Shown here one piece after another: positions 1-64,000 of a stretch of DNA of 64,000 nucleotides. A program made the translations under genes and the position numbers. Under the pieces are notes generated by a model. The model worked only from the letters and a program-made list of their open reading frames with translations, was not told the origin of the DNA and made no database searches. Origin of the DNA: a beta proteobacterium AAP51 (GTDB taxonomy: Bacteria > Pseudomonadota > Gammaproteobacteria > Burkholderiales > Burkholderiaceae_C); the NCBI GenBank assembly GCA_001295905.1, contig LJHT01000012.1, positions 1 to 64,000 on the forward strand. The letters run 5' to 3'. Numbering within the stretch: the stretch's first letter is position 1; each line of letters starts with the position of its first letter.

Positions 1-235
1 GGCGCAGCCGCGGCGCGGCGCGTGGCGCAGCGGCCGGCGGCGCGGTGGGGGCCAGTTCGCGCACGAAGCTCACCTCGAAGCGGGGGCTGGCACGGTCGGC
101 CGCGCCTTCGCCCAGGCGGGTGGGCAGGGCCCGGCCAGCCAGCCAGAGATGGGCCCCCAGCACCGCCAGCGCCAGCGCCAGCAGGGCCGGCCGGCGCGCC
201 GGCTTCAGGTGCCCGCGGCCGCGACGAAGCAACAC
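1..235 (-). CDS. N-terminal part of a DUF3108-like protein (runs off the left edge)
   Basis: Only the first ~78 codons are present. The leftward frame reads a short basic start, a hydrophobic segment (ALLALALAVLGAHLWLAG) that looks like an inner-membrane anchor or uncleaved signal, then a charged stretch and an Ala/Pro-rich linker. This layout matches the N-terminus of DUF3108 proteins of Burkholderiales, but the diagnostic domain lies outside the window. The start is uncertain: GTG at 235 (or TTG at 232) would overlap the end of the DUF3429 gene by about 30 bp, which suggests translational coupling. Function is unknown. The family name is an inference. Confidence 0.45.
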   Translation of the reverse strand, partial: MLLRRGRGHLKPARRPALLALALAVLGAHLWLAGRALPTRLGEGAADRASPRFEVSFVRELAPTAPPAAAPRAAPRLR

Positions 236-660
236 AGCGCAGCCACGGCGCTGAGGCGGAAGCGCAGGGTCAGCCAGCGCGCCACGCCCTGGGCGGGGTA
301 GAGGCGGCGGTCCGCCGCATAGCAGGCCAGCAGCATCACCCCGTGCAGCACCAGGCCCGACCAGGGCGGCATCAGCACCGCCGGCCAGGCCACCAGCGAA
401 GGCACCACGCCCCACACCAGCAGCGGCGTGGGCGGCTCGGCATGGCGGAAGGCCAGGCCCCAGTGGATGCCGCCCAGGAAGCTGACGATCAGCGCCGCGT
501 ACACCGACAGGGCCTGCGCCACGAAGGCATGTGCTTCTTCGTCACGCACCAGCCACACCAGCAGGGCACCGGCGGCGAAGGGCAGCAGGCCCGCGGCGCC
601 CAGGCGGCGCGCAGAGGCAGGCAAGGGCTCAGGCAGGGGTTGCAGGCTCGCGGTGTTCAT
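205..660 (-). CDS. DUF3429 family integral membrane protein
   Basis: A 151-residue protein with about five hydrophobic segments. After a short soluble N-terminus come helices around residues 22-36, 45-65 (containing GGIHWGLAFR), 80-95, 100-115 and 135-150. The FLGGIHWG motif in the second helix is typical of the DUF3429 family, found in proteobacterial inner membranes and of unknown function. The ATG start at 660 follows a short gap after dsbC. The gene reads in the same direction as dsbC and as the DUF3108-like fragment it overlaps, so the three may be co-transcribed. No enzymatic motif is seen. Confidence 0.8.
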   Translation of the reverse strand: MNTASLQPLPEPLPASARRLGAAGLLPFAAGALLVWLVRDEEAHAFVAQALSVYAALIVSFLGGIHWGLAFRHAEPPTPLLVWGVVPSLVAWPAVLMPPWSGLVLHGVMLLACYAADRRLYPAQGVARWLTLRFRLSAVAALCCFVAAAGT

Positions 661-714
661 CGCGCGATTGTCGCGTGCACGGCCCCGGCCCGCTGTGCGC
701 GGGGCCGCGCCGGG

Positions 715-1476
715 CTACTTCTTCGCAGCCGCGGTCAGCAGGCGCTCGACGGCGTCGGCCGAGATCGCGCCCGGGCGCCGCGTGCCGTCCATGAACAGCA
801 CGGCCGGCGTGCCGTTGATGCGGTGCTTTTCCCCGAAGGCCAGGTTGCGGTCGAGTTCGCCGGCATCGCAGCGGCCGGCCTTGGGGGGCACCACGCCGTC
901 CACCATCCACGCGCGCCAGGTGGCCCCGGGGTCCTTGGCGCAGGTGATGTCGCGCGACTTGGCGGTGGAGTCGGGCCCCAGGATGGGCAGCAGGAAGGTG
1001 TAGATGGTGACGTCCTTCACCGACATCAGGTCGCGCTCGAAGCGCTTGCAGAAGCCGCAATTGGGGTCGGCGAAGACCGCCATCTTGCGGCTGCCGTTGC
1101 CCTGTTTGATGGCGATGGCGTCCTTCAGCGGCAGCTGGTCCCACTCGATGGCCATCAGCTTTTCCACGCGGGCCTGGGTGAGGTCGGTGCGGGTCTTGGT
1201 GTCGATGAGGGAGCCGTTGGCGATGATGAAGTCGCCCTTGTCGTCGCTGTAGATGATCTCGGTGCCGCCGTAGCGCACTTCCCACAGCCCGGGGATGGGG
1301 CTGCGGGTGACCTCGTCGATCTTGGGCAGCTTGGGCAGGCGCTCGGCCAGCGCCTTGCGGATGGCCGCTTCCTGGGCCCAGGCGCTGCTGGGAGACGCCA
1401 ACACGGCCAACAAGGCCAGCGCCAGCGCGGGGGCGGCAACACGCGAAAGCAGGCGGGGGGACGCGGTCAGGTTCAT
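715..1476 (-). CDS. dsbC: DsbC-type thiol:disulfide interchange protein
   Basis: A 253-residue periplasmic disulfide isomerase. A signal peptide ends near SAWAQ (about residue 35). It is followed by an N-terminal dimerisation region and a thioredoxin fold with the active site C140-G-F-C143 (family usual CGYC) in the context FADPNCGFCKRF. A second cysteine pair (DITCAKD, GRCDAGE) matches the structural disulfide of E. coli DsbC. The cis-proline loop is in GTPAVLF. DsbC repairs wrongly paired disulfides in secreted proteins and is kept reduced by DsbD, which is not in this window. The start is the ATG at 1476, placed so that the signal peptide is complete. A longer upstream frame exists but is a shadow of the neighbouring monooxygenase gene. 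Confidence 0.93.
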   Translation of the reverse strand: MNLTASPRLLSRVAAPALALALLAVLASPSSAWAQEAAIRKALAERLPKLPKIDEVTRSPIPGLWEVRYGGTEIIYSDDKGDFIIANGSLIDTKTRTDLTQARVEKLMAIEWDQLPLKDAIAIKQGNGSRKMAVFADPNCGFCKRFERDLMSVKDVTIYTFLLPILGPDSTAKSRDITCAKDPGATWRAWMVDGVVPPKAGRCDAGELDRNLAFGEKHRINGTPAVLFMDGTRRPGAISADAVERLLTAAAKK

Positions 1477-1568
1477 GGCGATGGACTCAAAAGACGAATG
1501 ACGCGAAAGGCAATGAATGCGAAGGGCGAACGTCTGGGTGCGAGGCACGGCGCAGCAGCCAGGCCGGC

Positions 1569-2699
1569 TCAACCACCCAGGGCTCGGCCGGTGAGCAGCC
1601 GCTTCAGCGGCTGCAGCCGGTTGGCCAGGTTCAGGCCGCGGTTGCGGGCTTGTTTCACCCAGGGCTGTTCGCTGGCGAAGAGGTGCAGCAGCCCATCGGT
1701 CACCTGGGCCATGGTACGCACGGGGCCCAGGCGCTGGCGGGCATAACGCGCCAGCAGCCGCGGGTCGCCCAGCGGGCGCCAGGGCTCGCGGGCGGCGCGC
1801 TCGGCCAGCACCTCGGCCAGGGCGGCCACATCGGCCAGGCCCAGGTTCAGCCCCTGGCCGGCCAGCGGGTGCACCACGTGCGCGGCATCGCCCACCAGCA
1901 CCCAGCCGGGGCCGCTGAAACTTTCGGCCTGGGCCAGCATCAAGGGCCAGGTGGCGCGCGGGCCGGCCAGGCGCAGCGCGCCGGCGGCGCCCGCGGTGGC
2001 GTCGTTCAGCGCGGTGGTGAAGCGGCCTTCGTCCATCGCCATGTGGGCAGCGGCCTCGGCTTCGGGCAGCGACCACACCAGCGCCAGGCCGTGGCCGGGC
2101 GCGGGGCGGTCCATGGGCAGCAGCGCCAGCACGTCGGGGCAGCGGAACCATTGCCGCGCCAGCCCGGCGTGGGGGCGGTCGCTCACCAGGCGCGCCGCCA
2201 CGGCGTGCTGTCCGTAGGGGTGGCGGGCCATCTGCACGCCCAGGCCGGCGCGTGTGGCCGAGGCCTTGCCTTCGGCCAGCACCTGCAAGGGAGCAGGCAC
2301 CTCGGCCGCCACGGAAGTGATGTGCGGCGCGAAGCGCACCGCGGCACGCAGCGCGCGCTCGAGCTCGGCGGTGTCGACGATCCAGGCCAGCTCGGGCAGG
2401 GCCTGTTGCCAGGCCGAGAAGTCGAGGGCGGCGCCGGGCGCGTCGCCTTCGATGTGCATCTCGTGCACCGCGGTGCGGGCGTCGGCCGGCAGGGCGTCCC
2501 ACACCTTCAGCTGTTGCAGCAGCCGCACCGAAGCGGCGTTCAGCGCGTAGGCGCGCACGTCGGCGCGCTCGGGTTCGGCCAGGCTGCCCAGCAAGGCCAC
2601 GCGCAGGCCCTGGCGCGAGAGCGCCAGCGCTGCGCACAGGCCGGTGGCGCCGGTGCCGCGCACGAGGACGTCGTGCCCCGGGGTGTCTGAACCTTGCAT
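1569..2699 (-). CDS. UbiH/UbiF-type FAD-dependent monooxygenase
   Basis: A 376-residue flavoprotein of the UbiH/PHBH class. The dinucleotide-binding motif GTGATG is at residues 15-20. The second FAD motif GDAAHVVHPLAGQGLNLGL starts at residue 270, and the family DG-type middle region lies between. Family members hydroxylate aromatic rings using NAD(P)H and O2, and those with this C-terminal motif usually act in ubiquinone biosynthesis. The exact position on the ring (UbiH, UbiF or UbiI) cannot be decided from sequence alone. The ATG at 2699 faces the MOSC gene divergently with about 100 bp between. dsbC follows 92 bp downstream in the same direction. Confidence 0.85.
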   Translation of the reverse strand: MQGSDTPGHDVLVRGTGATGLCAALALSRQGLRVALLGSLAEPERADVRAYALNAASVRLLQQLKVWDALPADARTAVHEMHIEGDAPGAALDFSAWQQALPELAWIVDTAELERALRAAVRFAPHITSVAAEVPAPLQVLAEGKASATRAGLGVQMARHPYGQHAVAARLVSDRPHAGLARQWFRCPDVLALLPMDRPAPGHGLALVWSLPEAEAAAHMAMDEGRFTTALNDATAGAAGALRLAGPRATWPLMLAQAESFSGPGWVLVGDAAHVVHPLAGQGLNLGLADVAALAEVLAERAAREPWRPLGDPRLLARYARQRLGPVRTMAQVTDGLLHLFASEQPWVKQARNRGLNLANRLQPLKRLLTGRALGG

Positions 2700-2799
2700 C
2701 GCTTCATTGTAGGCAGCGCCCCGGCGGCACAATGCCGCGCTGCCGCGAGCCCCCAGCAGCTTGTCGAAACCGGTCTGCCGCCGTCTTTGGAGCCCCGCC

Positions 2800-3690
2800 T
2801 TGAACGCGCCCAACCCTGCCCGCCCCGACCCCACCCAGCCCGGCACTCCCAGCACGGTAGCCGCGCTGGCCCTGCACCCCATCAAGTCTTGCGGCGGCAT
2901 CGAACTGCGCGAAGCCTTGCTCGCGGAAACCGGCCTGGAGTTCGACCGCGCCTGGATGGTGGTGGACGAGCACGGTGAGATGTTCACCCAGCGCGAACTG
3001 CCGCGCATGGCGCTCATCCAGCCCACGCTGCGCCACAGCGACCTGGTGCTGCGCGCCCCCGGCATGCTGGCGCTGCACCTGGAGCTAGGCACCGTGGAAG
3101 CCCCGACCCGCGTGCGCGTGTGGGACGACGTGGTGAAAGCCTACGACATGGGCGCGCTGGCGGCCCAATGGTTCAGCGACTTCCTCGGCCGCAAGGTGCG
3201 GCTGGCGCGTTTCGACCCCGAAGAGCAGCGCCTCTCCGACCCGCAGTGGACGGGCACCCTGCAGGCCGAAAACCAGTTCGCCGACGGCTTTCCGCTGCTG
3301 GTGGCCAACCAGGCTTCGCTGGACGAACTGAACGGCCGCCTCGCCGCCAAGGGCGCGGCGCCAGTGCCCATGCAGCGCTTCCGGCCCAACCTGGTGCTGC
3401 AGGGCCTGCAGCCCTGGGACGAGGACCACATCGACGAGATCGACATCACCACGGCCGAAGGTGTGGTCACCCTGCGCCTGGTGAAACCCTGCACGCGCTG
3501 CAGCATCCCCAACATCGACCCCGCCAGCGCCGAAGCCGGCCCCGAGCCCGGCCTCACGCTGGCCGGCTACCGCAGCGACCCGCGCATGAACGGTGCCATC
3601 ACCTTCGGCATGAACGCCGTCATCGTGCAGGGCGTGGAGCACACGCTGCGCGTGGGCCAGCCGGTGGCCGTGCGCCACAAGTTCGACTGA
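2800..3690 (+). CDS. MOSC domain protein (YcbX-like)
   Basis: A 296-residue protein with an N-terminal MOSC beta-barrel domain (ALALHPIKSCGGIEL ... FDRAWMVVDEHGEMFTQRE) and a C-terminal MOSC domain. The putative Moco-binding cysteine region KPCTRCSIPNID has C231 and C234, and a later block NGAITFGMNAVI is also typical. YcbX/mARC-type proteins carry a sulfurated molybdenum cofactor and reduce N-hydroxylated compounds; in bacteria they detoxify base analogues. Start choice: TTG at 2800 has GGAG 7 bp upstream and gives a sensible N-terminus. An earlier in-frame TTG at 2761 has no such site. The gene diverges from the monooxygenase and converges on the pirin gene. Confidence 0.85.
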   Translation: MNAPNPARPDPTQPGTPSTVAALALHPIKSCGGIELREALLAETGLEFDRAWMVVDEHGEMFTQRELPRMALIQPTLRHSDLVLRAPGMLALHLELGTVEAPTRVRVWDDVVKAYDMGALAAQWFSDFLGRKVRLARFDPEEQRLSDPQWTGTLQAENQFADGFPLLVANQASLDELNGRLAAKGAAPVPMQRFRPNLVLQGLQPWDEDHIDEIDITTAEGVVTLRLVKPCTRCSIPNIDPASAEAGPEPGLTLAGYRSDPRMNGAITFGMNAVIVQGVEHTLRVGQPVAVRHKFD

Positions 3691-3701
3691 AGGGCGCGGG
3701 C

Positions 3702-3743
3702 CGGGCTCACACCGTCGGGCTCATGCTGTTGGGCTCATAAGGC
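3702..3743. repeat. Three 14-bp tandem repeats at the pirin stop codon
   Basis: Three imperfect copies of a 14-bp unit (core GGGCTCA) lie between the MOSC gene and the end of the pirin gene. The rightmost copy contains the pirin stop codon. On the pirin strand each copy carries TGA (at 3737-3735, 3723-3721 and 3709-3707), so the three copies place a stop in each reading frame. Confidence 0.7.
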
Positions 3744-4613
3744 TGGGCGTCTGTCAGGCAGCGGGATCGACTCCGTCTCGCCCGGCACCGGCGCAAAACG
3801 CCCGGCGGCCCAGTCTTCGGCGGCCTGCACGATGCGCTCTTTCCGCGACGAGACGAAGTTCCACCACATGTGGCGATGACCCAGCGGCGCGCCGCCCACC
3901 AGCACCACGCGGGCTTCGCCCTCGGCGCTGAGCATGGGCTCTTCACCGGCGGCCAGCACCACCAGGCGGCCGGGCGGCAGGTCTTCACCGTCCAGCTGCG
4001 CCCGGCCTTCCACCACGTAGAGCGCGCGCTCCTCGGCCAGCGGCAGCGGAAAGGCATCGCCCGCCGACAGCGCGATGTCGAGGTAGAGCGTGGGCGAGCG
4101 TACCGCCACGGGCGAGGCGGCGCCGAAGGCCTCGCCCACCAGCACGCGCAGGCGCGCGCCGCCCACCTCCAGCGCAGGGATGTCGGCCGCCGGCGTGTGG
4201 CTGAAGGCCGGCGCCATCTCTTCATCGGCCGCGGGCAAGGCCACCCACAGCTGCAGGCCGTGGCTGCGCCGCGCCACCTGGCGCAGGTCCTCGGGGGTGC
4301 GCTCGCTGTGCACGATGCCGCGGCCGGCGGTCATCCAGTTCACGGCGCCGGGCTCGATGCGCTGCACCACGCCCAGGCTGTCGCGGTGCTGCATGGCGCC
4401 TTCGAAGAGGTAGGTCACCGTGGCCAGGCCGATGTGGGGGTGCGCGCGCACGTCGTGCTGGTCCTGCGGGCCGGCTTCCACCGGGCCGAAGTGGTCGAAA
4501 AACACGAAGGGCCCCACGGCCTGGCGCGCAGCGGCCGGCAGGTAGCGCCGCACGGTGAAGCCGCCGCCCAGGTCTTTGGCATGCGGCGCGATCAGCTCTC
4601 GGGTGGGGTTCAT
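3735..4613 (-). CDS. Pirin family protein
   Basis: A 292-residue bicupin. The N-terminal cupin carries the four metal ligands of pirins: H58 and H60 (RAHPHIGLATVTYLFEG) and H102 and E104 (GIVHSER), spaced as in human pirin. The C-terminal cupin is also present (PLYVVEG-like block, then GHRHMWWNFVSS). Bacterial homologues include quercetin 2,3-dioxygenases (YhhW) and regulators of central metabolism, and the substrate cannot be read from sequence. The ATG at 4613 lies back-to-back with ychF, 52 bp apart. A longer frame upstream is the shadow of ychF. The gene ends inside the 14-bp repeat array described separately. Confidence 0.9.
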   Translation of the reverse strand: MNPTRELIAPHAKDLGGGFTVRRYLPAAARQAVGPFVFFDHFGPVEAGPQDQHDVRAHPHIGLATVTYLFEGAMQHRDSLGVVQRIEPGAVNWMTAGRGIVHSERTPEDLRQVARRSHGLQLWVALPAADEEMAPAFSHTPAADIPALEVGGARLRVLVGEAFGAASPVAVRSPTLYLDIALSAGDAFPLPLAEERALYVVEGRAQLDGEDLPPGRLVVLAAGEEPMLSAEGEARVVLVGGAPLGHRHMWWNFVSSRKERIVQAAEDWAAGRFAPVPGETESIPLPDRRPAL

Positions 4614-4665
4614 CGGCGCAGTGTAGGAAAATCGCGGGTTACCCGCTCCCTCGAAAGCACCCCCC

Positions 4666-5760
4666 ATGAGCCTCAAGTGCGGCATCGTCGGCCTGCCCAA
4701 TGTCGGCAAATCGACCCTCTTCAACGCGTTGACGAAAGCCGGCATCGCGGCCGAGAACTACCCTTTCTGCACCATCGAACCCAACGTGGGCGTGGTGGAA
4801 CTGCCCGACCCGCGCCTGGCCGCGCTGGCCGCCATCGTCAAGCCCGAGAAGATCGTGCCGGCCATCGTCGAGTTCGTCGACATCGCCGGCCTCGTGGCCG
4901 GTGCCAGCAAGGGTGAGGGCCTGGGCAACCAGTTCCTCAGCCACATCCGCGAGACGGACGCCATCGTCAACGTGGTGCGCTGTTTCGAAGACGACAACGT
5001 GATCCACGTCGCCGGCCGCGTGGACCCCATCGCCGACATCGAGGTCATCCAGACCGAACTGTGCCTGGCCGACCTGTCCACCGTGGAAAAGAGCCTGCAC
5101 CGCTACGTGAAGGCCGCGCGCAGCGGCAACGACAAGGAAGCCGCCGCGCTGGTGAAGGTGCTGGAGAAGTGCCAGACCGCGCTGGACCAGGCGCAGCCCG
5201 TGCGCAGCATCAGCTTCAGCAAGGAAGAACTCGTCATCCTGAAGCCGCTGTGCCTCATCACGGCCAAGCCGGCGATGTTCGTGGGCAACGTCAGCGAGAC
5301 CGGCTTCGAGAACAACCCCTTCCTCGACCGCCTGCGTGAGTTCGCCGCCAGGCAGAACGCACCCGTGGTGGCCATCTGCGCCAAGACCGAGGCCGAGCTC
5401 GCCGACATGGGCGACGAGGACAAAGCCATGTTCCTGCAGGAAATGGGGCAGGACGAGCCAGGCCTGAACCGGCTGATACGCGCCGCCTTCAAGCTGCTGG
5501 GCCTGCAGACCTACTTCACCGCCGGCGTGAAGGAAGTGCGCGCCTGGACGGTGCCCATCGGCGCCACCGGGCCGCAGGCGGCGGGCGTCATCCACACCGA
5601 TTTCGAACGCGGCTTCATCCGCGCCCAGACCATCGCCTTCGACGACTTCATCGCCTTCAAAGGCGAACAAGGCGCGAAAGACGCCGGCAAGATGCGCGCC
5701 GAAGGCAAGGAGTACGTGGTGAAGGACGGCGACGTGATGAACTTCCTGTTCAACGTCTGA
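4666..5760 (+). CDS. ychF: YchF, Obg-family P-loop ATPase
   Basis: A 364-residue protein of the normal family length. The P-loop is GLPNVGKST (residues 9-17) and the switch/G3 region is [20 protein letters not shown]. The G4 position reads NVSE instead of NKxD, which explains why YchF prefers ATP. A coiled-coil insert follows, then a C-terminal TGS domain ([13 protein letters not shown] ... [17 protein letters not shown], ending [19 protein letters not shown]). YchF binds ribosomes and tempers the oxidative stress response. The ATG at 4666 matches the conserved start [12 protein letters not shown]. Confidence 0.97.
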
Positions 5761-5805
5761 GCCTTCTTGCCCCCGGACTGGCCCGTGCCGCCTTAGAGTG
5801 CGGCC

Positions 5806-8800
5806 ATGATCGAAGGCGCGAGCGCTGCACCCAGCCCGGCCACCGCCCGCGCACAAGTGATGGCGGGCACCGCGCTGGCCTACACGCTGGCCGGTGGCCT
5901 GGCCCTGTTCCTGGCGGGCCCGCCTGCCTATGCGGCACCGCTGTTCCCAGCGGCCGGCGTGGCGCTGGCCGCGGTGCTGGTATTCGGGCGCGCAGCCTTG
6001 CTGGGGGTGCTGCTGGGCGCCTTGCTCGTGAACGGCAGCCTGCTGGCCGTGCGTGGCATGGCAGGCTGGGTCAGCCTGGCCCTGCCGCTGGCCTGCGCCC
6101 TGGGGGCGGTGCTGCAGGCAGCGGTGGCGGCCGCACTGGTGCGGCGCCATGTCGGGCAACCGCTGGTGCTGGACGCGCCGCGCGACATCGCGCGCTTCGC
6201 CCTGCTGGGCGGCCTGCTGGGCTGCGTGCCCAGCGCCAGCGTGGCGACCCTGGCGCTGCTCACCCTGGGTGGTCTGCCACCGGCTGCAGCGGCTTCCACC
6301 TGGCTCACCTGGTGGGCGGGCGACGCCCTGGGCGTGATGATCGGCGCGCCCCTGGCCTTGACGCTGATCGGCCGTCCGCGCGACGACTGGCGCCCGCGCG
6401 CGCGCACCCTGGCTGTGCCGATGCTCGCTGCCCTGGCCCTGCTGGCCACGGGCCTGCTGCGGCTGGCTGAGGTGGACCGCCAGCGCGCCCAGGCCGCCTT
6501 CGAGCGCGACGCCAACCGCCTGGCCGCTGCGGCCGAGGCCCAGCTGGCGGTGCCCCTGTACGCCCTGCAGGCCCTGCACACCAGCGCCCTGCTGCGCGAG
6601 ACGCTGGACGCCGGCGCGCTGCAGCAGGCCGGGGCGGCCTGGCTGGCCCGGCAGCCTTCGCACCTGCTGGCCATGGGCTACAGCGAACGCGTGCCGCTGC
6701 AAGGCCTGGCCGCCTTCGAGGCTGCGGCGCAGGCCGAGGGATTGCCGAGTTACCGCGTCTTCGACCGCGATGAAGGCGCCGCACGGGCCGCCGATGCCGA
6801 GGTGGTGGCCGTCCGCCACATCACGCCGCTGGAACCCAACCGCGGTGCCCTGGGCGTGAACGCGCTGTCCATTCCCGCTGCGCGCACCGCCATCCTGGCC
6901 ACCCGGGCCAGCGGGCAACCCGCAGTGAGCGAAGGCTTTCGCCTGACCCAGGCCCAAGATGATGAAACCGGCGTCGTCATCTACCAGGCGCTTTACCGCG
7001 GCGGCACGTTGGCAACGGCCACCGAAGCCGAGCGCGTGGCCGGCTTTCGCGGCGTGGTGTTCGTCACCGTGCCCACCGAAAGGGCGCTGGCCGGCCTGGC
7101 ACGCGGGCCGAAGGCCTACCTGCAGTGGTGCCTGGTGGACACCGACAGCCGCGCGCAGCGCCGCCGCCTCGCCGGCCCGACGGGCTGCGACACCCGCAGC
7201 CCGCCACAGGCCGGGCTGAGCGCCGTGCGCCCGGTGTCGCTGGGCGGTCGCCTGCTGGAGCTGCGCATGGCCACGGTCGCGGGCGCACCACCCGAAGAAG
7301 CCGAGGGCGTGTGGATGTTGTCGCTGGTGGGGCTGGCGGCTGTTTCGCTGCTGGGCGCGCTGCTGCTCACCGTGACCGGCCACAGCCGCCGCACCGAGCG
7401 TGCGGTGAACAGCGCCACCGCCGAACTGAGGCGCGAGATACGCGACCGCGCCGCGGCCGAGGCCGCGCTGCGCGAGAGCGAAGAGCGCCTGCGCAGCATC
7501 CTCGACAACGCCCCGCTGGGAGTGATGTTCCTCGACCCCCAGGGCCACCTCATCGACTGCAACCCACACTTCGCCAGCATGGCCGGCCGCACGCCCGAGC
7601 AGCTGCGCGGCGTGGCGGTCACCGAGTACGTACAGGCCGACGAGCTGCCGCGCATCCAGGCCCTGCGCCGCCAGTTGCTGGAAGGCGCCACCACCTGCCT
7701 GCTGGAGCCGCTGCGCCTGCGCCATGCCAACGGGCGCGAGATCGTGGTGCGCGTGCGCGCCAACGCGCTGCGCAGCGCGCAGGGCCGCGTGCTGCGCATG
7801 GTGGGCGTGGTGGAAGACATCACCGAGCACCTGCGTCTGGTGGACAGCGAACAGGCCCTGCAGCGCGCCGAAGCCGCCAACCGCGCCAAGAGCGAGTTCC
7901 TCTCGCGCATGAGCCACGAGCTGCGCACGCCGCTGAACGCGATGATCGGCTTCGCCCAGCTGCTGGGCCTGGACCGCGAGCCCGCGCTGCCGCCGCAGCA
8001 GCGCGATTGGGCGCAGCAGATCCAGCGCGCGGGCTGGCACCTGCTGGAGATGATCAACGAGACGCTGGATCTGGCGCGCATCGAAAGTGGTGCGGTGAAG
8101 CTGGAAACCGCGCCCCTGGTGCTGCCACCGCTGGTGGCGGCCTGCCGCGCGATGGTGGCCACGCCCGCGGCGCAGCGCGGCATCCGCATCGAGGAAAGCT
8201 TCGACGCCGATGCCACGGCCGTGATGGCCGACCCCCTGCGGCTGCGCCAGGTGCTGACCAACCTGCTGTCCAACGCGGTGAAGTACAACGTGGAAGGCGG
8301 CGCGGTCACGGTGCGCACGCGCCGCCTGGCAGGGCCCGACGGCGATGTGATCGAGATTGCCGTGGCCGACACCGGCCTGGGCATGACGCCCGCCCAGCAG
8401 AGCCAGCTCTTCCAGCCCTACAACCGCCTGGGGCGCGAGAATACGCCCATCGAGGGCACGGGCATCGGCCTGGTCATCAGCCGCCGCCTGGCCGAGCTGA
8501 TGAGCGGCACGCTGCACGCCAGCAGCGAGGCCGGCCAGGGCTCCATCTTCACGCTGCGCCTGCCGGCCGCCGCTGCCACCGAGCTGCCGCCTGCGGCCTA
8601 CAGCCACACCTCGCCGGCGCCCTACCAGCAAAGGCTGGTGCACTACGTGGAAGACAACGAGACCAACATCGAGGTGATGCGCGGCGTGCTGGCGCAGCGT
8701 GCGCAGATCGTGCTGAAGACCTCGCAGCTGGGCCTGGACGGCCTGGCCGCCATCCGCGCGCAGCGGCCCGACCTCATCCTGCTGGACATGCAGCTGCCCG

Positions 8801-9015
8801 ACATCAGCGGCCTGGAACTGCTGCGCCACCTGAAGCAGGACGAAAGCGTGGCCGACATCCCGGTGGTGGTGGTGTCTGCCGACGCCACGCTGTCCTCCAC
8901 CGAACAGGCGCTCACCTCGGGCGCGGCGCACTACGTCACCAAGCCGGTGGACGTGGCGCAGTTCCTGAACATCATCGACGGCATCCTCGAACAGGCCGAG
9001 ACCCGCTGGGGTTGA
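5806..9015 (+). CDS. Hybrid sensor histidine kinase (MASE1-CHASE-PAS-HisKA-HATPase-REC)
   Basis: A 1069-residue membrane kinase. Residues ~15-220 form a multi-helix MASE1-like membrane sensor. Residues ~225-490 form a periplasmic CHASE-like domain (EPNRGALGVNALSIPAARTAI), followed by another membrane helix near 500-520. A PAS domain spans ~555-680. The dimerisation helix carries H704 in FLSRMSHELRTPLNAMIGF, and the ATPase domain has N, G1 and G2 boxes (LSNAVKYN, ADTGLGM, GTGIGLVIS). The C-terminal receiver has the phospho-acceptor D994 (ILLDMQLPD) and lysine in YVTKPVD. Phosphate probably passes from H704 to D994 and then to an Hpt protein not encoded nearby. The first strand reads VEDN instead of VDD. 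The stimulus is unknown. The gene stands alone between ychF and nadC. Confidence 0.9.
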   Translation: MIEGASAAPSPATARAQVMAGTALAYTLAGGLALFLAGPPAYAAPLFPAAGVALAAVLVFGRAALLGVLLGALLVNGSLLAVRGMAGWVSLALPLACALGAVLQAAVAAALVRRHVGQPLVLDAPRDIARFALLGGLLGCVPSASVATLALLTLGGLPPAAAASTWLTWWAGDALGVMIGAPLALTLIGRPRDDWRPRARTLAVPMLAALALLATGLLRLAEVDRQRAQAAFERDANRLAAAAEAQLAVPLYALQALHTSALLRETLDAGALQQAGAAWLARQPSHLLAMGYSERVPLQGLAAFEAAAQAEGLPSYRVFDRDEGAARAADAEVVAVRHITPLEPNRGALGVNALSIPAARTAILATRASGQPAVSEGFRLTQAQDDETGVVIYQALYRGGTLATATEAERVAGFRGVVFVTVPTERALAGLARGPKAYLQWCLVDTDSRAQRRRLAGPTGCDTRSPPQAGLSAVRPVSLGGRLLELRMATVAGAPPEEAEGVWMLSLVGLAAVSLLGALLLTVTGHSRRTERAVNSATAELRREIRDRAAAEAALRESEERLRSILDNAPLGVMFLDPQGHLIDCNPHFASMAGRTPEQLRGVAVTEYVQADELPRIQALRRQLLEGATTCLLEPLRLRHANGREIVVRVRANALRSAQGRVLRMVGVVEDITEHLRLVDSEQALQRAEAANRAKSEFLSRMSHELRTPLNAMIGFAQLLGLDREPALPPQQRDWAQQIQRAGWHLLEMINETLDLARIESGAVKLETAPLVLPPLVAACRAMVATPAAQRGIRIEESFDADATAVMADPLRLRQVLTNLLSNAVKYNVEGGAVTVRTRRLAGPDGDVIEIAVADTGLGMTPAQQSQLFQPYNRLGRENTPIEGTGIGLVISRRLAELMSGTLHASSEAGQGSIFTLRLPAAAATELPPAAYSHTSPAPYQQRLVHYVEDNETNIEVMRGVLAQRAQIVLKTSQLGLDGLAAIRAQRPDLILLDMQLPDISGLELLRHLKQDESVADIPVVVVSADATLSSTEQALTSGAAHYVTKPVDVAQFLNIIDGILEQAETRWG

Positions 9016-9058
9016 CGCCAGCGCCCACCCACCCCGAACACCCACGGCCCGCACGCCC

Positions 9059-9937
9059 ATGACCCTTTTCGACAGCAACGAGACCCTGGAAGCCGCACGC
9101 GCGCGGAACGTGCGCGACGCGCTCATGGAAGACATCGGCCGCGGTGACTGGACGGCGCAGCTCGTGCCGGCAGGACGGCGCGTCAGTGGCCGCGTCGTGG
9201 CCAAGGAAGCAGCCGTGCTCTGCGGCCAGGCCTGGTTCGAGGGCTGCCTGCACACGCTGGACCCCGCCGCCACCGTGGTCTGGCAGGTGGCCGAAGGCGC
9301 CGCCATGGCCGCGGGCACCGAGGTCTGCCGCATCCAGGCCGATGCGCGCGCACTGCTCAGCGCCGAGCGGCCAGGCCTGAACTTCCTGCAGACGCTGTCG
9401 GCCGTGGCCACCACCACGCGCCGTTATGTCGATGAGATGGCCGGCCTCAGCCCCAACCCGCGCGGCTGCGCCGTGCTGGACACGCGCAAGACCCTGCCCG
9501 GCCTGCGCCAGGCGCAGAAGTACGCCGTGCGCACGGGGGGCGGCCAGAACCAGCGCCTGGCGCTGTGGCACGGCATCCTCATCAAGGAGAACCACATCGC
9601 CGCGGCCGGTGGCATCACCGCCGCGCTGAAGGCGGCCGCGGCGCTGAACAGCGGCGTGCCGGTGCAGGTGGAAGTGGAAAGCCTGGCCGAGCTGGAAGAA
9701 GCGCTGGCCGCCGGCGCCACCAGCGTGCTGCTGGACGACTTCAGCCTGGCCGACATGCACGCCGCCTATGCGCTGAACGCCGCGCGCGCGCAGCCGGCGG
9801 TGCTGGAGGTCTCGGGCGGCGTCGACCTCGGCAGCATCCGCGAAATTGCCGCCACGGGCGTGGACCGCATCTCCATCGGCAAGCTCACGAAGGACGTGCA
9901 GGCGGTCGACCTGTCGCTGCGCATCGACCCCGTCTGA
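9059..9937 (+). CDS. nadC: Nicotinate-nucleotide pyrophosphorylase (carboxylating)
   Basis: A 292-residue quinolinate phosphoribosyltransferase. It makes nicotinate mononucleotide from quinolinate and PRPP in de novo NAD synthesis. Signature blocks are present: SAERPGLNFLQ (101-111), DTRKTLPGLR (141-150), QKYAVRTGGGQNQR (153-166), IKENHI (175-180), then the EVEVES and LLDDF beta-strands with acidic residues. The family motif usually reads GGGxNHR; here the histidine is glutamine, which appears to be a lineage variant. The ATG at 9059 follows the kinase gene by 43 bp. nadA and nadB are not nearby. Confidence 0.95.
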   Translation: MTLFDSNETLEAARARNVRDALMEDIGRGDWTAQLVPAGRRVSGRVVAKEAAVLCGQAWFEGCLHTLDPAATVVWQVAEGAAMAAGTEVCRIQADARALLSAERPGLNFLQTLSAVATTTRRYVDEMAGLSPNPRGCAVLDTRKTLPGLRQAQKYAVRTGGGQNQRLALWHGILIKENHIAAAGGITAALKAAAALNSGVPVQVEVESLAELEEALAAGATSVLLDDFSLADMHAAYALNAARAQPAVLEVSGGVDLGSIREIAATGVDRISIGKLTKDVQAVDLSLRIDPV

Positions 9938-9944
9938 GCGGCCG

Positions 9945-9982
9945 GGCCGCCGGCGGCCTCTACGCTGGCGGCGCCGCCAGCG
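9945..9982. terminator. Two adjacent perfect palindromes at a convergent junction
   Basis: A 14-bp perfect palindrome (9945-9958) lies just after the nadC stop. A 20-bp perfect palindrome (9963-9982) covers the last codons of the lipoprotein gene. Both would form very GC-rich hairpins in either transcript. There is no T-run, so they are not classical intrinsic terminators. They may stop or stabilise both converging transcripts. Confidence 0.4.
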
Positions 9983-10832
9983 CGCGGAAGTCTTCCTCCC
10001 AGGCCTTGAGTGCCTCGCGCGCCTTCTGCTGCTGCGCCGGGGTGGCCGCGTTGTGGATGCGCGCGGCCAGGCCGCAGTTGAATTCGGTCAGCTTCAGTTG
10101 GTAGGCGCGGTAGACGGGGTTGGGCGAACGCTCGGTGTGGGCCGTCACGGCGCGCAGCGCGGCCAGGCGCTGGTCGCCATCGGCCTTGCTGGCGGCCAGG
10201 CTGCGCAGGGTTTCCAGCAGTTCACGTTGGCGGCGCTGGCGTTCCTGCAGCCAGAGCGCGGGGTCGAAAGGAGAAGCGGCCAGGCCCTCGCGCAGCACCT
10301 GCATCTGCGCGGGCGAGAGGCGGCCGTACAGGCGCTCGGCGTTCGAAACCGCGCGCTCCAGCGTCTTGGCGCGGCGCTCTTCGGGGTCGGCCTGCAGGAA
10401 GTCTTCGCGCATCTCGGCCATGCGCTTGGCCTGGCGCTGCTCCAGGTGCTTGAACTGGGCTTCGCCCAGGGCAGCGCTTTGTTCGGCGGCCAGGGCCAGC
10501 GCACGCTGCAGCGTCGGTTCCAGCAGCTCGCGGGCCTGCGCCTGCCAGCGGCAGGCCAGCGCCGGCGTGAGCGGCTCGCCCGCCTGCTGCTGCGCGGCGG
10601 CCAGCAAGGCCACCGTGGCGGGCAGCTGCGTGCTGCGGTGCCATTCGAACAGGCTGCCCAGCGCCTGCTTCACCTGCGGTGCGTGCTCGCGGCTGAAGTC
10701 GAACTGCCCGTCCAGCCACCACCAGCTGAGCTGCGGTGCGTTGTTGTAGGCCAGGCGCACGCTGCTGCAGCCGCCCAGCAGGGAAGCGGCCAGCAGCAGC
10801 AGGCCGATAATCGAGGTTTTGATGTGAGACAT
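9960..10832 (-). CDS. Putative lipoprotein, DUF6279-like
   Basis: A 290-residue protein with a type II signal peptide (hydrophobic core SIIGLLLLAASLLGGC, lipidated Cys22). The block SVRLAYNNAPQLSWWWLDGQFDF follows, and the rest is almost entirely helical with many charged residues. This pattern is common in a proteobacterial lipoprotein family (probably DUF6279) of unknown function. The start is the ATG at 10832, which gives the normal short positive n-region. Another ATG at 10838 would overlap the glmU start codon. Head-to-head placement with glmU leaves only 4 bp between starts, so its promoter must lie inside glmU. Confidence 0.75.
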   Translation of the reverse strand: MSHIKTSIIGLLLLAASLLGGCSSVRLAYNNAPQLSWWWLDGQFDFSREHAPQVKQALGSLFEWHRSTQLPATVALLAAAQQQAGEPLTPALACRWQAQARELLEPTLQRALALAAEQSAALGEAQFKHLEQRQAKRMAEMREDFLQADPEERRAKTLERAVSNAERLYGRLSPAQMQVLREGLAASPFDPALWLQERQRRQRELLETLRSLAASKADGDQRLAALRAVTAHTERSPNPVYRAYQLKLTEFNCGLAARIHNAATPAQQQKAREALKAWEEDFRALAAPPA

Positions 10833-10836
10833 CTGC

Positions 10837-12207
10837 ATGAGCCTCAATGTCGTGATCATGGCCGCGGGCAAGGGCACCCGCATGAAGTCGGCCTTGCCCA
10901 AGGTGCTGCACCGCCTGGCGGGCACCAGCTTATTGCAGCATGTCCTGAACGCCGCCGCTGGCGTGGGTGCGCAGCGCACGGTGGTGGTCACCGGCCACGG
11001 CGCCGAGGCGGTGGAAGCCGCGGTGGCTGCCAGCGGTGCCGTCTTCGTGCGCCAGATGCCGCAGCTGGGCACCGGGCACGCCGTGCAGCAGGCCGTGCCG
11101 GCGCTGGACGATGCGAACCCCGTCACGCTCATCCTCTACGGCGACGTGCCGCTCATCCGCGCTGAAACCGCCGCCGCGCTGGTGCAGGCCTGTGGCGGCA
11201 CCCGGCTGGCGCTGCTGAGCTTCACGCCGGCCGACCCGGCGCGCTATGGCCGCATCGTGCGCAGCGCCGCCGGCGGCGTGCTGGCCATCGTGGAATACAA
11301 GGACGCCACGCCCGAGCAGCGCGCCATCGGCGAGGTGTACAGCGGCATCATGGCCGCGCCCACCGCCATGCTCAAGCGCTGGGTGGCCGAGCTGCAGAAC
11401 GACAACGCGCAGCAGGAGTACTACCTCACCGACGTGGTGGCCATGGCCGTGGCACAGGGCGTGCCCGTCAGCGCCCAGGTGGTGGCCGACGAAGCCGAGG
11501 TGGCGGGCATCAACGACGCCATGCAACTGGCCGAGCTGGAACGTGCGCTGCAGCACCGCCAGGCGCTGGCGCTGATGGCGCAAGGCGTGCGCCTGGCCGA
11601 CCCCGCGCGGCTGGACGTGCGCGGCCAGCTCGTCTGCGGCATGGATGTGCAGATCGACATCAACTGCCTCTTCGAAGGCCAGGTGCAGCTGGGCGACGGC
11701 GTGCAGATCGGTGCCAACTGCGTCATCCGCGATGCCCGCATTGCCGCGGGTGCCGTCATCCACCCCTACACGCACATCGAAGGCGCGGTGGTGGGCGAAG
11801 GTGCGCTGGTGGGCCCCTACGCGCGCCTGCGCCCGGGTGCCGAGCTGGGCCCCGAGGTGCACATCGGCAACTTCGTCGAAGTGAAGAACAGCACGCTGGC
11901 ACGCGGCGCCAAGGCCAACCACCTGGCCTACCTGGGCGACGCCACCGTGGGCGAGCGCGTGAACTACGGCGCAGGCAGCATCACCGCCAACTACGACGGC
12001 GCGAACAAGCACCGCACCACCATCGGCAACGACGTGCACGTGGGCAGCAATTGCGTGCTGGTGGCCCCGGTGACGCTGGGCGACGGCGCCACCATCGGCG
12101 GCGGCAGCACCATCGCGAAAGACGCGCCGGCCGGCCAGCTGAGCGTGGCACGCGCCAAGCAGACCACGCTGCCGGGCTGGACGCGGCCGGTCAAGCAGCC
12201 GCGCTGA
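10837..12207 (+). CDS. glmU: Bifunctional GlmU (N-acetyltransferase / UDP-GlcNAc pyrophosphorylase)
   Basis: A 456-residue protein of standard length. The N-terminal uridyltransferase domain begins with the nucleotide-binding motif AAGKGTRMKSALPKVLH (residues 9-25) and has GTGHAVQQA and YGDVPLI blocks. The C-terminal left-handed beta-helix (from about residue 250) carries the acetyltransferase catalytic H362 (KANHLAYLGDA) and the NYDG motif. It makes UDP-GlcNAc for peptidoglycan and LPS. The start MSLNVVIMAAGKG matches the family, so the coding start truly lies within 5 bp of the divergent lipoprotein start. The gene converges with the GGDEF-EAL gene 9 bp downstream. Confidence 0.96.
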   Translation: MSLNVVIMAAGKGTRMKSALPKVLHRLAGTSLLQHVLNAAAGVGAQRTVVVTGHGAEAVEAAVAASGAVFVRQMPQLGTGHAVQQAVPALDDANPVTLILYGDVPLIRAETAAALVQACGGTRLALLSFTPADPARYGRIVRSAAGGVLAIVEYKDATPEQRAIGEVYSGIMAAPTAMLKRWVAELQNDNAQQEYYLTDVVAMAVAQGVPVSAQVVADEAEVAGINDAMQLAELERALQHRQALALMAQGVRLADPARLDVRGQLVCGMDVQIDINCLFEGQVQLGDGVQIGANCVIRDARIAAGAVIHPYTHIEGAVVGEGALVGPYARLRPGAELGPEVHIGNFVEVKNSTLARGAKANHLAYLGDATVGERVNYGAGSITANYDGANKHRTTIGNDVHVGSNCVLVAPVTLGDGATIGGGSTIAKDAPAGQLSVARAKQTTLPGWTRPVKQPR

Positions 12208-12216
12208 AACCCACGG

Positions 12217-14349
12217 TCAACAAGCGGCGCCCGGCGCCGCGGGCTGGCGCGCCAGCCAGTCTTCGAACTCGGTCTGCGGCATGGGCAGGCCTTCGATGAA
12301 ACCCTGCTCGGCATCGCAGCCGTGCGCACGCACCCAGGCGCGCTGGGCCAGCGTTTCCACGCCCTCGGCCACCACCTGCAGCTTCAGGCTCTTGCCCAGG
12401 CTGACGATGGCCTGCGCGATGGCCGCCGAGCTGGCATCGGCCGGCAGGTCGGTGATGAAGCTGCGGTCGATCTTCAGCCGGTCGATGGGCAGGTGCTTCA
12501 GCAGCGCCATGCTGCTGTAGCCGGTGCCGAAGTCGTCGATGGCGATGCCCACGCCCAGGGCCTTCAGCCGCTGCAGCGCGGCGCGCACGCTGGCCACGTC
12601 GTCCATCAGCATGCGCTCGGTGAGCTCCAGCTCCAGCATCGCGCCCACGGCCCCGGCCGCGGCCAGCGCCTGTTCCACGGTCTCGACGAAACGCGGCGCC
12701 TGGAACTGCAGCGTGGAAAGGTTCACCGCCACCGGCACCTGCGCCAGCCCGCTGGCATGCCAGCGCACGGCGCACTTCAGGGCCTCGTGCAGCACCCAGG
12801 TGCCTATGGGCAGGATGAGGCGGCGCGCCTCGGCCACGGGTATGAATTCATCGGGCGCCACGAGACCGCGCTCGGGGTGCTGCCAGCGCACCAGGGCCTC
12901 GATGCCCAGCAGCCGGCCGTCGGTGAGCGCGCGCTGCGGCTGGAAGTGCAGCACGAACTCGCCCTGTTCGATGGCCTGGGCCAGGCGGCTTTCCATGGCG
13001 AGCTCGGCACGCGCCTGCGCCGCCATCGCGGGCTGGAAGAAGCTGCAGTGGGCGCGGCCGTGCTGCTTGGCGCGGTACATCGCGATGTCGGCATGCTTGA
13101 TCAGCTCGGCCGGCGTGCTGCCGTGTTCGGGGTACATCGCCACGCCGATGCTGGGCGTGACGGAGATCGTGGCGCCCTGCACTGCCAGCGGCGCGCCGAT
13201 CTCGTCCAGCAGCTTGGCCGCCACCGCCTGCACCGCGGCCGGCGCGGGGTTGCCGGCCAGCAGCACCACGAACTCGTCGCCGCCGAAACGCGCCACCAGG
13301 TCGGCGCCGCGGCTGGGTTCGGGCTGGCCCAGGCCCTGCGCGCGCAGCGTGTGCGTGATGCGCGCGGCCACGGTCTGCAGCAGCACGTCGCCCACCGGGT
13401 GGCCGAGCGAGTCGTTGATGCGCTTGAAGTGGTCGAGGTCGATGAACATCATCGCCAGCGCCTCGCCGCGCAGCTGCGCCTGCGTCAGCAGGGTCTGGGC
13501 GCGGGTGTCGAAGGCCAGGCGGTTGGGCAGGCCGGTCAGCGCGTCGTGCAGCGCCAGGTGCTGGATGCGCTGCTGCGCCTGTTCACGGTCGCGCAGGTCG
13601 CGCACGATGGTCATGCGCAGGCGCTCGCCCTGGAACTGCATCGTGCGCACGATGAATTCCACCGGCAGCTCGTGGCCCTGGCGGTGCAGCACCGCGCTGT
13701 CGTAGCTGATCTCCAGGCCCGCAGCCATCACCTCGGCCACACGCTGGCGCTGTGCGGGGGCCACGAAGTCCAGCGTGGAACGGCCCAGCAGTTCCGACAG
13801 CGGGTAGCCCAGCAGCGCCAGCAGCGGCGGGTTGGCATCGGTGATGTAGCCGCCCTGGTGGAAGACGATGCCCTCGGCGCTGGCGTGCATGAACTTGGCC
13901 AGGCGCTCTTCGCTGTCGCGCAACGCCGCTTCCGACTGCCGGTGGCGCGTGATGTCGCTCACCAGCACGAAGGCGCCCACGGGCTCGGCCTCGCCCTCGA
14001 TCAGGTGGGGCAGCAGGTGCACTTCCAGGTGACGCAGCGTGCCCGAGGCGTCGACCAGCTCGCGCTCGTAGCGCGCGCTTTGCCGTTCGCGCAGCACGTG
14101 GGCCACCTGCGGCTGGATCTGCGCGGCGGCTTCCTCGCCAATGACTTCGGTGACGCTCAGGCCGAGGATGGACGTCTCGGTGCGGCCGAACATCTCGGCA
14201 TAGCCGCGGTTGGCGTAGCGGCAGATGTTGCCGTCGCGCTCGAAGTAGGCCATGGCCGCCGGCACGTTGTTGCACAGCCGCCGGAACTGCGAAATCTGGC
14301 TCTGCAGTTCGCGCAGCAGCTCGGGGGTGGGCAGGCGGTCGCCGTTCAT
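12217..14349 (-). CDS. PAS-PAS-GGDEF-EAL cyclic-di-GMP enzyme
   Basis: A 710-residue soluble protein with no membrane helix. PAS domains lie at ~18-135 and ~145-255. The GGDEF domain (~265-435) has an intact catalytic GGDEF at 356-360 and RF upstream. The EAL domain (~445-700) has EAL at 484-486, ELTER, DDFGTGYSS, the catalytic lysine in LKIDRSF and EGVET. Both diguanylate cyclase and phosphodiesterase activities look possible, with PAS domains choosing between them. It follows udg by 97 bp in the same direction as tsaB-rimI-udg, so it may be the last gene of that unit or have its own promoter. It ends 9 bp from glmU. Confidence 0.93.
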   Translation of the reverse strand: MNGDRLPTPELLRELQSQISQFRRLCNNVPAAMAYFERDGNICRYANRGYAEMFGRTETSILGLSVTEVIGEEAAAQIQPQVAHVLRERQSARYERELVDASGTLRHLEVHLLPHLIEGEAEPVGAFVLVSDITRHRQSEAALRDSEERLAKFMHASAEGIVFHQGGYITDANPPLLALLGYPLSELLGRSTLDFVAPAQRQRVAEVMAAGLEISYDSAVLHRQGHELPVEFIVRTMQFQGERLRMTIVRDLRDREQAQQRIQHLALHDALTGLPNRLAFDTRAQTLLTQAQLRGEALAMMFIDLDHFKRINDSLGHPVGDVLLQTVAARITHTLRAQGLGQPEPSRGADLVARFGGDEFVVLLAGNPAPAAVQAVAAKLLDEIGAPLAVQGATISVTPSIGVAMYPEHGSTPAELIKHADIAMYRAKQHGRAHCSFFQPAMAAQARAELAMESRLAQAIEQGEFVLHFQPQRALTDGRLLGIEALVRWQHPERGLVAPDEFIPVAEARRLILPIGTWVLHEALKCAVRWHASGLAQVPVAVNLSTLQFQAPRFVETVEQALAAAGAVGAMLELELTERMLMDDVASVRAALQRLKALGVGIAIDDFGTGYSSMALLKHLPIDRLKIDRSFITDLPADASSAAIAQAIVSLGKSLKLQVVAEGVETLAQRAWVRAHGCDAEQGFIEGLPMPQTEFEDWLARQPAAPGAAC

Positions 14350-14374
14350 GGGGCGGATGATGCGCCGTCCGGGC

Positions 14375-14407
14375 CGCCTTCAGGGCGCCTTCAGGGCGCC
14401 TTGAAGC
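14375..14407. repeat. 11-bp tandem repeats upstream of the GGDEF-EAL gene
   Basis: Two perfect 11-bp copies (CGCCTTCAGGG on the plus strand) and a third degenerate copy lie in the 97-bp gap between udg and the GGDEF-EAL gene. On the transcribed strand the two perfect copies carry TGA. Nothing else recognisable is seen in the gap apart from a GC-rich hairpin near 14417-14433. Confidence 0.6.
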
Positions 14408-14446
14408 GGGGCTTGACGGCGCGCGCCCCGTCTGGGGGGGCGTGCT

Positions 14447-15298
14447 TCAGGCGCCGGCCTGCAGCACATCGGCGGCCAGACACAGGTCTTCCCAGGCCTT
14501 GGCCTTTTCGGGCAGGCTGCGCAGCAGGTAGGCCGGGTGGTAGCTCACCACCAGCGGCACACCCTGGTAGCGGTGCACCTGGCCGCGCAGCCGGCCGATG
14601 GGGGCGTCGCTGCGCAGCAGCGCCTGCACCGCGAAACGGCCCAGGGCCAGGATGATGCGGGGCCGCAGCAGCTCGATCTGCCGCACCAGGAAGGGCTCGC
14701 ACTGCGCCAGCTCTTCGGCGCTGGGGTTGCGGTTGCGGGGCGGGCGGCACTTCAGCGTGTTGGCGATGTAGACGCTGCGCTCGGGCGGGCCTTCGGTGCC
14801 GCGCGAAAGCTGCAGCGCGGCCAGCATGCGGTCGAGCAGCTGGCCCGAAGCGCCCACGAAAGGCTCGCCCTGGCGGTCTTCGTCTTCGCCCGGCGCCTCG
14901 CCCACCACCAGCCAGTGGGCCTGCGGATGGCCCACGCCGAAGACGGTTTGCGTGCGGCTTTCGCACAGGCCGCAGGCACGGCAGGCGGCGACGCTGTCGC
15001 GCAGTTCGGGCCAGCCCAGGGCGGCCAGCTCGGGGCGTGTGGACACCACGGCGGGGTTCAAGGCCGGCGGGGGCGCAGACACCGCAGTCCCTGGGGCGGC
15101 AGGGGCCGCGAGCCCGCGCGCGGTCGACGCGGCCAAGGCGGCGGGCGAGGCCGCAGCCTCGTGCAGGCCAGGGGCCAGGGCACGCGGGGTTGCCGCGGCG
15201 GGTGGCTGCTGCGGCTCGCTCGCTGCCGCCGGCCCGGGCGCCCACACGCGCAGGCCCATGCCCTGCAGCAGCTGGCGCTGGTGTTCGGTCCAGGCCAT
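14447..15298 (-). CDS. Family 4 uracil-DNA glycosylase with Fe-S cluster
   Basis: A 283-residue glycosylase of the SPO1-polymerase-related (family 4) type. It removes uracil from DNA at the start of base-excision repair. The core begins near residue 95. Cluster ligands are C109 and C112 (CRACGLC), C184 (TLKCRPPRNRNP) and C200. The catalytic motif is GEAPGEDEDRQGEPFVGASGQLLD (133-156), and a late SYHPAYLL block supplies the uracil-recognition histidine. Residues ~22-90 form an Ala/Pro-rich linker not seen in thermophile homologues. The gene is 3 bp after rimI, so tsaB-rimI-udg is a tight operon. Confidence 0.93.
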   Translation of the reverse strand: MAWTEHQRQLLQGMGLRVWAPGPAAASEPQQPPAAATPRALAPGLHEAAASPAALAASTARGLAAPAAPGTAVSAPPPALNPAVVSTRPELAALGWPELRDSVAACRACGLCESRTQTVFGVGHPQAHWLVVGEAPGEDEDRQGEPFVGASGQLLDRMLAALQLSRGTEGPPERSVYIANTLKCRPPRNRNPSAEELAQCEPFLVRQIELLRPRIILALGRFAVQALLRSDAPIGRLRGQVHRYQGVPLVVSYHPAYLLRSLPEKAKAWEDLCLAADVLQAGA

Positions 15299-15301
15299 GC
15301 C

Positions 15302-15784
15302 TCAGGCGCCCGGCGGCGGGGCGGCCAGCGTGAGCCGCATCACCACCGCGTCTTCGCGGCGCACGGCCGCGGGGTAGTAGCCCCGGCGCAGGCCCACCTC
15401 GGCATAACCCAGGCCACGGTACAGTGCACGCGCCCGGTGGTTGCTTTCGCGCACTTCCAGCCACAGGGCCGCTGCGCCGGTGCGCCGCGCGTGGGCTTGC
15501 AGCGCGGCCATCATCAGCCGGCCATGGCCGCAGCCCTGGTGCTCGGGCGCGACGGTGATGTTCAGCAGGTGCAGCTCGTCCACGCCGGGCATGGCCACCA
15601 GGTAGCCCAGCACGGCATCGTCCAGCGACCACAGCTCGGCCAGGTAGCCGGCAGCCAGGGAATCGGTGAAGTTGCCCCGGCTCCACGGAAAGCTGTAGGC
15701 GCGCTGCTCGATGGTGAGCACGGCGTCCAGGTCGCGCACCGTCATCGCACGGCGCAGGGGCTGGCCTTGCAGCACGGCGCTCAT
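15302..15784 (-). CDS. rimI: Ribosomal protein S18-alanine N-acetyltransferase
   Basis: A 160-residue GNAT acetyltransferase. The core has the acetyl-CoA loop VAPEHQGCGHGRLMMAAL, and the RimI signature LEVRESNHRARALYRGLGYAEVGLRRGYYP near the C-terminus. RimI acetylates the N-terminus of ribosomal protein S18 and perhaps others. Its start codon overlaps the tsaB stop by 4 bp (ATGA). The tsaB-rimI pairing is widespread in proteobacteria and supports the call. Confidence 0.92.
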   Translation of the reverse strand: MSAVLQGQPLRRAMTVRDLDAVLTIEQRAYSFPWSRGNFTDSLAAGYLAELWSLDDAVLGYLVAMPGVDELHLLNITVAPEHQGCGHGRLMMAALQAHARRTGAAALWLEVRESNHRARALYRGLGYAEVGLRRGYYPAAVRREDAVVMRLTLAAPPPGA

Positions 15785-16536
15785 GAGGCGGCGGTGGCGG
15801 TTGCAGGGTGGGTAGCGGCGCGCTCGGCCGTGGTCAGGGCCACCTTGTCACGCAAATAGAGCGGCAGCGCAGCGTCGGCCGGCAGGCCTTCGCCCGCCGC
15901 GGCGGCCTGCAGCGCCAGGCGCAGCAGCGCCGCGGCGCGGCCGGTCTCCTGCGGCCACAGCGTGGCGCCCGTCGGCGCTTGCAGCTGGCCGGCAAACGCG
16001 GCCCAGGCGTTGCCGGCCAGCGCCTGCAGCGCCAGGCCTTGCCAGGCCGCGTTCAGCGCCGGCAGGGTGTACAGCGCCGGGGCCTGCAGCACCTGCCAGC
16101 GGCCGCCCTGCCAGCGGTAGGCGGCGGCATAGGTCTCGTTCATGCGGGCGTCCACGGCCACGCCGACGCTGAAGCCTTCGCCGCCGCCGGCCTGCGCGCG
16201 GGCGTCTTCGGCCACGATGAGCAGGCTGCAGATGGGCAGCAGCGGGCAGTTCAGCCCATAACCCAGGCCCTGGGCCACCGCGCAGGCCGTGCGCAGGCCC
16301 GTGAAGGCGCCGGGGCCGCGGCCGAAGGCAACGAAACGCAGCGCCGCGGGCGTGAGGCCGGCCTCGGCCAGCAGGCGCTGCACCTGGGGCAGCAGGGTGG
16401 CCGAGGCGGCCGCACCACCCGGTGCGTCAAGCACCAGCGACCCGGTGGGGGCCTGCAGGGCCACGGCCATGCGCTCGGTGGCGGTGTCGAAGGCCAGCAC
16501 GCAGGGCGGCGCGGCGGCGGGGGCTGGCGGACTCAT
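15781..16536 (-). CDS. tsaB: tRNA threonylcarbamoyladenosine biosynthesis protein TsaB
   Basis: A 251-residue ASKHA-fold protein. The N-terminal phosphate motif FDTATERMAVAL and the conserved block FVAFGRGPGAFTGLRTACAVAQGLGYGL (residues ~68-95) identify TsaB. With TsaD and TsaE it transfers the threonylcarbamoyl group made by TsaC/Sua5 onto A37 of ANN-decoding tRNAs. A Sua5-type partner is encoded at 19108-20097. The start ATG at 16536 is only 33 bp from the divergent dacB start, so both promoters must be compact or overlap coding sequence. Confidence 0.92.
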   Translation of the reverse strand: MSPPAPAAAPPCVLAFDTATERMAVALQAPTGSLVLDAPGGAAASATLLPQVQRLLAEAGLTPAALRFVAFGRGPGAFTGLRTACAVAQGLGYGLNCPLLPICSLLIVAEDARAQAGGGEGFSVGVAVDARMNETYAAAYRWQGGRWQVLQAPALYTLPALNAAWQGLALQALAGNAWAAFAGQLQAPTGATLWPQETGRAAALLRLALQAAAAGEGLPADAALPLYLRDKVALTTAERAATHPATATAAS

Positions 16537-16569
16537 GAACCAAGTTTATGTCGTGCCATCATCAAGCCC

Positions 16570-18042
16570 ATGCCGAGGTCTTGCCGACCCTTACGCGCTG
16601 TTCGGCCCTGGTTCGCGGGGTGGGTGCTGATGGCCGCCAGCGCGGCCGCCCTGCCCCAGCCGCAGCCCGCCGCTGGCGCCACCCTGCCCCAGACCCGCCT
16701 ACCGCCCGAGGTGGCCCGCGCGCTGAAGGCCGCCGGCGTGCCGCCCGAGGCCCTGGCCGCGGTGGTGCACGACGCCACCACCGGCCAGCGCGTGCTGGCC
16801 TGGCAGGCCGCGCAGCCCATGAACCCGGCTTCGCTGCTGAAGCTGCTGACCACCGCCGCCGCGCTGGAGCGCCTGGGCCCTGCCTGGAACTGGGCCACAC
16901 CGGTGTGGCTGGCCGGCCCGCTGCGCGAGGGGGTGCTGGAAGGCTCGGTGCACCTGCAGGGCCGTGGCGACCCCACGCTGGACGCCGCCAGCGTCGGCCG
17001 CCTGCTGCGCCGCCTGCAGCAGCTGGGCGTGCGCGAGGTCCGCGGCGACATCGTGCTCGACCAGAGCGCCTTCGCCCTGCCGCCCACGGCCGCGGGCGAT
17101 TTCGACGGCGAACCCCTGCGCCCGCAGAACGTGCAGCCCGCGGCCCTGCTGCTGGCCCAGCGCACGCTGGTCTACAGCTTCCTGCCCGACGCGGCCGCCG
17201 GGGTGGCGCGCATCACGGTCGAGCCGCCGCTCACTTCAGCCCTGGCCACGCGCAGCGTGCCGCTGGCCACCGGCCCTTGCGACAACTGGCGGGCAGCACT
17301 GCAGCCGCAGTTCGAAGCCCCGCCCGCGCGCTTTGCCGGCCGCTATGCCAGCGCCTGCGGTGAGCTGGCCTGGGCCGTGGCCGACCCCGAACCCGCCAGC
17401 TTCGAGCTGCGCCTGCTGGAAGCCATGTGGCGCGAGCTGGGCGGCCGCCTGCAAGGCCGCGTGCGCGAAGGGCCGGCCCCGGCGGCACAGGCCCCGAGCT
17501 TCGAGCTGCGCTCGCCGCCGCTGGCCGAGGTGGTGCGCGAGATCAACAAGACCAGCAACAACCTGATGGCGCAGCAGCTTTTCCTCACGCTGGCGCTGCA
17601 GGCCCAGCCCGGCGTGCCGGCCACGCCCGACGGCGCCCGCGAAACCCTGCTGCGCTGGCTGCTCGAACGCACCGGGCCGCTGGGCGATGAAGTCATCATC
17701 GACAACGGCTCGGGCCTGTCGCGCCTGTCGCGGCTGAGCGCTCAGCGCCTGGCCCAGGTGCTGCTGCTGGCCTGGGACGGACCGCTGATGAGCGAGCTGA
17801 TGTCTTCGCTGCCCATCGCGGGCGTGGACGGCACACTGCGCCGTGCGCGCAGCTCGAACGGGCGCGCCCACCTGAAGACGGGTTCGCTGCGCGACGTGGC
17901 CGCATTGGGCGGCTACGTGCTGTCGAACAGCGGCCGGCGCTATGTGTTCGTGGCGCTCATCAACCACGAGCAGGCGCGCGAAGCACGCCCGGCCCTCGAC
18001 GCGCTGTTGCGCTGGACGCTGCGCGACGCGCCGGCCTTCTGA
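16570..18042 (+). CDS. dacB: D-alanyl-D-alanine carboxypeptidase/endopeptidase (PBP4 type)
   Basis: A 490-residue periplasmic penicillin-binding protein of class C (DacB/PBP4, peptidase S13). A signal peptide spans ~1-38. The three active-site motifs are present: S88-LL-K91 (NPASLLKLLTT), SxN at 329-331 (KTSNNLMAQ) and K436-T-G (HLKTGSLRD). The long insert between the first two motifs (~150-310) is typical of PBP4. It trims or cleaves peptidoglycan cross-links. Start choice: ATG at 16570 gives a clean signal peptide (MPRSCRPLRAVRPWFAGWVLMAASAAA). A much longer upstream frame is antisense to tsaB and rejected. The gene ends in a 10-bp repeat array. Confidence 0.93.
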   Translation: MPRSCRPLRAVRPWFAGWVLMAASAAALPQPQPAAGATLPQTRLPPEVARALKAAGVPPEALAAVVHDATTGQRVLAWQAAQPMNPASLLKLLTTAAALERLGPAWNWATPVWLAGPLREGVLEGSVHLQGRGDPTLDAASVGRLLRRLQQLGVREVRGDIVLDQSAFALPPTAAGDFDGEPLRPQNVQPAALLLAQRTLVYSFLPDAAAGVARITVEPPLTSALATRSVPLATGPCDNWRAALQPQFEAPPARFAGRYASACGELAWAVADPEPASFELRLLEAMWRELGGRLQGRVREGPAPAAQAPSFELRSPPLAEVVREINKTSNNLMAQQLFLTLALQAQPGVPATPDGARETLLRWLLERTGPLGDEVIIDNGSGLSRLSRLSAQRLAQVLLLAWDGPLMSELMSSLPIAGVDGTLRRARSSNGRAHLKTGSLRDVAALGGYVLSNSGRRYVFVALINHEQAREARPALDALLRWTLRDAPAF

Positions 18043-18064
18043 ACCCTTCTGAACCGTACTGAAC
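18035..18064. repeat. Three 10-bp tandem repeats over the dacB stop codon
   Basis: CCTTCTGAAC occurs twice perfectly and once with two changes. The first copy contains the dacB stop codon. Because the period is 10, the three TGA triplets (18040, 18050, 18060) fall in three different reading frames. Confidence 0.75.
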
Positions 18065-18089
18065 CGGCCCTGGCCGGCTGCGCCAACGC

Positions 18090-19058
18090 CTAGAAGGGGT
18101 TGCGCTGCGCGCGGTCGACGGCCAGCGAAGCCAGCTGCGCGTGGCCGCCGGGTGCCAGACGCACGTCGCTCGACCACAGGTAGGAACCGGGCACGCCGTC
18201 CACCACCAGCGTGTTGCTGGTGCAGGTGGGCAGCGGCACGGTGCAGACGGGGTCGCTCACGTTGCCCAGGTTGAAGGCAGGCGGAAAGCGGTCGATGGCC
18301 TGGAAGCGCAGCTGGCTCTGCATCAGGCCGACGAAACGGCCGTCGAGCAGCACGCTCACACCGAGCTGCTCGTTGAAGGCGGTGGTCAGGCGCGACAGCA
18401 AGGCCGCGCGGTTGACGCCGGTGGGGTCGAGCCGGGTTTCGGCGCGGGCGAAGGGGGTCACGCCGAGGTCGGGCACGTCGGACACCACCACCTTGGCGCC
18501 CAGGGCCACCAGGCGGTTCACCACCTGGGCCAGCCGCTGCCCGCGGGCGCGCGCCTCGGCCAGCAGCGTAGCTTCGTTCAGGCCGGGGTACTGGGCATAG
18601 AGCTCGAGCAGGTCGTTCGTGCCGGCCAGCACGGTGGCGAGGTCCTTGTCGCGGAAGCCGCCGGCGGCCACCTGCGCCTCGACCTGGGCCGCGACATCGG
18701 CCACCTTCGCGCCCGGCACGGCCAGCATGCGGGCCCGCGGGTTGGGTTCGAAGGTGGGGTTGCACTCGGCAAACACGAAGCCATAGACCCCGGCCAGCTG
18801 CTGCACCCAGATGGGGTTGCCCTGGCAGTTGAGCAGGCCGTTCTCGCCCAGCGCGTTGACGCTGTAGCTGCGGCCGTTGGGGTCGAGTGAACTGTCTTCG
18901 TCGCCGAAGACGAGCAGGCGGCCCGGCACGAAGGGGTCGAACTGGGAACTGCCGCCCCCGCAGGCGGCCAGCAGCCCCAGCGAGAGTAGGACTGCCTTTG
19001 CCGCCCACCGGCCGGCCGAACTGCGCCACCTTGTGAGGGCCATGCTGCTGAAGATCAT
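18090..19058 (-). CDS. SGNH/GDSL-like esterase lipoprotein
   Basis: A 322-residue secreted protein with a lipobox (LLAAC, Cys33) followed by a Gly/Ser linker. Block I reads LVFGDEDSSLDPNG where a GDSL enzyme normally has GDS. Block III is present as VLAGTNDLLELY, and block V may be DVRLAPGGHAQLASLA near the C-terminus. The blocks YSVNALGENGLLNCQGNPIWVQQLAG and FVFAECNP recur in Burkholderiales lipoproteins annotated as phospholipase/esterase. The catalytic serine is therefore uncertain (perhaps one of the SS pair). The ATG at 19058 has GGAG 5 bp upstream, which decides the start. It converges with dacB. Confidence 0.7.
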   Translation of the reverse strand: MIFSSMALTRWRSSAGRWAAKAVLLSLGLLAACGGGSSQFDPFVPGRLLVFGDEDSSLDPNGRSYSVNALGENGLLNCQGNPIWVQQLAGVYGFVFAECNPTFEPNPRARMLAVPGAKVADVAAQVEAQVAAGGFRDKDLATVLAGTNDLLELYAQYPGLNEATLLAEARARGQRLAQVVNRLVALGAKVVVSDVPDLGVTPFARAETRLDPTGVNRAALLSRLTTAFNEQLGVSVLLDGRFVGLMQSQLRFQAIDRFPPAFNLGNVSDPVCTVPLPTCTSNTLVVDGVPGSYLWSSDVRLAPGGHAQLASLAVDRAQRNPF

Positions 19059-19107
19059 CTTTGCTCCGAATTCGGGGTGCCGGCTGGTGCCGAAGGGCCT
19101 GCGGCGT

Positions 19108-20097
19108 TCAGGCGGCGGCGCGCTGCAGGCGGTCGCGCACGCCTTCCCATGCCGGGCCGGGTGGCGGCCGTTCGACCCAGATGGCCTGCACGCCAGCATC
19201 GTCGAACTCGCGCAGCACCGCGAACAACTCGTGGGCCACGGCGGCTGCCTGTGCCGGCATCGGCCGGTGCCACCCGCCCGCACCGAGGGCGTGGGCCGGC
19301 GGCGCGACCCGGGAATATACCCCGATGCCCGCGCAAGCCCCGCTGACGCCAGGCCCGGTGCCCCAGGGCGGCTGGCGTGCGGTGAACAGGCGCACCGGTG
19401 CCCGCGGCGCGTAGTGCGAAGCCAGCGTGCCCGAAGCGCGCGGCGAAGCCGCATCGGGGGCCGCCAAGGTTTCGCCCAGTACCGCCTCCAGCTGTGCCCG
19501 GCCCAGCTGGCCGGGGCGCAGCAGGGCGGGCCATTCGCGCGTGCAATCGACGATGGCCGACTCGATGCCCACGCCGCAGGCGCCGCCGTCCAGCACCGCG
19601 AGGCCGGGGCCGAACTCGGCCACCACGTGCGCAGGCTGGGTGGGGCTGACGCGCCCGAAGCGGTTGGCGCTGGGCGCGGCCACGCCGGCCACGCCCAGCG
19701 CTGCCGCTTCGCGCAGCAGCGCCAGCGCCACGGGGTGCGCCGGCAGGCGCAGGCCGATGCTGGCCTGGCCCCCGGCCGCGGCAGCGGCCACGCCGGGGCG
19801 GCGCGGCACGATGACCGTCAGCGGCCCGGGCCAGAAAGCGGCCATCAGGCGCTGCGCCGCCGGGCTGAGGCTTTCGGCAAACACCGAGGCCGCGGCGGCA
19901 TCGGCCACGTGCACGATGAGCGGGTGGCCTGCAGGGCGGCCTTTGGCGGCGTAGATGCGCGCCACGGCGGCATCGTCATCGGCGCGGGCACCCAGGCCGT
20001 AGACGGTTTCGGTGGCGAAGGCCACCAGCTCGCCTGCGGCCAGCCGTGCGGCGGCTTCGCGCACGGCCAGGGGGTCGCGGCCTGAGAGCAGCGGCAT
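19108..20097 (-). CDS. L-threonylcarbamoyladenylate synthase, Sua5 type
   Basis: A 329-residue protein. The N-terminal YrdC domain (~10-200) has FATETVYGLGARADDDAAVARIYAAKGRPAGHPLIVHV, the binding site for threonine, bicarbonate and ATP, and SANRFGRVSPT. A C-terminal Sua5 domain follows the linker SGTLASHYAPRAPV (~220-325), so this is the long Sua5 form. It makes threonylcarbamoyl-AMP for the t6A modification with TsaB. It lies 23 bp after purK in the same direction. The ATG at 20097 is the first that keeps the domain start intact. Confidence 0.9.
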   Translation of the reverse strand: MPLLSGRDPLAVREAAARLAAGELVAFATETVYGLGARADDDAAVARIYAAKGRPAGHPLIVHVADAAAASVFAESLSPAAQRLMAAFWPGPLTVIVPRRPGVAAAAAGGQASIGLRLPAHPVALALLREAAALGVAGVAAPSANRFGRVSPTQPAHVVAEFGPGLAVLDGGACGVGIESAIVDCTREWPALLRPGQLGRAQLEAVLGETLAAPDAASPRASGTLASHYAPRAPVRLFTARQPPWGTGPGVSGACAGIGVYSRVAPPAHALGAGGWHRPMPAQAAAVAHELFAVLREFDDAGVQAIWVERPPPGPAWEGVRDRLQRAAA

Positions 20098-20120
20098 CGC
20101 TGTGCAGGCCCGGCAGGCCG

Positions 20121-21407
20121 CTAGAAGCCCGGCAGGCCCAGCAGCGCCGCAGCCTGCAGCGCCACCGCGCGGGCCTGCGCCGCCGTGGCGGCCGTCACCG
20201 TGAGGTGGCCCATCTTGCGCCCGCGGCGGGCTTCGGCCTTGCCGTACAGGTGCAGGTGCACGCCGGGCAGGGCCAGCACGGCCGGCCAGTCGGGCGGGCG
20301 CGGGCCCGGGGGTGCCTTGGCTGCCGAGGCGGATGCCGCCGCAGGACCTGCCACCGACGCAGCCGCACCATCGAACCACAGGTCACCCAGCAGGTTCAGC
20401 ATCACCGCCGGGGAGTGCAGACGTGGCGGCACCAGCGGCAGGCCTGCCAGCGTGCGCAGTTGCAGGTCGAACTGCGACACATCGCAGGCGTCCAGGCTGT
20501 AGTGGCCCGAGTTGTGCGGGCGCGGCGCCATCTCGTTGGCCACGAGGCGGCCGTCTTCGAGCACGAAAAACTCAACGCACAGCACACCCACGTAGCCCAG
20601 CGCGCGAGCGAGTTGCTGCGCCAGCGCCACGGCCTGCAAGGCGGTGGCTTCGGGCACATCAGGCGCCGGCACTTGCGTGACGGCCAGGATACCGCCACGG
20701 TGCAGGTTCTGCTGCACGGGCAGGTGCACCACCGTGCCGTCGGCGCCCCGCGCGACGATGACGCTGATCTCCAGGCGCAGCGGCAGGCGCTGCTCCAGCA
20801 CACAGGGCACGCTGCCGAGCGCCGCCCAGGCGGCGGGCAGTTCCGCCAGCGACAGCACCGTGGTCTGGCCCTTGCCGTCGTAGCCCAGGCTGGCCGTCTT
20901 CAGGATGCCGGGCAAGAGCGCGGCATGCGCCTCGGCGCGCGCCGCTTCGGCGCTGTCTATCACGGCATGCGGCGCGCAGGGCACGCCGGCCGCCAGGAAG
21001 GCGGCCTTCTCGCGTGCACGGTGCTGGCATACCTCTACCGCGGCAGCCGGCGGCGCCACGGTGCAGTGGGCAGCCAGCGCGCGCAAGGCCTGGGCCGGGA
21101 CGTTCTCGAACTCGGTGGTGACGGCCGCGCAGCTGGCGCCCAGCTGAGCGAGCGCCGCTGCGTCGGCATAAGGGGCCTTCAGATGCACATCGGCCGCGGC
21201 ACCGGCCGGGCTGGCGGCGTCGGGCTCGAGCACGGTGACGGCATAACCCTGCGCCTGCGCCGCGTGTACGAACATGCGGCCGAGCTGGCCGCCGCCCAGC
21301 ACACCCAGGCGCGTGCTGCCTGGCAGCCAGGGCTCGGCCGGCCGCGAGGGCGTGGACGGGGGCAGAGGCATGGGCGGCCCACCGGCCTCGGTTTGCGGCG
21401 GATTCAC
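20121..21407 (-). CDS. purK: 5-(carboxyamino)imidazole ribonucleotide synthase
   Basis: A 428-residue ATP-grasp enzyme of purine synthesis. It carboxylates AIR to N5-CAIR, the substrate of PurE. Visible are [23 protein letters not shown] near the N-terminus, [13 protein letters not shown], the ATP-grasp block [17 protein letters not shown], and the metal-binding region [27 protein letters not shown]. An Ala-rich insert near residue 350 ([19 protein letters not shown]) is not found in E. coli PurK. The start overlaps the purE stop by 4 bp. Confidence 0.95.
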
Positions 21408-21901
21408 GACAGGGCCTGCGTCATCGCACGTGCCGCTTCGGTCTGGCGTGCTCGGAAGGCCAGCAGTCGCTGGCGCAGGTCTTCGTCTTCGTTGGCCAGC
21501 ATGGCCACGGCGAACAAGGCGGCATTGGCGGCACCTGCCGCACCGATGGCGAAGGTGGCCACGGGGATGCCCTTGGGCATCTGCACGATGGAGTACAGCG
21601 AATCGACCCCTTGCAGGTGCTTGCTGGCCACGGGCACGCCCAGCACCGGCACCACGGTCTTGGCAGCCAGCATGCCGGGCAAGTGTGCCGCACCGCCCGC
21701 ACCGGCGATGATGACCTTCAAGCCACGCGCTGCTGCGCCCTCGGCGAAGGCGAACATGTCGTCGGGCATCCGGTGCGCAGAGACCACGCGCTTTTCGTAG
21801 GCCAGGCCGAATTCATCGAGGACGGCGGCAGCGTGCTGGAGGGTGTCCCAGTCGCTGGAGGAGCCCATGGCTAGGGCGATGGAAGGCAGAACGGTTTTCA
21901 A
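21404..21901 (-). CDS. purE: N5-carboxyaminoimidazole ribonucleotide mutase
   Basis: A 165-residue class I Pur[11 protein letters not shown] (residues 12-21) binds the phosphate, [44 protein letters not shown] is the family core, and [23 protein letters not shown] closes the active site. It converts N5-CAIR to CAIR. The start is most likely TTG at 21901: the internal ATG of MGSSSDW would remove the first beta-strand, and a nearby upstream ATG is out of frame. purE and purK overlap by ATGA and form an operon. Confidence 0.95.
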
Positions 21902-21939
21902 AAGATGGAACTCTCTTCATCCACGGCAGGGGCGTTGCC

Positions 21940-23067
21940 TTAGTGTGCAGTCCGGAAGGGTACAGGAGGAAACTGCACAAGCTGCTCGCGCAACCGTTGA
22001 CACAACTCACTGTGCTGCTCGATCGCTCCCTCTAGCTGCGCCGACCACGCCTCTGGCGCATTCGGGATGGCACAGAGTCGTGCGGACTCACTGACGGAAG
22101 ATGCAATCACGCATTGGTCGTCACTCAACACAAACGCGACATCCGAATAGGAACTGAAGCATTCTTCAAGATGCACACGTGCCTCCTCAAGCCGGCCACA
22201 TTGCGCCAGCGACAAAGCAAGATCGGCCCGTAGCAACAGGCGTTCAGCTGACTGCTGAGGCACTTCAGTTCCACTCAGAAGCTGCATTAAAGGTTCGACC
22301 GCGGCCTCGTATTGCGCCTGCAGAACCAAGAGACTGGCTTTTGAACTGGCCAGCAGATGCTCGAGGGAACTCAGTCTTGCTGCAGCCTGATAGTTGATAG
22401 CTGACTCGACATCTAAACGGAGAAGTGTGCGATCGATGCCAGACTCGACTTGAGCGAGGGCATCGAACCGCGCACGTGCGACTCTCAACGCGGCTCGGTT
22501 GTATGTCAACGCTCCTACAGCAGCGTGATCCCCTCGGCGGCTAGCCTCTTGCCTGGCGATTTCGTACCAAGCCTGCGACTGGGCCGCCAAACCGGCAAAC
22601 AGATTGGCGTCGCCGAGAGTCAAGGCGAGGCGACACGGCGTGAATCCCGGGTCATCCGCCGATTGAGCAAGCGCTTCAAAGGCCCGTGAAATTTCCGTGA
22701 CCATTGAATCAAAACGCGAATGATTGAACTCAATGTGAGCCATCCAAGCAGATGTCAAAGCAATGAGCCCTTGTTCGCGAAAGCCCTTGCTGAGAAGACT
22801 CGCTCGAAGCATTCGATCTCGAGCTAACGGACTCAAGTCTCCGTAATAGGCCTGTAGCGCCTCAAGCACGATAATCAGAATAGAAACGCGCGGATTAAGA
22901 TAACTTCCAAACTCCTGGCGAAGGATCTTCCTAGCCTGCTCTGCACGCTCTCGCTCACCTACCCGAGCCCAGTAGGCCCCGAGTTCGGCCAAGACGAAGG
23001 CCCGCGCCTCCGATCCCTGAACCGCGTTCAACGAAGTGAGAAGTTTTTGTTCCAACGGCGACGTCAT
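21940..23067 (-). CDS. Unrecognised helical-repeat (TPR-like) protein, AT-richer than its surroundings
   Basis: A 375-residue soluble protein built of paired amphipathic helices (ARAFVLAELGAYWARVGERERAEQARKILRQ; LLVLQAQYEAAVEPLMQLL; DLALSLAQCGRLEEARVHLEECF), the pattern of tetratricopeptide solenoids. No signal peptide, catalytic motif or DNA-binding domain is seen. The start ATG at 23067 has a strong GGAGGG site. Base use differs sharply from neighbours: in 22681-22740 only 27 of 60 bases are G or C. This suggests a recently acquired gene or relaxed selection. It sits between the histone-like gene, from which terminators separate it, and purE (38 bp). Function unknown; a scaffold or regulatory partner is a guess. 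Confidence 0.65.
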   Translation of the reverse strand: MTSPLEQKLLTSLNAVQGSEARAFVLAELGAYWARVGERERAEQARKILRQEFGSYLNPRVSILIIVLEALQAYYGDLSPLARDRMLRASLLSKGFREQGLIALTSAWMAHIEFNHSRFDSMVTEISRAFEALAQSADDPGFTPCRLALTLGDANLFAGLAAQSQAWYEIARQEASRRGDHAAVGALTYNRAALRVARARFDALAQVESGIDRTLLRLDVESAINYQAAARLSSLEHLLASSKASLLVLQAQYEAAVEPLMQLLSGTEVPQQSAERLLLRADLALSLAQCGRLEEARVHLEECFSSYSDVAFVLSDDQCVIASSVSESARLCAIPNAPEAWSAQLEGAIEQHSELCQRLREQLVQFPPVPFRTAH

Positions 23068-23151
23068 CGAAAGACCCTCCTTCGAAGAGATTCGAGAGCA
23101 GTTAGCGCGCTTATTGCAACCCCTTAGGTCGGATCCGAGAAGCACCTGCAA

Positions 23152-23183
23152 GAAAAAAGGGCTCAGCGTTGGCTGAGCCCTTT
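23152..23183 (-). terminator. Rho-independent terminator of the histone-like gene
   Basis: A perfect 8-bp stem (23159-23166 with 23173-23180, loop of 6) is followed on the minus strand by a run of T (AAAAAA at 23153-23158 on the plus strand). It lies about 55 bp after the stop of the histone-like gene and upstream of the TPR-like gene. Confidence 0.88.
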
Positions 23184-23190
23184 CGATTCA

Positions 23191-23212
23191 GGCCTCATTA
23201 CTGCGTGAGGCC
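23191..23212 (-). terminator. Second hairpin just ahead of the main terminator
   Basis: A 7-bp perfect stem (23191-23197 with 23206-23212, 8-base loop) lies between the histone-like stop codon and the T-rich terminator. It has no T-run of its own. It may back up the terminator or protect the 3' end of the mRNA. Confidence 0.55.
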
Positions 23213-23234
23213 TTCTTCAGAGTTGACTCCGCAG

Positions 23235-23708
23235 TCAGGGCTTGTTGCCAGTGGGAAATGGCCAAGCAGCTGCGGGATTCAGTGCCGTCTTCGCAGGCGC
23301 TGCTGCAGGCGCTGGCGCAGGCGCAGGCGCAGTCGGTGCCGCAGGCGCGGCCTTCTTGGCTGCCTTCTTGGCAGCAGGCTTCTTCGCGGTTGGCTTCTTC
23401 GCCGCGGCCGCCTTCTTGGCCGGCGCAGCCTTCTTCGCCGGCGCCGCCTTGGGGGCAGCGGCCTTCTTCGCCGGGGCGGCCTTCTTGGCGGCAGCCTTCT
23501 TGGCCGGGGCGGCCTTCTTCGCCGGCGCAGCCTTCTTGGCGGCAGCGGCCTTCTTCGCCGGCGCAGCCTTCTTGGCCGGGGCTACCTTCTTGGCAGCAGC
23601 CTTCTTGGCCGGGGCGGCCTTCTTCGCCGGAGCGGCAGCCTTCTTGGCGGGGGCTGCCTTCTTCGCGGGAGCCTTCTTGGCCGGAGCGGCCTTCTTTGCA
23701 GTTGCCAT
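23235..23708 (-). CDS. Lysine/alanine-rich histone H1-like DNA-binding protein
   Basis: A 157-residue protein made mostly of tandem PAKKA / AAKKA units (about residues 3-115), then an Ala/Pro-rich stretch (APTAPAPAPAPAAAPAK) and a C-terminus LNPAAAWPFPTGNKP. Such tails resemble eukaryotic H1 C-terminal domains and the bacterial AlgP/HctB/BpH1 proteins, which bind DNA non-specifically and compact the nucleoid. Start choice: ATG at 23708 has AGGAG 7 bp upstream; MIKEIV a few codons earlier would include that site in the coding region. The repeated DNA makes length variation by slippage likely. It follows nrdB by 274 bp. Confidence 0.88.
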   Translation of the reverse strand: MATAKKAAPAKKAPAKKAAPAKKAAAPAKKAAPAKKAAAKKVAPAKKAAPAKKAAAAKKAAPAKKAAPAKKAAAKKAAPAKKAAAPKAAPAKKAAPAKKAAAAKKPTAKKPAAKKAAKKAAPAAPTAPAPAPAPAAAPAKTALNPAAAWPFPTGNKP

Positions 23709-23731
23709 AACGATCTCCTTGATCAAGTTAC

Positions 23732-23762
23732 AAAAGGCTCCGCGCTGCTACGGTCGCAGCGC
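23732..23762 (-). terminator. Hairpin with T-run just upstream of the histone-like gene
   Basis: A 7-bp GC stem (23742-23748 with 23756-23762) is followed six bases later, on the minus strand, by TTTT (23735-23732). It stands only 23 bp before the histone-like start. It could end the nrdB transcript or act as an attenuator in the histone leader. The rest of the 23709-23982 gap shows nothing else recognisable. Confidence 0.4.
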
Positions 23763-23982
23763 AGAGATCCACCGCCCGGTGGTCTGCTGGAAGGTTTGCA
23801 CCCCCAGCGGTTGCCCCAGTGCGGTGAACGGGGAAGCGAGCCTGGCCCTGGTGCCGGCTGGTGCCAGTCTTGGCAGCCTGGGCTCGCAATGCTTGATCTC
23901 TTTCATGCACCTGCCGCGCCCGCGTCTTTGCGCGGGTCGGTGGTCGGCAGTTGCTGGGGTGCAGAAGTCATGCGACCGAAGT

Positions 23983-25218
23983 TCAGTCCCACGCCAGCGC
24001 ACCGCCGGTCTGGTAGTCGATGACGCGCGTTTCGAAGAAGTTGCGCTCCTTCTTCAGGTCGATCATCTCGCTCATCCACGGAAACGGGTTCTCTTCGTTC
24101 GGGAACAAGGCTTCCAGGCCGATCTGCTGCGCGCGGCGGTTCGCGATGTAGCGCAGGTAGCCCTTGAACATGTTCGCGTTCATGCCCAGCACGCCGCGGG
24201 GCATGGTGTCTTCCGCGTAGCGGTACTCCAGTTCCACGGCCTTCTCGAACAGCGCCTTGATCTCGGCCTTGAAGGCCGGCGTCCACAGGTGCGGGTTCTC
24301 GAGCTTGATCTGGTTGATGACGTCGATGCCGAAGTTGCAGTGCATCGACTCGTCGCGCAGGATGTACTGGTACTGCTCGGCAGCGCCGGTCATCTTGTTC
24401 TGGCGGCCCAGCGCCAGGATCTGCGTGAAGCCGACGTAGAAGAACAGCCCTTCCATCAGGCAGGCGAAGACGATCAGGCTCTTCAGCAGCTTCTGGTCGT
24501 TCTCGGGCGTGCCGGTGTGGAAGTGCGGGTCCATGATCGCCTCGATGAAGGGGATCAGAAACTCGTCCTTGTCGCGGATGGACGCCACCTCGTGGTAGGC
24601 GTTGAAGATCTCGCTCTCATCCAGGCCCAGGCTCTCGACGATGTACTGGTAGGCGTGCGTGTGGATGGCCTCTTCGAAGGCCTGGCGCAGCAGGAACTGG
24701 CGGCACTCGGGGGCCGTGATGTGGCGGTAGCTGCCCAGCACGATGTTGTTGGCAGCCAGCGAATCGGCGGTGACGAAGAAGCCGAGGTTGCGCTTGATGA
24801 TGCGGCGCTCGTCCTCGGTCAGGCCGTTCGGGTCTTTCCAGGTCGCGATGTCGCGCGACATGTTCACCTCTTGCGGCATCCAGTGGTTGGCGCAGGTGGC
24901 GAGGTACTTCTCCCAGGCCCACTTGTACTTGAACGGCACCAGCTGGTTGACGTCGGTCTGGCCGTTGATGATGCGCTTGTCGGCGGCGTTCACGCGGCGC
25001 TGGCTGGCCATGGGTTTGGCGGTGCCGATGGCCGGCGCGTTCTGAACGATGGCCGCGCTGGCGTTCACGGTGACAGCAGCCTTCAAGGAAGCGGCTGCGG
25101 AGGTGGGGGCTGCCGGTGCTGCCGGCTGGGCCGGCAGGGGCTCAAACGCGGGCGTCGGCAAAGCCGCGCTGTGCGCTTGTTTCGGGGTGCTTTGAACGTC
25201 GTCTTCCCAGACCAGCAT
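23983..25218 (-). CDS. nrdB: Ribonucleoside-diphosphate reductase subunit beta (class Ia)
   Basis: A 411-residue diiron protein that generates the tyrosyl radical for NrdA. Ferritin-like helices carry the ligands: the Asp in the WKDPNGL region, Glu/His in [26 protein letters not shown], with the probable radical Tyr in HAYQYI, and Glu/His in [11 protein letters not shown]. The C-terminus ends in a flexible NrdA-binding tail. The N-terminus has a long Ala/Pro-rich extension (about residues 10-65) absent from E. coli NrdB. Start: ATG at 25218 (MLVWEDD) with GGAAG upstream is preferred to TTG at 25239. The gene follows nrdA by 163 bp. Confidence 0.95.
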
Positions 25219-25330
25219 GTGTGTGTACTTCCAACTCAAAACGAATTATCGGAGTGTTGTGCGCGAACACCAAGCACTGCTTGACATCGCGCACCTCTCG
25301 TTGTTGCAGCAGCGCATCGGCACGTGAGCA

Positions 25331-25350
25331 AAGCCACGCTCTTGCGTGGC
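25331..25350 (-). terminator. Hairpin between nrdA and nrdB
   Basis: A 7-bp stem (25333-25339 with 25344-25350, loop of 4) lies about 30 bp after the nrdA stop and is followed on the minus strand by TTTGCTC. The T-run is short, so this probably gives partial termination or protects the nrdA 3' end, tuning nrdB relative to nrdA. Confidence 0.5.
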
Positions 25351-25381
25351 CTCAAGCGTGGCCCATGCGCGCTGCAAAGTC

Positions 25382-28291
<2,910 letters not shown>

Positions 28292-28545
28292 TCAATCCCC
28301 TCTTGGTCTTTCGAGTCGTTCGGTCGTCGGTTCGTTCTGGGCCGCAGTGACTGCGGCGCCCGCCCGAAGCACGGCCGGGTGGCTGTGCCTGGACGGTGGT
28401 GATCGCAGGTGTCGGCGGCTTGTGATGGCAAGGCCTGCTGCTTGCCCCTGGCCAGCCTGGCTGGGAGCCTGCCGCCACGCCCGGGGCGGTGCACCCTGGT
28501 CCTGGTTCACGCTTTCCCCACGTGGTGGCCTTGACAACGGTTTTC

Positions 28546-28569
28546 GCAGCAGTGTTTGCAGCAGTGTTT
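28546..28569. repeat. Perfect 12-bp tandem duplication in the nrdA leader
   Basis: GCAGCAGTGTTT occurs twice without a gap. It lies about 20 bp downstream of the proposed nrdA -10 box, so it should be in the transcribed leader, some 255-280 bases ahead of the nrdA start. Confidence 0.7.
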
Positions 28570-28590
28570 GCGGCGTTGAGTGGTCACGAG

Positions 28591-28596
28591 ATTATC
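28591..28596 (-). promoter_or_regulatory. Possible -10 element of the nrdA promoter
   Basis: On the minus strand GATAAT matches the sigma-70 -10 consensus at five of six positions. No good -35 hexamer lies at the normal distance. The region upstream is occupied by the first NrdR-like box, which would fit repression by NrdR. It would give a leader of about 290 bases. Confidence 0.45.
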
Positions 28597-28604
28597 ACGA
28601 GAAG

Positions 28605-28620
28605 GCACTATATCTGGGGT
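28605..28620. promoter_or_regulatory. NrdR-like box 1
   Basis: GCACTATATCTGGGGT matches the 16-bp palindromic NrdR consensus ACACTATATATAGTGT at 12 positions, with the left half best. It lies directly upstream of the possible nrdA -10 box. NrdR represses ribonucleotide reductase genes when dATP is abundant. Confidence 0.65.
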
Positions 28621-28636
28621 ACCAGGGTCCTTCAAG

Positions 28637-28652
28637 GCACTACGGCTAGTGT
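28637..28652. promoter_or_regulatory. NrdR-like box 2
   Basis: GCACTACGGCTAGTGT keeps both palindromic arms (CACTA ... TAGTG) of the NrdR box. Its centre is 32 bp from that of box 1, the three-turn spacing typical of paired NrdR sites, which strengthens both assignments. Confidence 0.68.
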
Positions 28653-28988
28653 CTGCTGCGGGGCTTCCCCGATGGCGCGTCGCACGCCAGGGGCCTCTTG
28701 ATCGCCCCGCCGGCACTGGCAGGCGCGCGCCTGGTTCCGCCCACCGGCCCATGCGCCGCGCGGCGCTTTCCAGTGGCACGCGCAAGCCGCGCGGAGCCTG
28801 GCAAAAACGGGGCAAATGCCTCGGCAAGGCGCATGGTAGGCGGCTCTGCCGCAGAGGTTGCGCCGCGGCCCGCAGCTGCGCATGGCGCTGAACGGACCGC
28901 GGCTCCTCGGTCAGCCGTCTTGTCAAGACCATTCTCGCGGGGTCGCGCCGCAGCCACATCCAGGGGCCGCGGGTGCGGGGCGCGCTGC

Positions 28989-30574
<1,586 letters not shown>

Positions 30575-30578
<4 letters not shown>

Positions 30579-32530
30579 ACCGGTTCCAGGGGCAGGGCGT
30601 GGGCGCTGTCTTGCAGGGCGCCGCGCCGCAGATTGACAACGAACTCGTTGCGAAGGCGTTCGGCGGCCGGCCGGGGCCGGTATTCGATGCTGGCGCCGTA
30701 GCGTTCGCACAGTTCGCGGCAAATATACAAGCCCAGGCCCGAGCCGCGGCTGCGTGTGCTGAAGAAGGGCTCGAAGAGAAAGCGCTCCACTTCCGGCGGA
30801 ATGGGCGGGCTGTCGCTCAGCACCGAGATCTGCACCCAGCCTTCGTCACGCGGCGCCACGCGCAGGAAGATGGCGCCCCGGCCTGGGGCGGCATGGCGGT
30901 GCGCGTTGTCCAGCAGGTTCACCAGCACTCGGCGCAGATGCTCGGGGTCGAACAGCACGCCCAGCGGCTGCGTGGGCAGTTCGGCGCGCAGGCGGCTGTC
31001 GGGTGCCAAGGGCAGGCCCGCGGTGCGCGCCCAGTCGGCCGCCGCGGCAGCCACCACCGTGCTCGCGTCGATGCAGCGCGTGGGCGGCTCGGCCCCAGGC
31101 GCCACTTCCATCACGTCGTCCACCAGGCGCTTCAGCCTTTCGACGTTGTCGGCCACCATCTGCGCCAGCCTTTGCTGCGCCGGGGGCAGCGGGTCTTCCA
31201 GCAACAGCGCATTGGCCTGCGAGATGGCCGCCAGCGGGTTGCGTATCTCGTGCGCGATGCCGGCCGACACCCGCCCCATGGCGGCCAGCTTTTCCTGGCG
31301 TATGCGCGCCTGCAGCGTGCGCAGGTCTTCCAGCAGCAGCACGGCGAAGGGCTCGGCGGCGCTGGCTTCGGCGCCGCCGAGCCCGGCACCCTCGCCTCCC
31401 GGGCCGGCCTCGGCGCTTTCAAGGCCGCGCCCGCGCATGAAGCGCACGCGCAGCCGCAGTGTGCGGGTGTGGCCCTGGCCGAAGCCGAGCATCACGTCGC
31501 GGCCGGCTTCGGGCCATTCGCCTTCCACCAGGGCCTGGGCCACGGCAGCCATCAACGCCGCCCAGGCAGGGTTCTGGTCCAGCACGAAAGGCGCGGGCGG
31601 GTGCAGCCCCTGGGCCACCAGCAGCGCGCGCGCGGCCGGGTTGGCGGCCCGCACGCGCAGGCGGCGGTCCACCACCAGCACGCCATCGACCATCTCCTCG
31701 ATCACCAGGCGGTTCAGCTGGGCCTGCTGGCGCGCCAGTTCCAGGCTGCCGCGTGCGGCCAGTTCTTCGCGCGCCAGGCGCCCGGCCAGTTCACCCGAAA
31801 GCAGCGTGATGACGAACATGCCCAGCCCGGCCAGACTCGACTGCAGCAACAGCGGCGTGGCCGCATCACCGCCCAGGCCGGCCCGCCAGGCCGCCAGCAG
31901 CAGCACCAGCGCCACGCCCGCCGCAGTGCCCAGCGCCAGCAGGCGCGAGGTCAGCACCCCGGCCATCAGCACCGGCAGCACCAGCAAGGCCGCGTAATTG
32001 AGCGTGGTGCCCACCTCCACCAGGTGCAGGAGCGAGAAGGCCAGCAGATCCACGCCGATGGTGGCCAGCCACTGCCGCCGCCGCTGCCCGGCCTGCGACT
32101 GTGGCTGCGCCAGCGGACCAAAGCGCGGCAGCAGCCACAGCGTGATGGCCTGCACGCCGTACAGCAGCGAGATGATGGCCAGCCATTCCGGCGGGCGCGT
32201 GCCCAGCAGGCTGGCTGCACCCACCACCCCCACGAGGCCCAGGCCGATGACGGCCCGCGCCGCGGCATAGGTGCGGTAGACGCGAGCCAGCGCATCGTCC
32301 TGCGCGTGCACGATGCGCCGGGCCTGGCGGCGCAGGAAACGGCTGTCGGCAGGGGCTTCGCCCGAGGCCAGCCAACCGGCGTCGAAGTGGGAATCGCCGT
32401 CGAGAGTGTCGTTGCCGTCGGTGGTCCCGAAGCTCGGGAACAGGATGTCGTCGCGACGCCGCCCGGGGCGGGCGCGGCGGTCGGCACGGCGCCTGTCGCC
32501 CTGGCGGCGGTTGGCCTCGGGCGCGTTCAT
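30575..32530 (-). CDS. pilS: Membrane sensor histidine kinase, PilS type
   Basis: A 651-residue kinase. A very basic N-terminus (RRQGDRRRADRRARPGRRR) of about 85 residues precedes six hydrophobic helices (~90-250), as in PilS. A PAS domain (~275-330) follows, then the dimerisation motif with H427 (GIAHEIRNPLAAISQANALL) and an ATPase domain (LVNLLDNAHRHA; GSGLGLYICREL). In Pseudomonas PilS senses pilin in the membrane and phosphorylates PilR. The pair is translationally coupled. The basic extension is longer than in Pseudomonas PilS. Confidence 0.85.
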
Positions 32531-32583
32531 CGCGCGGGGCGGGCCTTCAACACCAATTCAGCACCAAGCTTCCGCGCCCACCT

Positions 32584-32850
32584 TCAGCGCGGGCCGGCCA
32601 GGCGGTGCGCCTCGCCGCAGTAGGCGCGGCCGTCGGCGTCCTTCACGACCTCGGCCTCGGGCAGGTGCACGCCGCAGTGCGCGCAGGCCCGCATGGGAGC
32701 GGGCTCGGCAGGGCCTGGCGCGCCCTGGCGCGGGCCACCCTGCGCGGTGGGCTGAGGCGGCTTGCGGGCGGCTTCGTCGCCACGGCGGCTGCGGCGCAAC
32801 CACCAGATCGCCGCGCCCACCAGCGCCAGCAGCAGCAGGTACTTGATCAT
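32584..32850 (-). CDS. PP0621-family small membrane-anchored zinc-ribbon-like protein
   Basis: An 88-residue protein. It has an N-terminal membrane helix (MIKYLLLLALVGAAIWWLRR), a basic Pro/Gly linker and a C-terminal CAHCGVHLPEAEVVKDADGRAYCGEAHRLAG block. The CxxCGxxxP...YC pattern is characteristic of the PP0621 family, whose function is unknown. The cysteines could bind zinc. Its ATG overlaps the stop of the CcsA-type gene by 4 bp and pilS starts 53 bp later, so it belongs to the ccsA-like/pilS/pilR unit. Confidence 0.85.
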   Translation of the reverse strand: MIKYLLLLALVGAAIWWLRRSRRGDEAARKPPQPTAQGGPRQGAPGPAEPAPMRACAHCGVHLPEAEVVKDADGRAYCGEAHRLAGPR

Positions 32851-33683
32851 GCGCCGGCGCCCCGCGCCAGCAGCACTTCCACGACGAAGCGAGAACCGGC
32901 ATAGGCCAGCAGCAGCAGCAGGGCGCCGGCGTACAGCCAGCGCGTCGCGCGCCGCCCGCGCCAGCCGCGCAGGTGGCGGCCCAGCAGCAGCGCAGCGAAC
33001 ACCGTCCACGCCAGCAGCGAGAACACCGCCTTGTGGTCCGTCCAGCGCCACTGCACGGTATTGGCCACGCCCAGCACCAGCGTGGCCGTGAGCACGGCGA
33101 AGCCGGCTTCGACGAAGTGGAAGGTCACGCGCTCCAGTTGCAGCAGCGGCATGCCCATCGCGCCGGACCCCAGGGGCTGCAGGCGCGGGCCACCGGCGCG
33201 CAGGCGGCGTTCGGCAGCGTCCAGCATCAGCGCATGCAGCACCGCGGCCCCGAACAGGCCGTAGGCGCTGACGCCCAGCACGAAGTGGATGGGCGCCAGC
33301 GCCGAGGTGATGGCCTTGGGTTCGCCCGGAAAGGCCGCCATCACCCCCACGGCCAGCGCACCGGCCACCGCCAGGCCGCGGCGCACCGTCAGCAGGGGAG
33401 CAAAGCGGCTCTCCACCACGTAGACCGCGATCACCAGCCACACGGTGATGCTGAGCACGGGCGCAAACCCCAGGCGCGCCCCGGGCTGGGGCAGGCCGAT
33501 GCCGGCGATGTCGATCACCAGCAGCACGGCATGCAAGGCCCAGCCGCCCATCAGCGCGGCGGCCGAAAAACGCTGCAGGGCCGACAGCGGCAGCGCCGCC
33601 AGCAGGTACAACAGCAGCGCCACGCCCGCCAGCAACAGGCCGCCGCCCGGGGCCAGTGTGGGAGATGCGCTCGATAGAATCAT
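32847..33683 (-). CDS. CcsA/YpjD-family cytochrome c assembly-type membrane protein
   Basis: A 278-residue protein with eight predicted membrane helices. Histidines lie in the loop PIHFVLGVSAYGLFGAAVLHALML and near TDHKAVFSLLAWTVFAALLLGRHLRGWRGRRATRW, the latter resembling the CcsA/HemX C-terminal core. Relatives (YpjD in E. coli) are inner-membrane proteins of uncertain role, distantly related to haem-handling CcmC/CcsA. The classical WGxFWxWD haem motif is absent, so a direct role in cytochrome c assembly is not certain. The ATG at 33683 diverges from ffh with an 83-bp gap. Confidence 0.85.
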   Translation of the reverse strand: MILSSASPTLAPGGGLLLAGVALLLYLLAALPLSALQRFSAAALMGGWALHAVLLVIDIAGIGLPQPGARLGFAPVLSITVWLVIAVYVVESRFAPLLTVRRGLAVAGALAVGVMAAFPGEPKAITSALAPIHFVLGVSAYGLFGAAVLHALMLDAAERRLRAGGPRLQPLGSGAMGMPLLQLERVTFHFVEAGFAVLTATLVLGVANTVQWRWTDHKAVFSLLAWTVFAALLLGRHLRGWRGRRATRWLYAGALLLLLAYAGSRFVVEVLLARGAGA

Positions 33684-33766
33684 GATCACAGTGTAATGAC
33701 CGCGCGAGTCGCGGCACGGCCCGCCCCGGCGGCCCATCTTTCCATCCAGCCGCCCCACCCTGCCCC

Positions 33767-35131
33767 ATGGCCTCAACCCTGACCGATCGCCTGTCCAAGC
33801 TGGTCAAGACCATGCGCGGGCAGGCCCGCATCACCGAAGACAACGTGCAGGACATGCTGCGCGAGGTGCGCATGGCGCTGCTGGAAGCCGACGTGGCGCT
33901 GCCCGTGGTGCGCGACTTCATCGCCCGCGTGAAGGCCAAGGCGCTGGGCACCGAGGTGGCCGGTTCGCTGAACCCCGGCCAGGCGCTGGTGGGCATCGTC
34001 AACCGCGAACTCGCCGCCACGATGGGCGAAGGCGTGTCCGACATCAACCTGGCCGCCCAGCCGCCCGCCGTCATCCTGATGGCCGGCCTGCAGGGTGCGG
34101 GCAAGACCACCACCACGGCCAAGCTGGCCAAGCACCTCATCTCCAAGCGCAAGAAGAAGGTGCTCACGGTCTCGGCCGACGTCTACCGCCCGGCGGCCAT
34201 CGAACAGCTGAAGACCGTCACGGCGCAGGCAGGCGCCGAGTGGTTCGCTTCCGACCCTGGGCAGAAGCCGCGCGACATCGCCCTGGCCGCGCTGGACTAC
34301 GCCAAGCGCCACTACTTCGACGTGCTGCTGGTCGACACCGCCGGCCGCCTGGGCATCGACGAAGCGCTGATGGCCGAGATCCGCGAGCTGCACGCGGTGC
34401 TGAACCCGGTGGAGACGCTGTTCGTCGTCGACGCCATGCAGGGCCAGGACGCAGTGAACACCGCCAAGGCCTTCAAGGACGCGCTGCCGCTCACCGGCGT
34501 GGTGCTCACCAAGCTGGACGGCGACAGCCGCGGCGGCGCGGCGCTGAGCGTGCGCCAGATCACCGGCGCGCCCATCAAGTTCGCAGGCGTCAGCGAGAAG
34601 ATCGACGGCCTGGAGGTCTTCGACGCCGAACGCCATGCCGGCCGCGTGCTGGGCATGGGCGACATCGTGGCGCTGGTGGAAGAGGTGCAGAAGGGCGTCG
34701 ACATCGAGGCGGCGCAGAAGTTCGCCGACAAGATGAAGTCGGGCGGCGGCTTCGACCTCAACGACTTTCTCTCGCAGATCAGCCAGATGAAGAAGATGGG
34801 CGGCCTGTCCAACCTGATGGACAAGCTGCCCAGCCAGCTCACCGCCAAGGCCGCCGGCGCCGACATGGACAAGGCCGAGCGCGACGTGCGCCGCATGGAA
34901 GGCATCATCAACAGCATGACGCCGCTGGAGCGGCGCAAGCCTGAACTGCTGAAGGCCAGCCGCAAGCGCCGCATTGCCGCCGGGGCCGGCGTGCACGTGC
35001 AAGAGGTCAACCGGCTTCTGAACCAGTTCGACCAGATGCAGGGCATGATGAAGAAGATGAAGGGCGGCGGCCTGATGAAGATGATGAAGCGCATGGGCGG
35101 GGGCGGCGGTTTCCCCGGCATGCCCCGCTGA
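33767..35131 (+). CDS. ffh: Signal recognition particle protein Ffh
   Basis: A 454-residue SRP GTPase. The N-domain helical bundle comes first, then the G-domain with P-loop GLQGAGKTTTTAKLA (~107-121), DTAGRLGIDEALM, TKLDGDSRGGAALS. The methionine-rich M-domain ends QMQGMMKKMKGGGLMKMMKRMGGGGGFPGMPR and binds 4.5S RNA and signal peptides. It targets nascent inner-membrane proteins to FtsY, which is encoded less than 1 kb downstream on the other strand. The ATG start MASTLTDRLSKLVKTMRGQARI is canonical. Confidence 0.98.
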   Translation: MASTLTDRLSKLVKTMRGQARITEDNVQDMLREVRMALLEADVALPVVRDFIARVKAKALGTEVAGSLNPGQALVGIVNRELAATMGEGVSDINLAAQPPAVILMAGLQGAGKTTTTAKLAKHLISKRKKKVLTVSADVYRPAAIEQLKTVTAQAGAEWFASDPGQKPRDIALAALDYAKRHYFDVLLVDTAGRLGIDEALMAEIRELHAVLNPVETLFVVDAMQGQDAVNTAKAFKDALPLTGVVLTKLDGDSRGGAALSVRQITGAPIKFAGVSEKIDGLEVFDAERHAGRVLGMGDIVALVEEVQKGVDIEAAQKFADKMKSGGGFDLNDFLSQISQMKKMGGLSNLMDKLPSQLTAKAAGADMDKAERDVRRMEGIINSMTPLERRKPELLKASRKRRIAAGAGVHVQEVNRLLNQFDQMQGMMKKMKGGGLMKMMKRMGGGGGFPGMPR

Positions 35132-35250
35132 ACCTGCCGGCACCCGACGGAGACCCGCCCCCGATACGCCTTGACACGCCTTTTGTGCGCCAGCCCATTG
35201 ATTGATGGGCCCGCACAGCCGATCTTCCGGGTTCGCACGAATGCAGGCCC

Positions 35251-36003
35251 ATGAACCCTTTGACCGACACCCCCGCGCCCATGGATTTCCTGTTTGCCGA
35301 CGCCTCCTTCGCGCTGCCAGCCACGGTGCTGTTGTTGCTGGCTCTGTTGGTGGTGCGGCTGCGCAACCGGCAGGGCGCCCGGCGTAGCACCGCGCGGGAA
35401 GCACTCGATACCGTGGCCAGTTGGCCCCCTGAGGCCGCCCGCGTGCTGACCATTGCCGAGCGCCAGGCCTACGAGCTGGTGCGCCGCTCGCTGCCCGGCT
35501 ATCTGGTGCTGGCACAGGTGCCGCTGTCGCGCTTCATCCGCGTGCCGGCCCGTTATTCGTACACCGACTGGCTGCAGCGCGTGGGTTCGCTCAGCGCCGA
35601 CCTGCTGGTGTGCGATGCCGGCTCGCGCGTGCTGGCGGTGGTGGACATCCGCTCTTCCGGTGAGAGCGATCGCTCACGCCGCCGCCACGAACGCATGTCG
35701 CGCGTGCTGCGCAAGGCCGGCGTGCACGTGCTCACCTGGAACGAGGACGACCTGCCCAGCGCGTCCGAGGTGCGGCATGCCATGGTGGCCATCGCGGGCG
35801 GTGCCGCCACGGTGGCCAAGGCTGCTGCTGCCGCCGCCGCCGCGACCTCTTCGCGCCCGATGCCGCTCATTCCGGTGGGTGATATCTCCGAGGTGCTCGC
35901 CGAAGGCGACCGCGCCGCCTTCGAGGCCCAGCTCGACCCCGCGATGGAGCCCGTGCCGTCGGCCTTCTTCGAAGAGCTGGAGCCGGAACCCTCTCGCCGC
36001 TGA
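35251..36003 (+). CDS. DUF2726 protein with membrane anchor
   Basis: A 250-residue protein. A membrane helix (~18-35: LPATVLLLLALLVVRLRN) is followed by a DUF2726 domain (~60-175) with the typical order of LTIAERQAYELVRRSLP, VLAQVPLSRFIRV, DLLVCDAGSRVLAVVDIR and KAGVHVLTWNEDDLPS. This domain resembles nuclease/nucleotide-interacting folds, with conserved D/R residues, but has no established function. An Ala-rich tail follows. Two ATGs (35251, 35281) are possible; neither has a strong ribosome site. The 119-bp gap after ffh holds a weak 6-bp hairpin only. Confidence 0.8.
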   Translation: MNPLTDTPAPMDFLFADASFALPATVLLLLALLVVRLRNRQGARRSTAREALDTVASWPPEAARVLTIAERQAYELVRRSLPGYLVLAQVPLSRFIRVPARYSYTDWLQRVGSLSADLLVCDAGSRVLAVVDIRSSGESDRSRRRHERMSRVLRKAGVHVLTWNEDDLPSASEVRHAMVAIAGGAATVAKAAAAAAAATSSRPMPLIPVGDISEVLAEGDRAAFEAQLDPAMEPVPSAFFEELEPEPSRR

Positions 36004-36030
36004 ACGGCCGCTGAACTGCCGCTGAGGCGC
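35998..36030. repeat. Three 11-bp tandem repeats over the DUF2726 gene stop codon
   Basis: CGCTGAACGGC, CGCTGAACTGC and CGCTGAGGCGC follow each other directly. The first contains the stop codon. TGA triplets at 36001, 36012 and 36023 lie in three different frames. Confidence 0.72.
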
Positions 36031-36060
36031 CGGCGGGCCGCGCCGGCCCCGCGCTTCAGC
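36021..36060. terminator. Long GC-rich hairpin between converging DUF2726 and ftsY genes
   Basis: Outer arms (36021-36030 and 36051-36060) pair at nine of ten positions plus one G-U, and inner GCCGG arms extend the stem. The ftsY stop codon lies in the right arm. No T-run follows, so it is a probable but unconventional bidirectional transcript end. Confidence 0.42.
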
Positions 36061-37117
36061 CCAGCAAGGCCTGGGCGAATTCCTTCGCGTCGAAGGTCTG
36101 CAGGTCTTCCAGCTTCTCGCCGATGCCGATGAAGTAGACCGGCACCACGCCGCCCGGCCGCTCTGCGCCCCAGCGCGCGATGGCCGCGAGCACGCCGCCC
36201 TTGGCCGTGCCGTCCAGCTTGGTGACCACCAGGCCCGTCAGCCCCAGCGCGGCATCGAAGGCCTTCACCTGGGTCAGCGCGTTTTGGCCGGTGTTGCCAT
36301 CGACGACCAGCAGCACCTCGTGCGGGGCGCCTTCCTGGGCCTTGGCGATGGTGCGGCGTATCTTCTTCAGCTCTTCCATCAGGTGCGTCTGCGTGGGCAG
36401 GCGGCCGGCGGTGTCGGCTATCACCACGTCGCAGCCGCGCGCGCGGCCGGCCGTCACTGCGTCGAAACTCACCGCGGCCGGGTCGCCACCCTCCTGGCTG
36501 ACGATGGCCACCTGGTTGCGGTCGGCCCACACGGCCAGTTGCTCGCGCGCGGCGGCGCGGAAGGTGTCGGCGGCGGCCAGCAGCACCTTGCAGTCGGCCT
36601 CGGCGAGGTGCCGCGTGAGCTTGCCGATGCTCGTGGTCTTGCCGGCGCCGTTCACGCCCGTGACCATGATGACCGTGGGGCTGGCGCGGCCGATGTCCAG
36701 CGTGCGCTCCAGCGGCTTCAGCAGCTCGGTGAGGGCCGCGGCCAACAGCTGCTTCACGGCCGCCGGCTCGGTGGCCTTGCTGTCCTTCACGCGGCGCTTC
36801 AGGTCGGCCAGCAGGAATTCGGTGGCGGCCACGCCGGCATCGGCCATCAGCAGCGCCGACTCCAGCTCTTCGTACAGCGCCTCGTCGATGCGCGTGCCAG
36901 TGAAAACCTGCGCGATGCTGCTGCCGGTCTTGCGCAGGCCCTGGGCCAGGCGCCCCATCCAGCCGCTGCGCGGCGCGGGTTCGGTTGGCGCTGGCGCGGT
37001 TGCCGGTGCCACGGCCGCCGCCGCGTTCGCGGCAGGCGGCAAAGCCTGTGGTGCGGGGGGCGCTGCGGGGGCAGCAGGCGGTGAAGCAGGCGGCTTCTTC
37101 TTGAAGAAACTGAACAT
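36056..37117 (-). CDS. ftsY: Signal recognition particle receptor FtsY
   Basis: A 353-residue SRP receptor GTPase. A Pro/Ala-rich N-terminal segment (about 55 residues, starting MFSFFKKK) replaces the long acidic A domain of E. coli. The N-domain follows, then the G-domain with GVNGAGKTTSIGKLTRHLA, DTAGRLPTQTHLMEELKK and TKLDGTAKGGVLAAI. It docks Ffh-ribosome complexes at the membrane. The basic phenylalanine-rich start could be membrane-seeking. It diverges from the tRNA gene. Confidence 0.97.
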   Translation of the reverse strand: MFSFFKKKPPASPPAAPAAPPAPQALPPAANAAAAVAPATAPAPTEPAPRSGWMGRLAQGLRKTGSSIAQVFTGTRIDEALYEELESALLMADAGVAATEFLLADLKRRVKDSKATEPAAVKQLLAAALTELLKPLERTLDIGRASPTVIMVTGVNGAGKTTSIGKLTRHLAEADCKVLLAAADTFRAAAREQLAVWADRNQVAIVSQEGGDPAAVSFDAVTAGRARGCDVVIADTAGRLPTQTHLMEELKKIRRTIAKAQEGAPHEVLLVVDGNTGQNALTQVKAFDAALGLTGLVVTKLDGTAKGGVLAAIARWGAERPGGVVPVYFIGIGEKLEDLQTFDAKEFAQALLG

Positions 37118-37173
37118 CGTGGGGACCAGAAGACCGCGGGAGACCGCCTGTGGAAGGACGCCGAAGCCTTGGC

Positions 37174-37179
37174 TATAAT
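37174..37179 (+). promoter_or_regulatory. -10 element of the tRNA(CAU) gene
   Basis: A perfect TATAAT stands 10 bp before the tRNA. The hexamer at the 17-bp spacing upstream (TGGAAG, 37151-37156) is a weak -35. The GGC-rich stretch after the -10 resembles a stringent discriminator. Confidence 0.7.
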
Positions 37180-37189
37180 GTTGGGCTCA

Positions 37190-37266
37190 GGCGCTTTAGC
37201 TCAGCTGGTTAGAGCGACGGAATCATAATCCGCAGGTCCGGGGTTCAAATCCCTGAAGCGCCACCA
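37190..37266 (+). tRNA. tRNA-Met (CAU anticodon)
   Basis: A 77-base cloverleaf with encoded CCA. The acceptor stem GGCGCTT pairs with AAGCGCC. The anticodon loop ATCATAA has CAT at 37224-37226, and the T-loop TTCAAAT is normal. The lower anticodon stem pair is an A-C mismatch (position 27-43). CAU could also belong to tRNA-Ile2, read after lysidine modification; acceptor G1-C72 pairing excludes an initiator tRNA. Elongator Met is preferred by overall resemblance. Confidence 0.85.
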
Positions 37267-37272
37267 CCTTCG

Positions 37273-37306
37273 AAACCCGTGCCTGCTCTCAAGCAGGCAC
37301 GGGTTT
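37273..37306. terminator. Terminator shared by the tRNA and the REC gene
   Basis: A perfect 14-bp stem (37273-37286 with 37293-37306, loop of 6) begins 6 bp after the tRNA and ends in TTTCTTGCTT; on the opposite strand it is followed by TTTCGAAGG. The right arm and loop also encode the last codons and stop of the single-REC gene. It can end transcription from both sides. Confidence 0.85.
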
Positions 37307-37702
37307 CTTGCTTGTGGGCTGGCCCGCCGCCGCTTCGTTCAAGGCAGCGCGCAAATGGCTGCGCAGGGCCTGGGCATTCCAGGGCTTGCACAGGTAGCGA
37401 AAGACACCTGCATCGTTGATGGCCGCCTGGGCGGTGGTGAAGTCCTCGGAGCCCGTCAGCAGCACGCGCACCGCCTGAGGCTGCACCGCGGCCATCAGCG
37501 TGAGGAAGGCCACGCCGTCCAGCTCGGGCATGCGCAGGTCGGACACCACCACGTCGTAGCGACAGTGGCGTGCCTGCTCCAGCGCCAGCAGCGGGTCGTT
37601 CAGCGTCTCGATGACGACGTCTTCGCCCAGGCTGCCGCGCAGCAGGCGCTGCAAGGCCATCAGGATGGCGGGTTCGTCATCCACCAGCAGCAGGCGCTTC
37701 AT
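37289..37702 (-). CDS. Single-domain response regulator (last gene of the signalling operon)
   Basis: A 137-residue stand-alone receiver. Acidic residues D8, D9, phospho-acceptor D55 (VVVSDLRMPELDG), Thr in LLTGSED and Lys in YLCKPWN are all present, so it should be phosphorylatable. No output domain is attached, as in CheY-like or phosphorelay shuttles. The start overlaps the REC-HD-GYP stop by ATGA. It closely resembles the receivers of two upstream genes of the operon. The last residues SKKPVPA are encoded inside the terminator stem. Confidence 0.9.
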   Translation of the reverse strand: MKRLLLVDDEPAILMALQRLLRGSLGEDVVIETLNDPLLALEQARHCRYDVVVSDLRMPELDGVAFLTLMAAVQPQAVRVLLTGSEDFTTAQAAINDAGVFRYLCKPWNAQALRSHLRAALNEAAAGQPTSKKPVPA

Positions 37703-39077
37703 GCAGCACCCCGCAGCGTGGCAGGAGCCGAAGGAACAGCCGCTGCCAACGCAGGCGGCTGGATGTGCAGTTCCAGCCGCGAACCTTCGCGCTCTTCGAA
37801 TTCACGGATGCGGCGTATCAGCGAGGGGGTCAGCACGTGGCCGGCGGTGAGCATGAGCATTCCTTTGCCTGACAAGAGGTCGCGCGCCAGCACCATGCCG
37901 CCTTCGGCCGCATCGGTGTGCAGGACCAGGCTCGGCGGGGCGGCCGGCTTGCGTTGGGGTTCGGTGATGTGCAGGAAGACGTCCAGCACCTCGGGGTCGA
38001 ATTGCGTGCCGCGGCCCCGGCGCATCAGCGTGCGGGCTTCTTCACGCGTGGCCGGCGGGGTCACGAGGTGGCCGTTCTGCAGTTCGTCGAAGGCAGTGGC
38101 CACGGCCAGGATGCGCGCGCCCAGGGGAATGGCGGCGCCCGCCAGCTGGTCGGGGAAACCGCCGCCGTCCCAGCGCTCGTGGTGGCCGCGCACCAGCGGC
38201 AGCACGGGCTGCAGGTCATCCAGCGCCATCAAGGACTGCTCGCCAGCCGCCGGGTGCAGCCGGTACAGCGCCGCCTCTTCCGGCGTGTAGCGCGGCACCG
38301 GGCGTTGCAGCAGGCGGTCGCCCGCCCCGAGCAGGCCCACGTCGTGCACCAGGCCGGCCACGAAGACCTGCAGGCGTGCCTCTTCCGGCAGCGCCATCGC
38401 GGTGGCAATGTCGCGCGCCGTCTCGGCCACGCGGCGGCCGTGGCCGGCCAGCGGGCCGCCGCGCAGTTCCAGCAGATTCGAGAAGACGCGGATGCTGTTG
38501 AGGTAGTTGCGCTTGAGCTTGTCGTTGCTGGCGTGCAGCTCGGCCGTGCGCGCCTGCACACGCGCCTCGAGCTCGTCGTTCAGGGCCTGCAGCTCGGCGT
38601 TCTGGCGCTGCGTCAGCGCCTGCAGGCGCAGGGTTTCGCGCTGCAGCGCCTGGCGTTCCAGGCCCTCGCGCACGGCGCCCTGCAGCTCGTGTTCGTTCCA
38701 AGGCTTCTGCAGGTAGCGGAAGATGGCGCCGCGGTTGACGGCCGACACCGCCGAGTGCAGATCGGCGTGGCCCGTGAGCAGGATGCGCACGGTCTGCGGC
38801 CAGCGCGCGTGCAGCTGCTCCAGCAGCTGCACGCCGTCCATGCCGGGCATGCGCATGTCGCTGATGACGAGGTCGACCGGCCGCACCTGCATCAGCGCCA
38901 GCGCTTCTTCGCCGCCGCTGGCGCTGAGCACCGACACCTGCGCGCCGCGCAGCACGCGCTGCAGGGCCGAGAGGATGTTGGGCTCGTCGTCCACGCACAG
39001 CACGGTGGGCAGGGTGGTGGCCGGCGCGCCTGCCGCAGGGGCAGCCACTGAGGGCGGCGCTTCCAGCACGGCGCTGC

Positions 39078-39081
<4 letters not shown>
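37699..39081 (-). CDS. REC-HD-GYP response regulator (predicted c-di-GMP phosphodiesterase)
   Basis: A 460-residue RpfG-like protein. The receiver (~28-145) has SDMRMPGMDG and FRYLQKPWNEHEL. A coiled coil (~150-195) links to the HD-GYP domain (~200-380) with H246-D247 (GLVHDVGLLGAG), H300-H301-E302 and a GGGFP form of the GYP motif. Metal ligands appear intact, so hydrolysis of c-di-GMP is expected. A further domain of ~80 residues (VLHTDAAEGGMVLARDLLSGKGMLMLTAGHVLT) follows, as in several HD-GYP proteins of this order. The ATG at 39081 overlaps the histidine kinase stop by 4 bp. Confidence 0.92.
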
Positions 39082-39980
<899 letters not shown>

Positions 39981-39988
39981 GGTGGTTC

Positions 39989-40963
39989 TCACAGTCCCAG
40001 GGCGGTGCAGGTGTCGGCCACGGCGGCCTGCACCTGCGTGGCAATGTCTTCGAGGGGCAGGCGCTCCAGCCCCACGCGCTGCCACGGGGCGGGCAGCACG
40101 CGCGGGCCTTGCGGGCACTCTTCGTGGCGGTAGCCCAGGCCATGCGCCAGCGCGTCGGCCACGTGGACGATGTCCACCAGGGTGGCGCTTTCAGCAGCCT
40201 CGGGCGGGTGGTGGTGGCGGGCGATGACCACCACCACCGGGTTGGGCAGGTGCCAGTGTTCAGCCACGATGGCGCCCACTTCGGCATGGTCGGTGCCCAG
40301 AAGCCGGCGTTCCAGCCGCCGGCCCCCGGGCAGCCCCTGGCGACCTGCCTGCAGCAGCGCGCCGTGCGCCTGGGGGAAGTGCGCCGCCAGGGCCAGCCGG
40401 CCCACGTCGTGCAGCAGCCCGGCGGTGTAGGCCATCTCCTCGTCCAGCGCGTGCGCGGCGGCCAGGCTGCGCGCCGCGAAGGCCACGGCCACGGTGTGGC
40501 GCCAGAACACGCCGAGGTTCAGCGCCGTGGCGCGTGGCTGCGCGAAGCTCTGCGCCAGGGCGGCCGTGGCCACCAGCGAGCGCAACGAACGCAGGCCGAT
40601 GAGGTTGACGGCGTCGTGCGCCGAAGCCACGCGGCCCGGCACGCCGTAAAAGGCCGAGTTGGCCAGACGCAGCACACGGGCGGTGAGCGCTTGGTCGCGC
40701 TGCAGCAGGCCGGCGACGTCGCGGATGCTGGCCTTGCCTTCGTCCAGCGTGCTGACCATCGCCACCACCGCCTCGGGCAGTGGCGGCAGCTGGGCCACGC
40801 GTTCGTGCAGCTGCGCGGGGGTCACGGGCGGGGGCAACTCGGCCGAGGCCAGGCCGTGGGCCGCGTCGCCCGCGGCCTCTTGCAAGGCGGCGGCCAGCGG
40901 GCCGGGCCTCAGGGCCGCCATCAGGGTTTCGGTGCAGGGCGGGCCTGCCAGCGCGGTGCTCAT
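39989..40963 (-). CDS. HDOD domain protein
   Basis: A 324-residue protein. The HDOD domain (~50-250) starts LPPLPEAVVAMVSTLDEGKASIRDVAGLLQRDQALTARVLRLANSAFYG and has IGLRSLRSLVATAAL. It keeps an HD pair in YTAGLLHDVGRLALAAHF, more HD-like than many HDOD proteins. A second histidine-rich block HHHPPE lies near residue 255. HDOD proteins act as signalling adaptors, often beside c-di-GMP enzymes, and usually lack proven hydrolase activity. The ATG at 40963 has GAGGAGG upstream and overlaps the EAL-REC gene stop by 4 bp. Confidence 0.9.
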   Translation of the reverse strand: MSTALAGPPCTETLMAALRPGPLAAALQEAAGDAAHGLASAELPPPVTPAQLHERVAQLPPLPEAVVAMVSTLDEGKASIRDVAGLLQRDQALTARVLRLANSAFYGVPGRVASAHDAVNLIGLRSLRSLVATAALAQSFAQPRATALNLGVFWRHTVAVAFAARSLAAAHALDEEMAYTAGLLHDVGRLALAAHFPQAHGALLQAGRQGLPGGRRLERRLLGTDHAEVGAIVAEHWHLPNPVVVVIARHHHPPEAAESATLVDIVHVADALAHGLGYRHEECPQGPRVLPAPWQRVGLERLPLEDIATQVQAAVADTCTALGL

Positions 40964-43602
40964 GGGGCCTCCTCGGTCAGGGGTGTCAGCATCACCAGCC
41001 GGCCGCCTTCCACGCCGCCATGGCGCAGCGTGCGCACGCGCACCAGGTGGTCGGCGCCGCCGGCTCGGGCGTGGCAGGGGCCGGGGCCGAGCTCGGTGAA
41101 GCCGTTCCAGGGCAGCGCGTGCGCGTGCTGGCCCAGCAGGCCGGCCGCTTCGGGCCAGCTGCGTTCGGCGCGGCGGTTGACGAAGGCCACCAGGCCTTCT
41201 GGGTCGATGCCGATCAGGGCCGCCGGCAGCTCGTCCAGCACATCGCGCATGCTGCCGGCCATCAGCGCCATGAGGTCGGCGTGCTCGCGTTGGTTCGCGG
41301 CCGCCTGGGCCAGGCGTGCGTTCACGGCGGCCAGGTCGGCGTTGGCGCTTTCCACCTGGCGCGCCAGCCGCCGGTTCTCGTCCACCATGTCCTTGTGGCG
41401 CACGGCCTCGGCCACGTGGGCGCGCAGGTGCTGGTCGTCCCAGGGTTTGGTGAGGAAGCGGTAGATCGCGCCTTCGTTGACGGCGTCGATGATGGACTGC
41501 AGCTCGGTGTAGCCCGACAGCACCATGCGCACGGTGTGCGGGTAAAGCTCTTTGGCGCGGCGCAGGAATTCCACCCCGCTCATGCCGGGCATGCGCTGGT
41601 CGGAGACGATGACGTCGACCTCGTTTTCGGCCAGGCGCTGCAGCCCTTCGGCGGCGCTGCTGGCGGTGATGAGGTGGTAGCCGTCGCGGCGCAGCAGGCG
41701 CTTCAGCGCCGAGAGGATGTTCTCCTCGTCGTCCACCAGCAGCACGGTATGGCCGCGCCGCACGCGGGTGACGAAACGCTCGGGCAGCCGCCGGCCTTCG
41801 CGCAGCATGCGGGCCACCTCGTCGGCAGGCACCGGCGGGCTGAACCAGCGGCCCTGGATCAGGTCGCAGGCGTGGGCGCCCAGCAGGCTGAGCTGGCTTT
41901 CGGTTTCGACCCCTTCGGCCAGCACGCGCAGCTGCAGCCCGTGCGCCATGGTGATGATGGCGCGCGTGACCGAGACGTCGTGCGCGGCGCTCGTCACGTC
42001 CTGCACGAAGCTGCGGTCGACCTTCACCAGGTCGATGGGCAGGTTGCGCAAGGAGCCCAGGCTGGAATAGCCGGTGCCGAAGTCGTCCAGCGCGATCTCG
42101 ATGCCCAGGGCCCGCAGCGCGCGCAGCACCGCCGAGGCATGGGCCATGTCGGAGATGGCCAGGCCCTCGGTCAGCTCCAGGCCCAGGCTGCCGGGGTCGG
42201 CCCCGGTCTCGCGCAGGATGCCCTGCACGTGGGCAGCCAGGTCGGGCCGCTGCAGCTGGGAAGAAGACAGGTTCACGCACACGCGCAGCGGCGGCAGGCC
42301 GGCACGCCGCCAGGCTGCCGCCTGCGCGCAGGCGCGGCGCATCACGAGTTCACCGATGGCGCCGATGACCCCGGCGCGCTCGGCCGCGGGCAGGAACTCG
42401 GCGGGCGGCACTTCGCCCAGCTCGGGGTCTTCCCAGCGCAGCAGCGCTTCCACGCCGCGGATGCGGCCGTCGGCCAGGTCCACCTGCGGCTGGTACAGCA
42501 GCTGCAGCGGGCCGGCCTCTTGCGGGTTCTCCACGGCACGGCGCAGCCCGGCTTCGAGTTGCAGCGCGCGCACCACCTGCGCGCTGGAGGCGGGCTCGTA
42601 GAAGCCCAGCGGCGCGGCCGCGTTGGTGCCCAGGCGGGCGGTCTGCGCGCGCTCCAGCAAGGCAGAGGGCGTGTCGGCATCTTCAGGGAAGCGGGCAATG
42701 CCGACACGCGTGCTCGGGAACACATCGGTGGCGCCCAGGCGCACCGGGGCGTCCAGGGCAGCACACAGCGCGGCGGCGCGTTCGCGCAATGCGGGGGCTT
42801 CCGGGCGCTCGGCGTGCTCCAGCATCAGCGCGAACTCGCCGTCGCCCAGGTGGGCCACCCACTCGTGGGCGCTGCGCGCCTCGGAAAGACGCGAGGCCAG
42901 GGCCATGGTGAGGGTGTCGCCCGCCCCGAAGCCCATGCTGGCCTTCACTTCGGCGATGCGTGGCACCTCCAGCGCCAGCACGCTGAAGCAGCCACCATTC
43001 CAGCGTGCGGCGTGGGCCGCGGCGTCCAGGTGGTCCAGCAGCGCGGCGCGGTTGGGCAGGCCGGTCACTTCGTTGTGGTTGACGGCCTGCTGCAGGCGCT
43101 GTTCCGCCTCGCGCTGGGCCGTGATGTCCTGCAGCATGCCCACGCCGCGCAGGCGCCCGGGCTTGCCGGCCACTTCGTGCACCACGCCGCGGTGCAGCAC
43201 CACCAGGCGGCGGCCGTCGGCGCACTGCAGGCGGTGTTCGAACTCGAAGGGCTCGTCGGTGGCGGCGTTGCGCCAGATCACGGCCACGTACTCGCGTTCG
43301 TCGGGCGACACCCACGAGAGCATGTCGAGCCCGCCCTCCAGCGCGTCACTGGGCGCCAGGCCCACCAGCTCGCGCAGGCCGGCCGACATCAGCAGGCGCC
43401 CGGAGGGCAGCTCGATCTCGAAACTGCCCGAGCGGCACAGCCTCTCGGTGCGCTCCAGCATTTGCGCGTTCCACAGCGGGTCGCGCTGGCGGCCGCGCAG
43501 CACGGCCAGGTCGCCGGGCGCGCTGTCGGTCACCAGGTCAGGCGCCGGCTCGGGGGCGAGGCAGCGCGCGGGGTCGGGTGCGGAAGAGAGGGGCATGGTC
43601 AT
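40960..43602 (-). CDS. PAS-(degenerate GGDEF)-EAL-REC-PAS c-di-GMP phosphodiesterase
   Basis: An 880-residue soluble protein, first gene of the operon. A PAS domain (~50-165) is followed by a GGDEF-type domain (~170-330) whose signature reads L252-GDGEF, so cyclase activity is unlikely. The EAL domain (~340-600) is intact: E385-A-L, VCVNLSSSQL, ELTEG, DDFGTGYSS, VKVDRSF, EGVETE. A receiver (~620-735; SDQRMPGMSG, YRFLTKPWDD) and a coiled coil plus a C-terminal PAS-like domain (~770-870) follow. Receiver and PAS after EAL is an unusual order. The start ATG at 43602 is preceded by AGGAAG. A longer upstream frame is rejected. Confidence 0.92.
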   Translation of the reverse strand: MTMPLSSAPDPARCLAPEPAPDLVTDSAPGDLAVLRGRQRDPLWNAQMLERTERLCRSGSFEIELPSGRLLMSAGLRELVGLAPSDALEGGLDMLSWVSPDEREYVAVIWRNAATDEPFEFEHRLQCADGRRLVVLHRGVVHEVAGKPGRLRGVGMLQDITAQREAEQRLQQAVNHNEVTGLPNRAALLDHLDAAAHAARWNGGCFSVLALEVPRIAEVKASMGFGAGDTLTMALASRLSEARSAHEWVAHLGDGEFALMLEHAERPEAPALRERAAALCAALDAPVRLGATDVFPSTRVGIARFPEDADTPSALLERAQTARLGTNAAAPLGFYEPASSAQVVRALQLEAGLRRAVENPQEAGPLQLLYQPQVDLADGRIRGVEALLRWEDPELGEVPPAEFLPAAERAGVIGAIGELVMRRACAQAAAWRRAGLPPLRVCVNLSSSQLQRPDLAAHVQGILRETGADPGSLGLELTEGLAISDMAHASAVLRALRALGIEIALDDFGTGYSSLGSLRNLPIDLVKVDRSFVQDVTSAAHDVSVTRAIITMAHGLQLRVLAEGVETESQLSLLGAHACDLIQGRWFSPPVPADEVARMLREGRRLPERFVTRVRRGHTVLLVDDEENILSALKRLLRRDGYHLITASSAAEGLQRLAENEVDVIVSDQRMPGMSGVEFLRRAKELYPHTVRMVLSGYTELQSIIDAVNEGAIYRFLTKPWDDQHLRAHVAEAVRHKDMVDENRRLARQVESANADLAAVNARLAQAAANQREHADLMALMAGSMRDVLDELPAALIGIDPEGLVAFVNRRAERSWPEAAGLLGQHAHALPWNGFTELGPGPCHARAGGADHLVRVRTLRHGGVEGGRLVMLTPLTEEAP

Positions 43603-43797
43603 GAGGCTTCCTGCGGCACACAAGGCGCCAGGGCCACCGGCAGAACCAGCGGTTGCATCATTTATATCGTTTATTGGCTGGCATGAAAGAGCATTTATGC
43701 CGCTTTGATCGTTTAGAGCCTGGTCGACAGCACTGCCCCTAGAATTCGGCCTCTCCCGGTGACGGCGCCGCCGTCCCACAGCCCCTGGATCCACACC
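43603..43797. promoter_or_regulatory. AT-rich divergent control region of the signalling operon
   Basis: This 195-bp gap contains an AT-rich stretch (43655-43725) unlike the surrounding DNA. On the operon strand TAAACGAT occurs twice, and ATATAAAT after the second copy offers a possible -10. On the opposite strand TAGAAT (43740-43745) could serve the small secreted protein gene and miaB. No good -35 hexamers are seen, which suggests activator-dependent or alternative-sigma promoters. Confidence 0.5.
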
Positions 43798-44181
43798 ATG
43801 AACCGCTGTGCTGCCGTGGCGGCCGCCTTGTGCCTGGCCGCCTTCGCCCTGCCTGCCGATGCCCAGGCCCCCCGCAAGTTCACGGCGCAAACCTTGCGCG
43901 GCGAACTCGTCGTCACCAACCCGCCCGAGGTGCTGCTGAACCGCCAGCCCGCACGCCTGGCGCCGGGTGCGCGCATCCGCGGCGCCGACAACCTGCTGGT
44001 GCTGTCGGGTGCGCTGGTGGGCCGCAGCGCGGTGGTGCACTACACCTATGACACGCAGGGCAACCTGCTCGACATCTGGGTGCTGAACGAGGCCGAGCGC
44101 CGCATGAACCCCTGGCCGGTTTCCCCGCAGCAGGCAGCGAGCTGGTCCTTCAACCCCGACACCCAGACCTGGAGCCGCTGA
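43798..44181 (+). CDS. Small secreted protein of unknown function upstream of miaB
   Basis: A 127-residue protein with a cleavable signal peptide ([24 protein letters not shown]). The mature part has [68 protein letters not shown], a mostly beta pattern. I recognise no named family; similar small periplasmic proteins accompany miaB in related bacteria. Its stop overlaps the miaB start by one base (TGATG), indicating coupling. The ATG at 43798 is chosen because the signal peptide starts there; an earlier GTG adds 13 unlikely residues. Confidence 0.75.
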
Positions 44182-45602
44182 TGAGCGACACCACCCCCAC
44201 CAAGAAGGTCTACATCCGCACCTTCGGCTGCCAGATGAACGAGTACGACTCGGACAAGATGGCCGACGTGCTGGGCGCCGCCCAGGGCTACGAGAAGACG
44301 GAAGACCCCGAGGCCGCCGACCTCATCCTCTTCAACACCTGCAGCGTGCGCGAGAAGGCGCAGGAGAAGGTGTTCAGCGACCTCGGCCGCGTGAAGCACC
44401 TGGCCAGGAAGGGCGTGCTCATCGGCGTGGGCGGCTGCGTGGCCAGCCAGGAAGGTGCGGCCATCATCGAGCGCGCGCCTTTTGTCGACCTCGTCTTCGG
44501 CCCGCAGACGCTGCACCGGCTGCCGCAGATGATCGAAGCGCGCGCCAGCCAGCGCCGGCCGCAGGTGGACATCAGCTTCCCCGAGATCGAGAAGTTCGAC
44601 CACCTGCCGCCGGCCAAGGTGGAAGGCGCCAGCGCCTTCGTCAGCATCATGGAAGGCTGCAGCAAGTACTGCAGCTACTGCGTGGTGCCCTACACGCGCG
44701 GCGAAGAGGTGCACCGCCCGCTGGACGACGTGCTGGCCGAGGTGGCCGGCCTGGCCAGCCAGGGCGTGAAGGAGGTGACGCTGCTGGGGCAGAACGTCAA
44801 CGCCTACCGGGGCCCGATGGGCAACACTGCCGAGATCTGCGACTTCGCTCTGCTCATCGAGTTGGTGGCCGAGATTCCCGGCATCGAGCGCATCCGCTAC
44901 ACCACCAGCCACCCCAACGAGTTCACGCAGCGCCTGATCGACGTCTACGCGCGCGTGCCCAAGCTCGTGAACCACCTGCACCTGCCGGTGCAGCACGGCT
45001 CAGACCGCATCCTCATGGCCATGAAGCGCGGCTACACCGCCATCGAATACAAAAGCACCATCCGCAAGCTGCGCGCGGTGCGGCCCGACATCAGCATGAG
45101 CAGCGACTTCATCGTCGGCTTTCCGGGCGAAACCCAGGAAGACTTCGACAAGATGATGAAGCTCATCGAAGACGTGGGCTACGACAGCAGCTTCAGCTTC
45201 GTCTTCAGCAAGCGCCCGGGAACGCCCGCCGCCGCGCTGCGCGACGAAACGCCGCAAGACGTGAAGCTCAAGCGCCTGCAGCACCTGCAGGCCACCATCG
45301 AGCAGAACGTGCGCCGCATCAGCGCCAGCCGCGTGGGCACGGTGCAGCGCATTCTGGTGGAAGGGCCTTCGCGCAACAGCGGCAAGGCCGGCAAGCCGGG
45401 CAGCGGCAGCACCGAGATCATGGGCCGCACCGAGTGCAACCGCATCGTGAACTTCGACGGCGGCCCGCTGGCGGCGCGGCTGGCGGGGCAGATGCTCAGC
45501 GTGCGCATCACCGAGGCGCTGCCGCACTCGCTGCGCGGCGAGGTGTTGGTGCGCGATGAACTCAGCGACGCCCCGGCCCGAAGCCCCGCCACCACAGCGT
45601 GA
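44181..45602 (+). CDS. miaB: tRNA-2-methylthio-N6-dimethylallyladenosine synthase
   Basis: A 473-residue radical-SAM methylthiotransferase. The N-terminal domain ligates one Fe-S cluster through C17, C54 and C86 ([21 protein letters not shown]). The radical-SAM cluster uses C160-x3-C164-x2-C167 ([17 protein letters not shown]). A C-terminal TRAM domain follows. It adds a methylthio group to i6A37 of tRNAs reading UNN codons. A short insert [10 protein letters not shown] near residue 405 is unusual for the family. Its 3' end overlaps the converging small membrane protein gene by 41 bp. Confidence 0.97.
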
Positions 45603-45843
45603 ACGCACACGCCAGCACCATGGCGGCGTACGTGGCCATGCGGCCATCGCGGCCGAAGACCACCAAGCCCGCCAAGGTGACGGCGGCCCCGGCCAGGGCG
45701 GCCGGCAGCGCCAGGTGCCTGAAGCCCACGGGCGCCAGTTCGCGCCGCCACAGCAGCTTGGCCAGCGCGGCGGCCAGCACGCCCAGGGCCACCCCGGGCA
45801 GGAAAAGATTGCCCAGGTGCATCAAGGCGTCCAGCGGTCCCAT
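45562..45843 (-). CDS. Small three-helix membrane protein, unknown
   Basis: A 93-residue hydrophobic protein with three predicted helices ([60 protein letters not shown]) and basic loops. I recognise no named family. Coding potential is supported by the consistent hydrophobic pattern and by position between miaB and hemA on the opposite strand. The ATG at 45843 removes an unlikely Arg-rich N-terminus of a longer frame. The last 41 bp overlap miaB tail to tail. Confidence 0.65.
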
Positions 45844-45908
45844 CTTGCGTTCCCTCAAGTCCGTGCGTGTTCTTGTGCCGCGGGCCGTGGTGTGACAGGC
45901 CCCAAACC

Positions 45909-45914
45909 TACAAT
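45909..45914 (+). promoter_or_regulatory. -10 element next to the hemA start
   Basis: TACAAT (five of six consensus) ends only 6 bases before the hemA GTG. A start of transcription at the usual distance would fall on or beside the start codon, giving a leaderless mRNA. No clear -35 is seen. Confidence 0.5.
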
Positions 45915-45920
45915 TCTGAT

Positions 45921-47237
45921 GTGAGCGCGTATTTGAACGTCGTGGCACTCGGGCTGAACCACACCACCGCGCCGCTGGACGTGCGCGGCAAGCTTGCGTT
46001 CTCGCCAGAGCAGATGGGTCCTGCGCTGCTGGGCCTGCGTGAACGCCTGGCGCGCGTGGTGCCCGAGGCCGCGCTGGTGAGCACCTGCAACCGCACCGAG
46101 CTCTACGTGGCGGCCCCGGCCGAGAAGGCAGAGGCCCTGGTGCGCCCGGCCATCGACTGGCTGGCCGAACAGGGCGGCATCAGCGGCCAGCAGCTGCTGG
46201 GCCACAGCTACGTGATGGAAGACCGCCTGGCGGCGCGCCACGCCTTCCGCGTGGCCGCGGGTCTGGACAGCATGGTGCTGGGCGAGCCGCAGATTCTGGG
46301 CCAGATGAAGCAGGCCGTGCGTCTGGCCGATGAAGCCGGCACGCTGGGCACCACGCTGCACCAACTGTTCCAGCGCAGCTTCTCGGTGGCCAAGGAGGTG
46401 CGCACCTCCACCGAAATCGGCGCGCACAGCATCAGCATGGCCGCCGCCGCGGTCCGCCTGGCTTCGCAGCTGTTCGAAGACCTGAACAAGATCAAGGTGC
46501 TCTTCGTGGGCGCCGGCGAGATGATCGAGCTGGTGGCCACGCACTTCGAGGCCAAGGGCCCGAAGGCCATCGCGCTGGCCAACCGCACACTGGAGCGCGG
46601 CGAGCGCCTGGCCAGCCGCTTCGGCGGCGAGGCGCTGCGGCTGTCGGACATCCCGGCGCGGCTGCATGAGTTCGACGCCGTCATCTCGTGCACGGCCAGC
46701 ACCCTGCCCATCATCGGCCTGGGCGCGGTGGAACGGGCGCTGAAGGCGCGCAAGCACCGGCCGATGTTCATGGTGGACCTGGCCGTGCCGCGCGACATCG
46801 AGCCCGAGGTGGGCCAGCTTTCCGACGTCTATCTCTACACCGTGGACGACCTCTCCGCGCTGGTACAGACCGCGGGCGAAAAGCGCCAGGCCGCCGTGCA
46901 GCAGGCCGAAGCCATCATCGATGCCGGCGTGCAGAGCTTCGCGCACTGGCTCGACCAGCGCGCCGCCGTGCCCTTGATCCAGGCGCTGAACCGCCAGGCC
47001 GACGACTGGGGTGCGCTGGAGCTGGCACGCGCACGCAAGGCCCTGGCCCGCGGCGAGAACGCCGAGCAGGTGCTCGAGGCCCTGGCCCGCGGCATCACCA
47101 GCAAGATGCTGCACGGCACGCTGGCCGAGCTGCATGCCGCCGAAGGCGACGAGCGCGAACGCCTGGCCGGCACGGTGCAGCGGCTCTTCCTGCGCCAGGG
47201 CACGCGGGCGGTGGGCGGCGGCGAACACGGCCGTTAG
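45921..47237 (+). CDS. hemA: Glutamyl-tRNA reductase
   Basis: A 438-residue enzyme for the first committed step of C5 haem synthesis. The N-terminal domain has [18 protein letters not shown] and the catalytic C56 in [38 protein letters not shown] is the central signature. The NADPH domain has [17 protein letters not shown]. The C-terminal dimerisation helix lies after ~330. The start is GTG at 45921: no ATG lies near the conserved N-terminal strand. prfA and prmC follow, the usual order. Confidence 0.95.
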
Positions 47238-47253
47238 CGGCGCTCGGCCGCCC

Positions 47254-47285
47254 CGCTGCACCGCGCAAGGTGCAGCGCCCGTTTT
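47254..47285 (+). terminator. Probable terminator between hemA and prfA
   Basis: A perfect 9-bp stem (47254-47262 with 47269-47277, loop GCGCAA) is followed by CCC-G and TTTT at 47282-47285. The spacer before the T-run weakens it, so partial read-through into prfA is plausible. Confidence 0.55.
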
Positions 47286-47344
47286 CGCCATCGGCCCCAG
47301 CCGTTCAGATCCAGGCCCTTCTGCCCCCGTCACCCGTTCTGCCC

Positions 47345-48430
47345 ATGAACCCTGCCCTGCGCGACCCCTTCGAACGCCTGGCCCTGCGCCTGGCCGAGCT
47401 CGACGCCACGCTGGCCGACCCCGCGGTGGCCAGCGACATCAAGCGCTGGCGCGCGCTCTCGCGCGAGCAGGCCGAAGCCAGCAGCATCGTGCAGCGCTAC
47501 CGCCTGTACCAGCAGCGCGAGGCCGACCTGGCCACCGCCCAGGAGATGCAGGCCGACCCCGAGATGGCCGAGATGGCGCAAGAGGAAATCGCCGCGGCCA
47601 GCGCCGACCTGCAGCGCCTGCAGGCCGAGCTGCAGACGGCGCTGATCCCCAAGGACCCCGACGACGCGCGCAATGCCTTCCTGGAGATACGCGCCGGCAC
47701 GGGCGGCGACGAAAGCGCGCTCTTTGCAGGCGACCTGGCGCGCATGTACCTGCGCCACTGCGAGCGCCAGGGCTGGCGCACCGAGGTCATGAGCCAGAGC
47801 GACAGCGAACTCGGCGGCTACAAGGAACTGGTGCTGCGCGTCGAGGGCGAGGGTGTCTACGGCCGGCTGCGTTTCGAGAGTGGCGGCCACCGCGTGCAGC
47901 GCGTGCCGGCCACCGAAAGCCAGGGCCGCATCCACACCAGCGCCTGCACCGTGGCCGTGATGCCCGAGCCCGACGAAGCCGAAGAGATCACACTGAACCC
48001 GGCAGACCTGCGCATCGACACCTTCCGCGCCAGCGGTGCCGGCGGCCAGCACGTGAACAAGACCGACAGCGCCATCCGCATCACCCACCTGCCCACCGGC
48101 CTGGTGGCCGAGTGCCAGGACGACCGCAGCCAGCACCGCAACAAGGCCAAGGCCCTGGCGGTGCTGCAGGCACGGCTGCGCGACAAGGAACACACCGAGC
48201 GCGCTGCCAAGGAAGCGGCCACGCGCAAGGGGCTCATCGGCAGCGGCGACCGCAGCGACCGCATCCGCACCTACAACTTCCCGCAGGGCCGGCTCACCGA
48301 CCACCGCATCAACCTCACGCTGTACAAGCTGGGCCAGGTGATGGACGGCGACCTGGGCGACGTGCTCGATGCCCTGCAGGCCGCCCGCGCGGCCGAACAG
48401 CTGGCCCAGCTGGAAAGCGGCGCGCGCTGA
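47345..48430 (+). CDS. prfA: Peptide chain release factor 1
   Basis: A 361-residue RF1. The codon-recognition PxT motif is present as PAT in [20 protein letters not shown], giving UAA/UAG specificity. The catalytic GGQ is at residues 233-235 ([17 protein letters not shown]), whose glutamine is methylated by PrmC, encoded next. The N-terminal coiled-coil domain and the C-terminal basic domain are of normal size. The ATG at 47345 is canonical. The gene itself ends with TGA, which RF1 does not read. Confidence 0.97.
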
Positions 48431-48437
48431 GGCGCGG

Positions 48438-48485
48438 CCTGTTGAGCTGCCTCTTGATCGGCCTCTTGATCCGCCTCTTGATCCG
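48438..48485. repeat. Four 12-bp tandem repeats between prfA and prmC
   Basis: CCTCTTGATC(G/C)G occurs three times, preceded by a diverged copy (CCTGTTGAGCTG). Every copy carries TGA, and all are in frame with the prfA stop at 48428. The array ends 18 bp before the prmC start and must be in the prfA-prmC mRNA. Confidence 0.8.
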
Positions 48486-48503
48486 GCACCAGAGCGACCT
48501 GCG

Positions 48504-49352
48504 ATGAACACCCAGCCTTCGCTGCGCGAAGCCCTGGCCCAGGCCGCCGCCGCGGGCGTGGAGCGCCTGGACGCCCAGCGCCTGCTGCAACACCTGCTGC
48601 AGCAAGGGCGGGCCTGGCTGCTGGCACATGACGACGAACCGCTCAGCACCACGCAAGCCGCAGCCTGGCACGCGTTGCTGGCCCGCCGCGCGGCAGGCGA
48701 ACCGCTGGCCTACCTGACCGGCGAGCGCGAATTCCACGGCCTGCCGCTGCAGGTGAACCCCGCCGTGCTGGTGCCCCGGCCCGACACCGAAACGCTGGTC
48801 GATTGGGCCCTCGAGCTGCTGGCCGGCCCCTGGGCCCAGACGCCCTGCCCGCAGGTGGCCGACCTGGGCACCGGCAGCGGCGCCATCGCGCTGGCCGTCA
48901 AGCAGGCCTGCCCGCGTGCCAGCGTGCGCGCCAGCGACTTGAGCCCTGCCGCACTGGCCATGGCGCGAGGCAATGGCCAGCGCCTGGCGCTGGAAGTCGA
49001 TTGGCTGGCGGGCCCCTGGTGGCAGCCTTACGGCCCGCCAGCCCTGCATCTGGCGCTGTCGAACCCGCCCTACATCGAGGCCGGCGACCCCCACCTGCCT
49101 GCCCTGCGCCATGAGCCGTTGTCGGCCCTGGTGCCGCCCGGCGGCGACGGTCTGGCCGCGCTGCGAGAGATCATCCAGGGCGCACCGCCCCACCTGGCCG
49201 CGGGCGGCTGGCTGCTGCTGGAACACGGCCACGACCAGGCCGATGCCGTGGCCGCGCTGCTGCGCCAGCGCGGCTTTGCCCAGGTGCAGCACCAGCGGGA
49301 CCTGGGCGGCCACCGCCGCTGCACTGGCGGGTGCTGGCCAGACGCAACCTGA
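48504..49352 (+). CDS. prmC: Peptide chain release factor N5-glutamine methyltransferase
   Basis: A 282-residue SAM-dependent methyltransferase. An N-terminal helical domain is followed by VLVPRPDTETLVDWAL, the SAM loop VADLGTGSGAIALAV, and the glutamine-binding N187-PPY (LSNPPYIEAGDPHL). It methylates the GGQ glutamine of RF1 and RF2. The C-terminus ends LGGHRRCTGGCWPDAT instead of the usual GxxRxxxGR(Y/W). ATG at 48504 follows a weak ribosome site. Confidence 0.93.
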   Translation: MNTQPSLREALAQAAAAGVERLDAQRLLQHLLQQGRAWLLAHDDEPLSTTQAAAWHALLARRAAGEPLAYLTGEREFHGLPLQVNPAVLVPRPDTETLVDWALELLAGPWAQTPCPQVADLGTGSGAIALAVKQACPRASVRASDLSPAALAMARGNGQRLALEVDWLAGPWWQPYGPPALHLALSNPPYIEAGDPHLPALRHEPLSALVPPGGDGLAALREIIQGAPPHLAAGGWLLLEHGHDQADAVAALLRQRGFAQVQHQRDLGGHRRCTGGCWPDAT

Positions 49353-49490
49353 AGTAAGCGCCCGCGAAAGTGGCACTTTGCACACGGCCCGGCGCTTTGC
49401 AGCATGCGGGGCGCGGCCTAGGATGGGCCCCGTGCCTCGGTGGCGGGCTTCCTTTCGGCAAGCCCACCGCAGGCCCTGCAGGAGCGAGCG

Positions 49491-50117
49491 ATGACCCCTT
49501 TGGCCCCCGCCCCCAGCACCCGCCGACGTCTGGCTCCCGCCCTGGCACGCGTTGCTGCGCGCGCCCTGGCGGTCGCCTTCGCCGCCGCAGCCAACGTGGC
49601 CGCCGCGCAAGACGGCCTCAGCCTGAAGCCCTCACCACCCGCTGAGCAGAAGCTGCAGCTGGGCCCGGTCCAGCTGGGCCTGCTGGTCAGCTTGCCCGGC
49701 AGCAGCCCCCGTGCGCAGTTGTTCGGCGACTACTACCTCACCGGCCCCGGCTTCGGCCAGGGCGACATCGCCGGTGGCCTGCGCCTGACCAGTGGCCTGG
49801 CCATCGGCCCGCGCCGCGCCACGCAGGGCCTGCCGCCCGTGCGCCTGGGCGAAGGGCTGCGCAGCGCACCCGGCCTGCAGCTGGGCCCCGACCCGGAAAG
49901 CAACCGCGTGGCGCTGCCCTACCTGGGGTTGGGCTACACCAGCCTTTCGGCCCGCGAGGGCTGGGGTTTCAGCGCCGACATCGGCCTGGGCGGCCTGGCG
50001 CCAGGCGAGCGGCTGCGCCTGGGCCGCAGCAACCCGACGGCGGCACAGGTGGAAAACGTGCTCAACGCGCTGCGCCTGGCCCCGGTGCTGCAGCTGGGCG
50101 TGTCTTACGCCTTCTGA
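49491..50117 (+). CDS. Putative outer-membrane beta-barrel protein
   Basis: A 208-residue protein. A signal peptide with a long basic start (MTPLAPAPSTRRRLAPALARVAARALAVAFAAAANVAAAQ) is followed by Gly-rich alternating segments (LFGDYYLTGPGFGQGDIAGGLRLTSGLAIG; VALPYLGLGYTSLSAREGWGFSADIGLGGL). The last residues LQLGVSYAF end in phenylalanine, the Bam recognition signature of outer-membrane barrels. This suggests a small barrel of about eight strands, with an OmpW-like look but no firm family. GGAG 6 bp before ATG 49491 fixes the start. It stands alone between prmC and grxD; the 138-bp gap before it is featureless. Confidence 0.75.
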   Translation: MTPLAPAPSTRRRLAPALARVAARALAVAFAAAANVAAAQDGLSLKPSPPAEQKLQLGPVQLGLLVSLPGSSPRAQLFGDYYLTGPGFGQGDIAGGLRLTSGLAIGPRRATQGLPPVRLGEGLRSAPGLQLGPDPESNRVALPYLGLGYTSLSAREGWGFSADIGLGGLAPGERLRLGRSNPTAAQVENVLNALRLAPVLQLGVSYAF

Positions 50118-50229
50118 GCGCCAAGGCGGCAGGGCATGGGCCAGGCTGCGGCTGGGTGCCCTCGCGCCCGGTAGGCGGCCCCTTTCGCGGGTACAGTGTC
50201 GGCCTGTTCCAGCTGCCTACTTCCCGACC

Positions 50230-50541
50230 ATGAGCAACGTGCAAGAGCGTATCGACCAACTGGTGAAGGGCCACCGCGTGGTGCTCTTCATGAAGGGCAC
50301 GGCCCAGTTCCCGATGTGCGGCTTTTCCGGCCGCGCCATCCAGGTGCTGAAGGCCGCCGGCGCGCCCGAGCTGACCACCTTCAACGTGCTGGAAGACGAA
50401 GAAGTGCGCCAGGGCATCAAGGACTACGCGCAGTGGCCCACCATCCCGCAGCTCTACATCGACGGTGAATTCGTCGGCGGCTCGGACATCATGATGGAGA
50501 TGTACCAGTCGGGCGAACTGCAGCAGCTGCTGAACAAGTAG
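50230..50541 (+). CDS. grxD: Monothiol glutaredoxin (Grx4 type)
   Basis: A 103-residue CGFS-type glutaredoxin. The active site is C30-GFS (KGTAQFPMCGFSGRAIQVL), and the glutathione-binding block is WPTIPQLYIDGEFVGGSDIMMEMYQSGEL. These proteins carry bridging [2Fe-2S] clusters between BolA-type partners and target proteins instead of reducing disulfides. ATG at 50230. It converges on the lytic transglycosylase gene. Confidence 0.96.
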   Translation: MSNVQERIDQLVKGHRVVLFMKGTAQFPMCGFSGRAIQVLKAAGAPELTTFNVLEDEEVRQGIKDYAQWPTIPQLYIDGEFVGGSDIMMEMYQSGELQQLLNK

Positions 50542-50559
50542 GCCCCGGCGCCAGCCGGC

Positions 50560-51183
50560 TCAGACGGCCGTGGCCACCTGCCACTGGCGGCGGGCACCGA
50601 ACACCAGGTTCGGATATTCGGCGCGGCCGCGGCTGCCGTTGTAGCGGCCCAGGGCGAGGAAGAGGTCGCCCTTCTCGCGCTGCAGGTAGTGGCGCAGGAT
50701 GGTGCAGCCGAAGCGCAGGTTGGTCTGCAGGTGGAAGAGGCGGCTCGCGTCGCCATCGCCTATCAGCCGCGCCCAGAAAGGCATCACCTGCATGTAGCCG
50801 CGTGCGCCAGCGCTGCTGATGGCGTACTTGCGAAAGCCGCTTTCCACCTGCACCAGGCCCAGGATCAGGGCCGTTTCCAGGCCGGCGCGGCGGCTTTCGT
50901 ACCACAGCGTTTCCAGGAACTCCACGCGCGTGTGGTGCTCGGCCTTGCGGCGCTTGAGGCGCTCACTCGCGGCGCCCAGCCAGCGCAGGTAGGCCAGCCG
51001 TGCTTCCATGGTGTCGAAGCTGGGTTTGGGCGGCGCGGCTTCGGCGACGGCGGCCGACAAGGCCGTGCGCACCGAATCGGCCAGCGGCTCTTCCAGCTGG
51101 GCACCGGCCCGGGCGGGCGCAGGGGCCCAGAGCGCGGGCGCGCCCAGGCCTGCGACGAGCAGCGCACGCCGCGCGAGCGTCAT
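50560..51183 (-). CDS. Lytic transglycosylase, SLT domain
   Basis: A 207-residue secreted murein-degrading enzyme. The signal peptide ([27 protein letters not shown]) contains twin Arg only once, so Sec export is likely. The goose-lysozyme-like domain (~95-205) has catalytic E114 in [30 protein letters not shown] and a later [14 protein letters not shown]. It cleaves the MurNAc-GlcNAc bond to leave 1,6-anhydro ends. Its ATG overlaps the proS stop by 4 bp, a coupling between unrelated functions. Confidence 0.92.
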
Positions 51184-52940
51184 GCGCCCAGACGCTCCTT
51201 CACGCGCGCGGTCACCTCGGCCAGCGGCACCACGTCGGCTGCGGCATCACGCCGGCCCTGCATCTCCACCGTGCCGGCCTTCAGGCCCCGGTCGGACAGG
51301 ACCACGCGCAAGGGCACGCCGATCAGTTCCCAGTCTGCGAACATGGCGCCGGGGCGCTCGCCGCGGTCGTCCAGCACCACGTCGATGCCCTGGGCGACCA
51401 GCGCATCATGCAGGCGGTCGGCCTCGGCCTGCACTTCCGGGCTGCGGTCGTAGCCGATGGGGCAGATCACCACGGCGAACGGCGCAATCGCTGCCGGCCA
51501 GACCATGCCGCGCTCGTCATGGTTCTGCTCGATGGCGGCGCCCAGGATGCGGGTGACGCCGATGCCGTAGCAGCCCATCTCGAAGGGCTGCGCCTTGCCG
51601 TTTTCGTCGAGGAACTGCGCCTTCATCGGCGTGCTGTATTTCTTGGTGCCGAGGTAGAACACGTGGCCCACCTCGATGCCGCGCTGGATGGCCAAAACAC
51701 CCTGGCCATCGGGGCTGGGGTCGCCGGCCACGACGTTGCGGATGTCAGCCACGAGTTCGGGCTCGGGCAGGTCGCGGCCCCAGTTCACGCCGGTGTAGTG
51801 GAAGTCGGCTTCGTTGGCGCCGCACACGAAGTCGGCCATGTTCGCCACCGTGCGGTCGGCCACCACCTTCACCGGCTTTTTCAGACCTTCCTTCGTGAAG
51901 ATGGGGCCCAGGTAACCCGGCTTGCAGCCGAAGTGATCTTCGATCTCCGCCACGGTGGCGAAGCGGAAACCATCCTTCAGGCCTGGCACCTTGCCGGTCT
52001 TCACTTCGTTCAGGTCGTGGTCGCCGCGCACCAGCAAAAGCCACACCGTGGTCTTGGCGATGTCGCCGTTCTCGGCCAGCTCGTCGGTGGCCAGCACCAG
52101 GCTCTTCACGGTGCGCTGCAGCGGCAGGCCCAGCAGCGTGGCCACGTCGGCGCAGGTGCTCTTGCCGGGCGTGGGCGTCTTGGCCAGGATCTGGGCCGGT
52201 GCCGCCCGCACGGCCAGCAGGGGCAGGGCCTCGGCCAGCTCGATGTTGGCGGCGTAGTCGCTGGTGAGGCAGTAGACGATGGCGTCCTCGCCGGTGTCGG
52301 CGATGACCTGGAACTCGTGCGAGGCGTCGCCGCCGATGGCGCCAGTGTCGGCGGCCACGGCGCGGTACTGCAGGCCGAAGCGGTCGAAGATGCGCTTGTA
52401 GGCGTCGAACATGGTCTGGTAGCTCTTCAGCGCACCGGCCTTGTCGCGGTCGAAGGAATAGGCGTCCTTCATCGTGAACTCGCGGCCGCGCATCACGCCG
52501 AAGCGCGGGCGGCGCTCGTCGCGGAACTTCGTCTGGATATGGAAGAAGTTGCGCGGCAGCTGCTTGTAGCTGCGCAGCTCTTGCCGCGCGATGTCGGTGA
52601 TGACCTCTTCGCTGGTGGGCTGGATGATGAAGTCACGCTCATGGCGGTCTTTCACGCGCATGAGCTCGGGGCCGTAGGCCTGGAAGCGGCCGGTTTCCTG
52701 CCACAGCTCTGCGGGCTGCACCACGGGCATCAGCAGTTCCACGGCACCGGCGCGCACCATCTCTTCGCGGATGATGCCTTCCACCTTGCGGATGACCCGC
52801 AGCCCCAGCGGCATGTAGTTGTAGATGCCGGCGCCCAGGCGCTTGATGAAACCCGCGCGCATCATCAGCTTGTGGCTCACGACCTCGGCGTCGGCGGGTG
52901 CTTCTTTCTGCGTGGAGATGAAGGTGGCGGTGGCTTTCAT
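51180..52940 (-). CDS. proS: Prolyl-tRNA synthetase (bacterial type)
   Basis: A 586-residue class II synthetase. Motif 1 region [26 protein letters not shown], motif 2 [25 protein letters not shown] and motif 3 [24 protein letters not shown] are present. The YbaK-like editing insert (~225-390) hydrolyses mischarged Ala-tRNA-Pro. The C-terminal anticodon domain follows. ATG at 52940, divergent from rppH. Confidence 0.97.
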
Positions 52941-53102
52941 GGGGGCAGGTACAGCTGGGCAGTTCGGTGTTTTTCGGGCACCGCCGCCGCTGACGCCCAG
53001 CCCCCGAACGGCCCCACTTGACGCATGCGGGTTAGCGAGGGTTCGCGTGCTGCACAGCGCCGGTGCAATAATGAAAAAGAGTCACAAATTCGGGGTCTGA
53101 TT

Positions 53103-53741
53103 ATGCTCGACCGGGAAGGCTTCAGGCCCAACGTCGGCATCATCCTGCTGAACCCCAGGAATCAGGTTTTCTGGGGCAAGCGGCTGCGCACGCACTCGTG
53201 GCAGTTTCCGCAGGGCGGCATCAAGTACGGCGAGTCGCCCGAGCAGGCGATGTTCAGGGAACTGCACGAGGAAGTCGGGCTGATGCCTGAGCACGTGCAG
53301 ATTCTGGCCCGCACCCGCGACTGGCTGCGCTACGAAGTGCCCGAGCACTTCATCCGCAAGGACGCGCGCGGTCACTACCGCGGCCAGAAGCAGATCTGGT
53401 TCCTGCTGCGCCTGCTGGGCCACGACAGCGACCTCAACCTGCGTGCCACCGACCACCCCGAGTTCGACGCCTGGCGCTGGAACGACTACTGGGTGCCGCT
53501 GGAACTGGTGATCGAGTTCAAGCGTGGCGTCTACGAAATGGCGCTCACGGAACTGGCGCGCTACCTGCCGCGCGCCCAGAACCACCACAACCGCTACCTG
53601 CGTACCGGGCTGCGAGGCCCGCGTCACGAAGCCGAACCAACCGGCCCGGGTGGGCCTGCGGGGCCTGTTGCCGAGAAGCCCAGCGAACTCGGCCAGTTGC
53701 ACAGCCTGAACCCCAACGGGCCGGTGGCTGACGCCAGCTGA
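53103..53741 (+). CDS. rppH: RNA pyrophosphohydrolase
   Basis: A 212-residue Nudix hydrolase. The Nudix box [23 protein letters not shown] covers residues 38-60. The flanking [17 protein letters not shown] and YQIW-like [11 protein letters not shown] match RppH, which removes 5' pyrophosphate from mRNA to start decay. The C-terminal ~50 residues ([27 protein letters not shown]) form a Pro/Gly-rich tail beyond the E. coli length. ATG at 53103 is canonical. The upstream 162-bp divergent region contains AATAAT (53067-53072), a possible -10. Confidence 0.95.
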
Positions 53742-53789
53742 GCCCCGAAACGGGCTTAACGCGGGCGCTGGTCCGTTCAACGCAGGCTG

Positions 53790-56374
<2,585 letters not shown>

Positions 56375-56386
56375 GGTGCTTGCCCC

Positions 56387-56698
56387 TTAGCCGTTGATCG
56401 AGCTGATCTGCAGCTCGGTGAAGGTTTGGCGGTGACCGCCGTGCTTCTGGTAATGCTTGCGGCGGCGCATCTTGAAGATGCGCACCTTGTCGTGCTTGCC
56501 CTGCGCCAACACCGTGGCCGTGACAGAGGCACCCGCGACCCAGGGAGCTCCAACCTTCAGGTCCGCGCCGCTACCCACGGCCAGCACCTGATCGATCACA
56601 ACTTCCTGGCCCACGTCCGCAGCAATCTGTTCTACCTTGATCTTCTCGCCGGCAGCAACCTTGTATTGCTTGCCACCGGTTTTTATGACCGCGTACAT
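56387..56698 (-). CDS. rplU: 50S ribosomal protein L21
   Basis: A 103-residue protein, normal length: [25 protein letters not shown] ... ending [31 protein letters not shown] at 56698. A longer in-frame reading upstream extends through the promoter and is rejected. Confidence 0.98.
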
Positions 56699-56792
56699 GT
56701 GGAGACCTTTCGAAGTAACCCTGCTTCTGGCCGAAAGCGCATTGCCGAGGAAGACCCTCACCCGCACCCCCGCACACTGCGCAGAGCCTTTG

Positions 56793-56801
56793 AGTATAGC
56801 A
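56793..56801 (-). promoter_or_regulatory. Extended -10 promoter of rplU-rpmA
   Basis: On the minus strand TGCTATACT is an extended -10 (TGn plus TATAAT-like) about 95 bp before the rplU start. A TTGACT lies only 11 bp upstream, too close for a normal -35, so the extended -10 probably carries the activity. Confidence 0.65.
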
Positions 56802-56850
56802 TGCGGCGGAGTCAACGCCTTGTTGTCGCAGGCGCCAAGCGACCCGTTCC

Positions 56851-56856
56851 TATAAT
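56851..56856 (+). promoter_or_regulatory. -10 element next to the ispB start
   Basis: A perfect TATAAT ends 8 bases before the ispB GTG. Transcription starting at the usual distance would leave a 5' leader of 0-2 bases, so the mRNA is probably leaderless. No strong -35 at 16-18 bp is seen. Confidence 0.6.
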
Positions 56857-56864
56857 TGTCGACC

Positions 56865-57848
56865 GTGCTCGAAACCACCGTTCCCCCGCCTGCTGCTGCA
56901 GACCCGTCTGCAGCAGCCATGCTGCGTGTGGACGAAGTGATACGGGAGCGCCTGCGCTCTCGCGTGGCGCTGATCGACCAGATCGCGGGCTACATCGTCG
57001 GCGCGGGCGGAAAGCGCATCCGGCCCCGCCTGGTGCTGCTGTTCGCCGAAGCGCTCGGATTCGACGGCCCGGAACGGTATGAATTGGCAGCCATCGTGGA
57101 ATTCATCCACACCGCAACGCTGCTGCATGACGACGTGGTGGACGAGTCTGCTCTGCGTCGAGGCCGCGCCACGGCCAACGCGATGTTCGGCAACGCCGCC
57201 AGCGTGCTGGTGGGTGACTTCCTGTACTCGCGCGCTTTCCAGATGATGGTGGGCGTGAACCGCATGCGCGTGCTCGACGTGCTGGCCGACGCCACCAACG
57301 TCATTGCCGAAGGCGAAGTGCTGCAGCTCATGAACATGCACGACCCCGACCTGGCCGTGCGCGACTACCTGCAGGTCATCCGCTTCAAGACCGCCAAGCT
57401 GTTCGAAGCCAGCGCGCGGCTGGGGGCGGTTCTGGCGGACGCCAGCCCTGCCGTCGAAGAGGCTTGCGCCAGCTACGGGCGCTCGCTGGGCACCGCGTTC
57501 CAGTTGGTGGATGACCTGCTCGACTACGAAGGCAACAGCGACGAACTCGGCAAGAACGTCGGTGACGACCTCCGCGAAGGCAAACCGACGCTGCCCCTGT
57601 TGATCGCGATGGAGCGCTCGACAGAGGCCGAAAAGGCGCTCATACGGCACGCCATCGAACATGGTGAACTCGAAAAGCTGCCTGAAATCTTGACCATCGT
57701 GCGCCGCACGGGCGCCTTGGAAGCCACCCGCGACAGCGCTCGTGCCGAAGCCGAGATCGCTCAGGCGGCACTTGCTGCGCTGCCCGCATCGGCGGCCCGC
57801 GAAGCTCTGCTAGACTTATGTGTTCGATCGGTTCACAGGTCATCTTGA
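56865..57848 (+). CDS. ispB: Octaprenyl diphosphate synthase (polyprenyl synthetase)
   Basis: A 327-residue trans-prenyltransferase for the ubiquinone side chain. The first aspartate motif is [15 protein letters not shown] and the second is [10 protein letters not shown], with GGKRIRPRL near the N-terminus. Start: GTG at 56865 follows a perfect -10 box; TTG at 56856 overlaps that box and is less likely. It diverges from rplU, as usual in this group, and is followed by tRNA-Pro. Confidence 0.93.
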
Positions 57849-57914
57849 TGGCCCTTCGACGCACCACCTAAGGCCAGCGCACTCCTTGCGCTGTGTCGGT
57901 AGCGTCAACCGCAT

Positions 57915-57991
57915 CGGGGTGTAGCTTAGCCTGGTAGAGCGCTACGTTCGGGACGTAGAGGCCGGAGGTTCGAATCCTCTCACCCCGACCA
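57915..57991 (+). tRNA. tRNA-Pro (CGG anticodon)
   Basis: A 77-base cloverleaf with encoded CCA. The acceptor CGGGGTG pairs with CACCCCG. The anticodon stem CTACG/CGTAG encloses loop TTCGGGA, anticodon CGG. The T-loop is TTCGAAT. It lies 66 bp after ispB. No separate strong promoter is obvious, so it may be cut from the ispB transcript; a small hairpin (AGCGCA/TGCGCT near 57880) stands between them. Confidence 0.95.
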
Positions 57992-58103
57992 GAACTTCTG
58001 TCGTTGCCTCGCACCTTGGTGTGCTGACCGGCGACCCCTTCGTTTACACCTGGGGATAGTTCGGCGATGATCCAGCGGATGTCCAGCCCACCACCTGCAT
58101 GCA

Positions 58104-59828
58104 ATGGCCGCTGAAACCGCCATTGAACCCCCGCCGTCCTCTCTGTCTGGCGTGGCCCGAGTGCTGGTCAATGCGGGCAAGATGTCGGCGAAAGCCGCCG
58201 AAGAAGTCACGAAGTCGGCGCGTGAGCGCAAAGCCACGTTCGTTTCAGCGCTGATAGGCGGCGGATCGATCAAGTCCGAAGATCTTGCGCACACGTTGTC
58301 AACGGCGTTGGCGCTGCCCTTGATCGACCTGAACGCGATCGACATCCAGAAGCTGCCGCGCAGCATCGTCGACCCCAAGATCGCCAGCCAGTATCAGCTG
58401 ATGGTGCTCGGCAAGCGCGGGAACCGCCTCTTCATCGGCGCCGCCGACCCTACCGACCAGGAAGCGGCCGAGCGCATCAAGTTCGCCACCCAACTGACGC
58501 CGGAATGGGTGATCGTCGAATACGACAAGCTGCTCAAGCAGTTGGAGACACAAGGCGCCAGTGCCAACGAGCAGCTGGAATCGCTGGCCAGCTCCGATTT
58601 CGACTTCGACGTCACCGACGAAGACCCGGCCGCCACCGAGACCACCGAGGTCGCGACCGATGTCGAAGACGCGCCCGTCGTGCGCTTTCTGCAGAAGATG
58701 CTGATCGACGCCATCAACATGCGCGCGTCTGACCTGCACTTCGAGCCCTACGAGTACACCTACCGCGTGCGCTTCCGCATCGACGGCGAGTTGCGCGAGA
58801 TCACGCAGCCGCCCGTGGCCATCAAGGAAAAGCTCGCCTCCCGCATCAAGGTGATCTCGCGCATGGACATCGCCGAGAAGCGCGTGCCGCAAGACGGGCG
58901 CATGAAGCTGAAGTTCGGCAGCAAGGCGATCGATTTCCGCGTCAGCACACTGCCCACACTGTTCGGCGAGAAGGTCGTGATCCGTATCCTCGACCCGTCG
59001 AGCGCCAAGCTGGGCATCGAGGCGCTGGGCTACGAAAAGATCGAGAAAGACCGCCTGATGGCCTGCATCAGCAGGCCCTACGGCATGATCCTGGTCACCG
59101 GGCCCACCGGCAGCGGCAAGACCGTGTCGCTGTACACCTGCCTGAACATCCTGAACCAGCCCGGCGTGAACATCGCCACCGTGGAAGACCCGGCGGAAAT
59201 CAACCTGCCAGGCATCAACCAGGTGAACGTGAACGACCGCGCCGGCCTCACGTTCGCGGCGGCGCTGAAGTCCTTCCTGCGGCAGGATCCCGACATCATC
59301 ATGGTCGGCGAAATCCGCGACCTGGAGACGGCCGACATCGCCATCAAGGCCGCACAGACCGGCCACATGGTGATGAGCACCCTGCACACCAACGATGCGC
59401 CCACCACGCTGACACGGCTGTTGAACATGGGTGTGGCGCCCTTCAACATCGCCTCCAGCGTACTGCTCATCACCGCACAGCGGCTGGCACGCAAGCTCTG
59501 CGAAAACTGCAAGAAGCCGGCCGATTACCCGCGTGAATCCCTGCTGAAGGCAGGCTTCAAACCCGAAGACCTGGACGGCAACTGGAAGCCTTACCGAGCC
59601 GTCGGCTGTTCGATGTGCAACAACGGTTACAAAGGCCGGGTCGGTATCTACCAGGTGATGCCGATAACGGAGGCGATACAACGCATCATCCTGTCGGAGG
59701 GCACTGCGCTGGACATCGCCAAGCAGGCCGAAGCCGAAGGGGTGCGTGATCTGCGCCAATCGGGCCTGGTGAAGGTCCGCGTGGGCGTCACCACACTGGA
59801 AGAAGTCATCACCGTCACCAACGAGTGA
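58104..59828 (+). CDS. pilB: Type IV pilus assembly ATPase PilB
   Basis: A 574-residue GspE/PilB ATPase that drives pilus extension. An N-terminal MshEN-like/T2SSE-N region (~10-150; ALIGGGSIKSEDLAHTLSTALALPLIDL) is followed by the motor: Walker A G333-PTGSGKT340, Asp box DPDIIMVGEIRDLETADIAIKAAQTGHMVMSTLHTNDAP, and the zinc-type cysteines CENCKKPAD and GCSMCNNGYKGR. Some MshEN domains bind c-di-GMP, of interest given the c-di-GMP enzymes here. pilC and pilD follow. Confidence 0.95.
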   Translation: MAAETAIEPPPSSLSGVARVLVNAGKMSAKAAEEVTKSARERKATFVSALIGGGSIKSEDLAHTLSTALALPLIDLNAIDIQKLPRSIVDPKIASQYQLMVLGKRGNRLFIGAADPTDQEAAERIKFATQLTPEWVIVEYDKLLKQLETQGASANEQLESLASSDFDFDVTDEDPAATETTEVATDVEDAPVVRFLQKMLIDAINMRASDLHFEPYEYTYRVRFRIDGELREITQPPVAIKEKLASRIKVISRMDIAEKRVPQDGRMKLKFGSKAIDFRVSTLPTLFGEKVVIRILDPSSAKLGIEALGYEKIEKDRLMACISRPYGMILVTGPTGSGKTVSLYTCLNILNQPGVNIATVEDPAEINLPGINQVNVNDRAGLTFAAALKSFLRQDPDIIMVGEIRDLETADIAIKAAQTGHMVMSTLHTNDAPTTLTRLLNMGVAPFNIASSVLLITAQRLARKLCENCKKPADYPRESLLKAGFKPEDLDGNWKPYRAVGCSMCNNGYKGRVGIYQVMPITEAIQRIILSEGTALDIAKQAEAEGVRDLRQSGLVKVRVGVTTLEEVITVTNE

Positions 59829-59867
59829 CGCCCCGCCACCCGCAACACCAGCCCCAGCCCAGCACAC

Positions 59868-61091
59868 ATGGCCACAGCAGCAGCAGCCGCCAAGGCGCCC
59901 AAGGAAGTCATCTTCGAGTGGGAAGGCAAGGACAGGAACGGCAAGTTCGTGCGCGGCGAGATGCGCGCCGGGGGTCAGTCCGTGGTCAACGCCAGCCTGC
60001 GGCGCCAGGGCATCCTGGTCAGCAAGGTCAAGCAACGCCGCAGCAGCGGTGGCAAGAGCATCAAGCAGAAGGACATCGCCATCTTCACGCGGCAGCTCGC
60101 GACGATGATGAAGGCCGGCGTGCCCCTGCTGCAGAGCTTCGACATCGTCGCACGCGGCAGCACCAACCCGCGCATGACCAAGCTGCTCAACGACATCCGT
60201 GGTGATGTCGAAACCGGCACCAGCCTCAGCTCGGCCTTCCGCAAACACCCACTGCACTTCGACGCGCTCTACTGCAACCTGGTGGAAGCGGGCGAGGCCG
60301 GCGGCATCCTGGAACAGCTGCTCGACCGCCTGGCCATCTACCAGGAAAAGACGATGGCCATCAAGAGCAAGATCAAGTCGGCCCTGATGTACCCCGTCGC
60401 GGTCATCGTGGTCGCCTTCATCGTGCTCACGGTGATCATGCTGTTCGTCATTCCGGCCTTCAAGGACGTGTTCAGTTCGTTTGGTGCCGACCTGCCCGGC
60501 CCGACCCTGTTCGTGATTGCTCTGTCAGAGTTCTTCGTCAAGTGGTGGTGGGCCATCTTCGGCCTCCTGGGCGGAGGCCTCTACTTCTTCTTCGAGAGCT
60601 GGAAACGCTCAGAGAAGATGCAGATGACGATGGACCGCCTGCTGTTGCGCGCACCCGTGTTCGGCGACCTGATCCTGAAGTCGGTCATCGCGCGCTGGAC
60701 GCGCACGCTGTCCACCATGTTCGCCGCTGGCGTGCCGCTGGTGGAAGCCCTGGACTCCGTGGGCGGTGCCTCGGGCAATGCGGTCTACGCGCAGGCCACC
60801 GAGCAGATCCAGAAAGACGTCTCCACCGGCTCGGCGCTCACCACGTCGATGACGACCACCGGCGTCTTCCCCACCATGGTCCTGCAGATGGCGGCCATCG
60901 GCGAGGAATCGGGCTCGCTCGACCACATGCTGAGCAAGTGCGCCGAGTTCTACGAGGACGAGGTCGACGAGATGGTCAAGGGCCTGTCCAGCCTGATGGA
61001 GCCCTTCATCATCGTGATCCTGGGCACGCTGATCGGCGGCATCGTGGTTTCGATGTACCTGCCCATCTTCAAGCTCGGCGCCGTGGTCTGA
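59868..61091 (+). CDS. pilC: Type IV pilus inner-membrane platform protein PilC
   Basis: A 407-residue GspF/PilC protein. Two homologous cytoplasmic helical bundles (IFTRQLATMMKAGVPLLQSFDIVARGSTNP; WTRTLSTMFAAGVPLVEALDSVGGASGN) are separated and closed by three membrane helices (~175-200, ~220-240, ~375-400). It couples PilB and PilT motors to pilin assembly. ATG at 59868, 39 bp after pilB. Confidence 0.96.
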   Translation: MATAAAAAKAPKEVIFEWEGKDRNGKFVRGEMRAGGQSVVNASLRRQGILVSKVKQRRSSGGKSIKQKDIAIFTRQLATMMKAGVPLLQSFDIVARGSTNPRMTKLLNDIRGDVETGTSLSSAFRKHPLHFDALYCNLVEAGEAGGILEQLLDRLAIYQEKTMAIKSKIKSALMYPVAVIVVAFIVLTVIMLFVIPAFKDVFSSFGADLPGPTLFVIALSEFFVKWWWAIFGLLGGGLYFFFESWKRSEKMQMTMDRLLLRAPVFGDLILKSVIARWTRTLSTMFAAGVPLVEALDSVGGASGNAVYAQATEQIQKDVSTGSALTTSMTTTGVFPTMVLQMAAIGEESGSLDHMLSKCAEFYEDEVDEMVKGLSSLMEPFIIVILGTLIGGIVVSMYLPIFKLGAVV

Positions 61092-61092
61092 C

Positions 61093-62037
61093 GTGACGGG
61101 CTGGCTCAGCGGCCTGCCGCTCGACCTGCTGCTCTCGCCCGCCGCCATGGCGGTGCTGGGGCTCATCGTCGGCAGCTTTCTGAACGTGGTGGTGCATCGC
61201 GTGCCCCTGATGCTGGAGCGCCAGTGGTGGGGCGATGTGGCAGCACAGCTGGCCGACGGCGAGTCTTTCCAGCGCGTTTTCGGCAGTGCCGCGCCCGAAC
61301 GTCTGGTCCTGGCTTCCGGCGGCCTGGAGAAGGCCATCGCAGGCCTGCAGCCGCTGGGTCTGGCCAAGCCTGCTTCTCGCTGCCCGGCCTGCGGGCACCG
61401 CATCCGCTGGTACGAGAACATCCCACTGCTCAGCTGGCTGTTCCTGCGCGGCAAGTGTTCTGCGTGCGGCACGCGCATTTCTTTGCGCTACCCCTTGGTG
61501 GAGATGGGTACGGCCGGGTTGTTTGCTGCAGCCGCCTGGCGCTTCGGTGCGGAACCAGCCACCTTGATGTGGTGCACCGTGCTTGCCGTGCTGCTGGCCC
61601 TGGCCCTCATCGACTGGGACACCACGGTGCTGCCCGACAACCTGACCCTGCCTCTGCTGTGGGCCGGCCTGCTGGCCGCCGCCGTCGGCTGGCTGCCCGG
61701 GTTGCCTCTGCTGCAATCGGTGTACGGCGCGGTGGCGGGCTACATGTCGCTCTATCTCGTCTACCTGTTCTTCAAGCTCGTCACGGGCAAGGAGGGCATG
61801 GGCTTTGGAGATTTCAAGCTGCTGGCGGCGCTCGGGGCCTGGCTGGGCTGGCAGGCCATCCTGCCCATCGTGCTGATGGCCTCGATCCTGGGTGCGGTGG
61901 TCGGCCTGGTGATGAAAGCGGGCGGTGCCTTGCGGCAGGGGCGCTTCGTGCCCTTCGGTCCCTTTCTGGCCGGCGGCGGGGTGGTGGTGATGCTCGCGGG
62001 CCTGCCCACGGTGCTGGGGTGGATAGGCTGGGCCTGA
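61093..62037 (+). CDS. pilD: Prepilin peptidase / N-methyltransferase PilD
   Basis: A 314-residue membrane aspartic protease. It cleaves prepilin leaders and methylates the new N-terminus. The zinc domain has two CxxC pairs (CPACGHRIRWYENIPLLSWLFLRGKCSACG). Active aspartates are in DWDTTVLPD and the GMGFGDFKLLAALGAWLGWQ motif. The region ~45-90 (QWWGDVAAQLADGESFQRVFGSAAPERLVLASGG) is an insert longer than in Pseudomonas PilD. The start is GTG at 61093, one base after the pilC stop. Confidence 0.94.
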   Translation: MTGWLSGLPLDLLLSPAAMAVLGLIVGSFLNVVVHRVPLMLERQWWGDVAAQLADGESFQRVFGSAAPERLVLASGGLEKAIAGLQPLGLAKPASRCPACGHRIRWYENIPLLSWLFLRGKCSACGTRISLRYPLVEMGTAGLFAAAAWRFGAEPATLMWCTVLAVLLALALIDWDTTVLPDNLTLPLLWAGLLAAAVGWLPGLPLLQSVYGAVAGYMSLYLVYLFFKLVTGKEGMGFGDFKLLAALGAWLGWQAILPIVLMASILGAVVGLVMKAGGALRQGRFVPFGPFLAGGGVVVMLAGLPTVLGWIGWA

Positions 62038-62651
62038 GCCCCGCCCGTACGCTGACGCTCGGCCTCACGGGGGGCATCGGCAGCGGCAAGAGCACCGTCG
62101 CACAGGCCCTCGTCCGCCTGGGTGCGCATCTGGTGGATACCGACGCGATCGCGCGCGCGCTCACCCAGCCCGGGGGCGCCGCGATGCCAGCCTTGCTTGC
62201 TGCGTTCGGGCCCCAGGCGGTCCTGCCCGACGGCGCCTTGAACCGCGAGCACATGCGCCAGCGCGCATTCACGGATGCCCAAAGCAAGCAACGACTCGAG
62301 GAGATCCTGCATCCGCTGATCGGCGAAGAAGCGCTGCGGCAGGCGGCCCAGGCTGGCAACCGGCCGGTGGTCTTCGACGTGCCCTTGCTCGGCGAGCGCA
62401 GCCACTGGCGTGCGCGCGTGCACAAGGTGCTCGTGGTGGACTGCCCGGAAGACACCCAGGTGGCCCGCGTGACCCAGCGCCCGGGCTGGGACGAAGCTGC
62501 GGCACGCCGCGTGGTGGCCCTGCAGGCCAGCCGCAGCGCCCGTCGCGCCCTGGCCGATGCCGTCATCTACAACGGCGGCATCAGCCTGGACGCCTTGCAC
62601 GCTGAAGTGCAGGCGCTGTGGCAGGCGTGGGTGGGCCCGCGGCAGGGGTGA
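62019..62651 (+). CDS. coaE: Dephospho-CoA kinase
   Basis: A 210-residue kinase for the last step of CoA synthesis. P-loop GLTGGIGSGKST near the N-terminus, DTDAIAR, and the lid region with RVTQRPGWDEAAARRVVALQ. Start: GTG at 62019 overlaps the end of pilD by 19 bp; no ATG lies near the P-loop, and a longer frame is a pilD shadow. The pilD-coaE-zapD-yacG order is conserved in beta- and gamma-proteobacteria. Confidence 0.93.
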   Translation: MDRLGLSPARTLTLGLTGGIGSGKSTVAQALVRLGAHLVDTDAIARALTQPGGAAMPALLAAFGPQAVLPDGALNREHMRQRAFTDAQSKQRLEEILHPLIGEEALRQAAQAGNRPVVFDVPLLGERSHWRARVHKVLVVDCPEDTQVARVTQRPGWDEAAARRVVALQASRSARRALADAVIYNGGISLDALHAEVQALWQAWVGPRQG

Positions 62652-62699
62652 AACACAACACGTGTGGAACAATCCACACGAAGTTGTCTCCCACCTTCC

Positions 62700-63479
62700 A
62701 TGCCGCCAGCCCGCGAGCCCGCCTTGGTCCTGTACGAGTACCCGTTCAACGAAGGCATACGCACGATGCTGCGGCTCGAACATCTGTTCGACCGCCTGGG
62801 CCAGCTGGTGGTCCGCGACACCGCCGTCGACCACCACTTCGCGCTGGCCACCCTGTTCGAGGTCATGGACGTCGCCTCGCGCGCCGACCTGAAGAGCGAC
62901 GTGCTCAAGGAAATGGACCGGCACCGCAGCCAGCTGCAAGGCTTCCGCGGCCATCCGGGCATCAGCGAGGCTGCGCTTGAGGAAGTCATCGCCCGCATCG
63001 ACCACGCCTACAACGGCCTGAACCAGCTGCAGGGCAAGGCCGGGCAGACCTTGGCCAGCAACGACTGGCTGATGAGCATCCGCAGCCGCATCAGCATTCC
63101 CGGTGGCACCTGCGAATTCGACCTGCCGGCCTACTACGCCTGGCAGCAACACCGCCCGGAACGGCGCCGCGCCGACCTCAACGGCTGGATCGCCACCCTC
63201 ACGCCACTGGCCGAGGCCCTGCAGGTGCTGCTCGGCTTGCTGCGCGACAGCGGCACGCCGCAGCGCATGGTGGCCCCCGGTGGCCAGTACCAGCAGAGCC
63301 TGCCCCAGGGCAAGTCCTACCACCTGCTGCGCGTGCGCCTGGCGCCCGACACGGGCTTGGTGCCCGAGATCAGCGGGCACCGCCTGATGGTGTCGATCCG
63401 CTTCATGCGCCCCGACGCCGACGGCCGGCTGCGCAATTGCGGCGAAGACACCGATTTCGAACTCTCGCTGTGCGCCTGA
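62700..63479 (+). CDS. zapD: Cell division protein ZapD
   Basis: A 259-residue FtsZ-bundling protein. The family start LVLYEYPFNEGIRTMLRLEHLFDRL and the late blocks ISIPGGTCEFDLPAYYAWQ and SGHRLMVSIRFM are present. It cross-links FtsZ filaments through their C-terminal tails. The ATG at 62700 is chosen over a GTG at 62664, although neither has a strong ribosome site. Confidence 0.93.
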   Translation: MPPAREPALVLYEYPFNEGIRTMLRLEHLFDRLGQLVVRDTAVDHHFALATLFEVMDVASRADLKSDVLKEMDRHRSQLQGFRGHPGISEAALEEVIARIDHAYNGLNQLQGKAGQTLASNDWLMSIRSRISIPGGTCEFDLPAYYAWQQHRPERRRADLNGWIATLTPLAEALQVLLGLLRDSGTPQRMVAPGGQYQQSLPQGKSYHLLRVRLAPDTGLVPEISGHRLMVSIRFMRPDADGRLRNCGEDTDFELSLCA

Positions 63480-63507
63480 GGCCGGCTTCCCCAGCCGCTT
63501 CGCAGCC

Positions 63508-63705
63508 ATGAACCAGCCCACCGCGCGCACCGTGCCCTGCCCCAGTTGCCGAGGGCCGGCCGCTTACGCCGAAAGCAACCGCTGGCGCCCCTTCTGCAGC
63601 GAGCGCTGCCGCAGCGCCGACCTCGGCGCCTGGGCCAGCGAGCGGTTCCGCGTGCCCGCCGAAACCCCGCCGGGCGAAGACGACAGCGCACGTCCTGCCC
63701 ACTGA
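63508..63705 (+). CDS. yacG: DNA gyrase inhibitor YacG
   Basis: A 65-residue zinc protein. The pattern VPCPSCRGPA ... RPFCSERCRSADLGAWASERFRVP gives the four Cys zinc ligands and the conserved DLGxWxxExYR-type block. It binds GyrB and limits supercoiling. ATG at 63508, 28 bp after zapD. Confidence 0.92.
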   Translation: MNQPTARTVPCPSCRGPAAYAESNRWRPFCSERCRSADLGAWASERFRVPAETPPGEDDSARPAH

Positions 63706-63730
63706 GGCACCAGCCCGAAAGGGCTGCCCT

Positions 63731-63759
63731 CTTGAAGTGTCACGTTCGGGCCCTATAAT
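63731..63759 (+). promoter_or_regulatory. groESL promoter (sigma-70/sigma-32-like)
   Basis: CTTGAAG (63731-63737) and CCCTATAAT (63751-63759) fit both a sigma-70 promoter (TTGAAG, 16-bp spacer, TATAAT) and the heat-shock sigma-32 pattern (CTTGAA ... CCCnAT-like). The CIRCE element follows directly, so transcription probably combines both controls. Confidence 0.75.
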
Positions 63760-63764
63760 TCTTG

Positions 63765-63791
63765 CTAGCACTCACCAAAGCTGAGTGCTAA
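63765..63791 (+). promoter_or_regulatory. CIRCE element (HrcA operator)
   Basis: The inverted repeat CTAGCACTC - 9 bp - GAGTGCTAA differs from the CIRCE consensus TTAGCACTC-N9-GAGTGCTAA at one base. It begins 5 bp after the -10 box, where HrcA binding blocks transcription of groESL until heat shock. Confidence 0.93.
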
Positions 63792-63894
63792 CGATCGGAA
63801 GCAGCTTGGCGCTGCCGCCGGTCTCAGCATGTCAGTATGCGCTGACTTTCCCAGCGCACAGCCATGTGCCAACTGCACCCCCGAAGGAGATGAT

Positions 63895-64000
63895 ATGAAG
63901 CTTCGTCCGTTGCACGATCGCGTGATCGTCAAGCGCCTGGAACAAGAAACCAAGACCGCTTCCGGCATCGTCATTCCCGACAACGCCGCCGAAAAGCCCG
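63895..64000 (+). CDS. groES: Co-chaperonin GroES (partial, runs off the right edge)
   Basis: The first 35 codons are present: [35 protein letters not shown], the invariant start of the 10-kDa chaperonin that caps GroEL. AAGGAGATG is a strong ribosome site 5-10 bp before ATG 63895. groEL is expected outside the window. Confidence 0.97.

Follow-up and report, generated by a model that had tools for sequence, protein, structure and literature searches.

Tandem duplications of 8 to 14 bp that arise by slipped-strand events are the closest described counterpart of the arrays reported here. The two share head-to-tail copies, a unit that differs from place to place, a prevalence of lengths that are multiples of three (3n) inside genes, and a lack of counterparts at almost every homologous site examined in other species. 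They differ in that the genus considered here is unusually array-rich beside the few other Burkholderiales sampled, that many arrays of the present genome lie at convergent gene ends, and that slippage is the mutational step we infer for them. Ho and Hurst 2019 (PMC6764699) tested additional stop codons in eubacteria, and the part of the article available to us reports a paucity and not an enrichment. As in that work, the arrays place extra stop triplets a few codons past the primary stop; unlike the stops it treats, as far as that part of the article describes them, those of the arrays are duplication products that lie mostly outside the frame of the gene, and the array-free stops of the present genome are followed by no overall surplus of stops. 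The ambush hypothesis concerns out-of-frame stop codons inside coding sequence (PMC5909447, PMC3700767, PMC2996987, all seen in part); stops in the +1 and -1 frames would end frameshifted translation in either case, whereas the array stops lie at or just past the gene end and those of the hypothesis, as these excerpts present it, within the coding sequence. Among the titles and abstract openings listed in searches of open-access papers, no account was found of stop-spanning arrays of the kind seen at dacB.

Tandem arrays at gene ends in the window

The window, meaning the whole stretch of 64,000 nucleotides that was analysed, comes from a genome that probably belongs to Rubrivivax, a genus taken because a related dacB was found at 16 named loci, 6 of which, including most of the closest, are Rubrivivax. 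At the 3′ end of dacB the window reads gccggccttcTGAacccttcTGAaccgtacTGAaccggcc, with TGA at 18040, 18050 and 18060; the first of these is the dacB stop (18040-18042), within the 10-bp array, and the lags of 0, +10 and +20 close frames 0, 1 and 2 (Table 1). The earlier note's description of a 10-bp unit repeated three times, with TGA in every frame, was thus confirmed. The gap to the convergent GDSL-like lipase gene is 47 nt. No terminator-like site was found on either strand between 17950 and 18200, and the RNA fold at the dacB 3′ end is ordinary (z = -0.55), and an RNA structure or terminator at this gene end was rejected on these results.

Table 1. Coordinates of stop-associated tandem arrays and their genes in the window
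Feature	Position	Strand	Basis or remark
14-bp diverged tandem array over pirin stop	3702-3738	-	coordinates derived from finder offsets
Pirin gene (PF02678, PF05726)	3735-4613	-	Pfam
11-bp tandem array in tandem gap, not over a stop	14362-14402	-	same kind of array
Uracil-DNA glycosylase family gene	14447-15298	-	near 11-bp array
dacB, D-Ala-D-Ala carboxypeptidase, Peptidase_S13 / PBP4 family	16624-18042	+	start from own gene caller
10-bp tandem array over dacB stop	18035-18065	+	Tandem Repeats Finder: period 10, 3.1 copies, 90% matches
GDSL-like lipase gene (weak Pfam match), convergent to dacB	18090-18929	-	Pfam
DUF2726 gene (PF10881)	35251-36003	+	Pfam
11-bp tandem array over DUF2726 stop	35996-36025	+	2.7 copies; three frames closed
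Release factor gene, probably prfA (PCRF + RF-1 domains)	47345-48430	+	Pfam; PrmC-like gene next
12-bp tandem array just 3′ of prfA stop	48437-48485	+	4.1 copies; TGAs all frame 0

The further arrays that the earlier note had listed at the ends of the pirin (14 bp), DUF2726 (11 bp) and prfA (12 bp, in frame) genes are all present. The pirin array closes three frames. The release factor gene is probably prfA and not prfB, judging from its PrmC-like neighbour; its stop lies at 48428-48430, the clear repeat begins after it, and the array supplies four further TGAs, in frame. The ungapped finder extends this array back across the stop, and prfA was therefore counted among the over-stop arrays. In the 11-bp array at 14362-14402, the part found by the ungapped finder starts 47 nt away from the stop codon of the uracil-DNA glycosylase family gene (counted to the first base of that codon), and the unit contains TGA on the strand of that gene.

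Repeats of other kinds were also seen. An exact 12-bp repeat, GCAGCAGTGTTT (28546-28571, 2.2 copies), lies between the genes at 25382-28291 (-) and 28989-30578 (-), and the open frame over it (28507-28959, -) had no Pfam or NCBIfam match. The gene at 23235-23726 (-) encodes a lysine/alanine/proline-rich repeat protein with AAPAKKA units and DNA periods of 18, 33 and 51, which we take to resemble histone H1-type bacterial proteins. Outside the window, a dispersed repeat around GCAAGGCCGGAAGGCCTTGCNCGGCTGGCGAAGGCC has 14 exact matches in the same genome (C8:73409, C39:40845 and 12 others), at least two of them in convergent gaps and some no more than 30 bases from the first base of a contig; none falls in the window. 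A dispersed element with CCCCCAAGCTCNCTNCGNTCGCTACCCCC has four copies (C6:20269, C46:79775, C90:6902 and C93:1666), two of them in convergent gaps, with one or two copies in each of four genomes of the same genus (G003, G007, G008, G011) and none in the 16 other genomes searched.

Frequency of arrays and their absence at homologous stops

A sample of 1.15 Mb of the 5.10-Mb assembly (144 contigs), window included, gave 884 genes with our own codon-usage caller, which on an annotated plasmid stretch recovered 47 of 49 stops and made 7 further calls. Ungapped tandem arrays with a period of 7 to 30 and at least two full copies were collected, and 21 of them span one of the 569 stops that are followed by a gap of 10 to 350 nt. 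In the 598 gaps of the sample, each extended by 15 nt at both ends, 56 arrays were counted, against 3.6 per replicate of a first-order Markov control (10 replicates), and 28 strong arrays (score ≥16) against 0.0 per replicate. Head-to-tail copies thus exceed chance, and the arrays are confirmed as real and common in this genome; the local duplication at gene ends that the earlier note had proposed is supported. The units are unrelated from place to place, with periods over stops mostly of 8 to 14.

Arrays with a period not divisible by three (non-3n) cover 0.08% of coding interiors, where 3n arrays cover 0.98%. Non-3n coverage is 3.3% at stop codons, 4.6% at +1-20, 3.2% at +21-40 and 1.3% at +41-80 downstream of the stop, and 0.5% in divergent (5′/5′) gaps. 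Measured as the earlier note had proposed, by array frequency at stops relative to other intergenic DNA, stops stand well above divergent gaps, and in that form the comparison does not go against the note, but they do not exceed the non-coding DNA directly beside them (4.6% at +1-20). Because the neighbouring bases are covered at least as densely as the stop, it is non-coding DNA at gene ends, more than the stop itself, that is enriched.

We think it probable that the arrays are slippage duplications that survive where the protein stays unchanged, and we infer both the slippage and its neutrality. A short unit (10 bp at dacB, mostly 8 to 14 bp elsewhere) would be duplicated by a slipped-strand event, in a lineage that may create or retain short duplications unusually often. 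If the duplicated unit contains the stop codon, the protein would be unchanged because the first copy still terminates the gene, and the stop would be copied along with the array. Within coding DNA, chiefly duplications that are multiples of three would survive, and near start signals duplications would probably be removed; convergent gaps, which lack start signals, would therefore let arrays accumulate. Duplication of this kind in the lineage would account for the existence of the arrays, for their varied units and turnover, and for most of where they lie.

Other genomes of the genus contain such arrays at varying rates. One of them, G012, has 9 over 252 gap-facing stops, G007 has 1 over 121, and seven related-dacB loci (six from Rubrivivax, one from an uncultured betaproteobacterium) have 2 over 80. 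For other or unstated genera the counts were 0/119 (G017), 3/120 (G019), 0/110 (G016) and 1/77 (nine related-dacB loci). G012 is array-rich as a whole: 400 kb contain 249 arrays, and 3n arrays occupy 1.7% of its coding-interior bases, the highest share among the genomes sampled. In 13 genomes of the genus, the pattern CTGA-N7-CTGA-N7-CTGA had 58 matches (backward control, 3; irregular spacing, 5) and CTCA-N7-CTCA-N7-CTCA, with no stop in the unit, had 47; these are raw counts without base-rate adjustment, in which one array may count repeatedly and some arrays are matched by one pattern on each strand. G012 supplies 28 of the 47 CTCA matches, and excluding it leaves 37 CTGA against 19 CTCA; in the present genome the counts are 4 and 1, and the single CTCA match is a CTGAG array seen on its other strand. 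Regular 11-bp spacing is therefore itself in excess in the genus, and 11-bp arrays occur whether or not the unit includes a stop.

The dacB array itself was seen at none of its counterparts. Of 35 dacB-like loci examined (L028, a split match, was left out), the window supplies one and another (L025) is cut off by the end of its contig; the remaining 33 include distant paralogues and perhaps the same species twice, and none of these, each with a readable stop, carries a TGA array over it. One alone (L026) has an array over the stop, of 12 bp and minimal score. Two loci whose downstream DNA resembles that of the window by eye (L022, L062) have no array over the stop. The nearest dacB relatives found are about 65 to 67% identical, and no second strain of the species was met, in a search that may omit records very near the window's genome. 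Among 13 orthologue-like hits, which cover 5 of the 23 array-bearing genes of this genome and of which 6 are dacB again, none has an array over its stop. A conserved element specific to the locus was accordingly rejected, and by these comparisons of sequence the arrays appear not to be conserved at homologous stops.

Frames, periods and retained TGA copies

The earlier note had read the arrays as a possible fail-safe against frameshifting. In this form of selection, in GC-rich DNA where stops seldom arise by chance, duplicating a stop by a non-3n length would close both other frames near the gene end, and at convergent pairs it would stop frameshifted translation from entering the antisense strand of the neighbour. 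We consider such a selected trap unlikely, although several observations agree with it. Twelve of the 21 over-stop arrays close three frames within the array. At convergent stops without an array the median distance to the next stop is 79, 59 and 56 codons in frames 0, +1 and +2 (n = 129), against 42, 6 and 3 codons with an array (n = 13). Periods over stops have remainders of 0, 1 and 2 on division by three in 1, 4 and 15 cases (n = 20, counting arrays that have 6 nt or more within a gap), and the 15 with remainder 2 close the -1 frame first; the other gap arrays divide 26/5/8.

The period bias was nonetheless rejected as proof of selection, because it holds only under the gap filter, because the 3n arrays of tandem gaps, and with them the 3n contrast (26/39), may include uncalled coding DNA, and because it is not repeated in G012. 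The share of 3n periods over stops is 1/20 with the filter (P = 0.011 if 2/7 is expected) and 4/23 without it (P = 0.17); P values throughout are nominal, per single test, and many tests were picked after the data had been seen. Counted over all called stops, remainders 0/1/2 are 4/4/15 in this genome and 5/2/4 in G012, where the filtered counts are 3/2/3. Non-3n arrays over stops thus number 19/20 here and 5/8 in G012 with the filter, and 19/23 and 6/11 over all called stops.

Placement was assessed by sliding each array uniformly across the positions that leave the proteins unchanged. In this genome 8 of 10 non-3n convergent arrays lie over a stop against 4.3 expected (P = 0.014), a comparison that omits five convergent over-stop arrays starting deeper in the coding sequence than the model allows; for non-3n tandem arrays the figures are 3 of 10 and 0.95 (P = 0.056). 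In the other Rubrivivax sets (G012, G007 and the seven loci with a related dacB), non-3n placement fits the uniform model (convergent 0/3, 0.45 expected; tandem 2/24, 1.99 expected), with 3n arrays over stops in 0/4 convergent (1.19 expected) and 3/18 tandem cases (1.58 expected). G012 alone shows no excess over the placement expectation.

Retention of the TGA copies is also in favour of selection in this genome. The TGA phase is identical between neighbouring copies in 38 of 55 comparisons, against 191 of 340 for other phases (random-phase P = 0.014), and in 22 of 33 when the primary stop is left out (P = 0.036); pooled over five sets, the counts are 62/96 against 381/620 (P = 0.10). The strongest single case of kept TGA copies is the array at the 3′ end of the gene at C39:49189-49890 (-), with five TGAs at an exact 14-nt spacing and largely diverged flanks. 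In 15 of 23 arrays, dacB included, the stop sits in the first unit, so later copies cannot change the protein, which bears on any comparison with phase-variable contingency repeats. The reverse order of events, in which an existing TGA array captures the stop, has too few candidates, as only 2 of 28 downstream arrays of this genome have a recurring TGA.

Stop triplets after array-free stops were compared in total with their reverse-complement triplets, and a mononucleotide shuffle was used. There was no excess at the convergent stops (31 against 36, n = 129) or the tandem stops (87 against 113, n = 306) of this genome, and G012 tandem stops gave 46 against 32. By frame, with array neighbourhoods excluded and counting stopped at the gap end, lags 4-63 gave 66, 72 and 98 stop triplets in frames 0, 1 and 2 (frame 2: 98/236, P = 0.009), an unevenness equalled by 2 of 58 sense triplets; lags 4-33 gave 37/37/54. 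This frame 2 excess comes from tandem gaps (53/54/78; 78/185) more than from the convergent gaps where the arrays are (13/18/20; 20/51). It does not reach significance in the remaining Rubrivivax sets (44/55/57; 57/156, P = 0.40) or the outgroup (170/164/184; 184/518, P = 0.28), nor in any single distance bin of this genome (P = 0.07, 0.25 and 0.10); of 12 single-bin tests one was low (G012, lags 16-33, P = 0.015). A larger frame 2 excess of second stops with dissimilar flanks (44/47/87) was set aside because its fixed windows could enter the next gene; restricted to the gap and with array neighbourhoods removed, it dropped to the 37/37/54 given above for lags 4-33. The small excess of -1 frame stops in this genome is the best sign of a frameshift trap, yet it lies where arrays are rarer.

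Of the frameshift fail-safe, then, the better-kept TGA copies and the small frame +2 excess stand for this genome, but neither is significant in the related genomes taken together, and the arrays are not conserved between species. The signals of selection are weak, being small, picked post hoc and unconfirmed in relatives. We think it improbable that weak selection keeps non-3n stop duplications as frame-closing traps in a GC-rich lineage where chance stops are rare, mostly with the -1 frame closed first (periods 8, 11 and 14) and with new arrays formed as old ones decay.

Convergent gene ends and the meaning of the arrays

Arrays in this genome favour convergent gene ends. Non-3n coverage is 7.3% in convergent, 1.1% in tandem and 0.5% in divergent gaps, and arrays lie over 13 of 186 convergent stops against 8 of 383 tandem stops (Fisher P = 0.007). 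Counted by gap, non-3n arrays occur in 15 of 93 convergent, 13 of 383 tandem and 3 of 122 divergent gaps, and 3n arrays in 0 of 93, 18 of 383 and 7 of 122, respectively. Arrays in convergent gaps cover 8.1% of the bases that lie 1-10 nt from the stop, then 12.0% (11-20 nt), 8.2% (21-40 nt) and 1.6% (beyond 40 nt). Both the preference and the drop with distance are what would be expected if transcription through convergent ends, by collision or R-loops, raised slippage there and the arrays brought no benefit. Such a mutational hot spot is nonetheless doubtful, given that array-rich G012 shows no convergent preference (non-3n arrays in 3 of 42 convergent and 20 of 168 tandem gaps) and that weaker constraint in convergent gaps predicts the same distribution. 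A fail-safe against read-through by additional in-frame stops, which the earlier note had also suggested and which has the four further in-frame TGAs of the prfA array in its favour, was rejected on the frame counts and is very improbable, since a second in-frame stop occurs in only 3 of 21 over-stop arrays, frame 0 has the fewest stops after array-free stops (66/236), and the eubacterial test cited above reports, in the part available, a paucity of additional stops.

If the arrays were selected, they would represent an out-of-frame fail-safe at bacterial gene ends, in contrast to published work in which selection for extra in-frame stops is lacking. On present evidence, slippage duplication tolerated where the protein is unchanged remains the best reading, under which a duplication-prone lineage yields stops in all three frames largely by tolerance, and the arrays caution against reading design into such gene ends.
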